Source: Gemmatimonadaceae bacterium (lineage in GTDB: Bacteria; Gemmatimonadota; Gemmatimonadetes; Gemmatimonadales; Gemmatimonadaceae). From it: a stretch of DNA of 64,000 nt. Shown piece by piece: positions 1-64,000 of this stretch. The stretch lies in assembly GCA_020851455.1 (NCBI GenBank), contig JADZCT010000033.1:62001-126000 (forward strand), in the 5' to 3' direction. The translations under genes and the position numbers were made by a program. Under the pieces are notes generated by a model, which was not told the origin of the DNA, made no database searches, and was given only the letters and a program-made list of their open reading frames with translations. Positions within the stretch are counted from its first letter, which is position 1. The number at the start of each line of letters is the position of its first letter.

Positions 1-474
1 ACCGTCGAGATGACCGTTGACGGAGGCAGCACGTGGACCCTGATCGCAATGGTACGCGGCTTCGCGCCGGAGTGGTACCCTGAGGAGGTCGTCCTGGGGG
101 GAATGCGCGGCAAGACGATGCAGGTGCGGTTCCGCACCGACGCGATGCAATGGCAACTGGACGAGATTGCCGTGGTCGGGCATACGGCTAACGCCGTCGT
201 GCCTTCCGGCGGGGACGGCGCCATCGTGCCCAGCGAGAACCCGGTGCGGCTGGGCACCGTCCGGCTCAAGTGGCCGTGGCCGGACAAGCCGGGAGACTTA
301 ATCGCTTATGACTTCTCCGGCCGCGAGGTGTGGCGCAGGCGCGTGGCGGATGGATCAACCACCTCCTGGAACCTGGCAACGCAGAACGTCGCGAACGGCG
401 TGTACCTCGTCGTCGCGAGGTCCGGCGCGTCGGTCGTCCGGCTCAAGCTCTTCGTCGCGCGGCGAACTCCATGA
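1..474 (+). CDS. C-terminal part of a secreted protein with a type IX-like sorting domain (5' end outside window)
   Basis: The reading frame is open from base 1, so only the last ~157 residues are seen. The first half resembles the end of a beta-sandwich domain found in secreted hydrolases (GGSTWT, then LDEIAVVG). The last ~80 residues look like a secretion-system C-terminal sorting domain: an NPVR start, a YDFSGREVWR strand, then NGVYLVVARSG and a basic KLFVARR end. Such tails direct export by the Bacteroidota type IX system, and similar ones are common in Gemmatimonadota. The stop overlaps the acpS start (ATGA). The catalytic domain, if any, lies outside the window. The family call is by pattern only. 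Confidence 0.7.
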   Translation, partial: TVEMTVDGGSTWTLIAMVRGFAPEWYPEEVVLGGMRGKTMQVRFRTDAMQWQLDEIAVVGHTANAVVPSGGDGAIVPSENPVRLGTVRLKWPWPDKPGDLIAYDFSGREVWRRRVADGSTTSWNLATQNVANGVYLVVARSGASVVRLKLFVARRTP

Positions 475-851
475 TTCTCAGCGTCGGCATTGACCTCGTC
501 GAGGTCGGCCGCGTCGAACGCCTCCTTGCGCGAAAGGGCGACCGTGCCATCGCGCGCCTCTTCACCGAGGGCGAAGCCGCATTCGCACGGTCAAGGGCGC
601 ACCCGGCGACCCACTTCGCCGCACGGCTCGCCGCCAAGGAAGCGGCGTTCAAGGCCCTGGCTGGCTCCGACGCGGCCCGGCTCATCGGGTGGCGCGAGAT
701 CGAGGTGGTGTCGCGCCAAGGCGCTGCTCCAGCCCTGACGCTCTCCGGACGCGCGGACTTCAGGGCGCGGGAAATCGGGGTTCAGCACATACACCTGAGT
801 CTCACGCATACCTCGGAAACCGCGGGTGCCGTGGTCATCCTCGAGCGGTGA
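471..851 (+). CDS. acpS: Holo-[acyl-carrier-protein] synthase
   Basis: This 126-aa protein transfers 4'-phosphopantetheine from CoA to the serine of apo-ACP, activating fatty acid synthesis. Family hallmarks are visible: the N-terminal GIDLVEVGRVE segment with the Mg-binding Asp, FAARLAAKEAAFKAL carrying the second metal-binding Glu, and a C-terminal LSLTHTSETAGAVVI strand. Its length matches bacterial AcpS. ATG 471 is chosen because the protein then begins MILSVGIDLVE as in the family, and because it forms an ATGA overlap with the preceding stop, suggesting translational coupling. A longer in-frame extension upstream lies inside the preceding gene and is not credible. Confidence 0.95.
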   Translation: MILSVGIDLVEVGRVERLLARKGDRAIARLFTEGEAAFARSRAHPATHFAARLAAKEAAFKALAGSDAARLIGWREIEVVSRQGAAPALTLSGRADFRAREIGVQHIHLSLTHTSETAGAVVILER

Positions 852-865
852 ACGCAGCCCTGCGG

Positions 866-894
866 TTGGCAAGCCGTGTAAACCCGAATACTTT
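866..894 (+). promoter_or_regulatory. Candidate sigma70-type promoter for the FTR1-cytochrome gene
   Basis: A -35-like TTGGCA (866-871) and a -10-like TACTTT (889-894) are separated by 17 bp, and the ATG follows after 9 nt, so the transcript would be nearly leaderless. The -10 is weak. The arrangement resembles that upstream of tyrS and the PBP gene in this window. It is a sequence match only. Confidence 0.35.
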
Positions 895-903
895 CCTCTG
901 GAT

Positions 904-3099
904 ATGCTTCTTCGGCGCTTCTTTCCATTCACGCTGACGCTCACGCTCGCCGTTTCAGCACTGGGCGCCGCGGCGCAGGAGCCCGTGGGCAAGCGGCTCG
1001 CGTCGGTCGTCGGGGTGGCGGTCGAGGAGTACGCCAAGGGTGTTGACGAGTCCGGGCGCCTGACCTCGGCCGTGGAGATCGAGGAGGCGAAGGGGTTCCT
1101 CGAAGAGGCGCGGCGGATCGCGGGACACCTCGCCACGCCGAACGCGGAATCCGTACGTACCGCGCTCGACTCCCTCATAGCTGCATCCGAGCGCCGCGCT
1201 CCGCCATCCGAATTGCGCGGGATGTACGACGAGTTCGCCCGCGCCCTTGGCTCTGAGGGCCTGCTCGACCTGCCGTCGCGCTCGCTGGATCTCGCGGCTG
1301 GACGCGCGCTATACCTGGCGAACTGCGCGGCGTGCCACGGGCCCTCGGGGAAGGGCGGCCCCGCGGGCAAGGACGGGGTCGCTCCGCCTGCGATCGGCGA
1401 GCGCGAAATCATGGGGAGCGTGACCCCGGCCCTCACGTACCGGATCCTGTCGGTAGGCGTGCAGGGAACCACGATGCCGGCATGGGACACGGTCCTCACC
1501 GTGGACCAGCGCTGGGACGTCGTCGGCTACCTGAACTCCATGCGGGCCACCGACGCCGACCGGGCGCGCGGGCGCGCCGCCCTGGCGCGCATCTGCCCGC
1601 ACTGCGCCGACACCGCACCCGCGGCCCAGCGCTTCGACTGGCAGGTGCAAAAGAGCGACGCCGACCTCGCGGCGATGCTGCGCACCGGGGATCCCGCGAC
1701 GGGCCTTCTGGCCGCTGCGCCAGTGAGCGGCCTCGAGGCCGAGGCCCTCGTCGCCGCGCTTCGCGCGGATGCCATCGTGGAGCCGCGTGTCGAGGTCGCC
1801 GCCGCCGACCCGCGCGAGGCGGTCCGGAAGGTCACGCAGACCCTCGACGACGCCGTGGCTGCGTATCGTGAGGGCCGGCGCGACGCCGCGGCCGACCTGG
1901 CGTTCGATGCCTACATAGCGTTCGAGCCGCTCGAGACCAACACACGCCCGCGGAACCCGGCGCTGATCGCGCGGATGGAGCGCGACTTCGCCGACTTTCG
2001 CAGCGCGGTCAAGGCGGGCGATCTCCGGAATGCTGAGGCCATCCTCGCGTCTATCGAGCGTGAGATGCCAACGGTGCTCGACCTCGCCATCGCCGTGCCG
2101 ACACCGTGGGGCACCTTCGTCGAGTCGCTGACCATCATCCTCCGGGAAGGGCTCGAGGCAATCCTTGTACTCGGTGCCGTAGTGGCGTTCCTGGTAAAGA
2201 CAGGGAACAAGAAGCGGATTCGCGAAATTTGGATTGGCGCGTGGGCCGGGATCGGCGCGAGCGTCGTGCTCGCCGTTCTCCTCCGCACCGCGCTTGGCGC
2301 CGTGCCGGCCAGCGGCGAAGTAATCGAGGGCATAACGCTTCTCGTCGCCGTGGTCGTGCTGTTCTCGGTGAGCTACTGGCTGCTGTCGAAGGTGGATGCC
2401 GCCCACTGGCAGCAGTTCATCCGCGAGAAGGTGACGTCTGCGCTCGACCGCGGCGGCACCTTCGCCCTTGCCCTCGTCGCGTTCCTCGCGGTATTCCGTG
2501 AAGGAGCGGAGACGGCGCTGTTCTTCCAGGCCATCATCGCTCGCGAGACCGGTTCGCTCGTGCCGGTCTTCTCCGGCATCGCAGTCGGTGGGGTTGCGCT
2601 CGCCGTGGTCTTCTCGCTCTTCCACCGCTTTGGCGTGCGCATCCCGCTACGGCCGTTCTTCGCCGTCACGAGCGGGATTCTTTACTGGATGGCATTCGTC
2701 TTTGCGGGCAAGGGGATCAAGGAGCTGCAGGAGGGCGGTGTGCTCGGCCGCACGCTTTTGCCGTCGTTCCCCTACGTCGAAGCGCTCGGCATCTACCCAA
2801 CCGCCGAGACTGTGCTGGTGCAGGCAGTCCTCCTGGCGCTGCTGCTCTTCGCGCTCTGGCGCACGTTTCTGCGGCCGGCGTCGCCCGGAGCCACGACCGG
2901 GGGTGGAGCGCAACCCGTGGGCAGCCGGGCGGGGGGCGTGGCGGGCCCTGCGGGCGACGCGGCGATGCCGCCCGAGGTTGCAGGGCGCCTGGCGGAATTG
3001 AATGCGAAGGCTCGGCGGCTGCAGGACCGCGTCGAGTCGCTGGAGAAGGAAGTGGAGCGCGAGACCTCAGCGCATCCCACGCAGCGTCCGGAGGTCTGA
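904..3099 (+). CDS. Cytochrome c-FTR1 family iron permease fusion
   Basis: This 731-aa protein starts with a signal peptide (residues 1 to ~25, ending AAAQ). A periplasmic region follows with one c-type haem site, CAACH at ~141-145, then a second site degenerated to CPHCA at ~231. The C-terminal half is an FTR1/EfeU-like permease with about seven membrane segments and both conserved acidic motifs, REGLE (~414) and REGAE (~532), which ligand iron during transport. The last ~45 residues form a charged coiled coil. Known relatives couple iron oxidation or reduction at the haem to uptake of ferric iron. ATG 904 is used because the signal peptide starts there; an upstream in-frame extension overlaps acpS. 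It faces lgt convergently. Confidence 0.9.
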   Translation: MLLRRFFPFTLTLTLAVSALGAAAQEPVGKRLASVVGVAVEEYAKGVDESGRLTSAVEIEEAKGFLEEARRIAGHLATPNAESVRTALDSLIAASERRAPPSELRGMYDEFARALGSEGLLDLPSRSLDLAAGRALYLANCAACHGPSGKGGPAGKDGVAPPAIGEREIMGSVTPALTYRILSVGVQGTTMPAWDTVLTVDQRWDVVGYLNSMRATDADRARGRAALARICPHCADTAPAAQRFDWQVQKSDADLAAMLRTGDPATGLLAAAPVSGLEAEALVAALRADAIVEPRVEVAAADPREAVRKVTQTLDDAVAAYREGRRDAAADLAFDAYIAFEPLETNTRPRNPALIARMERDFADFRSAVKAGDLRNAEAILASIEREMPTVLDLAIAVPTPWGTFVESLTIILREGLEAILVLGAVVAFLVKTGNKKRIREIWIGAWAGIGASVVLAVLLRTALGAVPASGEVIEGITLLVAVVVLFSVSYWLLSKVDAAHWQQFIREKVTSALDRGGTFALALVAFLAVFREGAETALFFQAIIARETGSLVPVFSGIAVGGVALAVVFSLFHRFGVRIPLRPFFAVTSGILYWMAFVFAGKGIKELQEGGVLGRTLLPSFPYVEALGIYPTAETVLVQAVLLALLLFALWRTFLRPASPGATTGGGAQPVGSRAGGVAGPAGDAAMPPEVAGRLAELNAKARRLQDRVESLEKEVERETSAHPTQRPEV

Positions 3100-3114
3100 G
3101 TACCGCCCTGAAGC

Positions 3115-3960
3115 TCAGGCCGTGGCCTGCGCTCCCGCAGCGGGGCCGGACGTGCCGCGCCGCGCCGCCATCCATGCCGCGCCGGCAACGACGAACAGCG
3201 CGCCGATCACCTGCGCCACGGTGAACGGTCCGAAGAACCGGTCGTCCTTGGCCCGGAAAACCTCGATCGCGATGCGCTCCACGCCGGCAAGCACGCAGTA
3301 GGCGCCGAACAGCCACCCTGCCGCATGCCGGTGGTTTCGAAACTTCCAGAGGATCGCGAACATCGCGAGTCCCATGGCCACCTCGAAGAGCTGCGTCGGG
3401 TACACCGACACCACTTCGGCCGGAGGCCGTCCGGCGAGGTCGGCCTGCCCGAACTGGCTGATCAGGTTCTGCACCGTGGACGGCGGCGCACCCTCTGGGA
3501 ACTTCACCGCGAACCGGCTTGCCCATGCCCGCCCGTAGTCGTCGCCAACCGCCCAGCAGCCCGTACGGCCCACGGCGTACGCGGCGGCCAGCCCCGCCGC
3601 GCTTGCGTCACTGATCCTGGCAAAGCTCAGCTTCTTGAAGCGAATCCAGAGGAAGCTGGCGACGATGCCTCCGATCAGCCCGCCCCAGAACACGAAGCCT
3701 GCCCGCTCGACCAGCGCCGCGGGATCGCGGGTGAGAATCGAGTAGTACACCTTCCCGCCAACCAATCCGCCGATCACGGCGGCGATGAGTACGTCGCCCA
3801 TCACGTTCGGATCTTCGCCGCGTTGCGTGAGTACGGACTGCGCCACGGCCTGGCCGATGACGAACGCGGCGAGCATGGCAACGCCGAACCCGGTGAGCGG
3901 AAGCGGTCCGAGCTGAAGCACTGTCGGATGGTGTACGATCGAGACCGCAGCGTCGCCCAT
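3115..3960 (-). CDS. lgt: Prolipoprotein diacylglyceryl transferase
   Basis: Lgt moves diacylglycerol from phosphatidylglycerol to the lipobox cysteine of prolipoproteins, the first step of lipoprotein maturation at the inner membrane. The 281-aa protein has about seven hydrophobic segments, the GRTGCWAVGDDYG block equivalent to the Lgt signature (usually GRIGNFxNGE), and the conserved YPTQLFE near residue 200. The Cys and Asp variants in the signature are seen in other phyla. It is the last gene of the rsmB-rpe-tlpA-tsaD-lgt run, 9 nt after tsaD. Several predicted lipoproteins in this window are likely substrates. Confidence 0.93.
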   Translation of the reverse strand: MGDAAVSIVHHPTVLQLGPLPLTGFGVAMLAAFVIGQAVAQSVLTQRGEDPNVMGDVLIAAVIGGLVGGKVYYSILTRDPAALVERAGFVFWGGLIGGIVASFLWIRFKKLSFARISDASAAGLAAAYAVGRTGCWAVGDDYGRAWASRFAVKFPEGAPPSTVQNLISQFGQADLAGRPPAEVVSVYPTQLFEVAMGLAMFAILWKFRNHRHAAGWLFGAYCVLAGVERIAIEVFRAKDDRFFGPFTVAQVIGALFVVAGAAWMAARRGTSGPAAGAQATA

Positions 3961-3969
3961 GTGCGAATC

Positions 3970-5028
3970 TTATGCCGCCGCGCTGCCGCGCGCGACGGCG
4001 CCGGGGATGGCGAGCGTGGCGTATGCGTTGAGGTCCCACCCCGATCTCTCACCGCGCCCAAGGCGGAAAAGCCCGGCTCGCGCTATCATCGCCGCATTGT
4101 CGGTCGCGAGCCGCGGGCCTGGCGCATGCACACGCGCGCCGGCGCCGAGCTGCCTGACCGCCAGAGCGGCGATCCGCTCCTGCAGTGCGCCGTTGCACGC
4201 CACGCCGCCGCCGAGCACGATCCGCTGGCGGCCATGCGCCTCGGCTCCGCGAACCGTCTTGGCCGCAAGCGAGTCCACGAGCGCGTCCTGGAAGCCGCGA
4301 GCAATCGAGGCGCGTTGCGCGTCAATCGTCCCGTCTGCCTCGGCGGCACGTACCGCGATGAGCACTGCGGTCTTGAGGCCGCTGAATGAAAAGTCGTAGT
4401 AGTCCGGGTCGCCGGGTTGCTGCCCGCCGTGCAGCATCGGCCGCGCGAACCGATGCCGCGGCGCATCGCACGCCGCCGCCATTGCTTCCACGTGCCGCCC
4501 TCCCGGGTATGGCAGGCCGAGCAGCTTCGCGACCTTGTCGAAGGCCTCGCCTGCCGCGTCGTCGCGAGTTGCACCCAGCAACTGGTATTCACCCCATGCA
4601 GGCACGTCGAGCAGCAGGGTGTGCCCGCCGCTCACCAGGAGCGCGGTGAACGGCGGGGTGGCGTCAGGGTTCTGCAGCTCCGTCGCGAAGAGATGCCCCT
4701 CCATGTGATGGACGCCGATCAACGGCACGTCGAGCGACGCCGCCAGGCCCTTCGCGAAGGAGACTCCAACCAGGAGAGCGCCAACAAGCCCTGGCCCGTG
4801 CGTCACCGCGATGGCGTCTATGTCGCGCATGCCGATTGCGGCGTCGGCAACCGCCTGCCGCACCACGGGCACCACCGCCGTCAGGTGCGCGCGTGAGGCG
4901 ATCTCCGGCACCACGCCCCCGAAAACGCGGTGTACGTCCTGCGACAGGATCACGAGCGATTCCAGTTTGTCCTCGACCACCGCCGCCGACGTCTCGTCGC
5001 ACGAAGTCTCGATCCCCAGCACGCGCAT
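3970..5028 (-). CDS. tsaD: tRNA N6-adenosine threonylcarbamoyltransferase
   Basis: TsaD transfers the threonylcarbamoyl group to A37 of ANN-decoding tRNAs (t6A), working with TsaB and TsaE. The 352-aa protein begins MRVLGIETSCDETSAAVV, the classic family start, and has the metal-binding HHMEGHL motif, the VSGGHT strand and a late GGGVACNG glycine loop. A longer upstream in-frame start would add ~21 non-homologous residues reaching into the tlpA-like gene, so ATG 5028 is chosen. The gene starts 2 nt after the tlpA-like stop, consistent with one operon. tsaB and tsaE are not in the window. Confidence 0.96.
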   Translation of the reverse strand: MRVLGIETSCDETSAAVVEDKLESLVILSQDVHRVFGGVVPEIASRAHLTAVVPVVRQAVADAAIGMRDIDAIAVTHGPGLVGALLVGVSFAKGLAASLDVPLIGVHHMEGHLFATELQNPDATPPFTALLVSGGHTLLLDVPAWGEYQLLGATRDDAAGEAFDKVAKLLGLPYPGGRHVEAMAAACDAPRHRFARPMLHGGQQPGDPDYYDFSFSGLKTAVLIAVRAAEADGTIDAQRASIARGFQDALVDSLAAKTVRGAEAHGRQRIVLGGGVACNGALQERIAALAVRQLGAGARVHAPGPRLATDNAAMIARAGLFRLGRGERSGWDLNAYATLAIPGAVARGSAAA

Positions 5029-5030
5029 CG

Positions 5031-5585
5031 TCAGCGCGATCGCTCGGCGATCAGTTCCCGCAGCAGGGGCCGCTGTTCCTCGGCCGTCCACGACGAGCCG
5101 ATGAGCCGCCGGCGGATAACTCCCGTGCGGTCAATCAGGAACGTCTCGGGCACGCCGGTGCTTTGGTAGTCGTCGCGGATCTTCCCCGCTTCGTCGTAGA
5201 GGACGTCGAACGTCATCCCCATTTCCTTGCGGAAATCCTGGATCGCGTCGGTCATTCCCGGGCTGTCTATACTCACCGCCACCACCGCCAGACCCTGCGG
5301 CCCGAGTTCCTTGTAAAGGCGCTCGATCCGCGGCATCTCGGCGCGGCAGGGTGCGCACCAGGTCGCCCAGAGGTTGAGCAGCATCGGCTTTCCACGGTAC
5401 GCCGCGATGGTGCGGACCGCACCGGCCGGGCCCGAGTCGGGGACGACCTTCGCGGCGAAATCGGGAGCGGTTGCCCCCGGGCCAATGATTTTCGGCCCAT
5501 CGCTCATGTGCGTGGCGACCGCGAGCGCGGCGCCCATCGCCATGACCGCGACTCCAACGACGACCCACTGCCGGCTCGCGTTCAT
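5031..5585 (-). CDS. TlpA/ResA-type membrane-anchored thioredoxin-like protein
   Basis: This 184-aa protein has one N-terminal membrane anchor (residues ~8-25) and a periplasmic thioredoxin fold with the redox motif WATWCAPC, as in TlpA, ResA and CcmG. These proteins reduce apocytochrome CxxCH cysteines or other envelope disulfides. The late VPETFLIDRTG matches the cis-proline loop. The start ATGA overlaps the rpe stop. A role in cytochrome c maturation is plausible given the many haem proteins in the window, but the neighbours here are housekeeping genes, so the specific substrate is unknown. Confidence 0.88.
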   Translation of the reverse strand: MNASRQWVVVGVAVMAMGAALAVATHMSDGPKIIGPGATAPDFAAKVVPDSGPAGAVRTIAAYRGKPMLLNLWATWCAPCRAEMPRIERLYKELGPQGLAVVAVSIDSPGMTDAIQDFRKEMGMTFDVLYDEAGKIRDDYQSTGVPETFLIDRTGVIRRRLIGSSWTAEEQRPLLRELIAERSR

Positions 5586-6259
5586 ACCTGGACTCCGCAC
5601 CGGCCGCGCAGCGCTCGCACTTCCTCCGCCGGATCCGGCGCCGTGTACACCGCCGCGCCGGCAACGAACGCGTTCGCGCCCGCCTGCCAGCAACGGTTGA
5701 TCGTTTCGCGCGATATCCCGCCGTCCACCTCGAGGTGAGCCCCGCTGCCTGCGTCGTCGAGCAACGCGCGCGCGCGCGCGATCTTGCCCACGGTTGACTC
5801 GATGAACTTCTGCCCGCCGAACCCGGGATTCACCGTCATGACGAGGAGGAGGTCGAGGTCTCGTACTACGTCGCGCACGTGCTCGACCGGCGTTCCGGGG
5901 TTGATTGCCACGCCGGCGTTGCAGCCGAACTCGCGGATGCGGGCGAGCTGGCGGTGAAGGTGCGGCGCCGCTTCGAAATGGATCGTGAGGTTGGACGCGC
6001 CCGCGGCCGCAAAGCTGTCGAAGTACTTCTCCGGCTCCACCACCATCAGGTGAACGTCGAGCGGGAGCCGCGTGAGGCGGCGGCAGGTCTCGATCACCTT
6101 GGCGCCGAACGTGAGGTTGGGCACGAAGACGCCGTCCATCACGTCCACGTGCAGCCAGTCGGCTCCGCCCTGTTCGATGATGGCGAGCTGCTCCGCAAGC
6201 CGCCCGAAGTCGGCCGAGAGCAGTGAGGGGGCGATCCGGACCGCGCTGGCGGGGCTCAT
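5582..6259 (-). CDS. rpe: Ribulose-phosphate 3-epimerase
   Basis: Rpe interconverts ribulose-5-phosphate and xylulose-5-phosphate in the pentose phosphate pathway. The 225-aa TIM barrel shows the family blocks in order: IAPSLLSADF, HVDVMDGVFVPNLTFG (catalytic Asp and metal ligand), DVHLMV, TIHFEA, MTVNPGFGGQKF and VDGGI. ATG 6259 is chosen because it precedes IAPSLLSAD by seven residues and its ATGA overlaps the rsmB stop. The 3' end overlaps the tlpA-like start by 4 nt. Both overlaps suggest coupled translation. Confidence 0.96.
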   Translation of the reverse strand: MSPASAVRIAPSLLSADFGRLAEQLAIIEQGGADWLHVDVMDGVFVPNLTFGAKVIETCRRLTRLPLDVHLMVVEPEKYFDSFAAAGASNLTIHFEAAPHLHRQLARIREFGCNAGVAINPGTPVEHVRDVVRDLDLLLVMTVNPGFGGQKFIESTVGKIARARALLDDAGSGAHLEVDGGISRETINRCWQAGANAFVAGAAVYTAPDPAEEVRALRGRCGVQV

Positions 6260-7623
6260 GCGGCCCTCCGCCTGAGGCGCGCGGCAAACGCGCCGTCCAT
6301 GCCGTGCACGTGGGGGAGCACGCGCAGGCGGCCGGCGTCGAGCACCGATTCGGGGACAACTCCGGCGGGCGGCGCTTCCAGTGTGAAGTCGTCGTGCGAC
6401 TCGAGGAACGCTTCGATCTGCTCGTCGTTCTCTTCCGCTTCCAGCGAGCACGTGCTGTATATGAGCAAGCCATCCGGCCGCACGACCGACGCGGCTGCAT
6501 CGAGAAGCGTGCGCTGCACCGCGCTCATCACGGCCAGATCGCTCGGCTTGAGCCGCCAGCGCGCATCAGGGTGCCGCCGGAAGGTCCCCGTTCCGGTGCA
6601 GGGAGCGTCGAGGAGCACGGCGTCCACTTTCGGCACGCACGGCCTCCGCGCGTCGGCAACCACCACGTGAACGTTCGGCACGCCCATTCGCCGCACCGAT
6701 TCGGCGATTCGCGTGGCCCGGGGGTACGAAGCATCGCACGCGACCACCTGGCCCGCCGTCCGCGAGAGTTCAAACGCCTTTCCGCCTGGCGCGGCACAGA
6801 GATCCGCCATGGTCACGCCCGCGGGAACGGCTGCATACCGGGTGACCATTGTGGCGGCCGGATCCTGCGCAAAGCAGTGTCCCTGCTGGAAGGCGCCGAG
6901 TGTCGCCACGGCGACTCCATGCGGCACACCGACGCTGTCTGGTTCGAGCGGCGGCTCGAATGGCGCGACGCCGGCGTCCTCGAGCATCGCCTCCAGTTGC
7001 TCACGCACCAGGCCGTACGGGCGGAGGATCGTGTAGGCCTCCGCGTTGTTTGCTTCGAGGAGGCGGCGCGTATTCTCGGCGCCCCACCTTGCCACCCAGC
7101 GCGCCACCAGCCAGCGAGGGTGAGAGTGCGCGAGGGCGAGCGCGTCGAGCGGGTCGGCGGGCGTTGGCGAGTCGAGTCTGTCCCGTTCGCGATCCACGCG
7201 CCTGAGTACGGCGTTCGCGAGCTTGCTCGCGCCGAGTCCGAGCGCCTTTGCCTGCTCTACCGTCTGGCCGATCGCGGCGTACGCGGGAACGCTGTCCATG
7301 AACAGCAGTTGCGCCGTGCCGAGCCGCAAGAGGTCGGTCAGTTCGGGGGCCAGTCGCGCCAGGCCGCCGCGCACGCGGGTGTCCAGTACGGCGTCTATCC
7401 ACGCCCGCCGCCGGAGCGTGGCATATACCAGCTCGCGGAGCCACCGGCGATCCCGGGCATCGAGGTCGCCTCCGGCGGTCTCGAATGCAGCATCCAACAA
7501 CGCGCCAGCCCGCAGGTCGCGAAGGACTGATGCGGCCCCGAGCCGGGAGTGGGTCACCTCCGCACGGCTGGTGCCCTGCACGTTGGTATCGTGGCGCTGC
7601 ATGGCGTCAGGAAAAATAGTCAC
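6256..7623 (-). CDS. rsmB: 16S rRNA (cytosine-5) methyltransferase RsmB (Sun/Fmu)
   Basis: RsmB methylates C967 of 16S rRNA using SAM. The 455-aa protein has an N-terminal NusB-like helical RNA-binding domain and a C-terminal Rossmann methyltransferase domain. The SAM loop DLCAAPGGKAFELS, the first catalytic-site motif DAPCTGTGTFRRHPD and the nucleophile motif YSTCSLEAEEN are intact. It is the first gene of the rsmB-rpe-tlpA-tsaD-lgt run. The start could be ATG 7623 or ATG 7602; neither has a clear ribosome binding site. The gene diverges from the RCC1 lipoprotein across a 256-bp gap. Confidence 0.94.
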   Translation of the reverse strand: MTIFPDAMQRHDTNVQGTSRAEVTHSRLGAASVLRDLRAGALLDAAFETAGGDLDARDRRWLRELVYATLRRRAWIDAVLDTRVRGGLARLAPELTDLLRLGTAQLLFMDSVPAYAAIGQTVEQAKALGLGASKLANAVLRRVDRERDRLDSPTPADPLDALALAHSHPRWLVARWVARWGAENTRRLLEANNAEAYTILRPYGLVREQLEAMLEDAGVAPFEPPLEPDSVGVPHGVAVATLGAFQQGHCFAQDPAATMVTRYAAVPAGVTMADLCAAPGGKAFELSRTAGQVVACDASYPRATRIAESVRRMGVPNVHVVVADARRPCVPKVDAVLLDAPCTGTGTFRRHPDARWRLKPSDLAVMSAVQRTLLDAAASVVRPDGLLIYSTCSLEAEENDEQIEAFLESHDDFTLEAPPAGVVPESVLDAGRLRVLPHVHGMDGAFAARLRRRAA

Positions 7624-7773
7624 GATACGAGCGTGGGATCCCCGGCTGGGGCGAACGGCGGCGCGTCCACGGGAGGAGGACGTCGAAGGCCCGCCCGAAG
7701 AAATGCCGACGTCCCTGGCCCAGGCACCGCGTTACGGGTCGGCGACCAGAGCCGTCTAGATGGGTGCACGGTG

Positions 7774-7800
7774 GAAGGCCCCGGGGTTCCCCGGGCTTTC
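7774..7800 (+). other. GC-rich hairpin upstream of the Big-1/RCC1 lipoprotein gene
   Basis: Two arms (roughly 7774-7786 and 7789-7800) can pair through a CCCCGGGG core with one bulge and a TT loop, and the 3' side ends CTTTC. It sits upstream of the candidate promoter at 7810-7838, so it more likely stops transcription entering from the left than attenuates the lipoprotein gene. The rest of the 7624-7879 gap shows nothing else recognisable. Confidence 0.3.
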
Positions 7801-7809
7801 GCGTCGTGT

Positions 7810-7838
7810 TTGCCGTGCCGGTTCAACGGCGCGATATT
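7810..7838 (+). promoter_or_regulatory. Candidate sigma70-type promoter for the Big-1/RCC1 lipoprotein
   Basis: TTGCCG (7810-7815) and GATATT (7833-7838) are 17 bp apart. The expected start of transcription near 7845 leaves a ~35-nt leader with a GGAG ribosome binding site at 7871, ahead of ATG 7880. The -35 resembles TTGCCC at the PBP promoter in this window. Confidence 0.4.
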
Positions 7839-7879
7839 CTGAACCCACTGACGATCACCATTTTCGTCACGGAGTCCTG

Positions 7880-10135
7880 ATGCTCGGTCGCACACAGACA
7901 TATCGTGGTCTCGCCGTCGCCGCGGCTGCCCTCGCGCTGGCGGCAGCCGGGTGCAGGCGCGACAGCGCGACAACCGGACCTTCGGGATTGCAGCCGAAGG
8001 ACTTTGCCGCGAACCTGCGGCTGGTCGCAGGCGACCAGCAGATCGGCTCGATCGCCTCAACGCTCACCCAGCCGATCCAGGTGCGCGTCGTTGACGCGGG
8101 CGGCCAGCCAGTGTCGGGCGCAACGGTGACGTTCGCCGTACGCGCGGGCGGCGGCTCCGTAAACCCTGCGGCCAACATCTCCGGGAATGACGGTATTGTT
8201 TCGGCGATGTGGACCATGGGCACCACGCTTGGCACTGCCAAGGTGGTTGCGACTCTCACGAACGTGTTCCTCCTCGACAGCGCGGTCTTCACGGCCACTG
8301 CCACCAAGGGGCCGGCTGCGATCTTCACGAAGGTCAGCGGCGACAGCCAGACCGTCAACGCCGGCCGTCAGCTTGGCGCACCGATCGTCGTGAAGGTGCA
8401 GGATGCGTTCGGCAACAGCCTCTCAGGCATCAGGGTCACGTGGGCGCCGGGCAACCTCAGCGGCGCCGTCGCCGCCATGTCCGACACGACCGTTGCCGAC
8501 GGCACCGCATCGGCCAGGTGGACGCTTGGCACCACAGCAACGAACCAGGCCACCACTGCGTCCATCACTGGCGGCTCGCTCATCGCATTCTCCGCGCTGG
8601 CGACCCCCGACACGGGCAGGAAGCTCCTGCTTGCAGCGGGCGGCGGCCAGTCGGGCTTCGTGGGCCGTGCGCTCGCGACCGCCGTGCAGGTGCTCATCAC
8701 GGATCAGTACGGCAACCCTGTCACCGGCGAATCGGTTTCGTGGACCGACTCCATTTCCGCGGGCGGGTCGGTTTCGGTACGGACCGGCACGACTTCGCCG
8801 CTTGGCACGGCCTCTACCACATGGACGCTCGGCCGCCAGGCAGGTCCGCAGTACCTGCGAGCGAAGATCGTGGGACGCAGTGAGACACTCGGCGTGATCG
8901 CTACGGGCACCATTGGCTATACCGATGTGTTCGCGGGCAACTTCATGGCCTGCGGCGTGGAAGCCGCGACGAACAATGTCTATTGCTGGGGTGCCGGCAC
9001 CGACGGCCAGCTCGGCAACGGCGCCAACCTCTCGACCAGCGCGCCGGCGTTGCCGGTCGGGATTGGCTCGTCGGCGCTGCTCGCCGTCCGCCAGCTCACC
9101 GGCGGACGCAACTCGTACTGCGCCCTCTCGATCGCCCGGCAGGTCTACTGCTGGGGCCGCGCGCCGGGGCAGGGCGGCGTCACCAACACTGCGACGATCG
9201 TCAACCTGGTGGATCCCCGGCAGCAGATGCTCCCGATGGCACTTGCGGCGGGCATGGAGCACCTCTGCGTTCTCGACCTTGCCGGCGTCGGCTTCTGCAC
9301 GGGCACGGACTTCGCTGGCCAACTCGGGAACGGGTCGTTCACCAGCCCCGCGGTCGGCACATATCCGTTCATTGCGCCGCCCGCTGGCTTCCTTACGACA
9401 CCCAACTGGTCCGTTATTGCGGCGGGCAAGCAACATACGTGCGCGTTCCGGCAGTACGTCTCGGCGGCCACGGTCAATAATCTCGTTCCCTTCTGCTGGG
9501 GCCTGAACAACGCTGGCCAGCTTGGCAACGGCGATGGCACGCTGGCCAACCAGAACATCCCCGTACAGATATCTCTGCCCCTTGGATTCCCCACGGCCTA
9601 CGATACGACGTCCCTGGCCGTTGGCGGCTCGCACACTTGCGTTCTCGACAACGCCGGGGCGGCCTATTGCTGGGGCAGCAACGGGTTTGGCCAGACTGGA
9701 ACCGGCGCCTTGGCCAGCAGCGCGGCGCGTGACACGGTGATCAAGCGCGTTGCGCAGCCGGCTGGCGTGGTGTTCAGCAAGATCTACGCGGGTGAGTACC
9801 ACACCTGCGCCATCGCCACGGGCGGGGCCGCGTACTGCTGGGGGCGCAACGACTACGGCCAGCTCGGCGACGGGACGACCACGAACGCGACCGCGCCAGT
9901 GCCCGTCGCGGGCGGCCTCGTCTTCCGTTCGCTCAGTGTTGGCGAGCTCTTCACCTGCGGCGTGGCAGGCGCTTCACCGGGTGCAGCTCCGCCGCCGGTC
10001 ATTCCCGGCACGCCCAGTCAGCTGGCTGGCACAGTGTATTGCTGGGGCGACAACATGTTTGGGCAGGTCGGGCAGAACACGACCGGCAACAACAACCCTG
10101 TCATGACGCCGACCAAGCTGCTGTACCAGCCATAG
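7880..10135 (+). CDS. Lipoprotein with Big-1-type Ig domains and RCC1-like repeats
   Basis: This 751-aa protein has a lipoprotein signal peptide with a cysteine at residue ~25 (LAAAGC). Residues ~35-345 form three Ig-like units of the Big-1/invasin type, each with the GQPVSGATVTF-like strand and the ADGTASARWTLGT-type end. From about residue 345 come about seven RCC1/BNR-like blade repeats with the core YCWGxNxxGQLGdG, which would fold into a beta-propeller. Each blade carries two cysteines, perhaps disulfide-bonded. It is likely exported to the outer membrane or cell surface; the ligand is unknown. The start is supported by a GGAG site 6 nt upstream and by the signal peptide; an upstream in-frame extension has no signal. 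Confidence 0.88.
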   Translation: MLGRTQTYRGLAVAAAALALAAAGCRRDSATTGPSGLQPKDFAANLRLVAGDQQIGSIASTLTQPIQVRVVDAGGQPVSGATVTFAVRAGGGSVNPAANISGNDGIVSAMWTMGTTLGTAKVVATLTNVFLLDSAVFTATATKGPAAIFTKVSGDSQTVNAGRQLGAPIVVKVQDAFGNSLSGIRVTWAPGNLSGAVAAMSDTTVADGTASARWTLGTTATNQATTASITGGSLIAFSALATPDTGRKLLLAAGGGQSGFVGRALATAVQVLITDQYGNPVTGESVSWTDSISAGGSVSVRTGTTSPLGTASTTWTLGRQAGPQYLRAKIVGRSETLGVIATGTIGYTDVFAGNFMACGVEAATNNVYCWGAGTDGQLGNGANLSTSAPALPVGIGSSALLAVRQLTGGRNSYCALSIARQVYCWGRAPGQGGVTNTATIVNLVDPRQQMLPMALAAGMEHLCVLDLAGVGFCTGTDFAGQLGNGSFTSPAVGTYPFIAPPAGFLTTPNWSVIAAGKQHTCAFRQYVSAATVNNLVPFCWGLNNAGQLGNGDGTLANQNIPVQISLPLGFPTAYDTTSLAVGGSHTCVLDNAGAAYCWGSNGFGQTGTGALASSAARDTVIKRVAQPAGVVFSKIYAGEYHTCAIATGGAAYCWGRNDYGQLGDGTTTNATAPVPVAGGLVFRSLSVGELFTCGVAGASPGAAPPPVIPGTPSQLAGTVYCWGDNMFGQVGQNTTGNNNPVMTPTKLLYQP

Positions 10136-10140
10136 CGGCC

Positions 10141-10191
10141 GGTCGCGCCGAGCGCGACCGTGACGGGGGAGCCGCGCGATGCGGCTCCCCC
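10141..10191. terminator. Double hairpin between convergent genes
   Basis: Two perfect stems lie between the RCC1 lipoprotein stop and the fmt stop. One is 7 bp (10141-10147 with 10153-10159). The other is 11 bp (10165-10175 with 10181-10191) with a 5-nt loop. There is no long U tract. The position between convergent stops favours a bidirectional transcription end. Confidence 0.65.
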
Positions 10192-10199
10192 GTTGGCAT

Positions 10200-11141
10200 T
10201 CAGGCGGTGAGGCGGTCCCCTATTGCGACGCCTCGCCCGCGTGCCCACTCGGCAGTGGCCAGGCGCCTGCGGCCGGCAGGATGGATCTCCGCGATGCGTA
10301 CGGCGTCGCTCCCGCACGCTACCACCAGGCCGTCGTCATCCGCGCGGAGCACGGTTCCCGGCGTGCCGCCAAGCCCGGTCACGCGCTTGGCGCCGAAGAG
10401 GCGCACTTCAACGTTTCCGCGCATGGTCCACGCGCCGGGCTTCGGGTCGTACGCGCGCACGGCCCTCTCCACATCGAGTGCCGGGAGCGTCCAGTCCACG
10501 CGCGCCGAGTCGCGAGTGATCTTTGGCGCGCGCGTCGCCTGGGAGTCGTCCTGCGGCCGCTCGCGGGCGCGGCCCAGCCCGATGAGCGCCATTGCCTCGA
10601 TCAACGCCTCGGCGCCAAGTTCGGCGAGCCGCAACTGGAGTTCGCCGCCCGTTTCGTCCGGCAGGATCTCGGTCTCGACGGCAAGGATCACGGGGCCTGC
10701 GTCGAGCGCAGGTACCATGCGCATGATGGACACACCTGTCGTCCTCCTGCCGTCCCTGATCGCCGCCTGGATTGGCGCGGCTCCGCGGTACGCGGGCAGC
10801 AGCGACGCATGCACGTTGAGCGTGCCGAGCCGTGGGAGGTCAATCACCTCCGTCGGCAGCATGTGGCCGTAGGCGACCACGATCGAGATATCCGGATCGA
10901 GCGCCCGGAGCTGCGCGATGAACTCCGACCCGCGCGGCCGATTTGGCTGCAGCACCGGGATGCGCTCTTCGACGGCTACGACCTTCACGGGCGATGGATC
11001 GAGCTTGGAGTGGCTGCGGCCTCCGTGGCTGCGGGGCCGGTCCGGCTGGGTCACCACTGCCACTACGTCGTGCGCCTCGCCCACCAGCGCGCTCAGCGAG
11101 GGCGTCGCGAACTCCGGCGTGCCCCAGAAGATGACGCGCAT
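10200..11141 (-). CDS. fmt: Methionyl-tRNA formyltransferase
   Basis: Fmt formylates initiator Met-tRNA with 10-formyl-THF. The 313-aa protein opens with MRVIFWGTPEFATPSL and has the SLLPAYRGAAPIQAAI block with the catalytic Asn/His region, TGVSIMRM, and a C-terminal OB-like domain. It follows def with a TGATG overlap, the classic def-fmt pair whose products act at opposite ends of the formyl cycle. It is the last gene of a long minus-strand run and ends at a double hairpin. Confidence 0.97.
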   Translation of the reverse strand: MRVIFWGTPEFATPSLSALVGEAHDVVAVVTQPDRPRSHGGRSHSKLDPSPVKVVAVEERIPVLQPNRPRGSEFIAQLRALDPDISIVVAYGHMLPTEVIDLPRLGTLNVHASLLPAYRGAAPIQAAIRDGRRTTGVSIMRMVPALDAGPVILAVETEILPDETGGELQLRLAELGAEALIEAMALIGLGRARERPQDDSQATRAPKITRDSARVDWTLPALDVERAVRAYDPKPGAWTMRGNVEVRLFGAKRVTGLGGTPGTVLRADDDGLVVACGSDAVRIAEIHPAGRRRLATAEWARGRGVAIGDRLTA

Positions 11142-11695
11142 CAGAGGTTTTCCGGGCTACTGCCCTCGCCCGGATGGCCCGGCGCGACGACGCGCAACAG
11201 GCCCGGGTACTTGTCTTTCTCGGCGTCCCAGGCCTGCATCGCCCGGCGCTTCTTGAGGAAGCTCAGATGGTCAATGAACAGCTTCCCGTGGAGGTGGTCA
11301 ATCTCGTGCTGCAGGCAGACGCCCAGGAGCTCGCGCCCTTCCACCTCGAACCGCCTGCCCTCCCGGTTCGTGGCGCGCACGACCACTCGGGCCGATCGCA
11401 GCACGTCGCCGAAGACCTCCGGTATCGAAAGGCACCCTTCCTCCCACTTGATCTCGCCTTCGCGCTCGATGATCTCAGGGTTGAAGAGCACGTGCCGTTC
11501 GTCTTCCACCTCGACCACGCAGAGCCGCTCGGTACGCCCTACCTGAGGCGCCGCGAGGCCTACGCCCTGCGCGGCCCGCATCGTCTCGATCATGTCGTCG
11601 GCGAGGCGCAGCAGTTCCGGCGTAATGCCGTCAACCAGCCGGGTTTCCTCGCGGAGCACCGGCGAGCCAAGCACGTGGATCGGGAGGACGGCCAC
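11141..11695 (-). CDS. def: Peptide deformylase
   Basis: Def removes the N-formyl group from nascent proteins. The 184-aa protein has the three signature motifs in order: GVGLAAPQVG, EGCLSIPE (metal-binding Cys) and QHEIDHLHGKLF (metal-binding HExxH type). The C-terminal tail is about 20 residues longer than the E. coli enzyme. It lies 8 nt downstream of yajC and overlaps fmt by one base. Confidence 0.97.
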   Translation of the reverse strand: MAVLPIHVLGSPVLREETRLVDGITPELLRLADDMIETMRAAQGVGLAAPQVGRTERLCVVEVEDERHVLFNPEIIEREGEIKWEEGCLSIPEVFGDVLRSARVVVRATNREGRRFEVEGRELLGVCLQHEIDHLHGKLFIDHLSFLKKRRAMQAWDAEKDKYPGLLRVVAPGHPGEGSSPENL

Positions 11696-11703
11696 GGGTG
11701 CTC

Positions 11704-12066
11704 TTACCCCGCCGCCGCCGGCTTGCTCACGCGAACGATCCGGCCTCGCTCCACGATCACCTCCGCCTGCCCGGTCCTGATGGTGATGCGATCCGACATG
11801 CCAGCCACGGGCTTGCCGTCCTGCACGCCTTCCTTGATGCGAACGATTTCGCCCACGAGGCCGCCCGCGGTCACGACCTCATCGCCCTTCGACATTGCGC
11901 GCAGCGATGCCTCGAGCTGCTTCTGCTGCTTTCGCTGCGGCCTGAGGACGATGAAGTAGAAGATCGCGATGATGACGGCGATCTGCACGAAGAACACCAG
12001 CCCGCCTCCGCCTCCCTGGGGAGCAGCGGGGGGCGCCTGGAAGAGGAACAGCGGCAACACGGGCAT
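11704..12066 (-). CDS. yajC: Preprotein translocase accessory subunit YajC
   Basis: YajC is a single-pass inner-membrane protein that associates with SecDF. The 120-aa sequence has a glycine-rich lead, one membrane helix (residues ~23-41) ending FIVLRPQRKQQKQ, and the cytoplasmic GDEVVTAGGLVGEIVRI block typical of the family. The start is fixed by the TGATG overlap with the tgt stop. secD and secF, often downstream in this order (queA-tgt-yajC-secDF), are not here; def follows instead. Confidence 0.93.
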   Translation of the reverse strand: MPVLPLFLFQAPPAAPQGGGGGLVFFVQIAVIIAIFYFIVLRPQRKQQKQLEASLRAMSKGDEVVTAGGLVGEIVRIKEGVQDGKPVAGMSDRITIRTGQAEVIVERGRIVRVSKPAAAG

Positions 12067-13205
12067 CAGGAGGGCTCGGAGGTGGAGTGGTAGCGCGCGA
12101 GCCAGTCCCGGCTCCACGCGCCGAATGTGCCGTCGGCGATCGCGGCGCGAGAGCGCCGCATCAGGGCAACCAGGAAATGTACATTGTGAATGGACAGGAG
12201 GCGCGGGCCGAGCATCTCGTCCGCCTGGAGCAGGTGGCGAACGTATGCGCGCGAGAACCGGCGGCAGGTGGCGCACCCGCATCCGTCCTCGATGGGGCCG
12301 TCGTCCGCGCGGTGTTCCGCGTTCTTCATGTTGACCCGGCCGCCCGAGGTGAACGCCGCGCCGTTGCGGCCCATGCGCGTCGGCGCGACGCAGTCGAACA
12401 GGTCCACTCCGCGGGCTACGCCCTCGAGCAGGTCCTCGGGGTAGCCAACGCCCATGAGATACCTCGGCAGTGCGCGGGGAATCGCTTCGTCGCACGCCTC
12501 GAGCATCTCGTACATCGCCGGCTTCGGTTCGCCCACGGACAGCCCGCCGATGGCGACTCCACGCCAGTCCCCGGCCGACGCGACCCGCGCCGCGGCCGCG
12601 GCGCGCAGGTCGGCGTGTACGCCGCCCTGGATTATGGGAAACAGTGCCTGCCGCTCGGGGCCGTCGCCCCGCAGGCGGCCGAACTCGGCGCGGCAGCGCT
12701 CCAGCCAGCGGATGCTTCGCTCGCAGGCGTCGGCGGCCGGGTCGCGCGCGCTCTGTCCGGGGATCACGTGGTCGAACTGCATGATCACGTCCGCGCCGAG
12801 GTTCACCTCGATCTGCATCACGCGCTCGGGCGTGAAGTGCCGCTCGGAGCCGTCGAGGTGCGAGCGAAAGGTGACTCCGTCCTCGGTCACGGCGTTGAGT
12901 GACGCCAGCGAGAAGACCTGAAAGCCGCCGGAATCGGTGAGGATCGGCCCGTGCCACCCCATGAACCGGTGGAGTCCGCCGAGGTCGCGGATGCTCTCGT
13001 CGCCAGGCCGCAGGTGAAGGTGGTACGCGTTGGCGAGGATCATCTCGGCGTGCATGGTGCGCAGTTCCGACGGATCGAGCGCCTTCACGGTGGCGAGCGT
13101 GCCGACGGGCATGAACGCAGGCGTCTCCACCAGCCCGTGGGGAGTGGCGAACATGCCGGCTCGCGCGCGACCGGCGGTTGCGCGAACGTCAAAGAAGAAG
13201 CTCAC
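12066..13205 (-). CDS. tgt: tRNA-guanine transglycosylase
   Basis: Tgt swaps the guanine at position 34 of GUN-anticodon tRNAs for preQ1 in queuosine synthesis. The 379-aa TIM barrel has MPVGTLATVKAL, ILANAYHLHLRPG, the DSGGFQVFSL catalytic block and the zinc site CGCATCRRFSRAYVRHL with a following SIHN histidine. Adjacent queA supplies the next step of the pathway. A 39-nt gap separates it from queA upstream; downstream it overlaps yajC by one base. Confidence 0.97.
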   Translation of the reverse strand: MSFFFDVRATAGRARAGMFATPHGLVETPAFMPVGTLATVKALDPSELRTMHAEMILANAYHLHLRPGDESIRDLGGLHRFMGWHGPILTDSGGFQVFSLASLNAVTEDGVTFRSHLDGSERHFTPERVMQIEVNLGADVIMQFDHVIPGQSARDPAADACERSIRWLERCRAEFGRLRGDGPERQALFPIIQGGVHADLRAAAAARVASAGDWRGVAIGGLSVGEPKPAMYEMLEACDEAIPRALPRYLMGVGYPEDLLEGVARGVDLFDCVAPTRMGRNGAAFTSGGRVNMKNAEHRADDGPIEDGCGCATCRRFSRAYVRHLLQADEMLGPRLLSIHNVHFLVALMRRSRAAIADGTFGAWSRDWLARYHSTSEPS

Positions 13206-13244
13206 GGCGACTGCTTCTGCAGGAGCGACCCGGCTCGCGTCATC

Positions 13245-14285
13245 TCAAATAATCGCCATCGCATCGCCGTAGGAGTAGAAGCGGTAGCGTTCGCGCACGG
13301 CCTCGGCGTAGGCGCGCATCGCGAGCCCGTGTCCTGCGAATGCGGACACGAGCATGAGCAGCGTGGAACGTGGCAGGTGGAAGTTGGTCACCAGGCGGTC
13401 CGCCGCGCGAACCTCGTATGGCGGGTGGATGAAGATCGAAGTGTCGCCGGAGCCGGCGCGAATGCCGCCGTCCGGCTGCACGAGCGTCTCGAGCGTCCGG
13501 AGCGTCGTGGTGCCGACTGCCCAGACCGCCGAGCCGCGACGATGCGCATCGTTCACCGATTGCGCCGTGCCTGCCGGCACCGCGAACCACTCCTCGTGCA
13601 TCCGGTGCTCCGCGATACTCTCCGTGGTCACGGGCTTGAAGGTGCCGGCACCCACGTGCAGCAGCACATCGGCAACGGTCGCTCCGCGCTCCTCGATTGC
13701 CGCCAGCAGTTCGGGAGTGAAGTGCAGTCCGGCGGTGGGCGCCGCCACCGAGCCGGTGCGGTCAGCGTACACGGTCTGGTAGCGCGCGCTGTCGGCGGAT
13801 GCGTCGGGGCGGTGGATATATGGCGGGAGCGGCACGTGCCCGAACTGCTCGATGGCGGCATCTTCCGTGGTCCCTTCGACGCGAAGCCGCACGAGCCGGG
13901 TTCTTCGCTCGGTTACGGCGACTATCTCGACGTCGAATCCCGGCGCGACGTGCACGATTCGCGGCGGGTGGAGCTTGCCCCCGGGCTGCACGAGCGCTTC
14001 CCACGTACCGTCGGCCCGGCGCTTCAACAGGAACACCTCGGCGGGCCGTCCGGAGTCGCGGGTGCCCAGCAGACGCGCGCGGAACACGCGCGACGTGTTG
14101 CGCACGAGCACATCCCCGGACGCGATCAGCTCCGGCAGGTCGCGGAAGGTCCGGTGCTCGATCGTTCCTTCACGCCGTCGCAGCACCATCAGCCGGCTGG
14201 CGTCACGGCTGGCGAGCGGCTCCTGTGCGATGAGCGCTGGCGGGAGCTCGTAGTCGAAGTCCGCGGCGGTCCAGGTGCGTGGCAT
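13245..14285 (-). CDS. queA: S-adenosylmethionine:tRNA ribosyltransferase-isomerase
   Basis: QueA converts preQ1 on tRNA to epoxyqueuosine using the ribosyl part of SAM. The 346-aa protein begins DFDYELPPALIAQEPLASRD, a standard start, and carries the FLLKRR strand, PLPPYIHR, TGSVAAPTAGLHFT and the late NFHLPRSTLLMLVSAFAG block. Length and order are full. It pairs with tgt downstream. queC, queD, queE and queF are not in the window. Confidence 0.97.
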   Translation of the reverse strand: MPRTWTAADFDYELPPALIAQEPLASRDASRLMVLRRREGTIEHRTFRDLPELIASGDVLVRNTSRVFRARLLGTRDSGRPAEVFLLKRRADGTWEALVQPGGKLHPPRIVHVAPGFDVEIVAVTERRTRLVRLRVEGTTEDAAIEQFGHVPLPPYIHRPDASADSARYQTVYADRTGSVAAPTAGLHFTPELLAAIEERGATVADVLLHVGAGTFKPVTTESIAEHRMHEEWFAVPAGTAQSVNDAHRRGSAVWAVGTTTLRTLETLVQPDGGIRAGSGDTSIFIHPPYEVRAADRLVTNFHLPRSTLLMLVSAFAGHGLAMRAYAEAVRERYRFYSYGDAMAII

Positions 14286-14341
14286 CGGCGGTTGACGAAC
14301 GCGTCTGCTCTATGGCAGCGGTCAGCCCGGCGGCTCGGTGC

Positions 14342-15367
14342 TCACAGGAGTTCACCCTGCGCGGTCTGGCGCGGCGGCTGGTACCCGAAGTGGCGGTACG
14401 CGCTCGCCGTGGCCATGCGTCCGCGCGGCGTGCGGTGGAGCAGCCCGTTCTGGACGAGGAACGGCTCGTATACCTCCTCGATGGTGTCGGGATCCTCGCC
14501 GAGCGCCGCCGCGAGCGACTGAACGCCCACGGGCCCGCCGTCGAACTTCTCGATGATCGCCTTGACGATCCGGTTGTCCATGTCGTCGAGGCCGAGGTCG
14601 TCCACGTCGAGCATGGCGAGGGCATCGCCGGCGACCGGCTTGGTGATCACGCCGCCCGCGCGAACCTGCGCGTAGTCGCGCACGCGTCGCAGGAGCCGGT
14701 TGGCGATGCGCGGGGTGCCGCGCGAGCGCCGGGCGATTTCATCGGCGCCGTCGTCGTGAAGCTCCACGCCCAGCACCCGCGACGTCCGCCGCACGATCTC
14801 CACCAGGTCGTCCGCCGGGTAGAAGTCGAGCCGCATCGTGAGCCCGAACCGGGCGCGCATCGGTGCGGTGAGCAGGCCGAATCGCGTCGTCGCGCCGACG
14901 AGCGTGAACCGCTCGATCGTCATCGCCACGGTCTGGGCATGCGGGCCATCCGAGAGCCGGATGTCAATCTTGAAGTCCTCCATCGCTGGGTAGAGGAACT
15001 CCTCGATGATGGGCCGCAGCCGGTGGATCTCGTCAATGAACAGTATGTCGCCGGGCCGCAGATTGGTAAGCGTGCCGACGAGGTCGCCCGGCTTCTCGAG
15101 CGCCGGCCCGGAGGTCGTGTGGATGTTCACGCCGAGCTCGCGCGCGATCAACTCGGCGAGCGTCGTCTTGCCGAGTCCCGCCGGCCCGTGAAAGAGCGCG
15201 TGGTCGAGGGGCTCCCGCCGGCCGAGCGCGGCCTGGATCGCGATGTCGAGCGACTCCTTCAGCTTCGACTGGCCGATGAACTCGGCCAGCCGCTGCGGGC
15301 GGAGTTTCAGTTCGACGACCGACTCTTCGCTGAGGACTTCGGGCGTGGTGATCTCGGCGCGCGCCAT
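14342..15367 (-). CDS. ruvB: Holliday junction branch migration ATPase RuvB
   Basis: RuvB is the hexameric motor that drives RuvAB branch migration. The 341-aa protein shows the AAA+ Walker [14 protein letters not shown], Walker B FIDEIHRL, sensor 1 region [12 protein letters not shown], sensor 2 [12 protein letters not shown] and a C-terminal winged helix. It starts 11 nt after the ruvA stop, in the order ruvC-ruvA-ruvB. Confidence 0.98.
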
Positions 15368-15378
15368 CGGGAAGAAAG

Positions 15379-15981
15379 CTAACGCCGCTGGAGGTCCGCA
15401 AGCGCCAGGCGAATGAGCTCAGCGGCGCCGCCGCCCGGCGCGTTGCGCGACACGACCCCCCGCACTGCGCGTTCGGCGTCGGCCTGGGAGTACCCGAGCG
15501 AGACCAGCGCGCGGGCGGCATCGGCGGCCCCGCCGTCGAGCTGCTCGCGTGGAGCCGCATCGCCCTCGTCTCCAAACTCCTTCATCCTGTCGCCGAGTTC
15601 GACGCACAGGCGCTCTGCGATCTTCCTGCCCACGCGCGGCGCCGACTGGAGCGTGACGTGGTCGCGTTCGCGGATGGCGCGCACGAGACGCGAAGCTCCG
15701 AGCGCCGAGATGAGTCCCAGGCCCAGCGCAGGTCCGACGCCGCTGGCAGATGTCACCGTGTTGAACAGCGCGCGCTCGCGCTCGGTTGCGAATCCGTACA
15801 ACTGCCATGAGTCTTCCTTCACGACCAGCGCGGTGTGCAGTTCCACCTGCTCGCCCACGCGCGGCAGCGACTCGAGCACGCCGAGCGGAATCTGGACCTG
15901 GTAGCCAACGCCGGTCGGGGTCATTACCTCGATGCGGTCAACACCGCGAGCCGAGAGTGTGCCGCGTATGCGGGTGATCAC
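15379..15981 (-). CDS. ruvA: Holliday junction DNA-binding protein RuvA
   Basis: RuvA binds the four-way junction as a tetramer and recruits RuvB. The 200-aa protein has an N-terminal OB fold (ITRIRGTL then VGYQVQIP), two helix-hairpin-helix motifs ([17 protein letters not shown] and [16 protein letters not shown]) and a C-terminal UBA-like domain that contacts RuvB. The start is taken as GTG 15981, which forms a GTGA overlap with the ruvC stop and gives the normal N-terminus; the frame is open further upstream inside ruvC but without homology. Confidence 0.96.
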
Positions 15982-16556
15982 GTGCGCATCCTGCCGTGCA
16001 GGCGCGACAGGTTTGGTCGGAGGATGACGCCCACGGCCGGGCGGCCCGTCCGGCCGGGCGCAAGCCGCGCGAGCTGGCCGGCGACGCGGCCCCCCATCAC
16101 GCACGCAAGGGCGCAGGCCACGCCATCAGCTGCGTCGGCGGGGCGGGGCGCGTGGCGGAGCCGCAGCAGCCGCGCCACCATCGCCTGCACCTGGCCCTTG
16201 GTAGCGCTCCCGGTTCCGACGACGGCTTTCTTGATGAGTCTCGGCTCGTATTCGTGAATCGTGAGCCCCGCGCGTTCGCCCGCGAGCAGCACGACGCCCC
16301 TCGCGTGGCCGAGCACCACCGTGGTGCGCACGTTCCGCGCGTAGAAGACCGACTCGACGGCCATCGCCTCGGGCCTCTGCCGCTCGATCACTTCCAGCAG
16401 CCCGTCGTACACCTCGGTGATGCGGCGGGCGAGTGGGGCTTTGGGTGTGGTACGGATCACGCCGCACTCGATGAGTATCGGGCCTCCCGGTTCGCCGCCC
16501 CGAACCACGCCATAGCCCGTGGCGGCGGTGCCAGGGTCAACGCCAAGGACGATCAC
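15978..16556 (-). CDS. ruvC: Crossover junction endodeoxyribonuclease RuvC
   Basis: RuvC resolves Holliday junctions by paired nicks. The 192-aa RNase H-fold protein keeps the acidic catalytic set: Asp7 in GVDPGTAATGYG, Glu68 in AVESVFYARN, and Asp141/Asp144 in PADAADGVACAL. The C-terminal ~35 residues after the last helix are basic and longer than usual. It overlaps ruvA by 4 nt (GTGA) and follows yebC by 40 nt, the widespread yebC-ruvCAB order. Confidence 0.97.
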   Translation of the reverse strand: MIVLGVDPGTAATGYGVVRGGEPGGPILIECGVIRTTPKAPLARRITEVYDGLLEVIERQRPEAMAVESVFYARNVRTTVVLGHARGVVLLAGERAGLTIHEYEPRLIKKAVVGTGSATKGQVQAMVARLLRLRHAPRPADAADGVACALACVMGGRVAGQLARLAPGRTGRPAVGVILRPNLSRLHGRMRT

Positions 16557-16596
16557 GTCCGGCGCCGTTGTTCCGTTGCGACTTGCGCGATTGCCG

Positions 16597-17343
16597 TCAC
16601 GCGCCCTGCGACATCGCGCCCTCTTCGATGTCGAAGTTCGCGTCCACCTTCTGCACGTCGTCGAGGTCCTCGATTGTCTCGATCAGCTTCAGGAGCGTAT
16701 CGGCGTCGGCGCTCTCGACGCGGACCGTGCTCTTGGGGACCCAGGACACTTCCGCGCGCTCGGCTTTGAGGCCGGCTGCGTCGAGCGCCGCCTTCACGGA
16801 ATGCAGGTCCGCAGCGGCCGTTGTGACGATGTACGCGTCGTCTTCCTTCACGAAGTCCTCGGCGCCCGCCTCGAGCGCCTTCTCCATCGCGGCATCCTCG
16901 GGAATCCCACCGGCGGGCACGAGGATCTGGCCCTTCCGGTCGAAGAGGAAGGCAACGGAGTTCGCCGTTCCGAGGTTGCCGCCGCCCCGAGAAAGCTTGG
17001 CGCGTATCTCGGCCACGGTACGGGTGGAATTGTCCGTGAGCGCCTGAATCATGAGCGCGACCCCGCCTGGTCCGTAGGCCTCGTACGTCGCCTCCACGTA
17101 CTCGACCCCCTCGAGCTCGCCCGTGCCCTTCTTGACGGCGCGCTCGATGTTCTCCTTGGGCATGGACTGGGCCTTGGCGTTCTCGATCGCGGTGCGGAGG
17201 CGCGGGTTGCCGTCAGGGTCGCCGCCGCCCTGCTTGGCTGCCACGGTGATTTCACGAATGAGCTTCGTGAACATGGCGCCGCGCTTGGCGTCGGCCGCGG
17301 CCTTGTAGTGCTTGATCTGCTTCCACTTGCTGTGGCCTGCCAT
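16597..17343 (-). CDS. YebC/PmpR family protein
   Basis: This 248-aa protein begins MAGHSKWKQIKHYKAAADAK, the diagnostic YebC N-terminus, and includes MPKENIERAVKKG, YEAYGPGGVA and TDNSTRTVAEIR. Members bind DNA as transcription regulators and some bind ribosomes to relieve stalling at proline-rich tracts; which applies here cannot be told from the sequence. It is the first gene of the ruvCAB-queA-tgt run. Confidence 0.95.
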   Translation of the reverse strand: MAGHSKWKQIKHYKAAADAKRGAMFTKLIREITVAAKQGGGDPDGNPRLRTAIENAKAQSMPKENIERAVKKGTGELEGVEYVEATYEAYGPGGVALMIQALTDNSTRTVAEIRAKLSRGGGNLGTANSVAFLFDRKGQILVPAGGIPEDAAMEKALEAGAEDFVKEDDAYIVTTAAADLHSVKAALDAAGLKAERAEVSWVPKSTVRVESADADTLLKLIETIEDLDDVQKVDANFDIEEGAMSQGA

Positions 17344-17383
17344 CGTCTCGTCCCGACCGGTGGTTATTGGTGCGCTCCTCCGG

Positions 17384-17413
17384 AAGATAGCAGCGCCGTG
17401 AGCAGTCCGGGAA
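17384..17413 (-). promoter_or_regulatory. Weak candidate promoter for the yebC-ruvCAB run
   Basis: Read on the minus strand, TTCCCG (17413-17408) and TATCTT (17389-17384) are 18 bp apart, ~40 nt ahead of the yebC ATG. The -35 match is poor; the position at the head of the operon is the main support. Confidence 0.3.
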
Positions 17414-17458
17414 CGCTCCGCTGCGCGCGCCGCGCCGGCCAGGCGTTGCCGGAATTAC

Positions 17459-17492
17459 GAGAGGGGCGAAGCCGGTTCGCTCCGCCCCTCTC
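17459..17492 (-). terminator. Hairpin after the outer-membrane protein gene
   Basis: A perfect 10-bp stem, GAGAGGGGCG (17459-17468) with its complement at 17483-17492, sits ~25 nt downstream of the minus-strand OM protein stop and ahead of the yebC promoter region. The stem is GC-rich with no long U tract. It likely separates the two minus-strand operons. Confidence 0.6.
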
Positions 17493-17517
17493 ACCGCGCG
17501 CCGGCGACTTGCGGCGA

Positions 17518-18633
17518 TCAGCGCAGGCGAAGCAGCAGCGTCGCCCGCAGGCCCGTCAGGTCAACGGAGGCCGACCCCGCGATCGAGGGGTAGAGGTTGC
17601 CAACCGAATACGTGACTGAAGGGTTCACCGACAGCCCGAGCGCATCGAATCGCAGGCGCACGCCACCCGTGCCAAGGGCGCCTGCGCGGTCGCCATCGCG
17701 CATCCATGCGCGCAGCTCGCCGCTGGGCTGCACGTACACGCTGCCAACCTGGAAGCCGACGGCAAGGTTGACATCGCCGATGTTCTCCCACGGCGCCACG
17801 GCGCCGATCTGCCGGCCGGTCGCGCGGTAGAAGTTCCATCCCGAGATCGTGATGTCGCCCCAGTCACGCGGCATGAAGAGCGATCCCTGCGCGAGGGTGC
17901 GCGCGCCGCTCGCGATCGTCGTCGAGTCGGGTGTGCCCTTGACGTGGTCGTCGGCGAAGGCCGACTGAGTAACGGCGACGGAGAAGCGGTTGTCGCCAAA
18001 CGCCCTGTCGAGGCCAAGGCGAAGCCGACCCTCGCTGCCCGGCTCGAACCGAAGCACCTGGTTCTGCACCTCGAATGCATCGAAAGGCGACGAGTACCTG
18101 AAGCTCCCGCCGAATGTCACGTTCCAGTCGGCTATGTTGCGGGCGAGCGCGATTCCGCCCGTCAGCGCGCCGCCGCTTCCCATGGACGACACTGGGTAGA
18201 GGAGGAAGTTGCTCCCGATCTGGCCCGCTGCCTCCTGCTGGCCTGCCGCGACCCTGTACTTGCCGGTCGGGGCGTTCACACCAAGTGTGAGGACGGCCGT
18301 GCCGTCGAATATCGAGAGGTTCGCGCGGAGCTGCGTGTCGGTGAGCCCGTTGATCGAGCTGTTCGCCGTTTGTCCTCCGGAAACGCGGCTGTCGGCCCAC
18401 GCGGCCGACAGGTCCAGCGACAGCCGCTCCGACACGGGAACGATCACGGCGACGGGAATCGAGAGTTGCGTGACGGTCTTCTGGGCCGCGCCCGATCCGA
18501 GCCTGTATTCCACGTATTGCGGTCCCGCGATTGCCGAGGCATTGCCGCCCTGCGCCGCGAGCCGTGAAGCCGCGAGGGGTGACGCGGCGGCTATCGCCAG
18601 GAGGGCAGACGCGCTTCGCATGGCCGACCTCAT
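17518..18633 (-). CDS. Predicted outer-membrane beta-barrel protein
   Basis: The 371-aa protein has a signal peptide (residues 1 to ~27, ending RLAAQ) and then alternating amphipathic strands with frequent aromatic/glycine turns throughout. The segment LTLGVNAPTGKY recalls transporter-like OM barrels of the phenol-degradation MetA type, but I cannot assign a substrate. The last strand ends LLLRLR rather than with a terminal Phe. Its ATGA overlaps the stop of the TPR/CsgG-like gene, so the two are probably co-translated and may act together in the envelope. Confidence 0.75.
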   Translation of the reverse strand: MRSAMRSASALLAIAAASPLAASRLAAQGGNASAIAGPQYVEYRLGSGAAQKTVTQLSIPVAVIVPVSERLSLDLSAAWADSRVSGGQTANSSINGLTDTQLRANLSIFDGTAVLTLGVNAPTGKYRVAAGQQEAAGQIGSNFLLYPVSSMGSGGALTGGIALARNIADWNVTFGGSFRYSSPFDAFEVQNQVLRFEPGSEGRLRLGLDRAFGDNRFSVAVTQSAFADDHVKGTPDSTTIASGARTLAQGSLFMPRDWGDITISGWNFYRATGRQIGAVAPWENIGDVNLAVGFQVGSVYVQPSGELRAWMRDGDRAGALGTGGVRLRFDALGLSVNPSVTYSVGNLYPSIAGSASVDLTGLRATLLLRLR

Positions 18634-19985
18634 GGCTTCTTGATGATGAGGGTGATCTGTCCGGTCGGCTGCACGGGCTGGTCGGAACCGGTGGACTCGG
18701 CTGCGGTATTGCGGTTCTGCGGTCCTGATCCGGCTGTCGAGCCGCCCGTGGAGTTGTCCATCGCAGACGCGATGGTCGGATTGAGGTCGCCCACTGCGTT
18801 CGCGAGGGTGTTGGCTCCGATGGCCGCCGCGCTGCCCCGTATGGCGGCGGCCACGACCTGGCCTTCCACCGAGCCGCGCAGTCCGTCCTGTACCGTCGCG
18901 CTGGTGACCTGTGCGCCGGCGCGCGCGGCCGCCGCTTCCTGCGCGCGCTGGAGCGCGGCGCCAAAGCCCGGGTCCATCGTTCGCGCGCTCTCGAAGAGAC
19001 TGACCGCGTCGTCGAGCCTTCCGGCATCTTCCGCCATCAGCCCGCGGCTGTAGGCGAGGAAGGCCTGCAGGCTCGGCGCCCGCCGCTCTTCCAGCGCGCG
19101 GCGTACTTCAGGCGACACGGTGACCCCCAGCTGCGCGAACGTGCTGAGCACGAACTCGCGCTCGGTACGGAAGATCTCGTTGATCGTGCCGTCCGCGCCC
19201 GGGTTTCCAACGATGTTGCCCTGGTTCGTGTTGACGACGGAGCCCGCGAGGTTGAACTGCGTTCCGCCGCTGGCGACTATCTGCCCGTTCACGATCCGCC
19301 CGGCCGACACGAGCTTGCCGGCGCGCGTGGCCGTGCCGGCATCAACGTTGCCGGCCTGCGACAGGCGGATTTCGTCCGCGATGGCCTGCATGCGGTCACG
19401 TTCGAGGACGGTGAGACTCGGCTCCCGTGCCAGGTCCGACACCACCAGCTCTGCGATCCCGCGGCCCAGCGGGAGGAGCGTGGTGTCGGCGCATGCGCAG
19501 TGGAACGGGAGCACCGCGACGGTTGCCCCCGGCGCCTGCGCGCCCTGGAGCGCCTGCTCGTTTGCCACCGCCTGACGGGCCTGCACCTTCAGTTCCTCCC
19601 GCGCCAGCGCCACGAGGCGCGCGCCGATGTCGCGCCTGACGGTCCGGCTCTTGCCGACCTGCATGTACGCCGAGTATGCGTCGCGCGCGCCCGCGATGTC
19701 GCCCAGCCCTTCGTTGGCGAGGCCAAGGTAGAGCGCGGTCACGCCGTCCTTGGCGTCAATCCTTCGCGCCGCTTCGAGCGACGACTTGGCGTCGGCGTAC
19801 CGCTTCAGTTCGTAGTACTTCACGCCTGCGGCGCGGAGCGCCTTCGCCGAGCCGGGGCTTCGCGTCACGAGCGCTTCGAGGCGCGCCAACGCGGCGTCCG
19901 TGGTGCCCTGTGCGCGCGCCGTTCCCAGCGCGGGGAGCACCAGGGCGGCGGCCAGGACGACGCGCCTTGCGAACTTCCGTGCCAT
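18630..19985 (-). CDS. TPR protein with a CsgG-like domain
   Basis: This 451-aa exported protein (signal peptide ending TARAQ) has three tetratricopeptide-like repeats at ~30-130. A CsgG/FlgO-like domain follows at ~150-300, with the strand VAVLPFHC, the helix AELVVSDLAREPSLTVLERDRM and the GRIVNGQIV strand. CsgG-family proteins form or assist OM channels and periplasmic assemblies. The C-terminus is low-complexity. ATG 19985 is chosen over an upstream in-frame start because AGGAGACC lies ~8 nt before it and the signal peptide starts there. The ATGA overlap with the barrel gene suggests a shared export function; no curli subunit genes are present. Confidence 0.75.
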   Translation of the reverse strand: MARKFARRVVLAAALVLPALGTARAQGTTDAALARLEALVTRSPGSAKALRAAGVKYYELKRYADAKSSLEAARRIDAKDGVTALYLGLANEGLGDIAGARDAYSAYMQVGKSRTVRRDIGARLVALAREELKVQARQAVANEQALQGAQAPGATVAVLPFHCACADTTLLPLGRGIAELVVSDLAREPSLTVLERDRMQAIADEIRLSQAGNVDAGTATRAGKLVSAGRIVNGQIVASGGTQFNLAGSVVNTNQGNIVGNPGADGTINEIFRTEREFVLSTFAQLGVTVSPEVRRALEERRAPSLQAFLAYSRGLMAEDAGRLDDAVSLFESARTMDPGFGAALQRAQEAAAARAGAQVTSATVQDGLRGSVEGQVVAAAIRGSAAAIGANTLANAVGDLNPTIASAMDNSTGGSTAGSGPQNRNTAAESTGSDQPVQPTGQITLIIKKP

Positions 19986-20001
19986 CGAGGGTCTCCTGTT
20001 C

Positions 20002-20925
20002 CTATTGGTCAGGGTCGAGCATGTCTTCAAAACGAAGCCACTGCTTGTAGAAATAAAGGTCCACGTAGCCCGTGACGCCGTTGCGATTCTTCAGAACCAG
20101 CAGTTCCGTGGCGCCCTCGACACCAGTGCCCGGGTTAGCCATCTCCTCGCGGTAGATGCCAAGCACGACGTCGGCTGCCTGCTTGGCCGCACCGAGCGCG
20201 CCGAAGTCGCCCAGCGCGGGCCGCGGGTCGGGGCGCATGGCCGGGAGCCCGGGCAGGTCCACGGTCGCGACGAGGGCAACGCCCGCGTCCACCGCAAGTG
20301 CCTTGAGCGCACGAACGGCGACCGCGAGTTCCTCCGCGTGATCCCGTGCGCCCAGCACGAGCGCCTGGACGGGGTCCACGAACGCCACCTGCAGATCGAG
20401 CGTGCGGCGCACCGCGTCGCGGAAGGTGTCTATCCCCCCGGGGGGCACCACTTCGATGATCGGCGCGCCGTCGCGAAGGCGCACTGCGGTGGCCCCAACG
20501 GCCGCGCGCGCGAACTCGTCCAGCGCGCCGCGGCGGATGTCGTCAATCTTCGACCGGCCCTCGATCGCGAGAACGCGCTCCATCACGCGCTCCACCGACA
20601 TCTCCCCCGTGAAGAACGCGGAGTTGATCCCCGCCTGAGCCATTCGGAGCGCCATGGCCAGCGCAAGCGCCGACTTTCCCACGCCGACTTCGCCGCCGAT
20701 CAGCACGAGGTCGCCGCGCCGGATGCCCCCGCCCAGCCACTTGTCCACGCTCGCATACCCGGTCGCGAACGTGTCGCCGGAGGCGGTGCCATCGGCGGCA
20801 GCGTCCACGCGCTTGACGAGCTGTGAGAGCGGAGGAAGGTCGGTCTGTCGGAGCACGGGTCCGGGGAACGGGATGATCAGGCGAAACTCATAACCTACGG
20901 GCGACCGGCCACTGCCCGCAAGCAA
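20002..20925 (-). CDS. Stand-alone DnaB-type helicase core (RecA-fold ATPase)
   Basis: This ~307-aa protein matches only the C-terminal RecA-like half of replicative helicase DnaB. It has ATGYASVDKWLGGGIRRGDLVLIGG, Walker A GEVGVGKSALA, the FFTGEMS segment, Walker B QVAFVDPVQAL, and the C-terminal KNRNGVTGYVDLYF typical of DnaB. The N-terminal DnaG-interaction domain is absent. Related stand-alone cores occur as RadA/RAD55-like or phage-derived ATPases. The start given is TTG 20925, as no in-frame ATG occurs upstream of the core; a later start is possible. It sits between an unknown 130-aa gene and envelope genes, so its job is unclear. Confidence 0.75.
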   Translation of the reverse strand: MLAGSGRSPVGYEFRLIIPFPGPVLRQTDLPPLSQLVKRVDAAADGTASGDTFATGYASVDKWLGGGIRRGDLVLIGGEVGVGKSALALAMALRMAQAGINSAFFTGEMSVERVMERVLAIEGRSKIDDIRRGALDEFARAAVGATAVRLRDGAPIIEVVPPGGIDTFRDAVRRTLDLQVAFVDPVQALVLGARDHAEELAVAVRALKALAVDAGVALVATVDLPGLPAMRPDPRPALGDFGALGAAKQAADVVLGIYREEMANPGTGVEGATELLVLKNRNGVTGYVDLYFYKQWLRFEDMLDPDQ

Positions 20926-20951
20926 CTGTGCCCGTTCGTCTTGCGTCGCCC

Positions 20952-21344
20952 TCAGTCACGAAACTCGGCCGTCAGGGCCTCGAGTTCCAAACGTGCCGCG
21001 CGATCGAGCCACTGTGCCGTGACCTCGGTCACCTTTGCCAGGGCCGCCGCGATGGGCGCGGGGTCGGTGCCGGCGCTGGCTTCGACCACCCGACTGACGG
21101 CGGCCTTGTGGATGGCAGGGACCAGGTGCGTCCCCAGCCAGTCACGGGCGGCCGCGGCCCTGCGGGCGCGCTGCGCTGCGTCCAGCGCCAGCGGAGGGCG
21201 CACGGCAGCGGAAAGACGGGCGGCCAGCAGGGTTGCCAGCAGCGCCTCCCTGGGTCCGCCAACTGGAGCGCGGCCGGCGGCCCGTGCCAGGGCCGGGAAG
21301 CGGAAGGCCGGCGACGCCAGCGCGTAGGGCGAGGGGCCGAGCAT
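20952..21344 (-). CDS. Hypothetical Ala/Arg-rich protein
   Basis: I do not recognise this 130-aa protein. It is strongly helical, with Ala-Arg-Leu patterns and no signal peptide or membrane segment, and has a conserved-looking core around WLGTHLVPAIHKAAVSRVVEA. It ends 26 nt before the DnaB-core ATPase on the same strand, so the two may be linked. Its ATG (21344) lies on a CATG palindrome that also holds an ATG on the other strand in the frame of the PorX-like gene. High GC allows chance frames of this length, so confidence is moderate. Confidence 0.5.
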   Translation of the reverse strand: MLGPSPYALASPAFRFPALARAAGRAPVGGPREALLATLLAARLSAAVRPPLALDAAQRARRAAAARDWLGTHLVPAIHKAAVSRVVEASAGTDPAPIAAALAKVTEVTAQWLDRAARLELEALTAEFRD

Positions 21345-21369
21345 GCCGGAATATACTTTTCAAGTACGT

Positions 21370-22941
21370 ATGGTCGCCGCGGCCCGCCAACTCCTCTGGG
21401 TGGACGACGAAGCTGACCTCCTCGAGTCGCACCGCCTGTTCCTAGCGGAAAAGGGGTACGCCGTGGAGATGGCACGGAACGCTTCGGACGCTCTCGAACT
21501 GCTGCGCCGCAGGTCCTTCGACCTGCTCCTTCTCGACGAGCAGATGCCTGGCATGCGGGGGCTCTCGATGGTTCGGGAAGCGCGCGAGCTCGCCCCGACC
21601 CTGCCCGTCGTCATGGTTACCAAGAGCGAAGACGATACGACCCTTCGCGAGGCGCTGGGCGTGGACGTCACGGAGTACCTGGTGAAGCCGGTCAACCCGC
21701 GCCAGGTGCTGAGCGTGGTGACCCGCATCCTGGAAGGCCCCCAGATTCGCCAGCAGGCGGTTGCGCGCACCTTCGCCGGGCGGTTCCGCGACCTCGAGTC
21801 GGCCGACCTCCGCGCACTCGAGTGGCGCGACTGGATCGCTCGATTCGCGGAGGTCGTGCAGTGGGACGTGGATCTCACGGCAGCGGGCGAGGCGGGGCTG
21901 CAGGGCTCGCTCCGCTCGATGCTGCCGGACTCGCGCCGCGCGTTTGCGGCCTACGTAGCCGCGCACTACCCGCGGTGGGTGAACAAGGACATAGAGGGCG
22001 ACCGTCCGCCGCTGTCCATAGACGTGGTTGCCGAGTTTCTGCTGCCGGTGCTGGAGCGCGAGTCGCGCGCGCTGTTCATTGTGGTGGACTGTCTGCGCCT
22101 GGACCAATGGCGCGTGCTGGAGCCGCTGATTGCGGCGCATTTCGAGGTTGATACCACGCATTACTTCTCCATCCTGCCCACGGCCACGCCATACGCCCGG
22201 AATGCGCTCTTCAGCGGGCTGTTCCCGGGCGAGATCGCGGCCCGGTACCCGGACTGGTGGGGTGAGCGCGAGGACGAGACGCTGAACGCGCACGAGAAGG
22301 AGTTGCTCGAGCTGCACCTGCGCGAGGCGCGCGGAACCACGCTCGTTCGGTACCACAAGGTGTCGTCGTCGCTCGAGGCGGACCAGATGATCCGTAACGT
22401 CGCCAACGCAATCGCTCCCGAAGGCGTCACCGCGTGCGTTTTCAACTTCATTGACCTGCTCACCCACGGGCGCAGCGAGTCGGCCATCCTGTACGAGGTG
22501 GCGCGCGACGAACAGGCGCTCCGCCAGCTTACGGTGCAGTGGTTCAACCGCTCGCCGTTGCTGGCCATCCTGCGCGAGGCCGCAGCGAAAGGCGTCCCGG
22601 TGGTGCTCACCAGCGATCACGGCTCTATCCACTGCAACACGCCTGCCACGGTGCTGGCCCGCAGGGACGCGACGCAGAACCTGCGGTACAAGTTCGGCAC
22701 CGACATTCGCGCGGAGAACGCGGACCAGGCGTTGCTGTTCACCAATCCCGACGACCTCCGGCTGCCCCACAGGGGTGGAGCCGGCGGCGGCAACACGATC
22801 CTTGCCACCGGCGACTGTTTCTTCGTTTACCCGACGAAGCTTCGCGAGTACCAGCAGCGTTACCGGGGCTCGTTCCTCCATGGCGGTGTGACGCCTGAAG
22901 AAGTGATCCTGCCGCTTGCGATGCTCACTCCGCGGCGCTGA
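21370..22941 (+). CDS. porX: PorX-like response regulator with a PglZ effector domain
   Basis: This 523-aa protein has an N-terminal receiver domain and a C-terminal PglZ/alkaline-phosphatase-superfamily domain. The receiver has acidic pair Asp12/Asp13, phospho-acceptor Asp56 in LLLLDEQMPG, Thr84 and Lys106. The effector (~190-520) includes FIVVDCLRLDQW, TATPYARNALFSG, FNFIDLLTHGRSE, LTSDHGSIHCN and FLHGGVTPEEVILPLAM. This is the PorX architecture; in Bacteroidota PorX regulates the type IX secretion system and cleaves oligonucleotides. ATG 21370 gives the family's usual N-terminus (xxxQLLWVDDE); ATG 21343 in frame would add 9 residues and overlap the divergent gene. An ABC exporter gene follows after 1 nt. 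Confidence 0.9.
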   Translation: MVAAARQLLWVDDEADLLESHRLFLAEKGYAVEMARNASDALELLRRRSFDLLLLDEQMPGMRGLSMVREARELAPTLPVVMVTKSEDDTTLREALGVDVTEYLVKPVNPRQVLSVVTRILEGPQIRQQAVARTFAGRFRDLESADLRALEWRDWIARFAEVVQWDVDLTAAGEAGLQGSLRSMLPDSRRAFAAYVAAHYPRWVNKDIEGDRPPLSIDVVAEFLLPVLERESRALFIVVDCLRLDQWRVLEPLIAAHFEVDTTHYFSILPTATPYARNALFSGLFPGEIAARYPDWWGEREDETLNAHEKELLELHLREARGTTLVRYHKVSSSLEADQMIRNVANAIAPEGVTACVFNFIDLLTHGRSESAILYEVARDEQALRQLTVQWFNRSPLLAILREAAAKGVPVVLTSDHGSIHCNTPATVLARRDATQNLRYKFGTDIRAENADQALLFTNPDDLRLPHRGGAGGGNTILATGDCFFVYPTKLREYQQRYRGSFLHGGVTPEEVILPLAMLTPRR

Positions 22942-22942
22942 A

Positions 22943-24772
22943 GTGGGAACCTACCGGCGACTCCTCGCCTTCCTGCGGCCGCATACCGGTCGGTTCGCCG
23001 GCAACGTCGCGGCGAACGCAATCGGGGCGATCCTCGACGGCGTCGCGTTCCTGCTGCTGATTCCGTTCCTCAACACGCTCTTCAGGCAGCCGCAGGCGAT
23101 CCCGCAGAACCGGGGCTGGATCACCGACCTGCTCAACCGGGTGGTCGGCGCCATGATGGTGCCGGGCGAGCCGATGCGGTCCCTTGGCGGCGTGATCTTC
23201 GTCATCGTGGGGCTGGTTGCACTCAAGAACTTCTTCCTCTGGCTTGGAGGCCAGTTCGGGGCGTCGCTCCAGGAGCGAATCACCCGCGACCTCCGCGACA
23301 CGGTGTTCCGCCACATGCAGCGCCTCCCGCTCGGCTGGTTCTCGCATACGCGGACGGGGCAGGTGATGTCACGGATCCTCGCCGACACCGAGCAGGCCAA
23401 GGCGGTTCTGGCCGAAGTCGCGACGCGCTCCGTGCAGAACCTGGCGCAGGTTGTCGTCACTGTCGCGGTGCTGATCCGGATGTCGCCGCGGCTTGCTCTC
23501 GTGTCGCTCGTGGTGGCGCCGGCGATCACCGCGGTGTTGCAGCCCATCCTGCGCCGGCTCCGCCGTGGCCACCGCGCGTTGCGCAACGAGTACGGCGAGA
23601 TCACGAGCGTGCTCCAGGAAGTGATCACCGGCGTGCGCCTTGTGAAGAGCTTCCGTGCCGAGCCGTACGAGGATTCGCGTTTCACGGGGGCGAGCGGCAC
23701 ATACACGCGCGGGATGATCCGCATCACGCGGCTCTCGCTCCTTTCCGGCCCTGTTACCGAGGTGCTGGGTACGGTCGTCGCGGTGAGCGTGCTGTGGATA
23801 GGGGCGCGCGAGGTGTTCGCCGCCGAGGCGGCAGGCGGGACGGCCGCGCTCGACGGCGGCATGCTGATCACGTTCATGATCATGCTGATGCGGCTGCTGC
23901 CGCCCCTCAAGCAGCTCTCGCAGGCGCCGACCGTTGCGACGCAGTCGCTGGCCGCGGCCGAGCGCCTGTTCGAGATCCTCGATGAGCCAACCGAGACGCA
24001 GTGCGATCGGGGGACGCGCGACGTGGCCACGCTCCACGCGGCGATCGCCTTCGAGGACGTGGCGTTCTCGTACGACGGCAGTCGCGCAGTGCTGGGCGGC
24101 ATCACGTTCACGGCGAACAAGGGTGACGTGGTCGCGATCGTGGGGTCGAGCGGGGCGGGGAAGAGCACGCTGGTGGACCTCATCCCGCGCTTCATAGAGC
24201 CAACCGGCGGCCGCATCACGCTCGATGGCGTTGACACGCGCGAGATCCGCCTTCCGTCGCTTCGCGCCCTTACGGGGATCGTGAGCCAGGACACGGTGCT
24301 GTTCAACGACACGGTGCTGGCCAACATCGCATACGGCGCCGACGGCGCCTACAGCCGCTCGCAGGTGGAGGCGGCGGCGAGGGCGGCAAACGCACACGGG
24401 TTCATCTCGCAGCTGCCGCAGGCATACGACACGGTTCTCGGAGAGCGGGGCACGCTGCTCTCCGGCGGGCAGCGGCAACGAATCGCCATCGCGCGCGCGT
24501 TGCTCGTTGATCCGCCGGTGCTGATCCTCGACGAAGCCACGTCGGCGCTGGACACCGAGAGCGAGCGCCTCGTCCAGGAGGCAATTGATCGCCTGCTCGC
24601 GGGGCGCACGGTGTTCGTGATCGCGCACCGGCTCTCGACAATTACACGGGCGACGCAGATTCTCGTGCTCGACCGCGGGCACATAGTGGAGCGCGGCACG
24701 CACGCCGAGCTGCTGGCGCGCAGCGGCGCCTACGCACGGTTGCACGCCCTTCAGGCAACGCCTGCGTCGTGA
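22943..24772 (+). CDS. MsbA-like ABC exporter (fused membrane and ATPase domains)
   Basis: This 609-aa half-transporter has six membrane helices (residues ~15-320) and an ATPase domain with Walker A GSSGAGKSTL, Q-loop GIVSQD, signature LSGGQRQRIAIARALL and Walker B VLILDEATSAL. The pattern fits lipid A flippases such as MsbA. GTG 22943 lies one base after the PorX stop and begins MGTYRRLLAFLRPHTG; an upstream TTG start would overlap porX without homology. Its stop overlaps the LpxL-like start (GTGA), which supports lipid A or lipooligosaccharide export. Confidence 0.88.
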   Translation: MGTYRRLLAFLRPHTGRFAGNVAANAIGAILDGVAFLLLIPFLNTLFRQPQAIPQNRGWITDLLNRVVGAMMVPGEPMRSLGGVIFVIVGLVALKNFFLWLGGQFGASLQERITRDLRDTVFRHMQRLPLGWFSHTRTGQVMSRILADTEQAKAVLAEVATRSVQNLAQVVVTVAVLIRMSPRLALVSLVVAPAITAVLQPILRRLRRGHRALRNEYGEITSVLQEVITGVRLVKSFRAEPYEDSRFTGASGTYTRGMIRITRLSLLSGPVTEVLGTVVAVSVLWIGAREVFAAEAAGGTAALDGGMLITFMIMLMRLLPPLKQLSQAPTVATQSLAAAERLFEILDEPTETQCDRGTRDVATLHAAIAFEDVAFSYDGSRAVLGGITFTANKGDVVAIVGSSGAGKSTLVDLIPRFIEPTGGRITLDGVDTREIRLPSLRALTGIVSQDTVLFNDTVLANIAYGADGAYSRSQVEAAARAANAHGFISQLPQAYDTVLGERGTLLSGGQRQRIAIARALLVDPPVLILDEATSALDTESERLVQEAIDRLLAGRTVFVIAHRLSTITRATQILVLDRGHIVERGTHAELLARSGAYARLHALQATPAS

Positions 24773-25707
24773 GCAACTCGACGCGCGAGCGCAAGCCCAC
24801 CATCGCTCATCGGGTGGAGTATGCCGCGCTTCGCGCCTTCCTTGCCACGCTTGCGCCGCTTGGCCCCGGAGGCGCCGCTGCGGTGGGCGGCGCGATAGCG
24901 AGGTTCGGGTACAGGCCGCTGGGAATACGCCGCGGCGTCGTCGAGCGGCAGGTTGCGGCTGCCTTCCCCGCCGCGATGCCGACGGACGTGCGGAGAATCG
25001 CGAGCGAGTCGTACGACAACCTTGGCCGGGTGACGGTCGAGGGCGTGCGGCGCGCGGCGCTTGGGCGCGAAGCCGTGCTGGCCGCGTTCGAAGATTCCCC
25101 GGACTGGAGAGTCGTCGAGAGGGCGCTCTCTCTCGGGCGCGGCATCGTCGTCCTGGGAGGCCATGCCGGCAACTGGGAACTGATGGGTGCATATATCGCC
25201 GCGAGGCTGGGCGCGTTCCATGCGATTGCCCGCGGGATCGGGAATCCGTTCGTGGACCGGTACGTGCGGGGCGTGCGCGAGCGGCTCGGCATGGAGATCC
25301 TGCACGACCAGGACGCGGTGCGCGCGGTGCCGCGCCTTCTGCGCGCGGGACAGGCCGTGGGGTTCCTCTCGGACCAGGCGGCGGCCGGGCTTGCCTCGAC
25401 TTACGTGTCGTTCTTCGGACGGCCGGCAAAGACCCCCCGTGGCGGCGCCGTCTTCGCGCTGCGATTCGGGGCGCCGGTGATCGCCGCGCATGCCGTTCGG
25501 CAGCCGGACGGGCGGTACCGCGCACTCGTCGAGGAGATCCCCATGAGCGGCAGCGGTGACCGCGAGCGCGACGTTGACGAAACGATGCGGCGGTTCTCGG
25601 CGGTGCTCGAACGGGTCGTGCGCGAGAATCCCGGGCAGTACTTCTGGCAGCATAGGCGCTGGAAGTACCAGCCGCCCGAAACGCCACCGCATCTGAGGGA
25701 GCCGTGA
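24769..25707 (+). CDS. LpxL/HtrB-type lipid A acyltransferase
   Basis: LpxL-type enzymes add secondary acyl chains to lipid A on the inner face of the inner membrane. The 312-aa protein has the catalytic HxxxxE motif in GHAGNWELMG (~residues 131-140), the downstream FLSDQAA region with TPRGGAVFALRFGAPV, and the C-terminal YFWQHRRWK block (usual WxHRRWK). GTG 24769 overlaps the ABC exporter stop. The pairing with an MsbA-like exporter indicates that this organism makes a lipid A-based outer membrane. Whether it is the LpxL or LpxM type is not resolved. Confidence 0.9.
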   Translation: MSNSTRERKPTIAHRVEYAALRAFLATLAPLGPGGAAAVGGAIARFGYRPLGIRRGVVERQVAAAFPAAMPTDVRRIASESYDNLGRVTVEGVRRAALGREAVLAAFEDSPDWRVVERALSLGRGIVVLGGHAGNWELMGAYIAARLGAFHAIARGIGNPFVDRYVRGVRERLGMEILHDQDAVRAVPRLLRAGQAVGFLSDQAAAGLASTYVSFFGRPAKTPRGGAVFALRFGAPVIAAHAVRQPDGRYRALVEEIPMSGSGDRERDVDETMRRFSAVLERVVRENPGQYFWQHRRWKYQPPETPPHLREP

Positions 25708-25756
25708 CGGCGGCCGCGGGCTGGCCCGCCGGCTCGAAACGATCACTGGAGTTGCC

Positions 25757-26900
25757 ATGCCGATTGACGTGACCGCCATCCGTGAGCGCGAGTTCCCGTG
25801 GACCGCGCGCGGCGATGCCATCTTCCTCGACCATGCTTCCACCGGGCCGCTTCCCGAGCGAACGCGTCGCGCGCTCGCGGAGCACGGCCTGCGACGCGCG
25901 GAGCCGTTTCGGCTGACCGCCGACGACTTCTTCCCCACCCTGCAGCGCGCGCGTGACGCTGCGGCCGCGTTGATCGGCGCGCCTCCGGGCACGGTGGCCC
26001 TGATGACGAATACTTCGCACGGCGTCAATCTCGCGGCGCGTGCGCTGCCGTACGGCAGGGGCGAAGTGATCCTTTCCACCGCCGGCGAGTTTCCCGCGAA
26101 CGTCTACCCATGGATCGCTGCGGCGCGCGAACGCGGGGCGGACTTCCGGATGCTTCCGCTTGCGAACGGCTTCCCCGACGAAGCGGCGATCCTGCACGCA
26201 ATCGAATCGGATCCGCGAGTGCGCGGCGTGGCGGTGTCGTGGGTGAGCTTCTGGAACGGCTACCGGTTCGACCTCGACGCCCTCGGCGCCGCGTGCAGGC
26301 GTCACGGCAAGTGGCTGTTCGTTGACGCGATCCAGGGCGTGGGCGCCTCGGATCTGGACGTGGTGCGCGCGAACGTTGACGTGCTCGCGTGCGGCGGGCA
26401 GAAGTGGCTGCTTTCGCCGTGGGGCACCGGGTTCTGCTACGTGCGGAAGGAACTCGTCACGTCGCTCGAGCCGAAGGAAGTGGGCTGGATGGCCCAGCCA
26501 GCAACTTCCGACTTCAATCGCTTCCTCGAGTACGATCCCACGTGGTTCGACGACGCCCGGCGCTTCGAGGTCGTGACGCTGGATTTCGTGAACTTCGCCG
26601 CGATGGCGGCGAGCCTCTCGCTCTTTCTCGAGCTCACGCAGGCGGCGGTTGGCGCGCGGGTGCGCGCACTCGTGGAGAGGGCCGTTGCTTTCGCGTCGGC
26701 AAACGAAGGCGTTGAACTGATGTCGGCGGCCGACCCGGCGCACCGCGCGGGCGTGGTCGCGCTGCGCCCGCGCGACGTTGCGGCGGCGAGCGGACGCCTG
26801 AAGGATGCCGGCCTCGCGCACGCGGTGCGCGAGGGCAACATCCGCATCGCGCCTCACTTCTACAATACCGAGGCGGAACTCGACGGCGCGCTGCGCCTCC

Positions 26901-26911
<11 letters not shown>
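25757..26911 (+). CDS. Class V aminotransferase (cysteine desulfurase/IPN epimerase-like)
   Basis: This 384-aa PLP enzyme opens FLDHASTGPLPERTRRAL, has TNTSHGVNLAA, the cofactor Asp in FVDAIQGVGASDLDV, and the Schiff-base lysine in CGGQKWLLSPWGTGF (~residue 217). The glycine-rich lysine loop is closer to isopenicillin N epimerase-like and SufS-like members than to true IscS, and no cysteine-bearing active-site loop typical of IscS/SufS is evident. The reaction is unknown. GGAG lies about 6 nt before the ATG. It ends convergently with tyrS, overlapping by 11 bp. Confidence 0.85.
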
Positions 26912-28175
<1,264 letters not shown>

Positions 28176-28181
28176 CGCAGA

Positions 28182-28210
28182 AAGCTAGGCGGCACGCTGC
28201 GGGCTGTCAC
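28182..28210 (-). promoter_or_regulatory. Promoter of tyrS
   Basis: On the minus strand, GTGACA (28210-28205) and TAGCTT (28187-28182) are exactly 17 bp apart. The ATG lies 6 nt beyond the -10, implying a leaderless message. The -10 belongs to an inverted repeat shared with the PBP promoter. Confidence 0.6.
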
Positions 28211-28236
28211 TCGCTGCGGAACGTGGCGCCGCTGCG

Positions 28237-28265
28237 TTGCCCAGCCCGCCGCGCCGCCCTAGCTT
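28237..28265 (+). promoter_or_regulatory. Promoter of the class A PBP gene
   Basis: TTGCCC (28237-28242) and TAGCTT (28260-28265) are 17 bp apart, ending 13 nt before ATG 28279, so the leader would be only ~6 nt. It has the same -10 hexamer as the tyrS promoter on the other strand. Confidence 0.55.
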
Positions 28266-28278
28266 CCGCGTTCAGTCA

Positions 28279-30378
28279 ATGGTCAAGAAGTCATCGCGCC
28301 TGCGCCGCGTCCTCGTTTACGCGGCCCTTGCCTGCCTTGTCCTCGCGGCGATCGGCGCCATCGCGGCCGGCGCCGCGTGGTCAACGATTTGCCGCGGGGG
28401 GGCGTGCCCGTCCCTTGCCGGGCTGGAACAGTATCAACCGCGGCAGGCAACGCGCCTCTACGCGGCCGACGGCCGCTTCATTGCCGCGATCGGACAGGAG
28501 CGCCGAACGCTCGTTCCGCTGGAGCAGATACCGCCCGTGGTGCGCGAAGCGTTTCTCGTGACCGAGGACAAGCGGTTCTACAGCCACCACGGAGTTGACT
28601 GGTTCCGCCTCGCCGGCGCCGCGGTGGCCAATGCGCGCGCGCGGGGAGTGGTGCAGGGATTCTCGACGATCACGATGCAACTCGCGCGGAACCTCTTCCC
28701 CGATGCGCTCAACCCGCTCGACCGCGGGCTGAAGCGCAAGCTGCGGGAGATGAAGGTGGCCCGTGCGATCGAGGCCACGTATTCCAAGAACCGGATACTC
28801 GAGCTGTACCTGAATCAGATCAACCTTGGCGGCGGGGCGTACGGGGTCGAGTCGGCGAGCGAACGGTACTTTGGCAAGACAGTCCAGGAACTCTCGGTAT
28901 CCGAGGCGGCTACTCTCGCGGCCATCCCCAAAGGGCCGGGGCGGTACAACCCGCGGCGGTTTCCTGACAGATCGGTGCAGCGCCGGAACACGATCATCGA
29001 ACTGATGCGGAGGGACGGGGTCATCGCCGATACGACCGCGTCGCTGGCCAAGGCATTTCCGCTCAGGCTCGCGCGGCGCGGAGCCGGCTCGCCGGAAACG
29101 GCTCCGTACTTCGTCGAGTACGTGCGACGCGTGCTCGAGGACAAGTACGGCAAGCGCCTGTACGAGCGTCCGCTGAAGGTCTACACGACACTGGATCTCG
29201 ACCTGCAGGGCGCCGCAGAGCGGAACCTCGACCGCCAACTCCGCATGGTCGAGAGCGGGCAGGCGGGCGCGTTTCCCCACAGGACGTACGAGCAGATCCT
29301 GGCCCGCGCCACGGCCGGCGAGGGCGACTCGCACGACGTGTCGTCGTATCTGCAGGGCGCGTTCGTGGCGATGGACCCGCGTTCCGGGGCCGTGCGCGCG
29401 CTGGTCGGGGGCCGCGACTTCGAGGATTCCCAGTTCGACCGCGCCACGCAGGCCCGGCGGCAGCCTGGCTCGACCTTCAAGCCAATCGTCTACGCCACGG
29501 CCATCCAGAGCGGCCGCCCGCCGAGTTACATCGTAGACGACTCGCCGCTCGTCCTGCCGCAGCTCGACTCCACCAAGCCGTGGGTGCCCCAGAACTTCGA
29601 CCTGAAGTTCAAGGGCCCGATGACCATGCGCGAAGGCCTCGAAGACTCGCGCAACATCATCGCCATCCGCGTGGGCATGGAAGTCGGCGAACAGAGCGTC
29701 GTTGACATGGCGGCGCAGTTCGGCATCTCGACCCCGGTGCCGCCGTATCCGTCTATCGCGATCGGTTCCGCGGACGTGTACCCGGTCGAGATGGTCGCGG
29801 CCTACTCCGTGTTCGCCAACCTTGGCTGGCGAGTCCCAACCACGCCCATCGTGCGCATCGAGGACCACAAGGGTCGCACGATCTATTCGGCCGAGTCCGA
29901 GCGTATCCAGGTACTCTCGCGCGACGAGGCGTGGCTGATGGTTGACATGATGAAGGGAGTGATCACGCGCGGCACGGCCGCAGGCAGCGTTGGCCGCTAC
30001 TTCCACATCCCCGCAGGTGGCAAGACCGGCACGACCAACGATTACACGGACGTCTGGTTCATTGGCTACACGGCGGACCTGGTCGCGGGTGTGTGGATCG
30101 GCTTCGACCAGCCCAAGCGGATCATGGACAACGCGCAGGGCGGCCGGCTCGCGGCGCCTGCGTGGACGAACTTCATGCGCGAGGTGTACGAGCGAAAGCC
30201 CCAGCCGCCCGACTGGCCACGCCCGCCGGGCATTACCTCCCGGCTCACCGACCGGGTCACGGGCCTCCTTCACGGGCCGCTCTGCCCGAAGGAGGATGCG
30301 TACACCGAGTACTACCTGCCGGGCACGGAGCCAACGCGCGAGTGCCCGCGCCGCGCGCCGGCCCAGAAGGGGCCGTGA
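28279..30378 (+). CDS. Class A penicillin-binding protein (PBP1A family)
   Basis: This 699-aa bifunctional enzyme polymerises and cross-links peptidoglycan. It has a short cytoplasmic basic tail, one membrane anchor (~10-35) and a GT51 transglycosylase domain with catalytic Glu in VTEDKRFYSHHGVD and the FSTITMQLARNLF motif. The transpeptidase has Ser398 (STFK), SRN at ~457 and KTG at ~582. ATG 28279 follows a promoter closely; an upstream in-frame start would precede that promoter. The stop overlaps the amidohydrolase start (GTGA). Confidence 0.95.
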   Translation: MVKKSSRLRRVLVYAALACLVLAAIGAIAAGAAWSTICRGGACPSLAGLEQYQPRQATRLYAADGRFIAAIGQERRTLVPLEQIPPVVREAFLVTEDKRFYSHHGVDWFRLAGAAVANARARGVVQGFSTITMQLARNLFPDALNPLDRGLKRKLREMKVARAIEATYSKNRILELYLNQINLGGGAYGVESASERYFGKTVQELSVSEAATLAAIPKGPGRYNPRRFPDRSVQRRNTIIELMRRDGVIADTTASLAKAFPLRLARRGAGSPETAPYFVEYVRRVLEDKYGKRLYERPLKVYTTLDLDLQGAAERNLDRQLRMVESGQAGAFPHRTYEQILARATAGEGDSHDVSSYLQGAFVAMDPRSGAVRALVGGRDFEDSQFDRATQARRQPGSTFKPIVYATAIQSGRPPSYIVDDSPLVLPQLDSTKPWVPQNFDLKFKGPMTMREGLEDSRNIIAIRVGMEVGEQSVVDMAAQFGISTPVPPYPSIAIGSADVYPVEMVAAYSVFANLGWRVPTTPIVRIEDHKGRTIYSAESERIQVLSRDEAWLMVDMMKGVITRGTAAGSVGRYFHIPAGGKTGTTNDYTDVWFIGYTADLVAGVWIGFDQPKRIMDNAQGGRLAAPAWTNFMREVYERKPQPPDWPRPPGITSRLTDRVTGLLHGPLCPKEDAYTEYYLPGTEPTRECPRRAPAQKGP

Positions 30379-31703
30379 ACGAGCACGCCGCGCGCGCGTG
30401 GTGCACTTCCTACCGTGCGGCGTGGGTGCTTCCAGTCTCGGCGCCGCCGATTCGCAACGGCGCGGTCGTCGTCGAAGGCGGGCGTGTGGCGTGGGTGGGC
30501 GGCGCGGGTGAAGAGCCGGCGCGGTTCGGCGCGCGGCCAGTCGAGCTGGGAGACGCGATACTGGGGCCGGGCCTCGTCAACGCCCATTCGCATCTCGACC
30601 TGCACGCGCTGCGCGGCCTCCTGGACGGGCTCCCGTTCTTCGAGTGGATTCGTGCGATCGTCGCGGCGCGGGCGTTCCTTTCGCCCGACGACCTCGCCAC
30701 AAGCGCGCGCGCGGGAGTGCTCGAAGGGCTGCTGTCGGGGATCACCACCTTCGCGGACACGGCGCCAACCGGCGCATCATTCGACGCACTGTGCGGACTT
30801 GGCGCCCGCGGAATCGCTTTCCTCGAAGCATTCGGCCCCGACCCGGCCGGGGCGCAGGCCGCGCTCAAGCGGACACGCGCGCTCGTGGCAGGGGTTCGCG
30901 CTCGAGAGACGGCCCTCGTACGCGCGGGCGTGTCTCCGCATGCACCGTACTCGGTGAGCGGGGCGCTCTACGCGGCGCTGGCGGGCTACGCGCGCAGCGA
31001 AGGCCTGCCGCTGGCTACGCACGTGGCCGAGAGTGAAGCCGAGTCCAGTTTCGTGCGTGACGGCGCTGGCCCGTTCGCGGAAATGCTTCGAAGGCGGGCG
31101 ATCGAGACGGACACGCGTGCCACTTCGCCTGTCGCGCTGATCGAGCGCTCCGGTGCGCTAGGCCGCAACGCGCTGCTCATCCACTGCGTGCGCTGCGACG
31201 CACGCGATATCGGCGTGATCGCGCATTCGGGCGCCGCCGTGGCTACCTGCCCGTTCTCGAACCGGTACTTCGGGCATGGCACGGCTCCCGTCGCGGACTT
31301 CCTCGCGGCAGGCGTCCGCGTTGGCATCGGCACCGACTCGATGGCCAGCAACAAGGCGATGCACCTGCTCGCCGAAGCCAGCGCTGCGGGGTTCAGTGGC
31401 ATGGAGGCGCAGTGGGCTGCCGCGTCGCTCGGCGGCGCGCTGGCCCTGGGCCTGGACAGGGAGGTCGGCTCGCTCGATCCTGGCAAGGCGGCCGATCTGG
31501 CGGCGCTCGCGTCTCCGGGTGCGGGAGCTTCTGCCGTCCTGCCGGCCGGTGCAGGCCCGGGCGCGGTACTCGTCACCGTCGCCGGCGTCGAGCGGGTTCG
31601 TGACGGCCAGTTCATTGGCGATTCTTCGACTGTCACGGCGCAACTGGAGTCGGCAGTCGGCCGGCTGAGCGAGTGGCGCACGCGAAACCGCGCGGTAGAT
31701 TGA
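30375..31703 (+). CDS. Amidohydrolase, TrzA/AtzA-type deaminase (possible aminofutalosine deaminase)
   Basis: This 442-aa metal-dependent hydrolase has GPGLVNAHSHLDLHALRG (metal-binding HxH), GVSPHAPYSVS, the metal His in ATHVAESEAE, the Zn His in LLIHCVRCD, and catalytic Asp in GIGTDSMASN. The family includes cytosine, S-adenosylhomocysteine and aminodeoxyfutalosine (MqnX) deaminases. MqnX would fit a bacterium making menaquinone by the futalosine route, but no other mqn gene is here. The start is GTG 30375, overlapping the PBP stop; no stop codon separates it from an extension into the PBP gene. Confidence 0.8.
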   Translation: MNEHAARAWCTSYRAAWVLPVSAPPIRNGAVVVEGGRVAWVGGAGEEPARFGARPVELGDAILGPGLVNAHSHLDLHALRGLLDGLPFFEWIRAIVAARAFLSPDDLATSARAGVLEGLLSGITTFADTAPTGASFDALCGLGARGIAFLEAFGPDPAGAQAALKRTRALVAGVRARETALVRAGVSPHAPYSVSGALYAALAGYARSEGLPLATHVAESEAESSFVRDGAGPFAEMLRRRAIETDTRATSPVALIERSGALGRNALLIHCVRCDARDIGVIAHSGAAVATCPFSNRYFGHGTAPVADFLAAGVRVGIGTDSMASNKAMHLLAEASAAGFSGMEAQWAAASLGGALALGLDREVGSLDPGKAADLAALASPGAGASAVLPAGAGPGAVLVTVAGVERVRDGQFIGDSSTVTAQLESAVGRLSEWRTRNRAVD

Positions 31704-31733
31704 AAATCAGGTACTACTTCACGCGGAGCCGGC

Positions 31734-32690
31734 ATGGCAGTGCAATCGGGCCGAACGGCTAAGATCTGGCGCGACGGGTCCATCGTGGACTGGGAGGACG
31801 CCACCATCCACGTCATGAGCCACGTCGTCCACTACGGGTCGGCCGTGTTCGAGGGGATGCGGAGCTATGAAACGCCCACGGGCGGAGGGGTGTTCCGCCT
31901 GCGCGAGCACATGAGGCGCTTCCACAACTCCGCGAAGATCTACGAGCTGCCCCTGCGCTGGTCGGTGGACGAGCTTTGCCAGGCCACGATTGATACGCTC
32001 GTCGCGAACGGCATCGCGCAGTGCTACATCCGGCCGATCATCATGCGGACCGGCGAGCAGATGGGCATCCATGGACACGGCTCGCCCACCGAGACGTTCA
32101 TCATCTGCTGGAACTGGGGCCGCGGCCGCCTTCCGGGCACGGGCCCGGCGGGCGGCTCCAACGTGTGCGTGTCGTCATGGCGCCGCCCGGCGCCCGATAC
32201 GTTCCCGACGATGGCCAAGGCGGGGGGCAACTACCTGAATGCCCAGCTCGCGAAGTCCGAGGCGGTGCGGAACGGCTACGACGAAGCGATCATGCTCGAC
32301 ATCGCCGGCAACGTCGCCGAAGGAAGCGGCCAGAACCTGTTCCTCGTGCGCGACGGCGTACTGTACACGTCGCCGATCGCGTCGGGAATCCTCGAGGGCA
32401 TCACCCGCGATGCCGTGATGCGGCTGGCCCACGACGCGGGCCTCGCCGTGCGCGAGATGGAGATCCCGCGCGAGATGCTTTACGTGGCGGACGAGGCGTT
32501 CTTCTGCGGCACGGCCGTGGAGATCACGCCGATATCGCACATAGACAAGTTCGTCGTCGGCTCTGGAAAGCCCGGGCCGGTCACGCTGCAGGTACAGGAG
32601 CGGTTCATGGCGATCGCCACCGGGAGGGCGCCCGACACGCACGGGTGGCTCACGCACGTCCCGGTTCCGGTCGCCGCCGGGAGCAGATGA
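31734..32690 (+). CDS. ilvE: Branched-chain amino acid aminotransferase
   Basis: IlvE makes the last transamination of Val, Leu and Ile synthesis. The 318-aa fold-type IV PLP enzyme has VHYGSAVFEGMRSY, the YIRPIIMRTG strand, the Schiff-base lysine in TMAKAGGNYLNAQLAKSEA, then EGSGQNLFLVRDGVLYTSP and CGTAVEITPI. It follows the amidohydrolase by 30 nt and overlaps the HNH gene with ATGA. No other branched-chain synthesis gene is nearby. Confidence 0.94.
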   Translation: MAVQSGRTAKIWRDGSIVDWEDATIHVMSHVVHYGSAVFEGMRSYETPTGGGVFRLREHMRRFHNSAKIYELPLRWSVDELCQATIDTLVANGIAQCYIRPIIMRTGEQMGIHGHGSPTETFIICWNWGRGRLPGTGPAGGSNVCVSSWRRPAPDTFPTMAKAGGNYLNAQLAKSEAVRNGYDEAIMLDIAGNVAEGSGQNLFLVRDGVLYTSPIASGILEGITRDAVMRLAHDAGLAVREMEIPREMLYVADEAFFCGTAVEITPISHIDKFVVGSGKPGPVTLQVQERFMAIATGRAPDTHGWLTHVPVPVAAGSR

Positions 32691-33277
32691 CAGGCGGCTG
32701 CCTCGCGCTCAACTCTTCGTTCGAGCCGCTGACCCTCGTCCCGCTCCGGCGGGCGCTGCGGCTCGTCATTGACGGGAAGGCGGAGATCGTCGAAGCCGAT
32801 GGCGATCGTATCGTTCGCTCGGAGCGGGCGGCATTCCCGCGCCCGATGGTCATCCGGCTCACGCGGTTCATCCACGTGCCACGCCGCTTCCGACGGCAGG
32901 TCACCAATACGTTCCTCTTCGCCCGCGACGCGTATACCTGCCAGTATTGTGGCCGGCCTGCGTCGCAGCTCCGCGCGCGCGAATCGCTGACCCGCGACCA
33001 CGTGGTGCCGCTGTCGCGCGGAGGCAGCAACGCGTGGACGAACGTCGTCACTGCCTGCAGCGGCTGCAACACCCGCAAGGCGCACCACCTGCCCGCCGAG
33101 ATAGGCATGCACCTGCTGCACCAGCCGACGGAGCCGCACTTCGTCCACCTGTCGTGGGCGGTGCGCCGCCTTACGCCGATCCAGGCGAAGTACATCAGGC
33201 TGTTCTATGGCACGGGCGTGCTGCACCAGATCGAGGCCCTGGAGCACCGCGGCGGCGAGGCCGCGCGCGGGGCCTGA
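32687..33277 (+). CDS. HNH endonuclease-like protein
   Basis: This 196-aa protein has an N-terminal beta-rich region and an HNH domain at ~85-140: a CQYC knuckle, then DHVVPLSRGG with the general-base His, NAWTNVVTAC and the second knuckle CSGCNTRK. This matches the widespread McrA-like HNH family whose members nick DNA; many stand alone and lack a known role. The ATGA overlap with ilvE suggests it is simply read through from that gene. No methylase or other restriction gene is adjacent. Confidence 0.85.
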   Translation: MTGGCLALNSSFEPLTLVPLRRALRLVIDGKAEIVEADGDRIVRSERAAFPRPMVIRLTRFIHVPRRFRRQVTNTFLFARDAYTCQYCGRPASQLRARESLTRDHVVPLSRGGSNAWTNVVTACSGCNTRKAHHLPAEIGMHLLHQPTEPHFVHLSWAVRRLTPIQAKYIRLFYGTGVLHQIEALEHRGGEAARGA

Positions 33278-33301
33278 CGGCTTTCCGGCCGCGAAAAGCG
33301 G

Positions 33302-33976
33302 TCAGGGCGCGCGAAACTGCGGCGTCGTCGCTTCGTACTCGAGCCGCACGCCGCCCAGCAACCGCGACGCCAGCGAGCGCACTGCCCGCGACAGCACGGA
33401 GGCCGGGTTTGCCTGGCCGGTAATCGCCGGCTCTATGTCGCCCTGCAGCCACCGGCTCACTTCGTCTATGTCGCGCTCGGAGAGCACTTCCACCACCAGC
33501 GTCGCCTGGTAGTACTGCGGCTGCGCCTGGCGTTGCGCGGCAATCCGTGCCGCGTTTGGACGGCCGATCGCACGCTCAGCGTCAGCAATGTCACGGAACT
33601 TGCCGAGCGACATGGCGTGGTCGTCCATCACCTGGACCACCTCGTACACGCGCTCCGTGGGAAGCCAGCGGGCGAGTACATCCCATTCGGTGGCGCCCTC
33701 GAGCTGGTCCACGAAGAAGCGTCCCCTGGACCACAGTTCTACACGAAAGTGGAACCGCGCGGGGAATCCGGACTGAATAAGCCCGCGAAGCCGCTCGCCG
33801 GCGAGCATGCGGGCTGCGGCGACCACCGGCCCGCGGCGCGTGAGCAGTGAGTCGGCCGGGAGCGTGATCGTGAGCGCAGGCCGCTCCTGTGCATGCGCAG
33901 GCCTTCCCGCCACGGCCGGCGCGGCAGCGAGCAGGAAGAGGCCCAGCCGCGATACGATCCGCCCGCGTCCGGTCAC
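33302..33976 (-). CDS. DUF4390-like exported protein
   Basis: This 224-aa protein has a signal peptide (ending PAHAQE), then strands and helices matching DUF4390-type proteins: LLTRRGPVVAAARMLAGERLRGLIQSG-like helix, FHFRVELWSRGRFF and YEVVQVMDD. The function is unknown. In several proteobacteria a DUF4390 gene sits beside an NtrY/NtrX pair, as it does here. The start is GTG 33976, 3 nt after the barrel stop. It is the last gene of the NtrYX-like run and faces the HNH gene convergently. Confidence 0.7.
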   Translation of the reverse strand: MTGRGRIVSRLGLFLLAAAPAVAGRPAHAQERPALTITLPADSLLTRRGPVVAAARMLAGERLRGLIQSGFPARFHFRVELWSRGRFFVDQLEGATEWDVLARWLPTERVYEVVQVMDDHAMSLGKFRDIADAERAIGRPNAARIAAQRQAQPQYYQATLVVEVLSERDIDEVSRWLQGDIEPAITGQANPASVLSRAVRSLASRLLGGVRLEYEATTPQFRAP

Positions 33977-33979
33977 GTG

Positions 33980-35680
33980 CTAGAAGCGCTGGTGAAGGCG
34001 GGCGACGAACCGGATCGGCTCGTTGCCTCCGTTGTTGACGGCCTTGGCCCAGTACAGGCCAAGGTTACCGAAGTCCACGCCGGCGCCAACGTCCACCTTG
34101 AACGAATCGAGCGCAGGCAGAGCGTACTGCCCGGTGTACAGCGGAGAGCCGTACGGCGGACCGGTCGTGATCCATCCTCGCCCGGCGTCGGCGAACAGCA
34201 CCCACGAAGTGCGGGTGTTCAGCCCGGGACGCCACCAGTCGCTGCGCGAATCGTCGCGCCACGCGTCGAACAGGAAGCGCGAACGAAGCTGCACCTGCGC
34301 AAGGGCAACGCGATCGCATTGTGCCGGCCGCCCGGCCTGCGCCATGACGCTCGTGCATGCAAGCAGGTCGTCTCCGTCGCTCGCGCGGAACTCATAACCC
34401 GGCAGCGTACCGGGCCCCCCGATCCCAAGCCGGCGCTGCGTGGGAAGCTGGTCACCGGCGAGCCAGCCGCCGCCGGCGACGCGCAAGTCGAGCCAGAGGC
34501 CGGGCGTGATGCGGTTGTACCGGCGGAGGTCCACGAACCCGCGCGAGTACCACACTCCCTCGGGCGTGACGGGTGCGAACGTGGCCCGCGGAGCGCCGAA
34601 CCGCGACAGCATCCCGCCGCCTTGCTCCAGCTCGACAATCGCGTACCAGCCCCCGAGCGCCGAGGACTGCCGGTCACGGGTATCCACCCGAAGGCGCGTC
34701 GTGAGCACGTGAAGCGACCCTTCGTCCATGGATGGGTTCGGCCGCCAGGCAGACGACCCGTGCATGAGACTCCACGGGTCGCGCGCAGGCCGGCCCCGCC
34801 ACCCCTCGTCGCTAAACGCAAAGGTGAGGTCCGCACCATTCCCGGCGACGAAGCGCGCGGACAACTCGCCGCCGTGGCGGACGAAGTAGTCGCGATAGTC
34901 CAGGCGGAAGAGGGCGGCTGCGAGGCCGGACTCGTCTTCACCAGACTGCCATGCCTCAGTGGGTTGCACGACGTCGAACAGGCGCCCGCCGAGCGCCACC
35001 CCGATCGGCTTGCCGAACTGCACCTCGGCGCTGGCGTCGTGCCCAACCGACTCGTTGTCCCACCTGACGGGCGATGCGGTGCGGCCAACCGCGAAGAGAT
35101 CCACCTGCACGGTGCCCCATGGCGTCGGCCTGTGAACTCGTGGCCCGGCCACAAACGACCAGCCCTCTATGCGGTTATACGCGCGTGACGCGACGTAGAG
35201 GTAGTCGGTTGACGCTTCCCCCCGGAGCCAGTCCCGGCGAATGCGGTGCCGACGCCACCATGTGCCACCGTACTCCGGCTCGGCGCTTGGCTCGAGCAGG
35301 TCGCCGGACAGGCGGTAACGCATGAGCTCTGGCTGCTGCAGCGTCTGGCCGCCGACAATGGCCGAATCGGCTCCCGTGATCGCGCCGCCGACGACTATGA
35401 GATCCCGCTCGACGCGCGCGCCGGGTGCGAGCCTGACGTCGGCATTGATCGCGACAAGCGATCCGCGAATCGTCCCGGCCACCGTGACCGGCCCGTTCAC
35501 CACGGCGACATCGCCGTCCGCAACCAGTCCTGCCGCCAGCCCGTACGGGCCGTTGGTGCGAGTCGTGCCCGACGCGTTCCAGACTGCCGCGGCGCGCTGC
35601 GCCGCGCTTGCGGGCGCGTCCTGCGCACCGGCGACGCCGGCTGCCGCCAACGCCAGCAGAACCGGGTTCATGAGTCGCAT
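33980..35680 (-). CDS. Omp85/BamA-like outer-membrane barrel protein
   Basis: The 566-aa protein has a signal peptide (ending GVAGAQ). A short region of bactofilin-like right-handed repeats follows at ~50-100 (DGDVAVVNGPVTVAGTIRGSLVAINADVRLAPGA), then ~430 residues of beta-strands. The last strand ends VARLHQRF, with a C-terminal Phe typical of BAM substrates. A GIGGPGTLPGYEFRASD block resembles the conserved loop of Omp85 surface antigens (VRGF/Y-like). No POTRA domains are seen, so it is not BamA itself. It lies between an NtrX-like regulator (2 nt) and DUF4390 (3 nt), so it is probably controlled with them. Confidence 0.75.
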   Translation of the reverse strand: MRLMNPVLLALAAAGVAGAQDAPASAAQRAAAVWNASGTTRTNGPYGLAAGLVADGDVAVVNGPVTVAGTIRGSLVAINADVRLAPGARVERDLIVVGGAITGADSAIVGGQTLQQPELMRYRLSGDLLEPSAEPEYGGTWWRRHRIRRDWLRGEASTDYLYVASRAYNRIEGWSFVAGPRVHRPTPWGTVQVDLFAVGRTASPVRWDNESVGHDASAEVQFGKPIGVALGGRLFDVVQPTEAWQSGEDESGLAAALFRLDYRDYFVRHGGELSARFVAGNGADLTFAFSDEGWRGRPARDPWSLMHGSSAWRPNPSMDEGSLHVLTTRLRVDTRDRQSSALGGWYAIVELEQGGGMLSRFGAPRATFAPVTPEGVWYSRGFVDLRRYNRITPGLWLDLRVAGGGWLAGDQLPTQRRLGIGGPGTLPGYEFRASDGDDLLACTSVMAQAGRPAQCDRVALAQVQLRSRFLFDAWRDDSRSDWWRPGLNTRTSWVLFADAGRGWITTGPPYGSPLYTGQYALPALDSFKVDVGAGVDFGNLGLYWAKAVNNGGNEPIRFVARLHQRF

Positions 35681-35682
35681 GG

Positions 35683-37047
35683 CTAGTCCCCCTTGATTCC
35701 CAGGCGCTTCATCCGCCGGTAGAGGTTGGGCCTGTCGGTCTGGAGCCGCCGCGCCGCCTCGGCGACCACACCCTCCGCGCTTGCGAGGGCGCGGGCAATG
35801 AGGATCCGTTCATACGCATCGAGCGCATCGCTGAGCGGAAGCGAATCTGCGGTCACGCCCTCCATCACTGGCGGTGTCGTGCTGCCGGGGGGGATCACCG
35901 CAGCCACCTCGGCCTCGCCAATGCGCTTCCCGGCGTGGAGAATCGAGAGCCGCTCCACGATGTTCGCCAGCTCGCGCACGTTCCCCGGCCAGCGATGCCG
36001 CGCCAGCGCCTCGATCGCTCCGGCTGTCCACTCGGGCGGCATCTGCGCCGACTTTCGCCGCTGCAGCTCTGCGAAGTGCCGGACGAGCAGGGGAACGTCG
36101 CCCGGGCGCTCGCGCAGCGGCGCCACTGCGATCGGGAGCACGTTGAGGCGGAAATAGAGGTCTTCGCGAAACCTGCCTTCGCGAACTTCCCTTTCCAGGT
36201 CGCGGTTCGTCGCGGCCACGATCCGTACGTCCACCCGGATCGGCTTTGCGCCACCGACCCGCTCGATCTCCCGCGCTTCGATTGCCCGCAGCAGCTTCGC
36301 CTGGGCCTCGGGGCCGAGGTCGCCGACTTCATCGAGCAGCAGCGTGCCCGTATGTGCGAGCTCGAAGCGCCCGATCCGGCGTTCGGCCGCACCGGTGAAG
36401 GCGCCACGCTCATGGCCGAACATTTCGCTCTCGACCAGGTCGCGGGGAATCGCTGCGCAGTTGACGCGCACGAAGGGCCGGTCGCGCCGCGCGCTGCCAA
36501 AGTGAATCGCCGCGGCGACCAGCTCCTTGCCGGTTCCGCTCTCGCCGCTGACCAGCACGCGCGAATCGGTCGCGGCCACGCGCTCGATCAAGGCATGGAG
36601 GTCGCGCATCACCTGGCTCTCGCCCACCATTTCGCCAGCCAGGCCAAGGTCGGCGCGCAGCGCCGCCCGCTCGCGGCGCGCCAGCCGGAGTTCGAGCCCG
36701 CTGCTTACCGCGAGCAGCGTACCCTCCGGCGTAAGCGGTTTCTCGAGGAAGTTCACCGCCCCGAGGCGCGTTGCGCGCACCGCATCAGCGAGCCCCGCGC
36801 GGCCGCTCATCATGATCACCGGAAGGTCGGGGAACAGCTTGCGCAGCCGCTCGAGCACGGCCATCCCGTCGAGCGCGCCGGGGATCATGAGGTCGAGCAA
36901 CACCAGATCGGGCTCCGATTCCTCCGCCATCGCCACGCCGACGGCCCCGTTGCCGGCGTCGCGCACGTCATAGCCTTCGCTCGCGAGCAGCGCGCCGACC
37001 ATGCGGCGCACGTTCGCCTCGTCGTCAATGATCAGGATGGATGGCAT
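35683..37047 (-). CDS. NtrC/NtrX-family sigma54 response regulator
   Basis: The 454-aa protein has a receiver domain (acidic DDE at ~8-10, phospho-acceptor Asp52, Lys in EKPLTPEG), an AAA+ domain with Walker A GESGTGKE, the sigma54-contact loop GAFTGA and Walker B LLLDEVGDL, and a C-terminal Fis-type helix-turn-helix. The GAFTGA loop is intact, so it should activate sigma54 promoters. It overlaps the sensor kinase gene by 16 bp. I did not find a clear -24/-12 element in the window. Confidence 0.92.
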   Translation of the reverse strand: MPSILIIDDEANVRRMVGALLASEGYDVRDAGNGAVGVAMAEESEPDLVLLDLMIPGALDGMAVLERLRKLFPDLPVIMMSGRAGLADAVRATRLGAVNFLEKPLTPEGTLLAVSSGLELRLARRERAALRADLGLAGEMVGESQVMRDLHALIERVAATDSRVLVSGESGTGKELVAAAIHFGSARRDRPFVRVNCAAIPRDLVESEMFGHERGAFTGAAERRIGRFELAHTGTLLLDEVGDLGPEAQAKLLRAIEAREIERVGGAKPIRVDVRIVAATNRDLEREVREGRFREDLYFRLNVLPIAVAPLRERPGDVPLLVRHFAELQRRKSAQMPPEWTAGAIEALARHRWPGNVRELANIVERLSILHAGKRIGEAEVAAVIPPGSTTPPVMEGVTADSLPLSDALDAYERILIARALASAEGVVAEAARRLQTDRPNLYRRMKRLGIKGD

Positions 37048-38291
37048 GGCGAGTTCAGTGGCCCTCGGTCGAACCCTTGTGTTTGCGGAGCAGTCGCCGG
37101 GAGAACGATCCTGATCGCAGTGCCGGCCCCCGCGTGGCTCTCGGCGCTCACGCTGCCGCCGTGGGCCTCGATCGCCTGCCGGACTATCGCGAGGCCGAGC
37201 CCTGTGCCGCCCGGCTTGTTCGACACGTACGGTTCCCAGATCGTCGCGAGTTTACCCGGAGCGATCCCTGGTCCGTTGTCCCCGACGGTGAACTCGACCG
37301 TCGGCGCGCCCGGAGATCCGCCCGCGGTAGCCGTGACCGCGACCTCGCCGTCGGCGCCACACGCTTCGACGGCGTTCACCAGCACGTTCGCCAGCGCGCG
37401 CTCGAGCGCGTCGTGCCGGCCGGTGAGCGAAAGGCCAGCGTCAACGTGCACGCGGCAGCGTACGTTGCCAGGCACCGCGCTGCGGACGGCCGACGCCACG
37501 AGTTCCGCGACATCCACCTCCGCGACGGGACCTTCGGGGAGGCGCCCGAACTGCGAAAACGCCCGCGCCATCGTTTCCAGCCGCGCCGTCTCGGCGTCGA
37601 GCACCGATACCGCATCCGCGAGATGGCCGGGAACTTGGCCGCGGAGTTGCGCCACCGCGAATCGAATCGGCGTGAGCGGATTCTTGAGCTCGTGCGCCAC
37701 CTGGCGCGCGCTCTCGCGAAGCGCCTTGAGTCGCTCCGCTTCGAGCCCTGCGCGGCGGCCCGCCTCGATATCGCCCGCCATGCGCCGCATTCCGCTCCTC
37801 AGCAGGTCGAACTCGGGCGCCCCGTGCGCCTCCGCCTGCGGCAGCGGCTCTCCGTGCCCTATCCTGTCGGCCCACGCCACGACTTCGTCCAGCGGGCGCG
37901 TCATCTGGCGCGAGAGGTGCCCGGCCAGTCGCGTGGCGACGAACGCGAGCAGGGCGAGCAGGATGAGACTGGCCGCCACCATGGCCAGCGGCGCCCTGTC
38001 GGCTATCAGCCCGAACTGCTGCGAACGCATGGCCGCGGTTGCGAGCGCGCGCTCGTGGGCGGCAATCGCGCCGGCCTCGTCAGGCGTTGGGGCGTGGCGT
38101 CGCGCCGCTGCGATCGCGCGCTCCCCCGTTGCCGCCACAGTGTCCCAGGCGGCCTTGCCTGCCATCATGGGAAGCACGCGGGTCATCGCGCCGCCCCACG
38201 CCAGCGTGATCAGCAGCGCTGGAACCACAGCGAACAGGGCAAGGATCGCGAGCAGGCGGCTGCGGAAGCTCAGTCGTGCCACGTTGGGCAA
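37032..38291 (-). CDS. Membrane sensor histidine kinase, NtrY-like
   Basis: The 419-aa protein has two membrane helices (~10-35 and ~100-120) around a short periplasmic loop, a HAMP domain (~120-180), a HisKA domain with His200 in QVAHELKNPLTPI, and an ATPase domain with N box NVLVNAVEAC, G1 DNGPGIAPG and G2 GGTGLGLAIV. The cognate regulator overlaps its 3' end. The start is uncertain: TTG 38291 or GTG 38282, neither with a clear ribosome site. Confidence 0.9.
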   Translation of the reverse strand: MPNVARLSFRSRLLAILALFAVVPALLITLAWGGAMTRVLPMMAGKAAWDTVAATGERAIAAARRHAPTPDEAGAIAAHERALATAAMRSQQFGLIADRAPLAMVAASLILLALLAFVATRLAGHLSRQMTRPLDEVVAWADRIGHGEPLPQAEAHGAPEFDLLRSGMRRMAGDIEAGRRAGLEAERLKALRESARQVAHELKNPLTPIRFAVAQLRGQVPGHLADAVSVLDAETARLETMARAFSQFGRLPEGPVAEVDVAELVASAVRSAVPGNVRCRVHVDAGLSLTGRHDALERALANVLVNAVEACGADGEVAVTATAGGSPGAPTVEFTVGDNGPGIAPGKLATIWEPYVSNKPGGTGLGLAIVRQAIEAHGGSVSAESHAGAGTAIRIVLPATAPQTQGFDRGPLNSPCHPS

Positions 38292-38737
38292 TTATTGGGT
38301 ACGTTTGCGGGACAGTCTCAAAAAGATACAGGTTCGGCCACCGACGCGGGCGCAGTGCGCGCCATTGACGCTCCCACGCCGAGTGCGGACAAGCTACCGC
38401 CTTGTGGCGCCAAGACTTGCACTGGCGGCCACTTGCATCCTGCCAACGCGACGTTATCGTTAAGGAACGTCGAGTGGCGGTTCCCGACGCGTACTCCGAA
38501 CGGTCGCGACAATCGCGCCGGAGTCCGAATCGAGTTCGTCCCTCGGCGCCCATTCAATGGGACGCCGGCGTCTTCGCCATCAGCGTCTCCCGGCCGGAAG
38601 CGACACGCTCCGCCGGTGGAGATGATGCGCGCGTTCGCTTGCGGCCCGCCACAATCAGGCCTGCGGACGCCGCATGGGCCCGAGCTCACCGAGCCGGCCC
38701 CGGTGCTGCCCAGGCACAGGCGAATCGCCGGAGACAA
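38292..38737. other. Divergent intergenic region, 446 bp
   Basis: I see no gene here. On the minus strand a TATCTT (38328-38323) could be the kinase's -10 but lacks a good -35. On the plus strand TTGCAT (38433-38438) and TATCGT (38455-38460) are 16 bp apart and could drive the NYN gene with a ~270-nt leader. The plus frame of the NYN gene stays open upstream to ~38402, but that sequence is Arg-rich and looks non-coding. Confidence 0.4.
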
Positions 38738-40552
38738 ATGAAGGCTCGTTACCCGCACAACCAGACGCCGCGCACGCCAGCCGTGCCGGTGCATCGTGGC
38801 CCGCAGGCCATGGCTCATATCGCGCCCGCGCCGATCCCGGTGCCGATGCACACGGCGCCGAACGCCGCACTCCTCATTGACTTCGACAACGTCACGATGG
38901 GGATCCGCTCCGACCTCCAGACGGAGCTTCGCAATCTCCTTTCGAGCGACATCATCCAGGGCAAGGTCGCGGTGCAGCGCGCCTACGCCGACTGGCGGCG
39001 CTATCCGCAATACATCGTGCCGCTGTCCGAGGCATCCATTGACCTGATCTTCGCCCCCGCCTACGGGTCGTCGAAGAAGAACGCAACTGACATTCGCCTC
39101 GCAATAGACGCGCTCGAACTCGTATTTACGCGCCCCGAGATCGGAACCTTCATCCTTCTCTCCGGAGACTCCGACTTCTCGAGCCTGGTCATCAAGCTCA
39201 AGGAGTACGGCAAGTACGTGATCGGAGTGGGCATCAGGGAGTCGTCGTCCGACCTTCTGGTGCAGAACTGCGACGAGTACTACAGTTACAACGCGCTCGC
39301 CGGGCTCGTGAAGTCGGGCGAGGTTGAGCTGACGCCGAAGTGGGATCCGTGGGAACTCGCCGCCGAAGCCATCGGCCGCATGCAGCGAGGCCAGGACGTG
39401 ATGCGCTCGGACCGGCTCAAGCAGGTAATGCAGGAGATTGATGCGAGCTTCGACGAGAAGGACATTGGATTCTCGAAGTTCTCGAAGTTCTGTCAGGAGG
39501 CGTCGCGCCGCGGGCTGATCCGGACCACGAAGCTCGAGAACGGCCAGCTCGAGGTTTCCCCGGCGGACGGCGGCAAGGCTGCCCAGTCGAAGGTCGCGCA
39601 CGCACCGTCATCGGCGCCGGCTGCGCCGGCGGCTGATGCACCGGCGGCCGAGCAGCAGCCGGAAGCGGTCGCGGTGGACGCCGACGCGAGTTCCGAAGGC
39701 GAAGCGGCGGCGCAGCCAGCGAAGCGCGAAGGACGTGCGCGCCGCGGTGGACGCGGCGGCCGCGGCCGCAGGCGTCCGGGCGCGGATGAAGCAGCCGAAG
39801 CGAATTCTGCTCCCGCCGATGCGCCGGTTGGTGGACCGGCGGCCGCGAGCAGCGCGCCTGAAGGCGAAGCCGCGACGGGTGCGGACGAGGCTGCCGGCGA
39901 CGTGGCGCTCGGCGGCGCCATCGCGGCCGCCGGCGAGGATCCGGGACCGAGGCCGCGGACGAGTCGCGGTCGCAGGTCGGTGGCTCGCGCGGAGATTGAC
40001 GAGACGATCGGAGTTTCGGGGGTGCGGCTCACGCGTGACGAGGCCATGAACCTCGTGCGGGGCACCGTTGAAGCACTCGTGGATGGCGAAGATGCGACCA
40101 CGGATGAAGCCGTGAGGCGCAAGGCCCGGGAACTACTGGACCGCGACAGCGAGAGTCTGAGCGTGCACAACTTCGCGCGCATCCTCCGCGACGCCCACGA
40201 TTCCGACCTGATTGACCTGCGGCGCCGCGGCGACGGGTTCGAGGTGGCGCGTCCAGTCGTGGTTGCCGCGCTTGCGGATCAGTTGGAAGCACGCGAGGAG
40301 GCGGCCAAGGCAGCCGAGGCATCCGACGCACCGGCTGCTGCACCAGTGCCCAGAGGCATGGCCCCGCGCGGCGCCACCGGGCGCAACGGCCGCAGCGGTG
40401 GCCGCGGGGCCCGCCGCGATGCCCTGCCACCCGAGCTGCTCATGGTTGGCGTCGTGGAGACCGCGAGCCCGGCAGGGCATGCGGCGGAGCCAGCCGGAAA
40501 CGGCGCTGCTCACGACGCCCCCATACCCGCAGCCGACACCCCGGCGGAGTGA
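38738..40552 (+). CDS. NYN-domain (LabA/DUF88-like) protein with two LOTUS/OST-HTH-like domains
   Basis: The 604-aa protein has a NYN/PIN-fold nuclease domain at ~44-200 with acidic sites Asp48/Asp50 (LLIDFDNV), TDIRLAIDAL and LLSGDSDFSSLV. A LOTUS/OST-HTH-like winged helix follows at ~214-274. A long Ala/Pro/Arg-rich low-complexity segment runs to ~425, then a second LOTUS-like domain at ~428-504 and a disordered Gly/Arg-rich tail. NYN-LOTUS proteins are thought to act on RNA. ATG 38738 is preceded by GGAG (38730-38733). The stop overlaps the mpg start (GTGA). Confidence 0.85.
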   Translation: MKARYPHNQTPRTPAVPVHRGPQAMAHIAPAPIPVPMHTAPNAALLIDFDNVTMGIRSDLQTELRNLLSSDIIQGKVAVQRAYADWRRYPQYIVPLSEASIDLIFAPAYGSSKKNATDIRLAIDALELVFTRPEIGTFILLSGDSDFSSLVIKLKEYGKYVIGVGIRESSSDLLVQNCDEYYSYNALAGLVKSGEVELTPKWDPWELAAEAIGRMQRGQDVMRSDRLKQVMQEIDASFDEKDIGFSKFSKFCQEASRRGLIRTTKLENGQLEVSPADGGKAAQSKVAHAPSSAPAAPAADAPAAEQQPEAVAVDADASSEGEAAAQPAKREGRARRGGRGGRGRRRPGADEAAEANSAPADAPVGGPAAASSAPEGEAATGADEAAGDVALGGAIAAAGEDPGPRPRTSRGRRSVARAEIDETIGVSGVRLTRDEAMNLVRGTVEALVDGEDATTDEAVRRKARELLDRDSESLSVHNFARILRDAHDSDLIDLRRRGDGFEVARPVVVAALADQLEAREEAAKAAEASDAPAAAPVPRGMAPRGATGRNGRSGGRGARRDALPPELLMVGVVETASPAGHAAEPAGNGAAHDAPIPAADTPAE

Positions 40553-41244
40553 CCGCGACGTCCGCGGGCGCCCGCGGTACGGCGACCACGGCTGGCAAGG
40601 CGCGACGCGGACGCGGCAGTGGGCTGGTAACGCCCCTGCCGCCGTCGTTTTACCAGCGGCCTACGGAGCGCGTCGCGCGTGACCTGCTCGGCTGCGTGCT
40701 CGAGACGACGGTGGGCGGCGTCACCTGCCGGGCGCAGATCGTCGAGACGGAGGCGTATGTTGGCGAGCACGATGCCGCATGCCATGCCGCCCACGGCCGC
40801 ACGCCCCGCACCGAGATCCTGTACGGCCCGCCGGGGCTTGCCTACGTGTACTTCGTGTACGGCATGCACTGGTGCATGAACGCTGTCACCCGGCGTGAGG
40901 GGCTTCCCGGTGCTGTGCTCATCAGGGCGGTCGAGCCCCTCGACGGAATCGAGGCGATGCGCGCGCGGCGCGGGCCTGCCGGCGCGCGCGACGTTGACAT
41001 CGCCAACGGCCCGGCCAAGCTCTGCGACGCGATGGGGATCACGGGCCGGTTCAACGGCGCCTCGTTGATGGGTCCGTTCGTGCGCATCCTCGAAGGTGTG
41101 CGTATTCCGCGGAAGCAGATCCTGGTGACGCCGCGGATCGGCGTCGCGGACGCCGCCGACTGGCCGCTGAGGTTCCTCGTCGCCGACAGTCAGTGGACCT
41201 CGGCGCGTGCAGCGACGGCCCGGTTCCTTCGCGATCGCTGGTGA
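40549..41244 (+). CDS. mpg: 3-methyladenine DNA glycosylase (AAG/MPG family)
   Basis: The 231-aa protein excises alkylated purines from DNA. It shows ARDLLGCVLE, the catalytic IVETEAYVGEHDAACHA, AYVYFVYGMHWCMN and NGPAKLCDAMGI, all diagnostic of the AAG fold. The first ~25 residues are a basic low-complexity extension. GTG 40549 overlaps the NYN stop. It ends at a hairpin facing a convergent OM protein gene. Confidence 0.94.
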   Translation: MTATSAGARGTATTAGKARRGRGSGLVTPLPPSFYQRPTERVARDLLGCVLETTVGGVTCRAQIVETEAYVGEHDAACHAAHGRTPRTEILYGPPGLAYVYFVYGMHWCMNAVTRREGLPGAVLIRAVEPLDGIEAMRARRGPAGARDVDIANGPAKLCDAMGITGRFNGASLMGPFVRILEGVRIPRKQILVTPRIGVADAADWPLRFLVADSQWTSARAATARFLRDRW

Positions 41245-41252
41245 ACGAAGAA

Positions 41253-41277
41253 GGGGCGCGGCCACCGGCCACGCCCC
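41253..41277. terminator. Hairpin between convergent genes
   Basis: A stem of GGGGCG and GGCC arms (41253-41263 with 41267-41277, one mismatched pair, ACC loop) lies 9 nt after the mpg stop and before the OM protein stop. It is GC-rich without a U tract. Confidence 0.6.
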
Positions 41278-41306
41278 GCTGCCATCAACGTGCTTCGTGC
41301 GCGCAG

Positions 41307-41984
41307 CTACCAGCGATCCTGCGTGGCGTGTCCGAAGCTGTAGCGGAGCCCGAGCTTCCACACGTTGGTGAACCCGTCGCCGTTCACCATCCAGCTCGAC
41401 GATCCCTTCGTAGGCATCACCGTGTACTGCGCGAACGGGGCCCATTCGCGGTATGAAACCATCATCCCTGCCTCGGCGAACATCTTGCCCTGGGCGCGCC
41501 CCGACTCGATACGCGCCGACACCGAGTCGCGCGCAGCGGGGCTCGCGTACGCGCTCCCTTCGGGGATCGCCTGCTTGATGAAGTTGAACGCGTAGCCAAG
41601 CCCGAACCACGGGTGGAAGTACTTGTATTGGGGCAGGAACGTCATTGCCGACGCCCCCACGCGGCGCATGTCCTGGATGTCCACGCGGCGCGGCGCGCTC
41701 GTGGGATAGTCGGGAATTGTCGTGACCGCGTTGAAGTACGACTGCTCCGCGAACACGTTCAGGGCGAACTCCGACCGGGTGATCGTCCACTCCACGCCCA
41801 CCGTAGGCGCAGTCGTGCGCGCGACCGTTGTCGGGAACGACGTCTGGCCGCCGTATATGCCCCAATACCATGAACTGGGCCTGACGTCCCAGATCGCGTC
41901 GCCCTGGGCCGCGGCTGGGGCTGTGGCGAACGCGGTTACCGTGAGGGCCGCGAAGACCGCCGTAAGAGTCCTGGACGAAGGCAT
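41307..41984 (-). CDS. Small outer-membrane beta-barrel protein
   Basis: The 225-aa protein has a signal peptide (residues 1 to ~27, ending PAAAQ) and about eight amphipathic strands, ending in an aromatic-rich C-terminus (ATQDRW). The size fits a small OmpA/OmpW-type barrel. The function is not recognised. ATG 41984 has a GAGGTG ribosome site ~8 nt upstream and the signal peptide starts there; a longer in-frame start has no signal. The 41985-42141 gap to kbl shows no other gene. Confidence 0.75.
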   Translation of the reverse strand: MPSSRTLTAVFAALTVTAFATAPAAAQGDAIWDVRPSSWYWGIYGGQTSFPTTVARTTAPTVGVEWTITRSEFALNVFAEQSYFNAVTTIPDYPTSAPRRVDIQDMRRVGASAMTFLPQYKYFHPWFGLGYAFNFIKQAIPEGSAYASPAARDSVSARIESGRAQGKMFAEAGMMVSYREWAPFAQYTVMPTKGSSSWMVNGDGFTNVWKLGLRYSFGHATQDRW

Positions 41985-42141
41985 CTGGCACACCTCGGGA
42001 CGAGGATGGGATTCGATCTCATTGGTACCGAACGACGAACGAGCCACCGGTTCGGCTGGGGCCGCCCGGTTGCTCAACACCCGGACGACGGAAACAGAAA
42101 GTGGTCACGCCGGGAGCGCTTCGCAACACCACGCCGGTTCT

Positions 42142-43350
42142 TCAGCGGGTCACGCCCACCCTGGCTGCCACTGCGCGGATAGTCCTGACGGCGAAATCCA
42201 GGTCGTCGCGGGTATGGGTCGCGGACACCTGGCAGCGGAGCCGCGCCGCGCCTTGCGGCACCACCGCGAACCCGAACCCGGTCACGAAGATCCCGGCATC
42301 GAGGAGGAGTTCGCTCATCCGGATCGCGTCGGCCGTCTCGCCGATGATGATCGGCACGATGGGCGTTTCGCCTTCCATCGGTTTGAGTCCCGCTTCCTTG
42401 AGGGCGCTCCGGAACCACGCCGCGTTGGCCCGCAGCGCCTGCACACGTTCCGGGTGGTTCCCAATGAACCGCACGGCAGCCAGCGCGCTCGCGGCAACCG
42501 TTGGCGGCAGAGCGTTGGAAAACAGCTGAGGCCGCGACCGCTGCGTGAGCATGTCGCAAAGCGCGGCTGGGCCGGCTGTGAACCCGCCGGCGGCGCCACC
42601 GAGCGCCTTGCCGAGCGTGGAGGTGATTACGTCCACGTCGCCGATCACCCCGTAGTGTTCGGCGGTCCCGCGGCCGGTCGCGCCGAGCACGCCGGTTGCG
42701 TGCGAGTCGTCCACGATGAGCACCGCATCGTGATCCCTCGCGATCTGCAGGAGCTGTGGCAGCTTCGCAATTGCGCCTTCCATCGAGAAGACACCGTCGG
42801 TCCAGATCAGGCGCCGCTTCGCCCCTTTGGCTCCGCGCAGTTTCTCGACGAGGTCGTCCAGGTCGCCGTGCTTGTAGACGGCGGTTGTGCACTTCGTTAT
42901 TGACTTGGCCAGCCGCATCGAGTCAATGATCGAGGCGTGGTTGAGCGCGTCGCTCACCACGAAGTCGCCTTCCTCGGCGACCGTGGCCGTGAGTCCTTCG
43001 TTGGCGTTCCACGCCGACACGTACGACATGGACGCGTCGGCGCCGACGAGGCGCGCCAGGGCCGATTCGAGCTCACGGTGGATCGTGAAGGTACCGCAGA
43101 TGAAGCGCACGCTGCCCGTGCCTGCGCCGTACCGGTCGAGCGCCTCCTTGCCGGCACGAATGACCGAAGGTTCGGTGCACAGCCCGAGGTAGTTGTTCGA
43201 GGAGAGAATGAGCACCTCTCCTCGGCCTTCCATCGTCGCGCGCGCGGCCTGGGGCGAGTCGAGATGGTTCAGGGTCTTGTAGACGCGATCCGCCTTGAGC
43301 TTGGCGACCTGGGCTTCGAGGTCGGCCCGGAATCCGGCATTCAGTGTCAT
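42142..43350 (-). CDS. kbl: Glycine C-acetyltransferase (2-amino-3-ketobutyrate CoA ligase)
   Basis: Kbl cleaves 2-amino-3-ketobutyrate with CoA to glycine and acetyl-CoA, after threonine dehydrogenase. The 402-aa alpha-oxoamine synthase has SSNNYLGLC, GSVRFICGT, SYVSAWNANEG, DDSHATGVLGATGRG and the PLP lysine in TSTLGKALGGAAGGF. The paralogue BioF shares these motifs, but the adjacent tdh identifies it as Kbl. ATG 43350 is chosen for the family N-terminus; a longer in-frame start runs into the tdh gap. Confidence 0.93.
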   Translation of the reverse strand: MTLNAGFRADLEAQVAKLKADRVYKTLNHLDSPQAARATMEGRGEVLILSSNNYLGLCTEPSVIRAGKEALDRYGAGTGSVRFICGTFTIHRELESALARLVGADASMSYVSAWNANEGLTATVAEEGDFVVSDALNHASIIDSMRLAKSITKCTTAVYKHGDLDDLVEKLRGAKGAKRRLIWTDGVFSMEGAIAKLPQLLQIARDHDAVLIVDDSHATGVLGATGRGTAEHYGVIGDVDVITSTLGKALGGAAGGFTAGPAALCDMLTQRSRPQLFSNALPPTVAASALAAVRFIGNHPERVQALRANAAWFRSALKEAGLKPMEGETPIVPIIIGETADAIRMSELLLDAGIFVTGFGFAVVPQGAARLRCQVSATHTRDDLDFAVRTIRAVAARVGVTR

Positions 43351-43408
43351 GGCGCAGTGCTCTGCATGATTGGGGGCGTGTGCAATCCGGTGGCGGGATC
43401 GTGCCCGG

Positions 43409-44443
43409 TCACCCGATTTCGAATACGACCTTTCCTGCTTCGCCCGACTTGATCGCGGCAATCGCCTCGGCGTGGCGCTCCAGCGCAAACCGGTGCGTGA
43501 TGACCGGCCGCGGGTCGAACTGGCCGCTGCTGAGGAACTGGGTCATCTCGATCCACGTCTCGTACATGCGGCGGCCGACGACGCCGTAGATCGTGATGCC
43601 CTTGAAAATGATCTCGGTGGCCAGGTCCAGTTCCATCCGCTTCGCGGGGATCCCCAGCACCTGGACGCGGCCGCCGACGCGCACCAGCGCCAGGGCCTGG
43701 TGCACCGCGGCCGGCACTCCGCTCATCTCCAGCACGACGTCCGCTCCGAGCCCATCGGTGGCGGCGCGCACGGCGGCCTCAGCGGCGGCGGGCTGGACGG
43801 CGTCGTGCGCGCCCATGGCGCGCGCGAGCGCGAGACGCGTCTGGTTGACGTCGCTTGCGACGATGCGCGACGCGCCCGCTGCGCGGCAGATGCCGACCGC
43901 GAAGAGGCCTATCGGCCCGCAGCCGGTAATGAGCACGGTCTTGCCTGGCAGGTTCGTGCCATGCAGCGCGGTGTGAAACGCGTTGCCCATCGGGTCGTGG
44001 ATGCCGCCCACCTCGTACGACACCGAGTCGGCCAGGTGCCACACATTGGTTGCTGGCATCGCGATGTACTCCGCGAAGCAGCCGTCGCGGTCAACGCCGA
44101 TGATCTTCGTGTTCGGGCAGATGTGCGAGTTTCCGGTGCGGCAGAGGTGGCAGCGTCCGCACACGATGTGGCCCTCGGCGGTCACGCGGTCGCCCACCGT
44201 CACGTCCGACACCAGGCTTCCGACCTTGGCGACGTCGCCCGCGAATTCGTGGCCGACGGTGAACGGGGGGTGGCAGCGTCCCTGAGCCCACGCGTCCCAG
44301 TCGTGGATGTGCACGTCAGTACCGCATACGCCGGCCCGGCGGACGCGAATCAGGACTTCGTTGTCGCGGATTTCAGGTACGGGGATTTCGGCGAGGGTGA
44401 ACCCGGGTGCGGTAGCGGTCTTGCGAAGTGCTTTCACATGCAA
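43409..44443 (-). CDS. tdh: L-threonine 3-dehydrogenase
   Basis: Tdh oxidises threonine to 2-amino-3-ketobutyrate with NAD. The 344-aa medium-chain dehydrogenase has catalytic zinc ligands in AGVCGTDVHIHDWD and GHEFAGDV, structural zinc cysteines in CGRCHLCRTGNSHIC, and the NAD loop VLITGCGPIGLFAVG. It is 41 nt after the SDR gene and 58 nt before kbl, forming a threonine-to-glycine operon. Confidence 0.95.
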   Translation of the reverse strand: MHVKALRKTATAPGFTLAEIPVPEIRDNEVLIRVRRAGVCGTDVHIHDWDAWAQGRCHPPFTVGHEFAGDVAKVGSLVSDVTVGDRVTAEGHIVCGRCHLCRTGNSHICPNTKIIGVDRDGCFAEYIAMPATNVWHLADSVSYEVGGIHDPMGNAFHTALHGTNLPGKTVLITGCGPIGLFAVGICRAAGASRIVASDVNQTRLALARAMGAHDAVQPAAAEAAVRAATDGLGADVVLEMSGVPAAVHQALALVRVGGRVQVLGIPAKRMELDLATEIIFKGITIYGVVGRRMYETWIEMTQFLSSGQFDPRPVITHRFALERHAEAIAAIKSGEAGKVVFEIG

Positions 44444-44484
44444 CTCGGAGGTCTTGAAGTAAGGAGCGCCGCGTTGGCGCGGCG

Positions 44485-45276
44485 CTAGAAAATCGTCCCG
44501 ATCTGGCCGCCATCAATCTGGATGGCCGTGCCGGTGACGAAGCTTGCGCGTTCGGATGCGAGGAACGCCACGACTGCGGCCATCTCACCGGGTTCGCCAG
44601 CGCGGCCCATCGGGATCTGCGCCGAGCGTGCCGCGACGAGTTCGGCTACGGTCCGGTTCTCGCGCCGCGCGCGCATCTCGGCGAGCTCCGTGGCGCGCGG
44701 GGTGTCGAAGTGCCCGGGGAGCACGGTGTTCACGGTGACGCCGTCGCGCGCCACTTCGGTCGAGAGCGTCTTGGCGAACCCGAGCAGGCCGGCGCGCGCG
44801 GTATTCGACAGGATCAGCCCCGGTACCGGCTGCTTGGCGGCCATTGACGTCAGGAAGATCATCCGCCCCCAACGCTGGCTGCGCATGCCGGGCACCGCCG
44901 CGTGCGCGAGGCGTATGGAGGCGAGCAGGTTCAGTGAGATCGCCGCCTGGTACTGTTCGTCGGTCGTGGCCTCGAACATCGTTGACGCCGGCCCGCCGGC
45001 GTTCGCGAGGCAGATGTCAACCGAGCCGAACGTATCGGTCGCAGCGGCAACCGCGCGCGCCGCGGCGTCGGCCTGAGAGAGATCGGCGGTGACGGGGAGC
45101 GCGCGCACGCCGAACTCCCCCGCGATCGCGGAGCACTGCGCAGCCAGTACCGACTCGCGGCGAGCCACCAGCGCGACGTTCACTCCTTCCCGCGCGAGCT
45201 CGCGCGCTATGGCGAGCCCCAGTCCGCTCGACGCGCCGCAGACGAGCGCGTTCCTGTTCCTGATGCCGAGATCCAT
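44485..45276 (-). CDS. SDR-family protein lacking the catalytic Tyr and Lys
   Basis: The 263-aa Rossmann protein has the NAD(P) motif CGASSGLG (~14-20), ANAGGP (~91-96) and catalytic Ser144, but at the YxxxK position it has Ser157 and Arg161 (SNTARAG). The rest fits FabG-like SDRs, including the C-terminal GTAIQIDGG. A subgroup of bacterial SDRs shares this substitution, so the fold may act non-canonically or not as an oxidoreductase. It lies upstream of tdh and kbl on the same strand. ATG 45276 follows the usual start; a longer start reaches the leader. Confidence 0.82.
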   Translation of the reverse strand: MDLGIRNRNALVCGASSGLGLAIARELAREGVNVALVARRESVLAAQCSAIAGEFGVRALPVTADLSQADAAARAVAAATDTFGSVDICLANAGGPASTMFEATTDEQYQAAISLNLLASIRLAHAAVPGMRSQRWGRMIFLTSMAAKQPVPGLILSNTARAGLLGFAKTLSTEVARDGVTVNTVLPGHFDTPRATELAEMRARRENRTVAELVAARSAQIPMGRAGEPGEMAAVVAFLASERASFVTGTAIQIDGGQIGTIF

Positions 45277-45378
45277 GATCGAAATGTGCACTCGTGGCGC
45301 TCGTCGCACGAGTGATGCACGGCGCGTTCCGGGGACTCGCGACGCTCATGCACCGGCAGGTTCGCGAAACGCCGCGCG

Positions 45379-45420
45379 CCCTCCGGTCGTCGGAAGGATG
45401 ACGCGACCCGGCGGTACCAC
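45379..45420 (-). promoter_or_regulatory. T-box-like core sequence upstream of the SDR-tdh-kbl operon
   Basis: Read on the minus strand, GTGGTACCGC (45420-45411) matches ten bases of the T-box antiterminator core. It is followed by a 7-bp stem, CCUUCCG (45397-45391) with CGGAGGG (45385-45379), including one G-U pair, ~103 nt before the SDR ATG. A Stem I specifier domain is not evident in the ~120 nt upstream. T-boxes sense uncharged tRNA, so one ahead of threonine/glycine genes would make sense, but this is only a motif match. Confidence 0.25.
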
Positions 45421-45633
45421 TTGCGCGAATTCGATTCGTGCACAATTCTGTAGCGAGTTCCATGGCGCGCTGTTGTGAAAGACGAGGCGCCTTGCGATGT
45501 TTATGGGCGTACACGACAACTGAAACGCAAGCAGTCAATGGCTTAGTCGCGCGAAGTGCTGCGCGTTCCGACGGCGCCGCGGAAACGCGGATCCGATCCC
45601 AGCGATCCACCGGGGGATCGCCAGGGCAAACCA

Positions 45634-45647
45634 CTCCTTCACAGGAG
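45634..45647 (+). promoter_or_regulatory. Hairpin masking the miniprotein ribosome binding site
   Basis: CTCCT (45634-45638) can pair with the Shine-Dalgarno AGGAG (45643-45647) across a TCAC loop, leaving 7 nt to ATG 45655. The Shine-Dalgarno itself is ideal in sequence and spacing. The 5-bp stem is short and could open easily, so regulation by it is inferred. Confidence 0.5.
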
Positions 45648-45654
45648 CTCCAAG

Positions 45655-45702
45655 ATGGCTGCCAAGAAGAAGGCGAAGAAGAAGGCGAAGAAGAAGAAGT
45701 AG
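45655..45702 (+). CDS. 15-residue Lys/Ala miniprotein
   Basis: The reading frame encodes MAAKKKAKKKAKKKK, ten lysines in fifteen residues, ending in TAG. It has an ideal AGGAG ribosome site 7 nt upstream and a 16-bp terminator starting 16 nt after its stop, so it looks like a complete gene. The composition resembles the tails of histone H1-like proteins and would bind nucleic acid or other polyanions. It is too short to trust by homology, and another reading frame across the same bases gives a Glu-rich string that I reject. The function is unknown. Confidence 0.65.
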   Translation: MAAKKKAKKKAKKKK

Positions 45703-45718
45703 CCTTCGCCTGCGTAGC

Positions 45719-45753
45719 AGAAAGGGCACTGGCTTTCAGCCAGTGCCCTTTCT
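45719..45753. terminator. Strong bidirectional terminator
   Basis: A perfect 16-bp stem pairs 45719-45734 with 45738-45753 around a TTC loop. The right arm ends CCCTTTCT, giving a partial U run on the plus transcript, and the left arm gives the same on the minus transcript. It lies between the stops of two convergent short genes and should end both transcripts. Confidence 0.85.
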
Positions 45754-45778
45754 CATGCGTGGCCCGCCACTTGCGGCC

Positions 45779-45946
45779 TCAGGCGACCGCAACCAGCTCC
45801 GGTTCCGCGTCGGGCACCGGGCCCCACACGTAAGCGGCGAACCGCGGGGCGTCTGGCTCCTTCGCGCCGTTCGATATCACGATGCCTACCGGCTCAGCGG
45901 TCTTCTCCGGCGATGGCGTATCGTGGTGGTTCTTTCGCTTGGACAT
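45779..45946 (-). CDS. Hypothetical 55-residue protein
   Basis: The protein starts MSKRKNHHDTPSPEKTAEPV, continues through GIVISNG, and ends in the acidic/Pro stretch YVWGPVPDAEPE then LVAVA. I do not recognise a family. The N-terminus is basic and the C-terminus acidic; there is no signal peptide or membrane helix. Support comes from a GAGG site ~8 nt before the ATG, a TATAGT -10-like element (45972-45967) ~20 nt upstream, protein-like composition in one frame only, and a terminator ~26 nt past the stop. It is convergent with the miniprotein gene. An 8-bp perfect stem (45983-45990 with 45994-46001) lies upstream. Confidence 0.65.
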   Translation of the reverse strand: MSKRKNHHDTPSPEKTAEPVGIVISNGAKEPDAPRFAAYVWGPVPDAEPELVAVA

Positions 45947-46151
45947 CTCGCGCCTCGGGTCTCACAACTATATGGATGGCATGCTCGCGCACGGCGCGAG
46001 CAACTCGCCCCTTGCATAAGCACTTTCGATGCCACGCGGCGGCGCCGTGCAAGTGACGATCTCCCAACATGTTGGAAACTGATTCCATTGAAGCGCACCC
46101 CGGTTGTGTCCGGGTCTGACACGCTTCCGGGTCAACAGGTGTGTCGGGCGG

Positions 46152-46868
46152 CTACATCACCGACTTTCGCGCGACGAACGTGCGGGCCGCCGCAGACTCG
46201 CGCATGACGTTGACTTGCCACCCGGTGTACCGATCGCGAAGCTCGTCCTCGGTAAGGGCTACCTGGCCGGCAATGATCGTTTCTACGAGGTGAACTCCGC
46301 CGTCTGCCGTCGCTGACTGGAGCGTTTCGATCACGTGCTTGCGCTCGGCGGGCGTTAGGTCGGCGAAGGCGGCGGGAGTGCAAACCACGGCGGCGATCGG
46401 TCCGTCCGGGTGCCACGCGCTGAGGTCGGTGGCGAGTCCTGTGACGTTCGCCGAGAGCCCGGCTTCGGACGCGGCGGTGAGAACCCGCGCTACTACGGCC
46501 GCCTCCGGCTCGATCGCCTTCACCGCGCAACCGTTCGCGGCGAGGTAAAGCGCCGACTCATGGATTCGCGCGCCCGAAACGACAACCGGTGCGCGCAGGG
46601 AAGCAGGGCCGAGCGCATGGGCAAGCGGAGTGTTGGGGCGAAGGCCCCAGTGCTCCGGGCTCCTGGGTTCTGCGGCGTTGCGCATTCGCCGCCGCCGCCA
46701 GGTATCGAACGAGGGCAGCTTGAGGCGTCGGGCGATGATTCGGTCAACCTCGGCAGCCAGGAGTACGTCCCGCATGCCGAGCTGCAGTTCGCCTTCCATG
46801 TGCTGCGCCGCCAGGTCGGCGATCCTCAGCAGGTGCGTGCGGGGCACTGACTCCTTGTAGGCCTCCAC
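46152..46868 (-). CDS. Methyltransferase-like protein with a degenerate SAM-binding loop
   Basis: This ~238-aa protein has a helical N-terminus and a class I methyltransferase-like fold, but the glycine-rich SAM loop (usually DxGxGxG) reads VVSGARIHESALYLA. The acidic second strand (KAIEPEAAV) and VVCTPAAF region remain. It resembles TehB-like proteins and may no longer methylate. GTG 46868 is the first usual start codon, but the frame is open and coding-like up to 46977 (HEYDAYVERE just upstream), so a non-standard start such as CTG 46922 is possible. A promoter lies at 46974-47001. The gap 45947-46151 downstream holds no gene. Confidence 0.6.
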   Translation of the reverse strand: MEAYKESVPRTHLLRIADLAAQHMEGELQLGMRDVLLAAEVDRIIARRLKLPSFDTWRRRRMRNAAEPRSPEHWGLRPNTPLAHALGPASLRAPVVVSGARIHESALYLAANGCAVKAIEPEAAVVARVLTAASEAGLSANVTGLATDLSAWHPDGPIAAVVCTPAAFADLTPAERKHVIETLQSATADGGVHLVETIIAGQVALTEDELRDRYTGWQVNVMRESAAARTFVARKSVM

Positions 46869-46973
46869 CTCGCGCTCGACGTACGCGTCGTACTCGTGCC
46901 GTAGCGAGCGGAGGGGCTGCAGGGTCGTGCGGTCACTCGTGGTGAACGGCGGCTCCGGCTGTGGTTCACCCGA

Positions 46974-47001
46974 AAGCTAGGACAGGCGGGCGTCCGGTCA
47001 A
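46974..47001 (-). promoter_or_regulatory. Candidate promoter for the methyltransferase-like gene
   Basis: On the minus strand TTGACC (47001-46996) and TAGCTT (46979-46974) are 16 bp apart, with five of six bases of the -35 consensus and the same -10 hexamer as at tyrS and the PBP gene. The -35 lies inside the hairpin that follows rlmI. Confidence 0.55.
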
Positions 47002-47012
47002 TCGCCGGACGC
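46990..47012 (-). terminator. Hairpin after rlmI, overlapping the next promoter
   Basis: GCGTCCGG (46990-46997) pairs perfectly with CCGGACGC (47005-47012) over a 7-nt loop, 2 nt downstream of the rlmI stop. It could end the rho-ruvX-mltG-rlmI transcript, or serve as an operator since the next gene's -35 lies within it. Confidence 0.5.
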
Positions 47013-47014
47013 GG

Positions 47015-48178
47015 TCAGTCAATGGCTTCCAGCAGCGCGCCCTTCAGGTAACCCGTCTCCGGCGCGGTTATCACTTCGGGGTGGTCGGCGGGCTGGGCGG
47101 TGATCGCGCGCAGCACCAGGGTTCGGCCCGACGCGGCCGCGGCGTCACGGAGCATGTCGAGGAACGCCGCTTTCCCGAGGTGGTAGCTGCAGCTTGCCGT
47201 GAAGATCATGCCGCCCGGCGCCAGGAGCCGCATGGCGTGGACGTTCAGGTCGCGGTAGCCGCGAATCGCGCCTTGCAGCGACGCGCGATTCTTGGCGAAC
47301 GCTGGCGGATCCACGACGATCGTGTCGAAGCGCGGCCCGCCGCGGCGCTCGCGCAGGAAGTCGAATGCGTCGGCCTCGACGAACTCGATGTTGGAGAGCG
47401 CGTTCAGTTCCGCGTTAACCGCGGCACGCTCGATGGCGGCGGCGGAACTGTCCACCGCGGTCACGCTCGTGGCACGACGGGCGAGGTGCAGGGCAAACGA
47501 CCCGTGGTAGCTGAACAGGTCCAGCGCGCGTCCATGCGCGTGCGCGGCCGCGAGGACGCGGTTCTCCCGCTGGTCGAGGAAGGCGCCGGTCTTCTGCCCC
47601 GTATGCGGCGCTGCGTGGTACCGGATTCCGTGCTCTTCGACCACGATATCGTGCGGAACCTCGCCGTACAGCGCTTCGACGACGCGCGGCAGGCCCTCGC
47701 GGGTGCGGACAGGCGGGTCGTTGCGGGCGAGGATGCCCTGGCATCCGGTGATCGTGCGGAGCGCGTCCGTGATTTCCGCGCGGAAGGCTTCGACGCCTGC
47801 CGAGAGGAGCTGCGCAACCAGCCATCGGTCGTACTGGTCAACCACCAGCGCAGGGAGCGCATCGCCTTCGCCGTGCACGAGCCGGTATGCCGTGGCATCG
47901 CGCGCAGTGGCGGCGCGCCGGGCTACGGCGGCAGTGAGGCGGCGGTACCACCACTCACCGTCAATCGCCGTGTCCGGGTTGGCGTCCAGTCTCCGGAGCG
48001 AGATTTCCGACGCAGGGCTCCAGAGCGCCCAGCCGAGCTCGCGGCCTCGCGTATCGCGCACCCGCACGGCTCCGGCCGGCGCCGCTGGCGGCGCCTCGAC
48101 GTCGGACCGGAAGATCCACGGGTGGCCCTGTTCCCAGCGTCGTGCTCCGCGTGACGCGACCACGGCGCAGGGTATCAT
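47015..48178 (-). CDS. rlmI: RlmI-like 23S rRNA (cytosine-5) methyltransferase
   Basis: The 387-aa protein has an N-terminal PUA domain (GHPWIFRSDVEAPP, then VRDTRGRELGWALWSP), a linking EEHGIRYHAAPHTGQKTGAFLDQRENR segment, and a Rossmann domain with SAM loop ALDLFSYHGSFALHLA, acidic TAVDSS, catalytic VDPPAFAKNR and SCSYHLG cysteine. The family methylates C1962 of 23S rRNA. The ATGA overlaps the mltG stop. Confidence 0.92.
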   Translation of the reverse strand: MIPCAVVASRGARRWEQGHPWIFRSDVEAPPAAPAGAVRVRDTRGRELGWALWSPASEISLRRLDANPDTAIDGEWWYRRLTAAVARRAATARDATAYRLVHGEGDALPALVVDQYDRWLVAQLLSAGVEAFRAEITDALRTITGCQGILARNDPPVRTREGLPRVVEALYGEVPHDIVVEEHGIRYHAAPHTGQKTGAFLDQRENRVLAAAHAHGRALDLFSYHGSFALHLARRATSVTAVDSSAAAIERAAVNAELNALSNIEFVEADAFDFLRERRGGPRFDTIVVDPPAFAKNRASLQGAIRGYRDLNVHAMRLLAPGGMIFTASCSYHLGKAAFLDMLRDAAAASGRTLVLRAITAQPADHPEVITAPETGYLKGALLEAID

Positions 48179-49227
48179 GGAGACTTTGTTTTCGGCGCGG
48201 CGCCTGGTGCGCTTCGTGCGGCGCGCTCGCGCACCATCCGGATTGCGGCGAGGTGTTCCGCGTATGTGCGGCGGAACTCGTGGTGCCCGTCAGCTGCGGC
48301 GACGAAGAACCGATACGGAACGTCTGCGGGGTGGAGCACGGCCTCGATGCTCGCTGCGCCGGGCGAGCAAATGGGGCCGGGCGGCAGTCCAGCCCGGCGG
48401 TAGGTGTTGTATGGCGAGTCTACGCGCAGATCCTTGAACAGCATTCGGCTTCCGCGGCGGCCCAGTGCATAGTCCACCGTGGGGTCGGCCTGGAGCGGCA
48501 TCCCGGCGCGGAGCCGGTTGAGGTACACGGCGGCTATGATGGGCCTCTCTTCGTTCCTGACCGCTTCGCGCTCGACTATTGACGCGAGCGTGATCACCTC
48601 ATGCCTCGTGAGCCGGAGCCGCGGCAGGATGGAGTCCCACTGCGGCTTCCACTCCTGGACGAAGCGAGCCGTCATCGTACGGAGCGCTTCGCGCGCCGAG
48701 GCGCGGTCCGGGAACGAGTAGGTGTCGGGGAAGAGGTAGCCCTCGAGCGTTGGCGTGGGCACGCGCAGCCGATGGAGAAACGCGGTGTCCCGCGCGGCCG
48801 CCAGAATCGAGTCGGCGGGGAGGTCGAGCGCGTCGCCCACCGCCGGCGCGATCTCCGCGAGCGTCCATCCTTCGGGGATCGTCACGGTATGGACGATTCC
48901 GCGCGCGAGGCGGAAGGTCTCGAGCACCTGTTCCCACGAGAGGGCGTCGCGGAGGACGTACGTGCCCCAGCGCAGCGTGCGGTCAACCCCGCGCGCGTGG
49001 GCGTACCACGCGAAGAGTCGCCCGGAGCGCACTACACCGTGTGCAGCGAGGGAATCGGCGGCCTCGCGGAACGGCGCGCCTCTGCGCACGAACACCTGCA
49101 CTTCGTGTCCGCGCGAGTAGTTGGCGGGAGTTCCGAGGACGCCGACGGCGGCGGCCGCGGCCACGACAGCGGCCACGATACCGATGAGCGTGAGCCGCTG
49201 TCGCCTGCTGTGGCGGCAGCGAGTCAT
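48175..49227 (-). CDS. mltG: Endolytic murein transglycosylase MltG
   Basis: MltG cuts nascent glycan strands at the inner membrane. The 350-aa protein has one N-terminal membrane helix (~13-32), LysM-like YceG region IPEGWTLAEIAP, and the catalytic domain with LEGYLFPDTY, catalytic Glu in SIVEREAVRNEERP and SPYNTYRRAGLPPGPI. It overlaps ruvX and rlmI by ATGA on both sides. Confidence 0.95.
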   Translation of the reverse strand: MTRCRHSRRQRLTLIGIVAAVVAAAAAVGVLGTPANYSRGHEVQVFVRRGAPFREAADSLAAHGVVRSGRLFAWYAHARGVDRTLRWGTYVLRDALSWEQVLETFRLARGIVHTVTIPEGWTLAEIAPAVGDALDLPADSILAAARDTAFLHRLRVPTPTLEGYLFPDTYSFPDRASAREALRTMTARFVQEWKPQWDSILPRLRLTRHEVITLASIVEREAVRNEERPIIAAVYLNRLRAGMPLQADPTVDYALGRRGSRMLFKDLRVDSPYNTYRRAGLPPGPICSPGAASIEAVLHPADVPYRFFVAAADGHHEFRRTYAEHLAAIRMVRERAARSAPGAAPKTKSP

Positions 49228-49664
49228 GCCCGTCTGGCCTCGCTCTCGAGCGCGAATTGGAGGAGCACGGTTGCGGCTACGGCATCCACGTCGCCCTTCC
49301 GGCCACGGGTGGAGCCGCCGAGCGCCTTCACCGCCCTCAGGGCGGCGGTGGTGGTGAACCGCTCGTCCACGAGCCGCGCCTCGAACCCGGTGCGCGAGCG
49401 GAGCTCTTCGGCGAGTCGCCGGGCCTCGATCGCGCGGGGGCCGTCGTCGCCATGCGCGTCAAGCGGCAGGCCCACGACGAAGCCGCGGGCCTCGAGTTCG
49501 GCGGCCTTGCGGAGCAGCGTGGTGAGCGGAACGCGGTGCCCGGCCCTGCGTGGCACGAAGCCTGCCGGCGAGGCGATCGTTCCGCTCGGGTCGGCGATGG
49601 CGAGCCCGATCCGTCGGTCGCCGAGGTCAATGCCCAGCCAGCGGCCCATTGACGGCGCGCTCAT
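49224..49664 (-). CDS. ruvX: Putative pre-16S rRNA nuclease YqgF/RuvX
   Basis: The 146-aa RNase H-fold protein has [14 protein letters not shown] with the first catalytic Asp, [28 protein letters not shown] with the acidic pair, and [14 protein letters not shown] with the last Asp. The family trims the 5' end of 16S rRNA. It overlaps rho by ATGA and precedes mltG, a common neighbour. Confidence 0.93.
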
Positions 49665-50917
49665 TCGCCGTCGGCCATCCGCGCAAAGAACTCCTCGTTG
49701 TCGCGCGTGCGGGCCATCCGCTTGAGGAGGAACGCCATTGCGTCTTCCGGCGCCTGGTCGCCAAGGAAGTGCCGTATCAGGAACGCGCGGTTCTTCTCAG
49801 TGTCGTTGAGCAGCAGTTCCTCCTTGCGCGTGCCCGACTTGAGCATGTCAATGGCCGGAAAGATGCGGCGGTTGGCGATTTCGCGATCGAGGACGAGTTC
49901 CATGTTGCCCGTGCCTTTGAACTCCTCGAATATGACCTCGTCCATTCTGGAGCCGGTGCCAACGAGCGCGGTTGCGACGATCGTGAGCGAGCCGCCGCCT
50001 TCAACGCTCCGGGCGGCGCCGAAGAACCGCTTCGGCTTTTCCATGGCCTTCGCGTCCACGCCGCCGGAGAGGATCTTGCCCGACAGCGGGATGACGGCGT
50101 TGTGGGCGCGCGCGAGCCGCGTGATGGAGTCGAGCAGGATCACGACGTCGCGCCCGGCCTCGACGAGGCGCTTGGCCTTCTCGATCACCATCTCGGCGAC
50201 CTGCACGTGCCGCGACGGAGGCTCGTCGAAGGTCGAGCTCACCACCTCGGCTTTCGGCACCGTCGCAATGAAGTCGGTCACCTCTTCCGGCCGTTCGTCA
50301 ATCAGTAGGACGATGAGGGCTATCTCGGGATGATTCTCCGCTATGGCGTTCGCCATCTTGTGCAGCAGGATCGTCTTCCCCGCGCGCGGGGGCGCGACGA
50401 TCAGGCCGCGCTGTCCCTTGCCGATGGGCGCGATGAGGTCCACCACGCGCATGGACAGGTCGCCAGATGCCGTCTCGAGCCGAATGCGCTGGTCAGGATA
50501 CCTCGGGCGGAGGTTGTCGAACGGGATGCGGCCCTGGATCGCCTCGGGCGGCATCCCGTTGATTGACTCCACCTGCAGCAGGGCCAGGTACTTCTCCCAC
50601 GGCTTGGGGGGCCGGACGCGGCCGCGGATGGTGTCGCCGGTCTTGACCTGGAACCGCTTGATCTGAGCCGGAGACACGTAGATGTCGCCCGGGCTGGCCA
50701 GGTAGCTATGGTCGGGGCTGCGCAGGAACCCGAACGACTCGCGGCCGAGTTCCAGCGTTCCTTCCGCCTCGATGGCGGTTCCACGGTCGAGGAGCGCGCG
50801 CTCCACGATGAAAATCAGGTCATGGCGCCCGCTGCCTGCCGCGGCCGGGAGCTGGAGCTCCTCGGCCATCGAGGTCAGGTCGGCGAGTGGTTTGCGCCGG
50901 AGTTCGGAGATGTCCAT
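49661..50917 (-). CDS. rho: Transcription termination factor Rho
   Basis: Rho is the hexameric RNA helicase that ends transcription of untranslated RNA. The 418-aa protein has an N-terminal Rho_N helix bundle, an OB-fold with [23 protein letters not shown], Walker [12 protein letters not shown], Walker [15 protein letters not shown], and the Q-loop/R-loop [20 protein letters not shown]. The length matches compact Rho without insertions. With few U-tract terminators visible in this GC-rich DNA, Rho-dependent ending may be usual here. Confidence 0.97.
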
Positions 50918-51002
50918 GGCGGGGCTGCGCCGCGCTGAATGCGGGGTGGGCGTCTGGCCGCGGGTCCGGCGGCTGCACGGAGGGCGGCGGGGTGCGAGGG
51001 AT

Positions 51003-51075
51003 GCGCGAGGCGGGATTCGAACCCACGACCTTCGGCTCCGGAGGCCGACGCTCTATCCAGCTGAGCTACTCGCGC
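51003..51075 (-). tRNA. tRNA-Arg (anticodon CCG)
   Basis: A 73-nt cloverleaf folds on the minus strand: acceptor GCGCGAG pairs with CTCGCGC, D stem GCTC with GAGC, anticodon stem TCGGC with GCCGA around loop CTCCGGA (anticodon CCG, reading CGG), and T arm GTGGG-TTCGAAT-CCCGC. No CCA is encoded. It lies upstream of rho. Confidence 0.93.
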
Positions 51076-51253
51076 GGTCGGGCCATCCGATACTACATGA
51101 TGAGAACCAGCCGGGGATGGCGACGGGAAGCGAAAGCTACCCGTCGCCTGTGCGCCCGACAAGCACGCGCCGCGGCCGGGGGCGCCGCGGCCGATGCCTT
51201 GACCAGGCGCGCCCGCGGCGGCAGAATGTCCTAACCACGCCCATCCTCCCGCG

Positions 51254-52024
51254 TTGCGCATCCTCACCCTCCTGCCTGGCGAGTCCCTCGGTGCGCTCCG
51301 CTCTGCGATACGCCTGAGCGATACTGTGGTAGTGCATCCGGACGCGACGTCCCTGCTTGCATCGCTGGAGCGCGGGCGCGTGGACGCGGTAGTCGTGGAT
51401 CCCACCATCGTGAGCGACGCCGCCTGGATCCGGTTGGGGGCAGCGCTGGCAGACCCCGGGCTGCCGGTTCTGGTGTACTCGCCCCTCACGGCCCTGACCG
51501 CCGGGCGCATCGTGGCCGCGTCCGGGACGGGAGTGCACGAAGTGCTCTTGAGAGGGGTGGATGACGACCATGGAGCGATCAGGCGCCGGCTGTACGGACT
51601 TCGCCGGCCGCCGCCGCCGCGGCGCGTGCTGGCTAGCCTCTCGGGCCGTATAGCCATGCTCCCGCCGCCGCTCCAGCGTGGTTCCGTGGCGTTGTTCTGC
51701 GAAGGGCCGATACCGAGGTGGGCGGGTGCGCTGGCGAGTGCCGAGTCGGTGCCGCGCCGTACCGTTGACCGCTGGCTGGGGCGTGTGGGTCTGGCGGCGA
51801 CCGCGACGCTGCTCGACGTGGCGCGGCTGTCGCGCATATGGGTGCCGCTCGTGGAGGATGGATCGCCGCCAGCGAAGGTGGCGCATCGCTGCGGATACAG
51901 TGGCCCCCGCGCCATGGCGGTGCATGCGCAGCGGCTCCTCGGGATATCGCCGGTCCAGTTGGCGGGTGGCGTCTCGGCCGATGAGTTCGTGGACCGGCTC
52001 AGCCGGCGCGCCCAGCGCGGCTGA
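51254..52024 (+). CDS. AraC-like HTH regulator with degenerate receiver-like N-terminus
   Basis: The 256-aa protein has an N-terminal alpha/beta region resembling a receiver (DAVVVDPTIVSDAAW, LPVLVYSP) without a full phospho-acceptor pattern. It ends in a helix-turn-helix like the second half of AraC/XylS domains (GSPPAKVAHRCGYSGPRAMAVHAQRLLGISP). It begins with TTG 51254, the only sensible start; there is no clear ribosome site. It precedes the cytochrome cluster on the same strand by 149 bp, so it could regulate it, but nothing shows this directly. Confidence 0.65.
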   Translation: MRILTLLPGESLGALRSAIRLSDTVVVHPDATSLLASLERGRVDAVVVDPTIVSDAAWIRLGAALADPGLPVLVYSPLTALTAGRIVAASGTGVHEVLLRGVDDDHGAIRRRLYGLRRPPPPRRVLASLSGRIAMLPPPLQRGSVALFCEGPIPRWAGALASAESVPRRTVDRWLGRVGLAATATLLDVARLSRIWVPLVEDGSPPAKVAHRCGYSGPRAMAVHAQRLLGISPVQLAGGVSADEFVDRLSRRAQRG

Positions 52025-52087
52025 AGCACCTCTTGTAGTGGTTAGCGCCGTCAGGGAATGCCTTAAGAATACTGCTTACAGCCCCTA

Positions 52088-52116
52088 CTGCCGTCATCAG
52101 TGCCACTACCTACGAT
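52088..52116 (+). promoter_or_regulatory. Weak candidate promoter for the cytochrome cluster
   Basis: CTGCCG (52088-52093) and TACGAT (52111-52116) are 17 bp apart, 57 nt before ATG 52174. The -35 lacks the first T of the TTGCCG/TTGCCC forms seen at two other promoters here. Confidence 0.3.
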
Positions 52117-52173
52117 AAGTGACGTACGAATCGTCTGGACCCCAATCCGCCAAGAGCGGAGAGGAATGATCTC

Positions 52174-53667
52174 ATGAGAAGTGTGCGTGCTTATCCATTT
52201 GGGCTTGCAGCTATCGTACTTGCGACGCTCGCGACGGGCTGCACGAGCGAGAAGGTCGTGTACCGGAGCGGAACCAACTTTGCCGCGCCACCCGCTGCCG
52301 GCGCGAACTTCGTCGGCTACTATGACGTCGCCGGCAAGCAGACCGTGTGCGGCTCCTGCCACGTGGACTTCCAGACGCGCTGGTCCAAGACCAAGCACGC
52401 GAGCGCGTGGGCGGATCTTCAGGCCAGCGGTGGCGCCAAGGGATACTGCGAGGCGTGCCATACGGTCAACAACCTCGGCAATTTCGCGGCCGACACCGCG
52501 GTTGGCTTCCGCTCGACGAAGGCCGACCGCTATCACGACGTGCAGTGCGAGAGCTGTCACGGTTCAGGGCTGACGCACGCCAGCGCGCCGAGCTCCGCGA
52601 ACCGGCCGCTCGCCTCGATCGTCTCCGACACGACCGTCACGAGCGGTTGCGGCGGGTGCCACACTGGCTCGCACGATCCATTTGCCTCGGAGTGGCAGAA
52701 GTCTGGTCACTCGAAGACCTGGGCCGCGTCGTATAAGAGCACCGACCCGTATTGCCAAGGGTGCCACACCGGCCAGGGCGCGCTGGCGAACTGGGGCGTG
52801 AAGGGCAACTACGTCGAAAAGAACAACACCAGCAACGGCACCAAGAACATGGTGTCGGCGACGTGTGCGGTGTGCCATGACCCGCACGGCTCGGACAACG
52901 ACCACCAGCTTCGCTTCCCGCTCAACGCCCCGAACCTCGAGGCCAATCTCTGCATCAAGTGCCACCAGCGTCGGGCGACTGCCGGCGACGTTGTCACCGA
53001 GCCGGGCAATACCCGCAACAGCGTCCACTCTCCCGAAGGGCCGACGCTGCTGGGCAACGCCGGCTGGTTCCCGCCGGGAATGTCGGCTGCCGACTCGATC
53101 ATCGGAACGCATGGCACTCCGTCCAGGAACCCCAAACTGTGCGCGACGTGCCACGTGCAGAGCTACTCCGGCACGGACCCAGTCACGAAGCAGCAGGTCT
53201 TCTATACGGGGCATCGCTTCCTCGCAACGCCGTGCGTGGGCGCCAACGGGCTGCCGACTGACGACCAGACCTGCAACGTCACGGCGCAGACATTCCGGAG
53301 CTGCGTCGCTGGCGGGTGCCACGGGACGGAGAGCGCCGCGAAGAGCGCCTTTACCACGGCGCAGGCACGCATAGCTCTCCTTGTGGGGCAGGCGAACACG
53401 CTGGTGACGCAGGCCAAGGCTGGTCCGAAGAAGGCCGAGTGCACCTTCGCGCCGAACGTGACGCACACCACGTGCACCGGGACGCAGCTCAACGTGAGTC
53501 TCGCGAACGCGCCGGGTTCATTCGTCCACAACCCGTTCCTCGTCGAGCGGCTGCTCATCGCGAGCATCAACCAGATGAAGAAGGACTACAACCTCACGGT
53601 GTCGGCCAGCATCAACCTGGCGCCGCAACTCTCGATGCCTGTCAGGATCGCGGGTGGCGCGCGATAG
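52174..53667 (+). CDS. Multiheme cytochrome c lipoprotein (8 CxxCH plus one CX4CH)
   Basis: The 497-aa protein has a lipoprotein signal peptide with the lipidated Cys at ~23 (LATGC), then eight CxxCH haem sites: CGSCH, CEACH, CESCH, CGGCH, CQGCH, CAVCH, CIKCH and CATCH. One CX4CH (CVAGGCH) follows. Extra histidines for distal ligation are frequent. A C-terminal ~130-aa region without haems ends the protein. GAGAGGA lies ~10 nt before ATG 52174. As the first gene of the cluster it could be the outer-membrane or cell-surface electron carrier, a role played by MtrC-type lipoproteins elsewhere, but no homology to MtrC is claimed. Confidence 0.9.
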   Translation: MRSVRAYPFGLAAIVLATLATGCTSEKVVYRSGTNFAAPPAAGANFVGYYDVAGKQTVCGSCHVDFQTRWSKTKHASAWADLQASGGAKGYCEACHTVNNLGNFAADTAVGFRSTKADRYHDVQCESCHGSGLTHASAPSSANRPLASIVSDTTVTSGCGGCHTGSHDPFASEWQKSGHSKTWAASYKSTDPYCQGCHTGQGALANWGVKGNYVEKNNTSNGTKNMVSATCAVCHDPHGSDNDHQLRFPLNAPNLEANLCIKCHQRRATAGDVVTEPGNTRNSVHSPEGPTLLGNAGWFPPGMSAADSIIGTHGTPSRNPKLCATCHVQSYSGTDPVTKQQVFYTGHRFLATPCVGANGLPTDDQTCNVTAQTFRSCVAGGCHGTESAAKSAFTTAQARIALLVGQANTLVTQAKAGPKKAECTFAPNVTHTTCTGTQLNVSLANAPGSFVHNPFLVERLLIASINQMKKDYNLTVSASINLAPQLSMPVRIAGGAR

Positions 53668-53705
53668 ACGCCCGGTAGTTCTTCGCTCATGACGGCGTGC
53701 GTGCT

Positions 53706-53744
53706 GCGGGACCGGGCGGTCGAGTGACGACCACCCGGTCCCGC
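53706..53744 (+). other. Strong nested hairpin between the first two cytochrome genes
   Basis: An 11-bp perfect outer stem (53706-53716 with 53734-53744) encloses a 5-bp inner stem (53718-53722 with 53728-53732) in the 103-bp gap. There is no U tract. It could be a terminator, attenuator or mRNA processing/stability element that sets different levels of the first and later genes. Confidence 0.6.
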
Positions 53745-53770
53745 GTCGCATCCCCCGCTACGTTTCGGTG

Positions 53771-55801
53771 ATGATTCCCGCGCTGCTGTTCCTGCTGCAG
53801 CAGGGGCCTGAGGCCCACTACGGAGGCGGGGCTGCGTCGGGCACGACGGCTGGCGCGGTGTCGGATCCCACCGCGCAGCTCTTCCGGTTTCTGCTCTCGA
53901 CGGTTCCGCAGTGGGTGCAGATCGCCGGCATACTGATTGGCGGGCCTGTAGCCCTCATCGTAGCGTGGCAGGTCTGGAAGAACCGGCGAAATCTGTGGGC
54001 GTGGTTTCTTGGCCGCTCCCGCGGCTACAAGTTCGCGATCGCGGGAACCGGCGGGTTCGTGGCGCTCATAGTGGGATTCGTGGGCGTCTACAACTACAAC
54101 TACGTGATGCATCGGAACGACTTCTGCCAGTCGTGCCACATCATGGACACGCCGTGGAACCGGTTCCAGGTCACGGCGCACAAGGATCTCCAGTGCCACG
54201 CATGCCACCGGCAGCCTCTGTGGGTGAGTTCGAAGGAGCTTTTCTGGTGGGTGTACGAGCGCCGGATGGCCGTGCCCGAGCACGACAAGGTGCCCACGGC
54301 GGTCTGCTCTGAATGCCACATGCGGGGCGAGACAGACTCGTCACGCACCAATGTCATGCGCACGGCGGGGCATGTCGTCCATCTCAAGTCCGACAGCTCG
54401 GCGCTGAAGAACGTACAGTGCGTGACCTGTCATGGCCGTGACTTCCACATGTTCCGGCCGAACAACGCCACCTGCTCGCAGAGCGGGTGCCATACCGATA
54501 CACGCGTGAAGCTTGGCGCGATGTCGAAGGCCGGGTTCCTGCACTGTACGACCTGCCACGGTTTCCGCACTCCGGTGCCGGAGGGCGAGACGGTGGCCGC
54601 GGCGAAGAAGGCGGTGGCGCCGAGGGCGCTCAACTGCTCCGCATGCCACCAGATGGCGGAGAACGTGCTGAAATGGGATCTTGCCAAGGATCCCCACAAG
54701 GGTTCCTGCGGGTCGTGCCACAATCCGCACACGCAGGAACAGCCGCGCGACGCGTACAAGTCGTGCGCGACGGCGCAGTGTCATGCATCGGCCGACACTC
54801 TCACGGCGTTCCACCGCGGGATCGGCACGCACCGCCTCGACGACTGCGGCGCGTGCCACGAGGCGCACAGCTGGAAGGTGAACGGGCGCGATTGCCTCGC
54901 CTGTCACAAGACGATCTACCCGGACCGGCCGCGCGCTGCGCCGCCGGTCGAGGGGGGAGCGGCAGCCGACCGGGTGCGGCACGCGCCGCTGCCGGACGAT
55001 CGTCGGATGCCCATCGGGGAGAGCGGAGCGGCATCGCATCGCGGCCCGTCCCGCGCGAGTGCTGAAGCCGCTGCCGCGGTTTCGATCACGCCCGCCGCGG
55101 TCGTGCGCGCGGCTCGCTCGAGCGTGCCGTCACGCGCCCGGCGCAGCAGGCGCCGTGTCGCGCCTACTGGAGATCGCGCGCTGGCGCTGGTGGCCATGCA
55201 GGGCGGGGCTGGAGGCGCCGGCGCCGGCGACTCCGCCTTCCTGCACTCGCGGCACCGGGGAATCGCCTGCACTTCGTGCCACAGCACGTCATCGGGCACG
55301 CATGGCGGCGTGTCCATCTCGGCGCCTGCCGATTGCCTTGCCTGTCATCATGGCCCGGCACAGAAGGCTGGCTGCACTGTCTGCCATGCGACTGCGGCTC
55401 TTCCGTCACTCTCGAAGGCCGTGACGCTGCGTATTTCGGCACGCGCAACGCCGGTGGAGCGCGCGTTGCCGTTTGCCCATACGCGTCACGCAGCCCTCGA
55501 CTGCGGCCAGTGTCACGCCGCTAACAGCAAGCGCACCGTCACCGCTACGTGCACGTCGTGTCACGGCGACCACCACCAGCTCGATCGCGATTGCGCGGCG
55601 TGCCACCCCACTGCCAGGGCGGGGCACGACCGAACGGCGCACGATGGGTGCGCCGGCTGCCACGCGAAGGCGCAGTTCGCAGCCGCATCATTCACCCGCC
55701 AGGTGTGCCTCGCGTGCCATCAGGAACAGCGTAATCACTACGTGGCGCGTGACTGCGCATCGTGTCATGCCGTCCCATCCCATCCCGGCGGTGCGCGATG
55801 A
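53771..55801 (+). CDS. NapC/NrfH-like membrane cytochrome fused to a multiheme C-terminal region (18 CxxCH, 2 CX4CH)
   Basis: The 676-aa protein has two membrane segments (~45-66 and ~87-113) followed by a NapC/NirT/NrfH-like start (CQSCH at ~119, CHACH, CSECH). In total it has 18 CxxCH sites plus two CX4CH (CSQSGCH, CATAQCH). A haem-free Arg/Ala-rich linker at ~382-499 divides it into an N-half of eleven motifs and a C-half of nine. NapC/NrfH proteins take electrons from menaquinol; the extension would carry them through the periplasm. GTG 53768 also precedes the frame, but ATG 53771 is preferred. The stop overlaps the barrel gene by ATGA. Confidence 0.88.
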   Translation: MIPALLFLLQQGPEAHYGGGAASGTTAGAVSDPTAQLFRFLLSTVPQWVQIAGILIGGPVALIVAWQVWKNRRNLWAWFLGRSRGYKFAIAGTGGFVALIVGFVGVYNYNYVMHRNDFCQSCHIMDTPWNRFQVTAHKDLQCHACHRQPLWVSSKELFWWVYERRMAVPEHDKVPTAVCSECHMRGETDSSRTNVMRTAGHVVHLKSDSSALKNVQCVTCHGRDFHMFRPNNATCSQSGCHTDTRVKLGAMSKAGFLHCTTCHGFRTPVPEGETVAAAKKAVAPRALNCSACHQMAENVLKWDLAKDPHKGSCGSCHNPHTQEQPRDAYKSCATAQCHASADTLTAFHRGIGTHRLDDCGACHEAHSWKVNGRDCLACHKTIYPDRPRAAPPVEGGAAADRVRHAPLPDDRRMPIGESGAASHRGPSRASAEAAAAVSITPAAVVRAARSSVPSRARRSRRRVAPTGDRALALVAMQGGAGGAGAGDSAFLHSRHRGIACTSCHSTSSGTHGGVSISAPADCLACHHGPAQKAGCTVCHATAALPSLSKAVTLRISARATPVERALPFAHTRHAALDCGQCHAANSKRTVTATCTSCHGDHHQLDRDCAACHPTARAGHDRTAHDGCAGCHAKAQFAAASFTRQVCLACHQEQRNHYVARDCASCHAVPSHPGGAR

Positions 55802-57279
55802 CTGCGTCTTCACCGCGCCCCCCACGGCGGGGAGTGGTGCCCGTGATACGGGCGCTGGTCGCTGCGTCCGCGCTTATGGGCGCGGTGAGGGGCGAAGCGC
55901 AGGGCGTTCGCATCTCCGGCGTGACCTCGCTCCAGTATGTGGAGCTGCGGCCATTCGTCACCGACTCCTCGCCGATCGCGGCGGTGCCGGGAACGGGCGA
56001 GTGGCGTGAGTCGCCGGGCGGCGTGCCGGTGCTTTGCTCCGCGGTCAGCGGCTACTGCAGGTTCGAGCGATCGGGGGCGCGCGTTGGCGCATTGCCCATG
56101 CTGCAGGACATAACCGTCGCGGGGTGGGGCTGGGTGCAGGGGCTCAGTTTTCACGCCGACCTGCGGGGCCGCACTCAGGTGGGTGGCGACGGCTTCACGT
56201 GGCCGCGGGCTAACGACCACTTTAACGTCCTGGACGCATACGCGGAACTCGATCGTGGCAACTGGCGCGGCCGACTCGGTCGCCAGTGGGTCACGGGCGG
56301 GCTTGGCGTGTACAACTTCGACGGCGCCGCCGCTTCGCTGAACCGTGACGCATGGTCACTCGAGGGATGGGGTGGGCGCGCGCTGATGGGCGGGCTCAAC
56401 GATGCGTATACGTCGGGGCAGCTCGCGGCGGTCGAGAACCTGCCGCCCGAGGACGGCGGGCTGATCTTTGGCGCGCGCGGGCGCTACCGGCCCGATCCGC
56501 TCACCGCAGCAACGCTCCTCTACCAGCGCGTGCTCGTTGCCGACCGGAGCGGGCTCTACTCGGAGCGCGCCGCGTTCGACGCAACCGCGCGCCGCTTTGG
56601 CGCGCAGGCCGACGTGAACCTCACGTACGACTTTGCCTACGGCGACTGGAACGAGGCGCGCCTCAGGATTGGTACCGGCGCGTACCGGACGTCGGGCGCA
56701 ACGCTCCAGCTTCGCCGTTCACGCCCGTATTTCGACCTGTGGACGATCTGGGGCGCGTTCGCGCCCGTTGGATTCAACGAAGCGAGCGTGACGGCCTTCA
56801 GGAAATTGCAAGGCGCTCCCGTGACCGTTTCCGTACGCGGTGCGTATCGCAAGTACGCAGAAACCGAGGCGGGGTTCGATCTCCGCACCAACGGGTGGCG
56901 CGCCGGCGCCGACGCCACATGGTTGCCGGCGGAGTCGGCCGTGGTGACCGCATCGTACGACGTGGACATCGGCAGCGGCGCCGCTGGCTCGGACGGCCGG
57001 CTCGGCGTGCGATGGATACCCGGGAGTGACGTTTCGGTTGGCGCAGACCTGTCGGTCACGCAGAACATTTATGAGTTCCGCGTGGGCACCGGCCGCATCT
57101 ACGGCGCGGCGCTGAGCGCAGCGGCGCCGGTCGCGCCGGGTACGCGCATTGCCGTTGACGCGGGCTGGTACCGGCATGCGGTGAGCAACGGCGCCGTGGG
57201 GCCGGACTGGAGCCAGCGCCGGATTTCGGCGCGGATCGAATGGGCGATCGGGCGCGATCCCGGGAGTGCGCGGCCGTGA
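55798..57279 (+). CDS. Outer-membrane beta-barrel of the cytochrome cluster
   Basis: The 493-aa protein has a signal peptide (basic N-terminus, hydrophobic ~26-42, ending GEAQG). A long series of alternating amphipathic strands with aromatic girdles follows, ending in a strand RRISARIEWAIG and a short tail. It has no CxxCH site. Its position between two multiheme cytochrome genes, overlapping both by ATGA and GTGA, is that of the porin in porin-cytochrome complexes such as MtrB, which insulates a haem chain across the outer membrane. MtrB homology itself is not evident. Confidence 0.75.
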   Translation: MTASSPRPPRRGVVPVIRALVAASALMGAVRGEAQGVRISGVTSLQYVELRPFVTDSSPIAAVPGTGEWRESPGGVPVLCSAVSGYCRFERSGARVGALPMLQDITVAGWGWVQGLSFHADLRGRTQVGGDGFTWPRANDHFNVLDAYAELDRGNWRGRLGRQWVTGGLGVYNFDGAAASLNRDAWSLEGWGGRALMGGLNDAYTSGQLAAVENLPPEDGGLIFGARGRYRPDPLTAATLLYQRVLVADRSGLYSERAAFDATARRFGAQADVNLTYDFAYGDWNEARLRIGTGAYRTSGATLQLRRSRPYFDLWTIWGAFAPVGFNEASVTAFRKLQGAPVTVSVRGAYRKYAETEAGFDLRTNGWRAGADATWLPAESAVVTASYDVDIGSGAAGSDGRLGVRWIPGSDVSVGADLSVTQNIYEFRVGTGRIYGAALSAAAPVAPGTRIAVDAGWYRHAVSNGAVGPDWSQRRISARIEWAIGRDPGSARP

Positions 57280-58787
57280 CGCCGCGTCGCTGGCCGGCCC
57301 TGCTGATCACCGCGGCCATTGCGGCCGTGGCAGCCGTATTCCCGGCGAACGCAGCGCGGCGTGATGCCAGCGCCTTTCCCCACGCGCGCCACGCCAAGCT
57401 CTTTCCGACGTGCGCCGGATGCCACGCCGGCATCGAGACTGGAGACGCCGCACGCGAGTTTCCCGCTGCCGCCTCGTGTGCGTCATGCCACGACGGCACA
57501 ATCCGGCGCCGCGTGGAGTACTCGGCGCCGGTGCGGCGCGGCGCCGGGTTCCTCACCTTCTCGCATCCCGCGCACGCAGCCAGGACCGCTGACGCGACGT
57601 GCACGTCATGCCACTCGGCGCAAGGCGCGCAGTGGATGGATGTCGCCGCGGCTGCGCCGGAGCGCTGCGCCTCGTGCCACGCGCATGCCGCAGTTCCGCA
57701 CCTGGACGACGCGAACAAGTGCACCACCTGCCACAGGCCGCTCGCCGCGGCCACCGCCCTGACGGAATCGCGGGTGGCGGCGCTCCCCAAGCCACCTTCG
57801 CACGAGCGGGCGGGCTTCGTCTCGACACATGGGGCGACGGCCAACGCTTCGACCGCGACCTGCGCCACCTGCCACGCCCGCGAGAGCTGCCTGCGCTGCC
57901 ACGTTGACGGCACGCTTCCGGCGATTCAGACCCTTGCAGCCGACGCACGCGTAAGGCACCTGGTCGCCGGCAAGGCGCCGGTGTATCCCGTGCCTGCGAC
58001 GCACTCGTCGGCGGATTTCACGCTGGCGCACGGCGCCGCAGCGCGCGCCCCCGCCGCGACCTGCAGCACTTGCCATGCGCGCGCGAGTTGCGAGACGTGC
58101 CATACGGGCGATGGCGCCGCGGGTGTAATCCGTGCCATGCCAGTGCCGGGCAAGGCGGCGGCGCCTGGCGTTCTTCTGAAGCGCGCGCCTCCTCCGGCAA
58201 CGCAGGGCGTCGCGGTGGCCGCGACCGCCAAGCCGTGGACGCCGCAACCCCACCAGGCTGACACCGTACGCACCGTGCGCGTGCATCCACCGGGATTTGG
58301 CACGGCACACGGGCCGACGGCCGCGTCGGGCGCGCTGGGGTGCGAGGGTTGCCATGCGCGCTCATTCTGCTCGACGTGCCACGCCGGCGAGCGTTCGGGC
58401 GGCCGATTCCATCCAGCCGACTTCGTTTCGACGCATGCCCCGAAAGCATACGGCCGCGACACGGACTGCAGCGCGTGCCACAACCCGCAGGCGTTCTGCC
58501 GGTCGTGCCACCTGCAGGCGGGGCTCGCCATGCAGCGGAGCACGCAGCGCAGCGCGACGTTCCACAACGCGCAGCCGCTCTGGCTCATGCAACACGGGCG
58601 GGCCGCGCGCCAGGACTTGCCATCGTGCACAACCTGCCACCAGCAGACCTATTGCATGCAGTGCCATTCCCAGCTTGGCGCGCGCATCAATCCGCACGGC
58701 CCGGGATTCGATGCGTCGAGCATGGCGAGCCGCAACTCACGCATCTGCCTTGCGTGCCACTTCACGAGTCCACGCGGGCCGCAGTGA
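57276..58787 (+). CDS. Periplasmic 16-heme cytochrome c
   Basis: The 503-aa protein has an N-terminal hydrophobic signal (~8-25, ending ANAAR) and sixteen CxxCH motifs, from CAGCH (~48) to CLACH near the end. Several occur in pairs 8-15 residues apart, such as CATCH/CLRCH, CSTCH/CETCH, CEGCH/CSTCH, CSACH/CRSCH and CTTCH/CMQCH, a repeating STHG-x-CxxCHAR-x-CxxCH unit. A Pro/Ala-rich linker lies near residues 290-340. GTG 57276 overlaps the barrel stop. It is a candidate soluble or barrel-inserted electron carrier. Confidence 0.9.
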   Translation: MTPRRWPALLITAAIAAVAAVFPANAARRDASAFPHARHAKLFPTCAGCHAGIETGDAAREFPAAASCASCHDGTIRRRVEYSAPVRRGAGFLTFSHPAHAARTADATCTSCHSAQGAQWMDVAAAAPERCASCHAHAAVPHLDDANKCTTCHRPLAAATALTESRVAALPKPPSHERAGFVSTHGATANASTATCATCHARESCLRCHVDGTLPAIQTLAADARVRHLVAGKAPVYPVPATHSSADFTLAHGAAARAPAATCSTCHARASCETCHTGDGAAGVIRAMPVPGKAAAPGVLLKRAPPPATQGVAVAATAKPWTPQPHQADTVRTVRVHPPGFGTAHGPTAASGALGCEGCHARSFCSTCHAGERSGGRFHPADFVSTHAPKAYGRDTDCSACHNPQAFCRSCHLQAGLAMQRSTQRSATFHNAQPLWLMQHGRAARQDLPSCTTCHQQTYCMQCHSQLGARINPHGPGFDASSMASRNSRICLACHFTSPRGPQ

Positions 58788-58815
58788 TCGCATTTGCCGG
58801 GGAGAGAGCCCCATC

Positions 58816-59259
58816 ATGACAAATAAGACACGATACCTTGCCGCCGTTTGCCTCTTTGTTGCGTCGTTTGCATGCTCGCGCGACCGCCAGGCCGGAGTCC
58901 CGCTCGGCAAGGTGGCGAGCGCGGATGCAGCGCAGCCGCAGGACGCAGCACATTCCCTCATTGGCCCCGCGGCGCTTGCGGCGCTGGATACCGGCAACAC
59001 GCTGTTCCGCAAGCAGGATTACGCCGGCGCTCTCGCGAAGTACCGCACAGCAGGGGATCTTGCTCCTCAGCACTCGGCGCCGATATTCGGCATTTATATG
59101 GTTGCCAAGGCAATGGGCAACAAGGCGCTCGCCGACAGCGCGCTCGCCGCGATTCGCGACCGCAACGGCCCGCTCCCGGAGGCAGGGCACGGAATGTCGG
59201 ATTCGGCGCTCAAGGCCCTTCACGCGCGGAGCAGCGGGCGCGGTACCAACGACACCTGA
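58816..59259 (+). CDS. Small lipoprotein with TPR-like helices
   Basis: The 147-aa protein has a signal peptide and likely lipidated Cys at ~20 (ASFAC). A helical region follows with one clear tetratricopeptide-like unit (NTLFRKQDYAGALAKYRTAGDLAPQH), and there is no haem site. GGGAGAG lies ~9 nt before ATG 58816. It is the last gene of the cytochrome run and may help assemble the complex. Two hairpins follow. Confidence 0.75.
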   Translation: MTNKTRYLAAVCLFVASFACSRDRQAGVPLGKVASADAAQPQDAAHSLIGPAALAALDTGNTLFRKQDYAGALAKYRTAGDLAPQHSAPIFGIYMVAKAMGNKALADSALAAIRDRNGPLPEAGHGMSDSALKALHARSSGRGTNDT

Positions 59260-59266
59260 TCGCGCG

Positions 59267-59318
59267 CGGTATCACCCGCGTGATGCCGTTCGCGTATGCT
59301 TCCCGGAGAGTCCGGAAG
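59267..59318. terminator. Two hairpins between convergent operons
   Basis: A 9-bp stem (59267-59275 with 59280-59288, one G-T pair) lies just after the lipoprotein stop. A second stem of CTTCC and GG arms with one bulge (59299-59306 with 59312-59318) lies just before the emrB-like stop. They probably end the cytochrome operon and the efflux operon. Confidence 0.55.
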
Positions 59319-59323
59319 GCGCG

Positions 59324-60928
59324 CTAGTGCAGATCCACGGCAGCCGCGGCCCGGCCCTTGCCTGAGCGCCAGAGGAGCATCAGCGGGAGCACCGCGAGCA
59401 GCGCGATTCCGCTCCAGATGTAGATGCGCGAGAACGCCAGGACGCTCGCCTGCACCGTGAGCGCGCGATCGAGCACCGCGGCTGCGCCATGCTTTGCCAG
59501 CGCCGGATTGATTCCCCTCGACGTCAGGCCGCGTGCGTATGCGTCGAGCCGACTGAGCGCATCGGGCGCGGTTACGGTGAGGCGCTCCGCCAGCAACGCC
59601 TTCTTCTCCCGGGTGAATCGCGTGAGCATGGTGGCCATCACCGCGATTCCCAGCGAGCCGCCAAGCTGCCGCGCCAGGTTCAGCATCCCCGTTCCCTGCG
59701 CCAGGTCGCGCGGCCGCAGATTTGCGAGCGTGATGTTGTTGAGCGGGATGAAGATGAATCCCAGGCCTACCCCGCGGAGCACGAGCGGCCAGAAGAGGTC
59801 GCGCTGTCCGCTGTCGTACGTCAGCGAAGCCAACTGCCACATGCACACTCCGAAGAGCACCGAGCCAAGCACGATTACAGGCCGCCCGTCGGTCGCCATT
59901 CGCAGCCGCTTCCCGAGGATCGCCATGGTGACGGCCGACGCGATCGCGCCCGGAAGGATCACGAGCCCCGTCTGGTTGGCGGTAAAGCCGTGGAGCGTCT
60001 GCAGGAAGACGGGAAGGACGAACACGCTTCCGAAAAGCGCAAAGCCCAGCATCGTGCCCATGACCACGCCGGTGGAGAGATGCCGGTCGCGCAGGATATG
60101 GAAGTCAATCACGGGCTCGTCGGTGCGCAGTTCATGGATCACCAGCCATGTTGCCGAAACCGCCGATATCACCGTGAGCGTGACGATGAACGGCGACTCG
60201 AACCAGTCCATCCGTTCGCCGCGCTCGAGCATCCACTGCAGCGAGCCGACAGCCGTCGCGAGGAGGCCGACCCCGAGCCAGTCAACCTTCTTCGCGCGTT
60301 CCTGGAACTCCGAGTCGGTGACGTACATCCATGTCATCGCCGCGGCGACGGCGCCGATCGGCAGGTTGATGTAGAAGATCCAGGGCCAGTTCCAGTTGTC
60401 CACGATCCACCCGCCCAGCGTCGGGCCAATCGTCGGGCCGACCATCACTCCCACGCCGTACATCGCCTGGCCGATGCTGATCTCCTCGGGCGGGAACGAC
60501 TCCCACAGTGTTGCCTGCGCGGTGGAGAGGAGCGCGCCGCCGCCGATGCCCTGGATTACGCGCCAGAAGACGAGCGACGCCAGCTGTGACGATGCCCCGC
60601 AGAACATCGAGGCGATGACGAACAGGATGATGGATCCGGTGAGGTACCTGCGGCGTCCGAAATACGCCGAGAGCCACGGCGACATCGGGATCACGATCAC
60701 ATTGGCGATGATGTAGCCCACGCTCACCCAGGTGATCTCGTCCAGCTCCGCGCCGAGGTTTCCCATCATGTGGGGAACCGCGACGTTCACGATGGACGTG
60801 TCAATGAGCTCCAGCATCGCGGCCATCGTGACGGCAATCGCAATGATGTAGCGGTGCCGGTACCGGTCCACGGCGGCGGCCTCGGGCGCGGCCGAAGACG
60901 CGCCCGCCGGGAAGGCGGAAGTCGTCAT
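59324..60928 (-). CDS. EmrB/QacA-family MFS drug exporter (DHA2)
   Basis: The 534-aa protein has 14 predicted membrane helices, the DHA2 signature LIDTSIVNVAVP in helix 1, loop 2-3 motif WLSAYFGRRRYL, motif C GVGVMVGPTIGPTLGGWIVDNWNWPWIFYINLP, and a cytoplasmic basic tail. It should export drugs or other hydrophobic compounds, using proton gradient. It follows the EmrA-like gene by 7 nt. The substrate is unknown. Confidence 0.92.
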   Translation of the reverse strand: MTTSAFPAGASSAAPEAAAVDRYRHRYIIAIAVTMAAMLELIDTSIVNVAVPHMMGNLGAELDEITWVSVGYIIANVIVIPMSPWLSAYFGRRRYLTGSIILFVIASMFCGASSQLASLVFWRVIQGIGGGALLSTAQATLWESFPPEEISIGQAMYGVGVMVGPTIGPTLGGWIVDNWNWPWIFYINLPIGAVAAAMTWMYVTDSEFQERAKKVDWLGVGLLATAVGSLQWMLERGERMDWFESPFIVTLTVISAVSATWLVIHELRTDEPVIDFHILRDRHLSTGVVMGTMLGFALFGSVFVLPVFLQTLHGFTANQTGLVILPGAIASAVTMAILGKRLRMATDGRPVIVLGSVLFGVCMWQLASLTYDSGQRDLFWPLVLRGVGLGFIFIPLNNITLANLRPRDLAQGTGMLNLARQLGGSLGIAVMATMLTRFTREKKALLAERLTVTAPDALSRLDAYARGLTSRGINPALAKHGAAAVLDRALTVQASVLAFSRIYIWSGIALLAVLPLMLLWRSGKGRAAAAVDLH

Positions 60929-60935
60929 ACTTGGG

Positions 60936-62015
60936 TTACGAAGTCGCCACGTGCACCGTGACGCTCATTCCGGGGCGAAGCGGCCGGTCAGGCCCGCACC
61001 CCCGGGTGACTCGAATGCGTGCGGGCACCCGCTGCACGACCTTCGTGAAGTTGCCCGTCGCGTTGTCCGGCGGGAGCAGCGCAAACTGCGCGCCGGTGGC
61101 TGCGCTCAGGCTCTCGAGCGTCCCCTCGGCGGCGCAGCCGGGGTAGGCGTCCACGTCAATCGCCACCGACTGGCCGACCTTGAGATCCGAGAGCTGCGTT
61201 TCCTTGAAGTTCGCGACTATGTAGTCGCTCGTGTCGGCGACGATCGTGAGGAGCGGCTGCCCTGGCTGGATGAGCTGGCCGATCTCGACTTGCTTGCGGC
61301 TCACCGTTCCCGCGAACGGCGCCGACACGCGCGTATACGAGAGCTGAAGCTTCGCGTTGTCGAGCGCGGCACGCGCGGCGGAGAGCCGGGCCTGTGCGAG
61401 CCGTGTGCCCGCCTCCGCGCTCGTCACTTGTGCTGCAGCGGTAGCCGCCTGGCGCTCGGCTACAGCGAGCGCTGCCGCTGTCTCGTCGTTGGCGGCCTGT
61501 ACCGCGTCGAGTTGCTGCTTCGAGACGATCTGCTTCGCGGCGAGGTCCTTGATGCGGGCCAGGTCAGCCGCCGCCTTCGTGTGCGCGACGCGCGCGGCGT
61601 CAATCTGAGCCGACGCAACGCGGGTCTGGCTCTGTGCCGTCTGCACGGCCGCCTCGGCCTGACCCGCCTGTCCCCTGGCGCCGGCCGCCGCAACGGCCGC
61701 TGCGTAATCGGCCTCGGCCTGCGCGAGGCGCACGACGTATTCAGAACTGTCAATCAGCACGAGCGGTGCGCCGCCGGAAACGACCTGGTTGTCGGCGACC
61801 TCGATCTTCCTTACGTACCCGCCGACCTTGGCGAGAACCGGGACGATGGTACCGTCAACCTGGGCGTTGTCCGTGCTCTCGTGGTTGCGGTTGTACATGA
61901 TGACCTTCGCGCCCCAACCGAGCGCGACCAGCGCGCCGATGGCGAGGAGCGGGAGCGCGATCTTACGCCCCGTTGACGGTTCTTCGGTGGCAGTGGGCCT
62001 AACGGTGGTAGCCAT
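60936..62015 (-). CDS. EmrA/HlyD-type membrane fusion protein
   Basis: The 359-aa protein has one N-terminal membrane helix (~18-36), a biotinyl-lipoyl-like domain (TDNAQVDGTIVPVLAKVGGYVRKIEV), a long Ala/Gln-rich coiled-coil hairpin (~80-215) and a barrel domain beginning YTRVSAPFAGTVSRKQVEIGQLIQPGQ. It links the EmrB-like exporter to the TolC-like channel. It lies 16 nt after the tolC-like gene. Confidence 0.92.
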   Translation of the reverse strand: MATTVRPTATEEPSTGRKIALPLLAIGALVALGWGAKVIMYNRNHESTDNAQVDGTIVPVLAKVGGYVRKIEVADNQVVSGGAPLVLIDSSEYVVRLAQAEADYAAAVAAAGARGQAGQAEAAVQTAQSQTRVASAQIDAARVAHTKAAADLARIKDLAAKQIVSKQQLDAVQAANDETAAALAVAERQAATAAAQVTSAEAGTRLAQARLSAARAALDNAKLQLSYTRVSAPFAGTVSRKQVEIGQLIQPGQPLLTIVADTSDYIVANFKETQLSDLKVGQSVAIDVDAYPGCAAEGTLESLSAATGAQFALLPPDNATGNFTKVVQRVPARIRVTRGCGPDRPLRPGMSVTVHVATS

Positions 62016-62031
62016 ATGGGGAGCCGGTGGG

Positions 62032-63369
62032 TCAGGGAAGGTCGGTAATGGTGCCCTGGGCGCGAGCGAGCGATACGCGCGCGAGCTGCAGCGACGCGCG
62101 GGCGTCTATCGCCTGCGTGCGCGCGGCGTTGAGGGCGAGTTGTGCGGTGATCACGTCGGCGTTGCCGGTGACTCCGGCACTGAACCTGTCGCGCGCCTGC
62201 GAGAGTTCCTGCCCGGCCAGGGAGACGCGTTCTTCGGAGGCAACGAGCAACTCGCTTGCCGCCTTGAGGTCGAGCAGCGCGGAACTGACGTCGGCGGCAA
62301 CCTGCTCTTCGAGGTCGCGCCGCTGGACGTCCGCCTGCCGCACGGCCAGCCGGGCTTCGTCGTTCCTGCTCGTCCGGCGGAAGCCGTCGAAGACCGGAAC
62401 GGAGAGTTGCAACCCCCACGTGTAAGTGGAGAGCATGTGCTGCGTGGCCTTGCCGGTGACGCCCTGGTCAACGTAGAGCGAGAGGGCAGGGAGCGCGTCG
62501 GCGCGCGCGGCCTGCAGCGAACGTTCGGCGGCGAGCGCTTCAGCGTTTGCGGCGGCCAGGTCGGCGCGCGAGGCGGAGGCGGTACGCATGGCCGCGGTGG
62601 CGTCCGGAAGTTCCGTGACGGCGGCCGCGGGCAGTGAATCGGCCAGCGCGATCGTGGTGCCGAGCGGGAGTCCCGCGGCGCGGGCCAGGCTGATCTGGTT
62701 GCGGTCGCGCTCGGCGCGCGCGGCGATCAACTGGCTGTGGGTCACGGAGAGCTGTGCCTGCGCGCGCGTGACGTCGAGCGCCACGCCGACTCCGGCGTCG
62801 AGTTGCGCCCGCGCGATGCCGAGGAGGTCAGCTGCGAGCGATGAATCGGCCGAGAGCGCTGCGAGGAGCGCCTCGGCGTGCGCTGCGCGCACGTAAGCCG
62901 CCGCGGCGGCAGCCGCTGCCTGTTGCGCGACGCTGTTTGCCTGTTGCGCGCTCGCGTCGTGCGATGCTTCCGCTGCCCGCAGCCGCGCAAAGGCGGACGG
63001 GTTCAGGAGCGACTGCTGCAGCGAACCGCGCAGATCCCATGTCTTGACTGGCCCAAGCACCTGGCCGTTCGGGTCGAACATTGACTTGCCCGTCGCCGGG
63101 TCGGCGAACGAAATGCCGAAGCTCGCGCTGTTGAATGTGCGCTCGCCGTCGCTCGCGACTGCGCCAACGTTGGGGAGGAAACTCGCTTTCTGCTGACGGA
63201 CGCGTTGGGCGGCCTGGTCGCGCCGGAGGCGCGCTGCTTCGGGCCCCGCGGTTCGTTCGACGGCCATTCGCGCCGCGCCGCCCATGGTGAGCGTAACGGG
63301 CGTTTGTGCCACCGCGGCGGTAGCGAGCAGCGCCGTGGCCGTGATCGAGAGGATGAGTGTTCGCGTCAT
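62032..63369 (-). CDS. TolC-family outer-membrane efflux channel
   Basis: The 445-aa protein has a signal peptide (ending TAAVAQ) and two structural repeats of long helices and short strands with TolC-like motifs, including GVALDVTRAQAQLSVTHSQL and AGVTGNADVITAQLALNAARTQ. It forms the trimeric OM duct of the pump. ATGA overlaps the tetR stop, so regulator and channel are co-translated. Confidence 0.9.
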   Translation of the reverse strand: MTRTLILSITATALLATAAVAQTPVTLTMGGAARMAVERTAGPEAARLRRDQAAQRVRQQKASFLPNVGAVASDGERTFNSASFGISFADPATGKSMFDPNGQVLGPVKTWDLRGSLQQSLLNPSAFARLRAAEASHDASAQQANSVAQQAAAAAAAAYVRAAHAEALLAALSADSSLAADLLGIARAQLDAGVGVALDVTRAQAQLSVTHSQLIAARAERDRNQISLARAAGLPLGTTIALADSLPAAAVTELPDATAAMRTASASRADLAAANAEALAAERSLQAARADALPALSLYVDQGVTGKATQHMLSTYTWGLQLSVPVFDGFRRTSRNDEARLAVRQADVQRRDLEEQVAADVSSALLDLKAASELLVASEERVSLAGQELSQARDRFSAGVTGNADVITAQLALNAARTQAIDARASLQLARVSLARAQGTITDLP

Positions 63370-64000
63370 TGATTGGCGTCCGGCTCCGGGCGCAGGGCAT
63401 GGAAGACGAAGTCAACTATTGCGTCGGCGTGGGTGGCGCGGCTGATCTCGACGCCGGAACTCGTGGGCAGCGGGGTATGCGACCAAAGCGTGGTGGTGAG
63501 GATGATCGCCTTGATGATCGAGAGTGCCTCGGCCGGATCCAGTCTCCTGAACTCGCCTATATCCATGCCGCGTCGAAGAATTCCGCCAAGTACCGAGTTG
63601 CCCGCGCTGATCACCTCGTCGTAATAGAAGGCGGCGAGGTCCCGGTGTTTGTGGAGTTCAGTCATCACGAGGCGGATCCATCCCGCCGCGCCCGGGTGCG
63701 CGTGGTGCGTGAGCTGTAAGCGGATGTAGCGCTCGAGCTGTTCGCGCGGCGTGCCCGTGTCGAGGGCGCGTTCGACTTCGCGCATCCGGGGCACCAGCAG
63801 TTGGCGGACGACTTCGCGGAACAGGTCTTCCTTGCTCTGAAAGTAGAGGTAGATGGTGCCCTTCGAGACGCCCGCGCGCGCCGCGATGTCTTCGAGCTTG
63901 GCGCCTGCGATCCCGTTCTCTCCGAACGCTTCGATGGCGGCGACGAGGATCTGTTGCGGGCGTTCTTCCGGGAGCCGCCGCCACTTGGGGTCGGCGGTGG
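63366..64000 (-). CDS. TetR-family regulator (5' end outside window)
   Basis: The frame continues from the stop at 63366 through the right edge (211 codons). The N-terminal helix-turn-helix reads AIEAFGENGIAGAKLEDIAARAG then VSKGTIYLYFQSKEDLFREVV, the TetR signature. The C-terminal ~140 residues are the ligand-binding domain. It is the first seen gene of the efflux operon and probably represses it. The start and promoter lie outside the window. Confidence 0.92.
   Translation of the reverse strand, partial: TADPKWRRLPEERPQQILVAAIEAFGENGIAGAKLEDIAARAGVSKGTIYLYFQSKEDLFREVVRQLLVPRMREVERALDTGTPREQLERYIRLQLTHHAHPGAAGWIRLVMTELHKHRDLAAFYYDEVISAGNSVLGGILRRGMDIGEFRRLDPAEALSIIKAIILTTTLWSHTPLPTSSGVEISRATHADAIVDFVFHALRPEPDANQ

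Follow-up and report, generated by a model that had tools for sequence, protein, structure and literature searches.

Can a frame of 15 codons, ten of them encoding lysine, be a gene in its own right, and what would control it? Such a frame lies in the window, by which we mean the whole 64,000-nucleotide stretch of Gemmatimonadaceae DNA analysed here. From the letters alone it had been predicted to form a complete tiny gene, and the elements on which the original prediction was built are all present (Table 1): an AGGAG Shine–Dalgarno (SD) sequence 7 nt upstream of the ATG, the lysine-rich frame, and a perfect inverted repeat shortly beyond the stop codon. The 5-bp hairpin that can enclose the SD sequence and the further stem above it were likewise found. 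Together these form a compact unit, running from a structured leader through the SD hairpin and the frame to the 16-bp hairpin, with a predicted fold of −94.1 kcal/mol against −69.1 kcal/mol for shuffles (z = −5.8).

Table 1. Features of the locus, in window coordinates.
Feature	Position	Strand	Details
Promoter-like block	45420–45454	+ (orientation inferred)	CTTGCGCGA-N-CACAATTCTGTAGC; shared by 8 genomes of the genus
Leader hairpin 1	45577–45590	+	CCGCG-GAAA-CGCGG; kept in most same-genus genomes, not family-wide
Leader hairpin 2 (signature element)	45598–45626	+	CCC-A-GCGATCC-[ACCGGG]-GGATCGC-CA-GGG; 3 + 7 bp; family-wide
SD-sequestering hairpin	45634–45647	+	CTCCT-TCAC-AGGAG; CTCCT (45634–45638) pairs with AGGAG (45643–45647)
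ORF, 15 aa	45655–45702	+	Product MAAKKKAKKKAKKKK*; 10 of 15 residues Lys
Terminator-like hairpin	45719–45753	+	Perfect 16-bp repeat, 45719–45734 / 45738–45753; 3-nt loop; 16 nt past the stop
Convergent 55-aa small protein gene	45779–45946	−	Motif EPVGIVISxGxRxExxPRFxAYVWGPVP; kept beside the locus in most relatives
Methyltransferase-like gene	46152–46868	−	Methyltransf_25/TehB similarity weak and sub-threshold; same synteny in most of the family

Conservation and genomic setting of the frame

The unit was matched in 16 of the 17 same-genus genomes searched. At the 15 same-genus loci that we read, the frame encodes a MAAKKK-type Lys/Ala peptide of 14–22 aa, and differences in length amount to whole codons. 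Between same-genus frames of equal length, pS was 0.288 and pN 0.087, on counts that are small and non-independent. The 3′ hairpin keeps its structure within the genus while its sequence has diverged. Because the same anatomy recurs in these genomes and across the family, a chance origin can be excluded. The claim of a complete tiny gene is thus borne out by a conserved frame, by pS in excess of pN, and by conserved SD and 3′ hairpins; the relatives did not reveal an unconserved frame, or lysine codons incidental to a small RNA (sRNA), either of which would have spoken against it. On this comparative evidence from sequence, we conclude that the frame is a real and probably functional miniature protein gene. 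In the window's own genome, a 2.96-Mb assembly, the leader has a single match, the next best having an E value of 1.4, so the gene is single-copy there.

Most of the leader-bearing, Lys-rich genes occupy one shared syntenic locus. A search of related genomes for short Lys-rich frames beside a convergent gene of about 55 codons had been suggested, and this context proved to be conserved next to the Lys-rich frame. The convergent 55-aa protein has no Pfam or NCBIfam match and is probably the product of another unannotated small gene. Upstream of the locus, relatives carry tldD–tldE, an SDR gene or, more distant, kbl–tdh. In many genomes the gene comes directly after the TldD/PmbA peptidase pair tldD–tldE, and in the sister family (f3) it follows a tldE-like end (L028–L032, L035, L079–L082 and L331 for the two arrangements together); at L033 a short tldE-like remnant lies upstream. 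In the window, the pair does not adjoin the peptide gene, its homologues being elsewhere in the genome, and the promoter-like block is found there instead. This block is one of just two strongly conserved blocks 5′ of the leader in an alignment of the upstream region; a simple sigma-70 scan did not recognise it.

The hairpins flanking the frame also recur. Of 79 distinct leaders, 71 enclose the SD sequence in a stem of 4 bp or more, compared with 17 of 110 control starts, and the fifth pair of this stem alternates between T-A and A-T. Beyond the stop codon, 83 of 87 orthologous genes have a stem of 10 bp or more, although its sequence diverges between them. The tail after the 16-bp repeat in the window is a poor U-tract, TTTCTCATGCG (TTTCT), and a simple terminator scan did not call this repeat; the same type of hairpin has a better tail in many relatives.

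A covarying leader and the peptides downstream of it

The upstream stem, hairpin 2, proved to be an RNA element that covaries, keeps its loop invariant and is common to the family, which the original prediction did not include. Covariation occurs at nine of its ten pairs. Over the leader as a whole (68 distinct sequences), 13 of 14 pairs have changed on both sides, in 93 cells against a shuffle mean of 19.6, and 94.8% of cells are paired; none of 500 shuffles matched this result. The alignment was fitted to the model, but shifting the partners by 1–3 columns abolishes the signal. While the stems vary with compensation, the hexaloop reads ACCGG(G/T) in all 70 distinct sequences and its closing pair is always C-G. 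In 744 kb of loci, we counted 88 ACCGGG loops closed by stems of 6 bp or more, nearly all of them at Lys-rich peptide genes, whereas 59 permuted loops gave a mean of 4.5 and a maximum of 14. The leader sits at a fixed position before a K-rich ORF in every strong match, and covarying helices in a fixed place before one class of gene are what characterises a structured cis-regulatory leader.

A scan of the whole window against Rfam returned a tRNA as the sole match above the gathering threshold; near the locus, the weak matches were all sub-threshold and centred on the terminator or the AAG run. Our literature searches found no description of an ACCGGG-loop leader element. The leader is therefore best read as a previously undescribed structured RNA, and is predicted to control expression as a cis element. 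The strict conservation of the hexaloop makes a specific binding partner likely, and its self-complementary CCGG core makes loop–loop dimers possible.

A search with the exact codon pattern from start to stop had matched only 6 of 249 genomes, being too strict on length, and models of the leader were used in its place. The covariance model covered the leader alone and ended at the ATG, excluding the coding sequence beyond it. It found matches in 117 of 179 genomes of the Gemmatimonadaceae, the family that carries the leader and includes Gemmatimonas, and in 31 of its 35 genera. We fetched 80 matches and read the frame downstream. All 61 fetched matches from other genera that scored above 30.5 bits were followed directly by a Lys/Ala/Arg/Gly-rich, H1-tail-like frame of 18–126 aa, and those lacking such a frame all scored 30 bits or less; further loci from a broader search extend the length of orthologues to 137 aa. 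A phylum-wide sample included 104 genomes from the window's family, and the leader was matched in 94 of them; some of the other ten are incomplete. The 11 matches outside the family in that sample were weak, and among those inspected no K-rich gene followed the leader, except for one that precedes a protein with a basic tail. In a sister family (f3), K/A genes of 20–23 aa accompany a similar stem, the loop of which differs and reads ACT-N-N-(G/C), and their 3′ hairpins are strong; in one f3 genome, the K/A gene lies directly 3′ of tldE.

Pattern matches outside Gemmatimonadota are followed by ordinary ORFs and were taken as chance, with the exception of one Kuenenia-labelled contig and two actinomycete basic peptides. 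The contig, labelled Candidatus Kuenenia stuttgartiensis (L173), carries a Gemmatimonas-type copy and is probably mis-binned. In Streptomyces and Kitasatospora (L174, L195), a common basic frame of 19 aa (MARRKKVRFAGRSARRRMK, with a single variant) lies about 50 nt 3′ of a CCACCGGGGG hairpin; this frame is either a conserved tiny gene or a product of chance. Separately, one contig (L274, G255:C184) bears five genes, each with a GC hairpin and an SD hairpin (ACTCC...AGGAGG) upstream; it may belong to a phage or prophage in which one leader is repeated.

The peptide had been likened to a histone H1 tail, and synteny agrees with this comparison: same-locus orthologues in other genera are 30–137 aa long and consist of H1-like KKAAKKGAKK repeats. 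The fraction of K+R in the family orthologues computed is 0.42–0.64, and with ten lysines among its 15 residues the window's peptide has the low-complexity Lys/Ala composition (K+R around 40% or more) of H1-like sequences. Queries of Pfam and NCBIfam with orthologues of 22 aa and about 105 aa gave nothing above curated cut-offs; about 105 aa is also the length of the orthologue in cultured Gemmatimonas. On a tree of the neighbouring methyltransferases, the 14–17 aa forms make up one supported clade within the genus, forms of 18–36 aa are scattered widely, f3 included, and forms of about 100 aa fall at separate places. Given these separate positions and the wide spread of the short forms, the long forms are probably derived. 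The 15-aa peptide is best read as the smallest form of an H1-tail-like polycation family in Gemmatimonadaceae.

Alternative readings of the locus

The locus might instead produce a dual-function or trans-acting sRNA, the hairpins of its transcript targeting other mRNAs and the peptide being secondary. A short transcript with a strong end hairpin would be expected where the gene has its own promoter, and the invariant CCGG of the loop could pair in trans. There is also the precedent of sX6 in Xanthomonas, which was first called an sRNA and later found to encode a protein (PMC5559785). We nonetheless consider an sRNA unlikely: the leader, SD hairpin included, is fixed just 5′ of the frame in every real match, and the coding part grows to as many as 137 aa while remaining Lys-rich throughout, all of which fits a cis-acting mRNA leader. 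To sX6 itself (RF02225), the locus shows similarity over the SD, ORF and terminator at 21.2 bits, below the cut-off of 40, and we keep this sub-threshold match as a lead only. A search with a shorter stretch did not recover it, and the ACCGGG hairpin falls outside the matched part.

Many ribosomal-protein mRNAs have structured leaders, and such a leader, together with the size, charge and apparent single copy of a gene that is near-universal in the family, would suit a tiny ribosome- or RNP-associated basic peptide of THX-type size, with the hairpin serving as an autoregulatory rRNA mimic. We find this improbable, since ribosomal proteins do not range in length from 14 to 137 aa or consist purely of low-complexity repeats, and ribosomal genes were not recognised near the locus. 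That the inverted repeat serves as an operator at the DNA level, and not as an RNA element, is in our estimation very improbable. A dimeric repressor could bind its 7-bp palindrome across the 6-bp spacer, but the half-sites vary freely with compensation around an invariant spacer, which is the opposite of the operator pattern, and the repeat adjoins the SD hairpin, often tens of bases 3′ of the tldE stop codon, with no evident promoter beside it. A lysine-sensing leader peptide (attenuator), as a run of Lys codons ahead of a terminator-like hairpin might suggest, is scarcely credible, given orthologues of up to 137 aa and downstream genes that converge on the locus in the window and in relatives, leaving no co-directional biosynthetic or transport gene and excluding attenuation of a downstream lysine gene.

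Known systems and a proposed mechanism

The C-terminal repeats of AlgP and PhaF in Pseudomonas resemble the peptides described here in their Lys/Ala-rich low complexity, H1-tail-like composition and variation in repeat number (PMC9239181). The H1-like repeats of AlgP affect the spacing of polyphosphate granules (PMC9239181); the role of AlgP/PhaF concerns polyanions or the nucleoid and granules, a precedent for the one proposed here (PMC9239181). In AlgP/PhaF the repeat is a tail on a folded N-terminal domain, whereas here the protein consists of nothing but the tail, down to 14 aa, and the leader is unrelated. Chlamydia Hc1 (HctA) and Hc2 (HctB) are likewise H1-like basic proteins, and Hc2 varies in size through Lys-rich repeats, from 165 to 237 aa (PMC2848022); neither shares a sequence family match with the 14–137 aa proteins. 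Translation of HctA is controlled at the RNA level by the sRNA IhtA (PMC3469542), a trans-acting regulator, while the regulation predicted here would act through a conserved cis leader.

SWIB-domain proteins (PF02201) of the same genomes resemble the peptides in having a Lys-rich tail, placed at the N-terminus, and differ in having a folded SWIB domain. An ACCGGG-type hairpin stands upstream of SWIB genes in at least four genomes (L042, at G000:C49, 57679–57957, minus strand; L150; L276; L314), reading GAGGGAA-ACCGGG-TTCCTTC in the window's genome (G000). Most SWIB genes in the family lack it, so that a regulon defined by this hairpin holds in few genomes only; SWIB genes are a possible, patchy second target of the hairpin system.

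The reading that we prefer, and hold to be likely, is that of a miniature polycation gene whose translation is controlled in cis by its leader and whose transcript is ended by a long hairpin. Its charge and the comparison with AlgP suggest that the product binds nucleic acids or other polyanions; as a short disordered polycation, it would be expected to bind and help to condense DNA, RNA or polyphosphate. The SD hairpin would keep ribosome loading low. The ACCGGG-loop hairpin would be the recognition site of a conserved regulator that would open or close the SD hairpin; a small RNA, a ligand or a protein could play this part, and the protein might be the polycation. The long 3′ hairpin would end the transcript. 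Our comparisons establish the gene and its orthologues, the structure of the leader, the pairing of the SD sequence, the 3′ hairpin and the synteny, whereas transcription, translation, polyanion binding and leader switching are inferences. Autoregulation by the peptide is attractive and may occur. Three observations count against this account: the SD hairpin has just 4–6 bp and 8 of 79 leaders lack it, which weakens the case for switching; the shortness of the peptide makes a specific function hard to prove, and a polycation of 14 aa might bind only weakly; and the leader went undetected in the ten family genomes mentioned above.

The ACCGGG and SD hairpins together could constitute a new class of cis-regulatory RNA across Gemmatimonadaceae, with a variant in the sister family, controlling a minimal 'histone-tail' peptide and perhaps sensing the polycation, a proposal on which we are evenly poised. 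Gemmatimonas accumulates polyphosphate, which makes this polymer a candidate target. If the proposal is true, few natural H1-tail-like proteins would be as small as the 14–17 aa forms, and an RNA that senses the polycation would form an autoregulated, charge-balancing circuit. Because its product ranges in length from 14 to 137 aa, the gene provides a minimal model of a histone-tail-like protein that lends itself to testing, and the new RNA element is one whose ligand can be sought. The gene itself lies below ordinary annotation length cut-offs, yet is near-universal in a family widespread in soil and freshwater.

Follow-up and report, generated by a model that had tools for sequence, protein, structure and literature searches.

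A five-gene porin-cytochrome cluster of Gemmatimonadota and its probable role in the export of respiratory electrons

The five genes described here (g1 to g5) form a new variant within the porin-cytochrome kind of gene cluster, in which, after the Shi 2014 / Richardson model, the gene for an outer-membrane barrel stands together with those of exported multihaem cytochromes; tests for membership of the Mtr, ImcH and PCC3 groups failed. The cluster probably encodes a trans-envelope conduit that exports respiratory electrons. The quinol-to-outside route of the original prediction is supported by the NrfH-like head of g2, the 22-strand barrel and the co-conservation of the genes; we infer the direction of flow, the assembly into one complex, the threading of g4 in g3, the surface site of g1 and the acceptor. 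In the proposed mechanism the head of g2 would oxidise quinol on the periplasmic side of the inner membrane. The electrons would cross the periplasm through the 11 haems of this part and the 9-haem domain attached to it by a flexible linker, which together would replace separate CymA/ImcH and PpcA/STC-type carriers. Next in line would be g4, whose 16 closely packed haems would form a wire in the lumen of g3, and then g1 at the cell surface, which would hand the electrons on to an extracellular acceptor such as humics, a shuttle or an Fe(III)/Mn(IV) mineral. With less than even confidence we extend this to a phylum-specific conduit, in which a periplasm-spanning 20-haem g2, a 16-haem wire in a 22-strand barrel and a surface reductase of the NrfA superfamily would make up a diderm counterpart of the Gram-positive OcwA system, whose wire of about 45 haems would be the product of a single gene cluster.

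Gene content and the lipoprotein g1

Five open reading frames were confirmed on the (+) strand at 52174-59259 of the window, the whole 64 kb stretch analysed. They contain 9, 20, 0, 16 and 0 haem motifs from g1 to g5 (42 CXXCH and three CX4CH), in agreement with the predicted one-strand porin-cytochrome cluster with 45 motifs. Counting in six frames gave at most two further CXXCH per frame in the rest of the window, so the motifs of the cluster are not there by chance, and they were invariant or nearly so when 26 to 57 homologues were aligned per cytochrome. The middle three genes had been described as joined by overlaps, and we read an ATGA at g2/g3 and a GTGA at g3/g4; g5 starts 28 bp after the end of g4.

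A gene for an AraC-type regulator (51254..52024, + strand, start at 51254 TTG or 51326 GTG) lies 150 bp upstream of g1 on the same strand. It matched Pfam HTH_18 with an E value of 1.8e-6 and 28.6 bits, under the cut-off of 33.6, and it is possible that its product controls the cluster. The gap between g1 and g2 contains a strongly folding RNA hairpin (53706..53744, + strand), and this region had a folding energy of -55.5 kcal/mol (z -3.5) and no U-tract. Strong stems occur at the same place in four homologous loci (L032, L033, L095 and L096; z -3.0 to -6.7), and the hairpin is missing in L109, where the gap is 26 nt. The hairpin perhaps separates the expression of g1 from that of g2-g4. A search for a sigma-70 promoter or a terminator of the cluster gave none that was convincing.

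The first gene, g1 (52174..53667, + strand), encodes a lipoprotein of 497 aa, assigned to the outer membrane, whose lipobox Cys23 was invariant in 40 homologues; the lipobox +2 residue is mostly not Asp. It had been called an 8-haem lipoprotein. The lipobox was found as predicted, and the haem count has to be corrected to nine, since eight CXXCH are accompanied by one CX4CH (CVAGGCH at residue 377); the earlier counting was inconsistent because its total of 45 already includes this motif. The AF2 model of g1 (pTM 0.78) has a three-helix bundle at the C-terminus, and its best structural match was OcwA (6i5b; VIA-align, Z 16.4, rmsd 3.4, 324 residues aligned, 24% identity). NrfA, octahaem nitrite reductases, HAO and MccA also matched the model, and a profile search with g1 found 6qvm at 8.5e-17 and 6i5b at 2.8e-15. 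The match with OcwA derives from VIA-align and the profile search, Foldseek alone having given weak matches (best E 0.015). Nine haem motifs together with a C-terminal three-helix bundle and an NrfA-type fold mark the OcwA/NrfA superfamily, and all of these were found in g1 or its model. They support g1 as a nonahaem protein of this superfamily with a predicted OcwA-like fold. The family of surface decahaems OmcA/MtrC was rejected for g1, given the predicted OcwA fold and the lack of a match of the window protein to TIGR03507 at E<=1e-3; three of 40 members of the g1 family do match this profile (best E 3.6e-6). We propose that g1 is a surface terminal oxidoreductase, a location with which its lipobox is compatible.

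Five-coordinate open haems are haems 2 and 5 in OcwA and the CXXCK haem in NrfA. No CXXCK occurs in g1, and nine conserved His are candidate distal ligands, whose assignment to haems would need coordinates. These observations bear on whether g1 might instead act mainly as an enzyme on some soluble compound (nitrite, hydroxylamine, a sulfite-like compound or a metalloid oxyanion), with the conduit serving to feed this outer-membrane enzyme rather than minerals. The fold, shared with NrfA, HAO and MccA, would suit such an enzyme, and OcwA, a nonahaem cell-surface reductase of Thermincola, slowly reduces nitrite and reacts with hydroxylamine (PMC6703420). However, with nine conserved candidate distal His no open haem is evident, the CXXCK motif is absent and a reductase for soluble ions needs no outer-membrane wire; we consider an enzyme of this kind quite unlikely.

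The cytochromes g2 and g4 and the barrel g3

The protein g2 (53768..55801, + strand, GTG start, 677 aa) has two N-terminal TM helices followed by 18 CXXCH and two CX4CH, and was predicted to be a NapC/NrfH-like membrane protein with a multihaem extension. This description fits well. Alignment with NrfH (2j7a_C, E 5.7e-11) covers a TM helix, the FCxSCHxM of haem 1 and haem 2, and a TM anchor followed by a CXXCHxM haem 1, the signature of NapC/NrfH, is present in g2 with Met126 at least 90% conserved; the Pfam NNT score of 22.3 bits is slightly below the 24.1 cut-off. The NrfH/NapC-like head has 11 haems (residues ~116-385) and is connected by a variable Pro/Ala-rich linker (~386-486) to a class-III-like 9-haem domain (residues 487-677, from 55226), and this C-half was matched by HmcA and nine-haem cytochromes. 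Relatives retain the total of 20 motifs. The C-half is also found as a separate gene (L092-L094, L130 and others) and the N-half by itself in L118. In some relatives of the same genus the 9-haem half is all that is kept of g2, and the fused relay is therefore not obligatory.

The gene g3 (55798..57279, + strand, 493 aa) encodes a protein with a signal peptide, two invariant Cys (80 and 87) and no haem motif. Its prediction as an outer-membrane barrel was strengthened by a confident AF2 model (73 sequences, pLDDT 86.7, pTM 0.80) in the form of a closed barrel of 22 strands. TonB-receptor barrels matched the model with Z up to 19.2 and MtrB (6r2q_B) with a Foldseek E value of 4e-7, a fold search that leaves other barrel families possible. 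Membership of the MtrB/PioB family (PF11854) was rejected, as the window barrel has 22 strands in the model and matched no Pfam family at E<=1; one of 55 g3 homologues reached PF11854 (E 0.024). TonB-receptor barrels normally enclose a plug domain. Because the closest folds are transport barrels, the barrel could in principle import or export a solute, with the cytochromes acting separately in the periplasm. Yet the model of g3 has no plug domain, and the barrel gene is nearly always tied to a gene for 9 to 18 haems, often with a translational overlap, so we find a non-respiratory role hardly credible. The 22 strands, a calculated backbone radius of ~20 A and the TonB receptors of equal strand number make it possible that a cytochrome is placed inside the modelled g3.

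The product of g4 (57276..58787, + strand, GTG start, 503 aa) is an exported cytochrome with 16 CXXCH, as had been predicted, and only 29.8 aa per haem. All 16 motifs and at least 14 further His are conserved in 42-57 homologues. An MtrA/DmsE-type decahaem was rejected for g4, which has 16 haems and whose profile missed MtrA (6r2q_A) at E<=1e-3; the profiles of g1 and g2 reach MtrA weakly. We propose g4 as the wire within the g3 barrel. The last gene, g5 (58816..59259, + strand, 147 aa), had been called a TPR-like lipoprotein; the lipobox is there and the TPR match is weak (TPR_2, E 0.0013). It follows g4 in 17 of 55 testable named loci and appears to encode a small TPR-like lipoprotein with an accessory role.

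Co-inheritance, genome context and direction of flow

The g3 barrel was detected in 60 of 200 Gemmatimonadota genomes, 55 of which have both the barrel and a nonahaem g1 (Fisher p = 2e-39). In 71 of 75 testable named loci g4 follows directly downstream of g3, and 42 of these 71 show a 4-nt overlap. Divergence is correlated among the four main proteins (r 0.74-0.90), and the gene order is repeated in dozens of genomes. The synteny looked for in other Gemmatimonadota is thus borne out: the cluster is not confined to this MAG, and the four genes are jointly inherited. Its assignment to the phylum is backed by 80 named homologous loci, many of whose source MAGs come from fens, palsas, sediments and groundwater. 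Outside the phylum, a named scan with a single peptide pattern returned one contig, in a 'Kuenenia' bin (L169); it was rejected as a case of spread, since its g1 shares 73% identity with a homologue from Gemmatimonadota and the contig is most likely mis-binned.

The same data bear on which cytochrome occupies the barrel. Instead of g4, the 9-haem C-terminal domain of g2 could thread it, giving one polypeptide from quinol to the outer membrane and leaving g4 as an extra periplasmic or external cytochrome. The position of g2 before g3 with ATGA coupling, and the retention of the 9-haem domain where the NrfH-like head is lost, would agree with such an arrangement. We nevertheless consider it unlikely: co-divergence is strongest for g3-g4 (r 0.904, against 0.821 for g3-g2), the g3-g4 pair persists in loci with no g2-like gene beside the barrel, and the C-half of g2 looks like a soluble class III cytochrome. 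Of the barrel's partners, g4 is the most constant.

The route looks self-contained: apart from g2 the genome gave no match to the NapC/NrfH family, and the remaining paired-CXXCH clusters detected there belong to an ACIII-type subunit and to a TPR c554-type protein. The genome has CcmC/CcmF, and same-family relatives have ccm genes directly upstream. As PF02335 gave no match, NrfA nitrite reduction was rejected for this genome. It also encodes haem-copper oxidases and has NarGH-like genes, and the conduit is therefore not its only respiration. No RuBisCO was found in the genome, which favours a heterotroph exporting electrons. Were the flow opposite, a reduced donor outside the cell, such as Fe(II) or Mn(II), would give its electrons to g1, and g4, g3 and g2 would pass them to the quinone pool, as in Mto/Pio. 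Haem wires are reversible, CymA-type proteins work both ways (PMC6295460) and the haem-copper oxidases could serve as sinks. Against this stand the missing RuBisCO, the grouping of g1 with terminal reductases of the OcwA/OmhA/NrfA superfamily and the extracellular MHC partner, which is missing in Mto/Pio clusters (PMC5566968); we regard inward flow as quite unlikely and prefer export.

Soils, permafrost and sediments commonly harbour Gemmatimonadota, a phylum that has been little studied. In the literature searched we found no description of an extracellular-electron-transfer conduit in this phylum; Zhong and Shi reported two ImcH homologues and one CbcL homologue in Gemmatimonadetes and described no conduit there. 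If our reading is correct, a compact conduit exists in about 30% of the species sampled from the phylum, and marker sets based on Mtr, Pcc and OmcS would probably miss it. The question is testable, the cluster being small and present in many genera.

Comparison with known conduits

In its proposed way of working the cluster resembles Shewanella MtrCAB, Sideroxydans MtoAB and Rhodopseudomonas PioAB, combining a barrel with an exported multihaem wire and, as in Mtr, a surface cytochrome. It differs from all three in having 22 rather than 26 strands in the barrel and in encoding an inner-membrane relay in its own operon, and from MtrCAB in that the proposed surface partner is of OcwA type instead of MtrC/OmcA. 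That it is not a simple Mtr homologue, as originally suggested, thus holds for the counterparts of MtrB/PioB, MtrA and MtrC alike. With NrfH/NapC/CymA and ImcH, g2 shares the TM-anchored head and CXXCHxM haem 1, but it has two TM helices, 20 motifs and a fused 9-haem domain. ImcH has three TM helices, an adjoining CX3CH and six CX2CH (PMC6295460), and was ruled out for g2 by the two helices (hydropathy), the first motif being CXXCH and the 20 motifs.

The likeness to Geobacter Pcc (OmbB-OmaB-OmcB) is one of general architecture: porin, periplasmic MHC and outer lipoprotein MHC are clustered. Among the library models matched there was none of OmbB, OmaB or OmcB. PCC3/PCC4 of Fe(II) oxidisers also have large MHCs beside a barrel, and their clusters include a conserved five-TM inner-membrane protein with HX13H motifs (PMC5566968). 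None of the five genes encodes such a protein, and membership was rejected; the cluster also differs in its nearly fixed haem numbers of 9/20/16 and in phylum.

OcwA and OmhA have been described as reductases at the cell surface that serve extracellular electron transfer (PMC6703420, PMC7829351). The Carboxydothermus proteins were stated to have no association with porin-cytochrome complexes, and nonahaem relatives in Gram-negatives were noted without placement in a pathway (PMC7829351). The protein g1 has nine haems in the same order as OcwA of Thermincola potens (6i5b) and, like OcwA and OmhA, a C-terminal three-helix bundle and a proposed cell-surface role. OcwA and OmhA (Carboxydothermus, 6qvm) come from Gram-positive bacteria, whereas g1 is the lipoprotein of a diderm and is encoded in a porin operon; the proposed conduit would link the OcwA-type reductases of Gram-positive iron reducers with porin-cytochrome complexes.

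The five genes and their predicted products

Five plus-strand genes make up the cluster and lie where the original prediction had placed them: g1 (52174-53667), g2 (53768-55801), g3 (55798-57279), g4 (57276-58787) and g5 (58816-59259), the last encoding a small TPR-like lipoprotein. The predicted total of 45 haem-binding motifs was also obtained (eight CXXCH and one CX4CH in g1, 18 and two in g2, 16 in g4), and outside the cluster genes no frame held more than two CXXCH in a six-frame scan of the 64 kb window. Because the CX4CH motif was counted besides the eight CXXCH, g1 is a nonahaem protein and not the eight-haem one first described. The middle three genes do overlap, by ATGA at the g2/g3 junction and GTGA at g3/g4. 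The cytochrome matches of g1, g2 and g4 in Pfam and NCBIfam were all generic or below threshold; the g2 N-terminus matched NrfH, and g3 had no family match. Downstream of the cluster, a convergent EmrB/EmrA-like efflux pair and more minus-strand genes (window:59324-63998) look unrelated to it.

A profile search of PDB sequences with g1 retrieved OmhA (6qvm, 8.5e-17) and OcwA (6i5b, 2.8e-15), with which its haem motifs are collinear and a C-terminal HN..L...LL helix motif is common. The AlphaFold2 model of g1 (pLDDT 75.8, pTM 0.78) ends in a three-helix bundle, and its top VIA-align match was OcwA (Z 16.4, rmsd 3.4, 24% identity over 324 residues); next came NrfA, OmhA, octahaem nitrite reductases, HAO and MccA. 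Foldseek by itself was weak (best E 0.015, nitrite reductases likewise).

The NapC/NrfH-like nature proposed for g2 was borne out by an alignment of its N-terminal half with NrfH (5.7e-11) that spans the TM helix and haems 1 and 2 and includes FCxSCHxM. The C-terminal half aligned with class III high-molecular-weight and nine-haem cytochromes, and a proline/alanine-rich linker of highly variable length joins the two. Homologous loci L092-L094 and L130 carry the C-terminal half only, at the same position, and L118 the N-terminal half only; the occurrence of the same parts both fused and split suggests that the halves cooperate.

For g3, the predicted outer-membrane barrel was recovered by AlphaFold2 (73-sequence alignment; mean pLDDT 86.7, pTM 0.80) as 22 long strands in residues 36-50 and 96-485. 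Its nearest structural matches included TonB-dependent receptor barrels, which hold a plug domain inside (Z up to 19.2, ~350 residues aligned), and MtrB of the Mtr complex was among the Foldseek matches (E 4e-7). Because a 22-strand barrel of standard geometry would have a backbone radius of ~20 Å, versus ~23.5 Å for 26 strands, the modelled lumen should be narrower than that of MtrB, yet wide enough for a file of haems. Mature g4 has 476 residues for 16 haems (29.8 residues per haem); all 16 expected CXXCH motifs are invariant in its homologues, as are ~14 additional histidines. Its profile matched sixteen-haem Hmc-type cytochromes, with no match to MtrA in the same search.

Conservation in Gemmatimonadota

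A g3 homologue was detected in 60 of 200 Gemmatimonadota genomes and in 44 of 92 genera, with patchy presence even inside the window's genus (5 of 8 genomes). Strong matches to g1 and g3 occurred together in 55 of the 200 genomes, the single totals being 58 and 60 (Fisher p 2e-39). Synteny, proposed as a check on the cluster, held: the order g1-g2-g3-g4 recurs around the barrel in most of 60 fetched loci, with motif totals close to constant at 9, 20, 0 and 16. A separate scan of named genomes, partially overlapping the 60-genome set, yielded 80 loci from palsa, fen, permafrost soil, sediment and groundwater, with titles almost all Gemmatimonadetes, Gemmatimonadota or an order therein. Among testable named loci, g4 lay directly after g3 in 71 of 75, and in 42 of these 71 the two genes overlapped by 4 nt; 37 of 49 had a g1 upstream, and 17 of 55 had a g5 downstream. 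The four main proteins had correlated pairwise distances (r 0.74 to 0.90; shuffles ≤0.33), most tightly so for g3-g4. A Gemmatimonadota-type cluster (g1 identity 73%) was also found in a Candidatus Kuenenia stuttgartiensis bin (L169, CALQGY020000021.1), on a contig that is likely mis-binned.

In five loci from other Gemmatimonadota (L061, L063, L080, L085, L087) the g3-g4 pair adjoins a different inner-membrane module, with 19- to 22-haem proteins, some bearing cytochrome b561-like TM parts, and NapC-like 11-haem proteins; the L061 module has a cytochrome b/b6 gene. These loci may represent a single conduit whose quinone end can be exchanged. A very stable RNA hairpin lies between g1 and g2 (window:53706-53744), with strong counterparts of differing sequence in L032, L033, L095 and L096; it might let g1 exceed g2-g4 in amount.

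Proposed electron route and host genome

The assignments of g1, g2 and g3 are supported by sequence and predicted fold; for g4 the support comes from sequence. Most likely, the four proteins form a route from quinol to an external acceptor: the g2 head would oxidise quinol, electrons would cross the periplasm along g2 and pass through g4 threaded inside g3, and g4 would deliver them to g1 on the surface and thence to the acceptor. We infer the order of contacts, the threading of g4, the surface location of g1 and the direction of flow.

In the window's genome, g2 was the sole NapC/NrfH-family match, and beyond the cluster a paired-CXXCH scan gave no more than one isolated site, a pentahaem protein of ACIII type and an 8-haem TPR protein. 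This last, a c554-type cytochrome fused to TPR repeats (L176:5182-7791, contig C84), was the one further large multihaem protein detected there. CcmC/CcmF are present, with ccm on a separate contig (C94); in same-family relatives ccm genes lie immediately upstream of g1 (L032:245-4713, a full CcmC-CcmE-CcmF-CcmG-CcmH set; L034:12276-15626; L038:14811-17862). The genome encodes haem-copper oxidases and molybdopterin enzymes including a NarG-like gene, and neither RuBisCO nor NrfA was found in it, which suggests a facultative heterotroph; electron export would therefore be more likely than lithoautotrophic import. A molybdopterin oxidoreductase gene, perhaps for a formate dehydrogenase, has one in-frame TGA, possibly selenocysteine (C105:31146-32420).

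Relation to known systems

By architecture the cluster is a porin-cytochrome conduit. The original prediction that it is not a simple Mtr homologue agrees with our results, as the tested features of MtrCAB/MtoAB/PioAB were not found and g4 does not match MtrA; membership of these families, of ImcH and of PCC3/PCC4 was ruled out on the features tested. In the open-licence papers found on such conduits, Gemmatimonadota are named in passing only, which is not proof of novelty. OcwA is described as a nonahaem, NrfA-related terminal reductase at the cell surface (PMC6703420), and a published phylogeny places it, as the sole monoderm member, in a subclade of nonahaems from Gram-negative bacteria (PMC7829351). 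The Carboxydothermus proteins are stated to have no link to porins (PMC7829351), whereas g1 is encoded in one cluster with the barrel gene g3.
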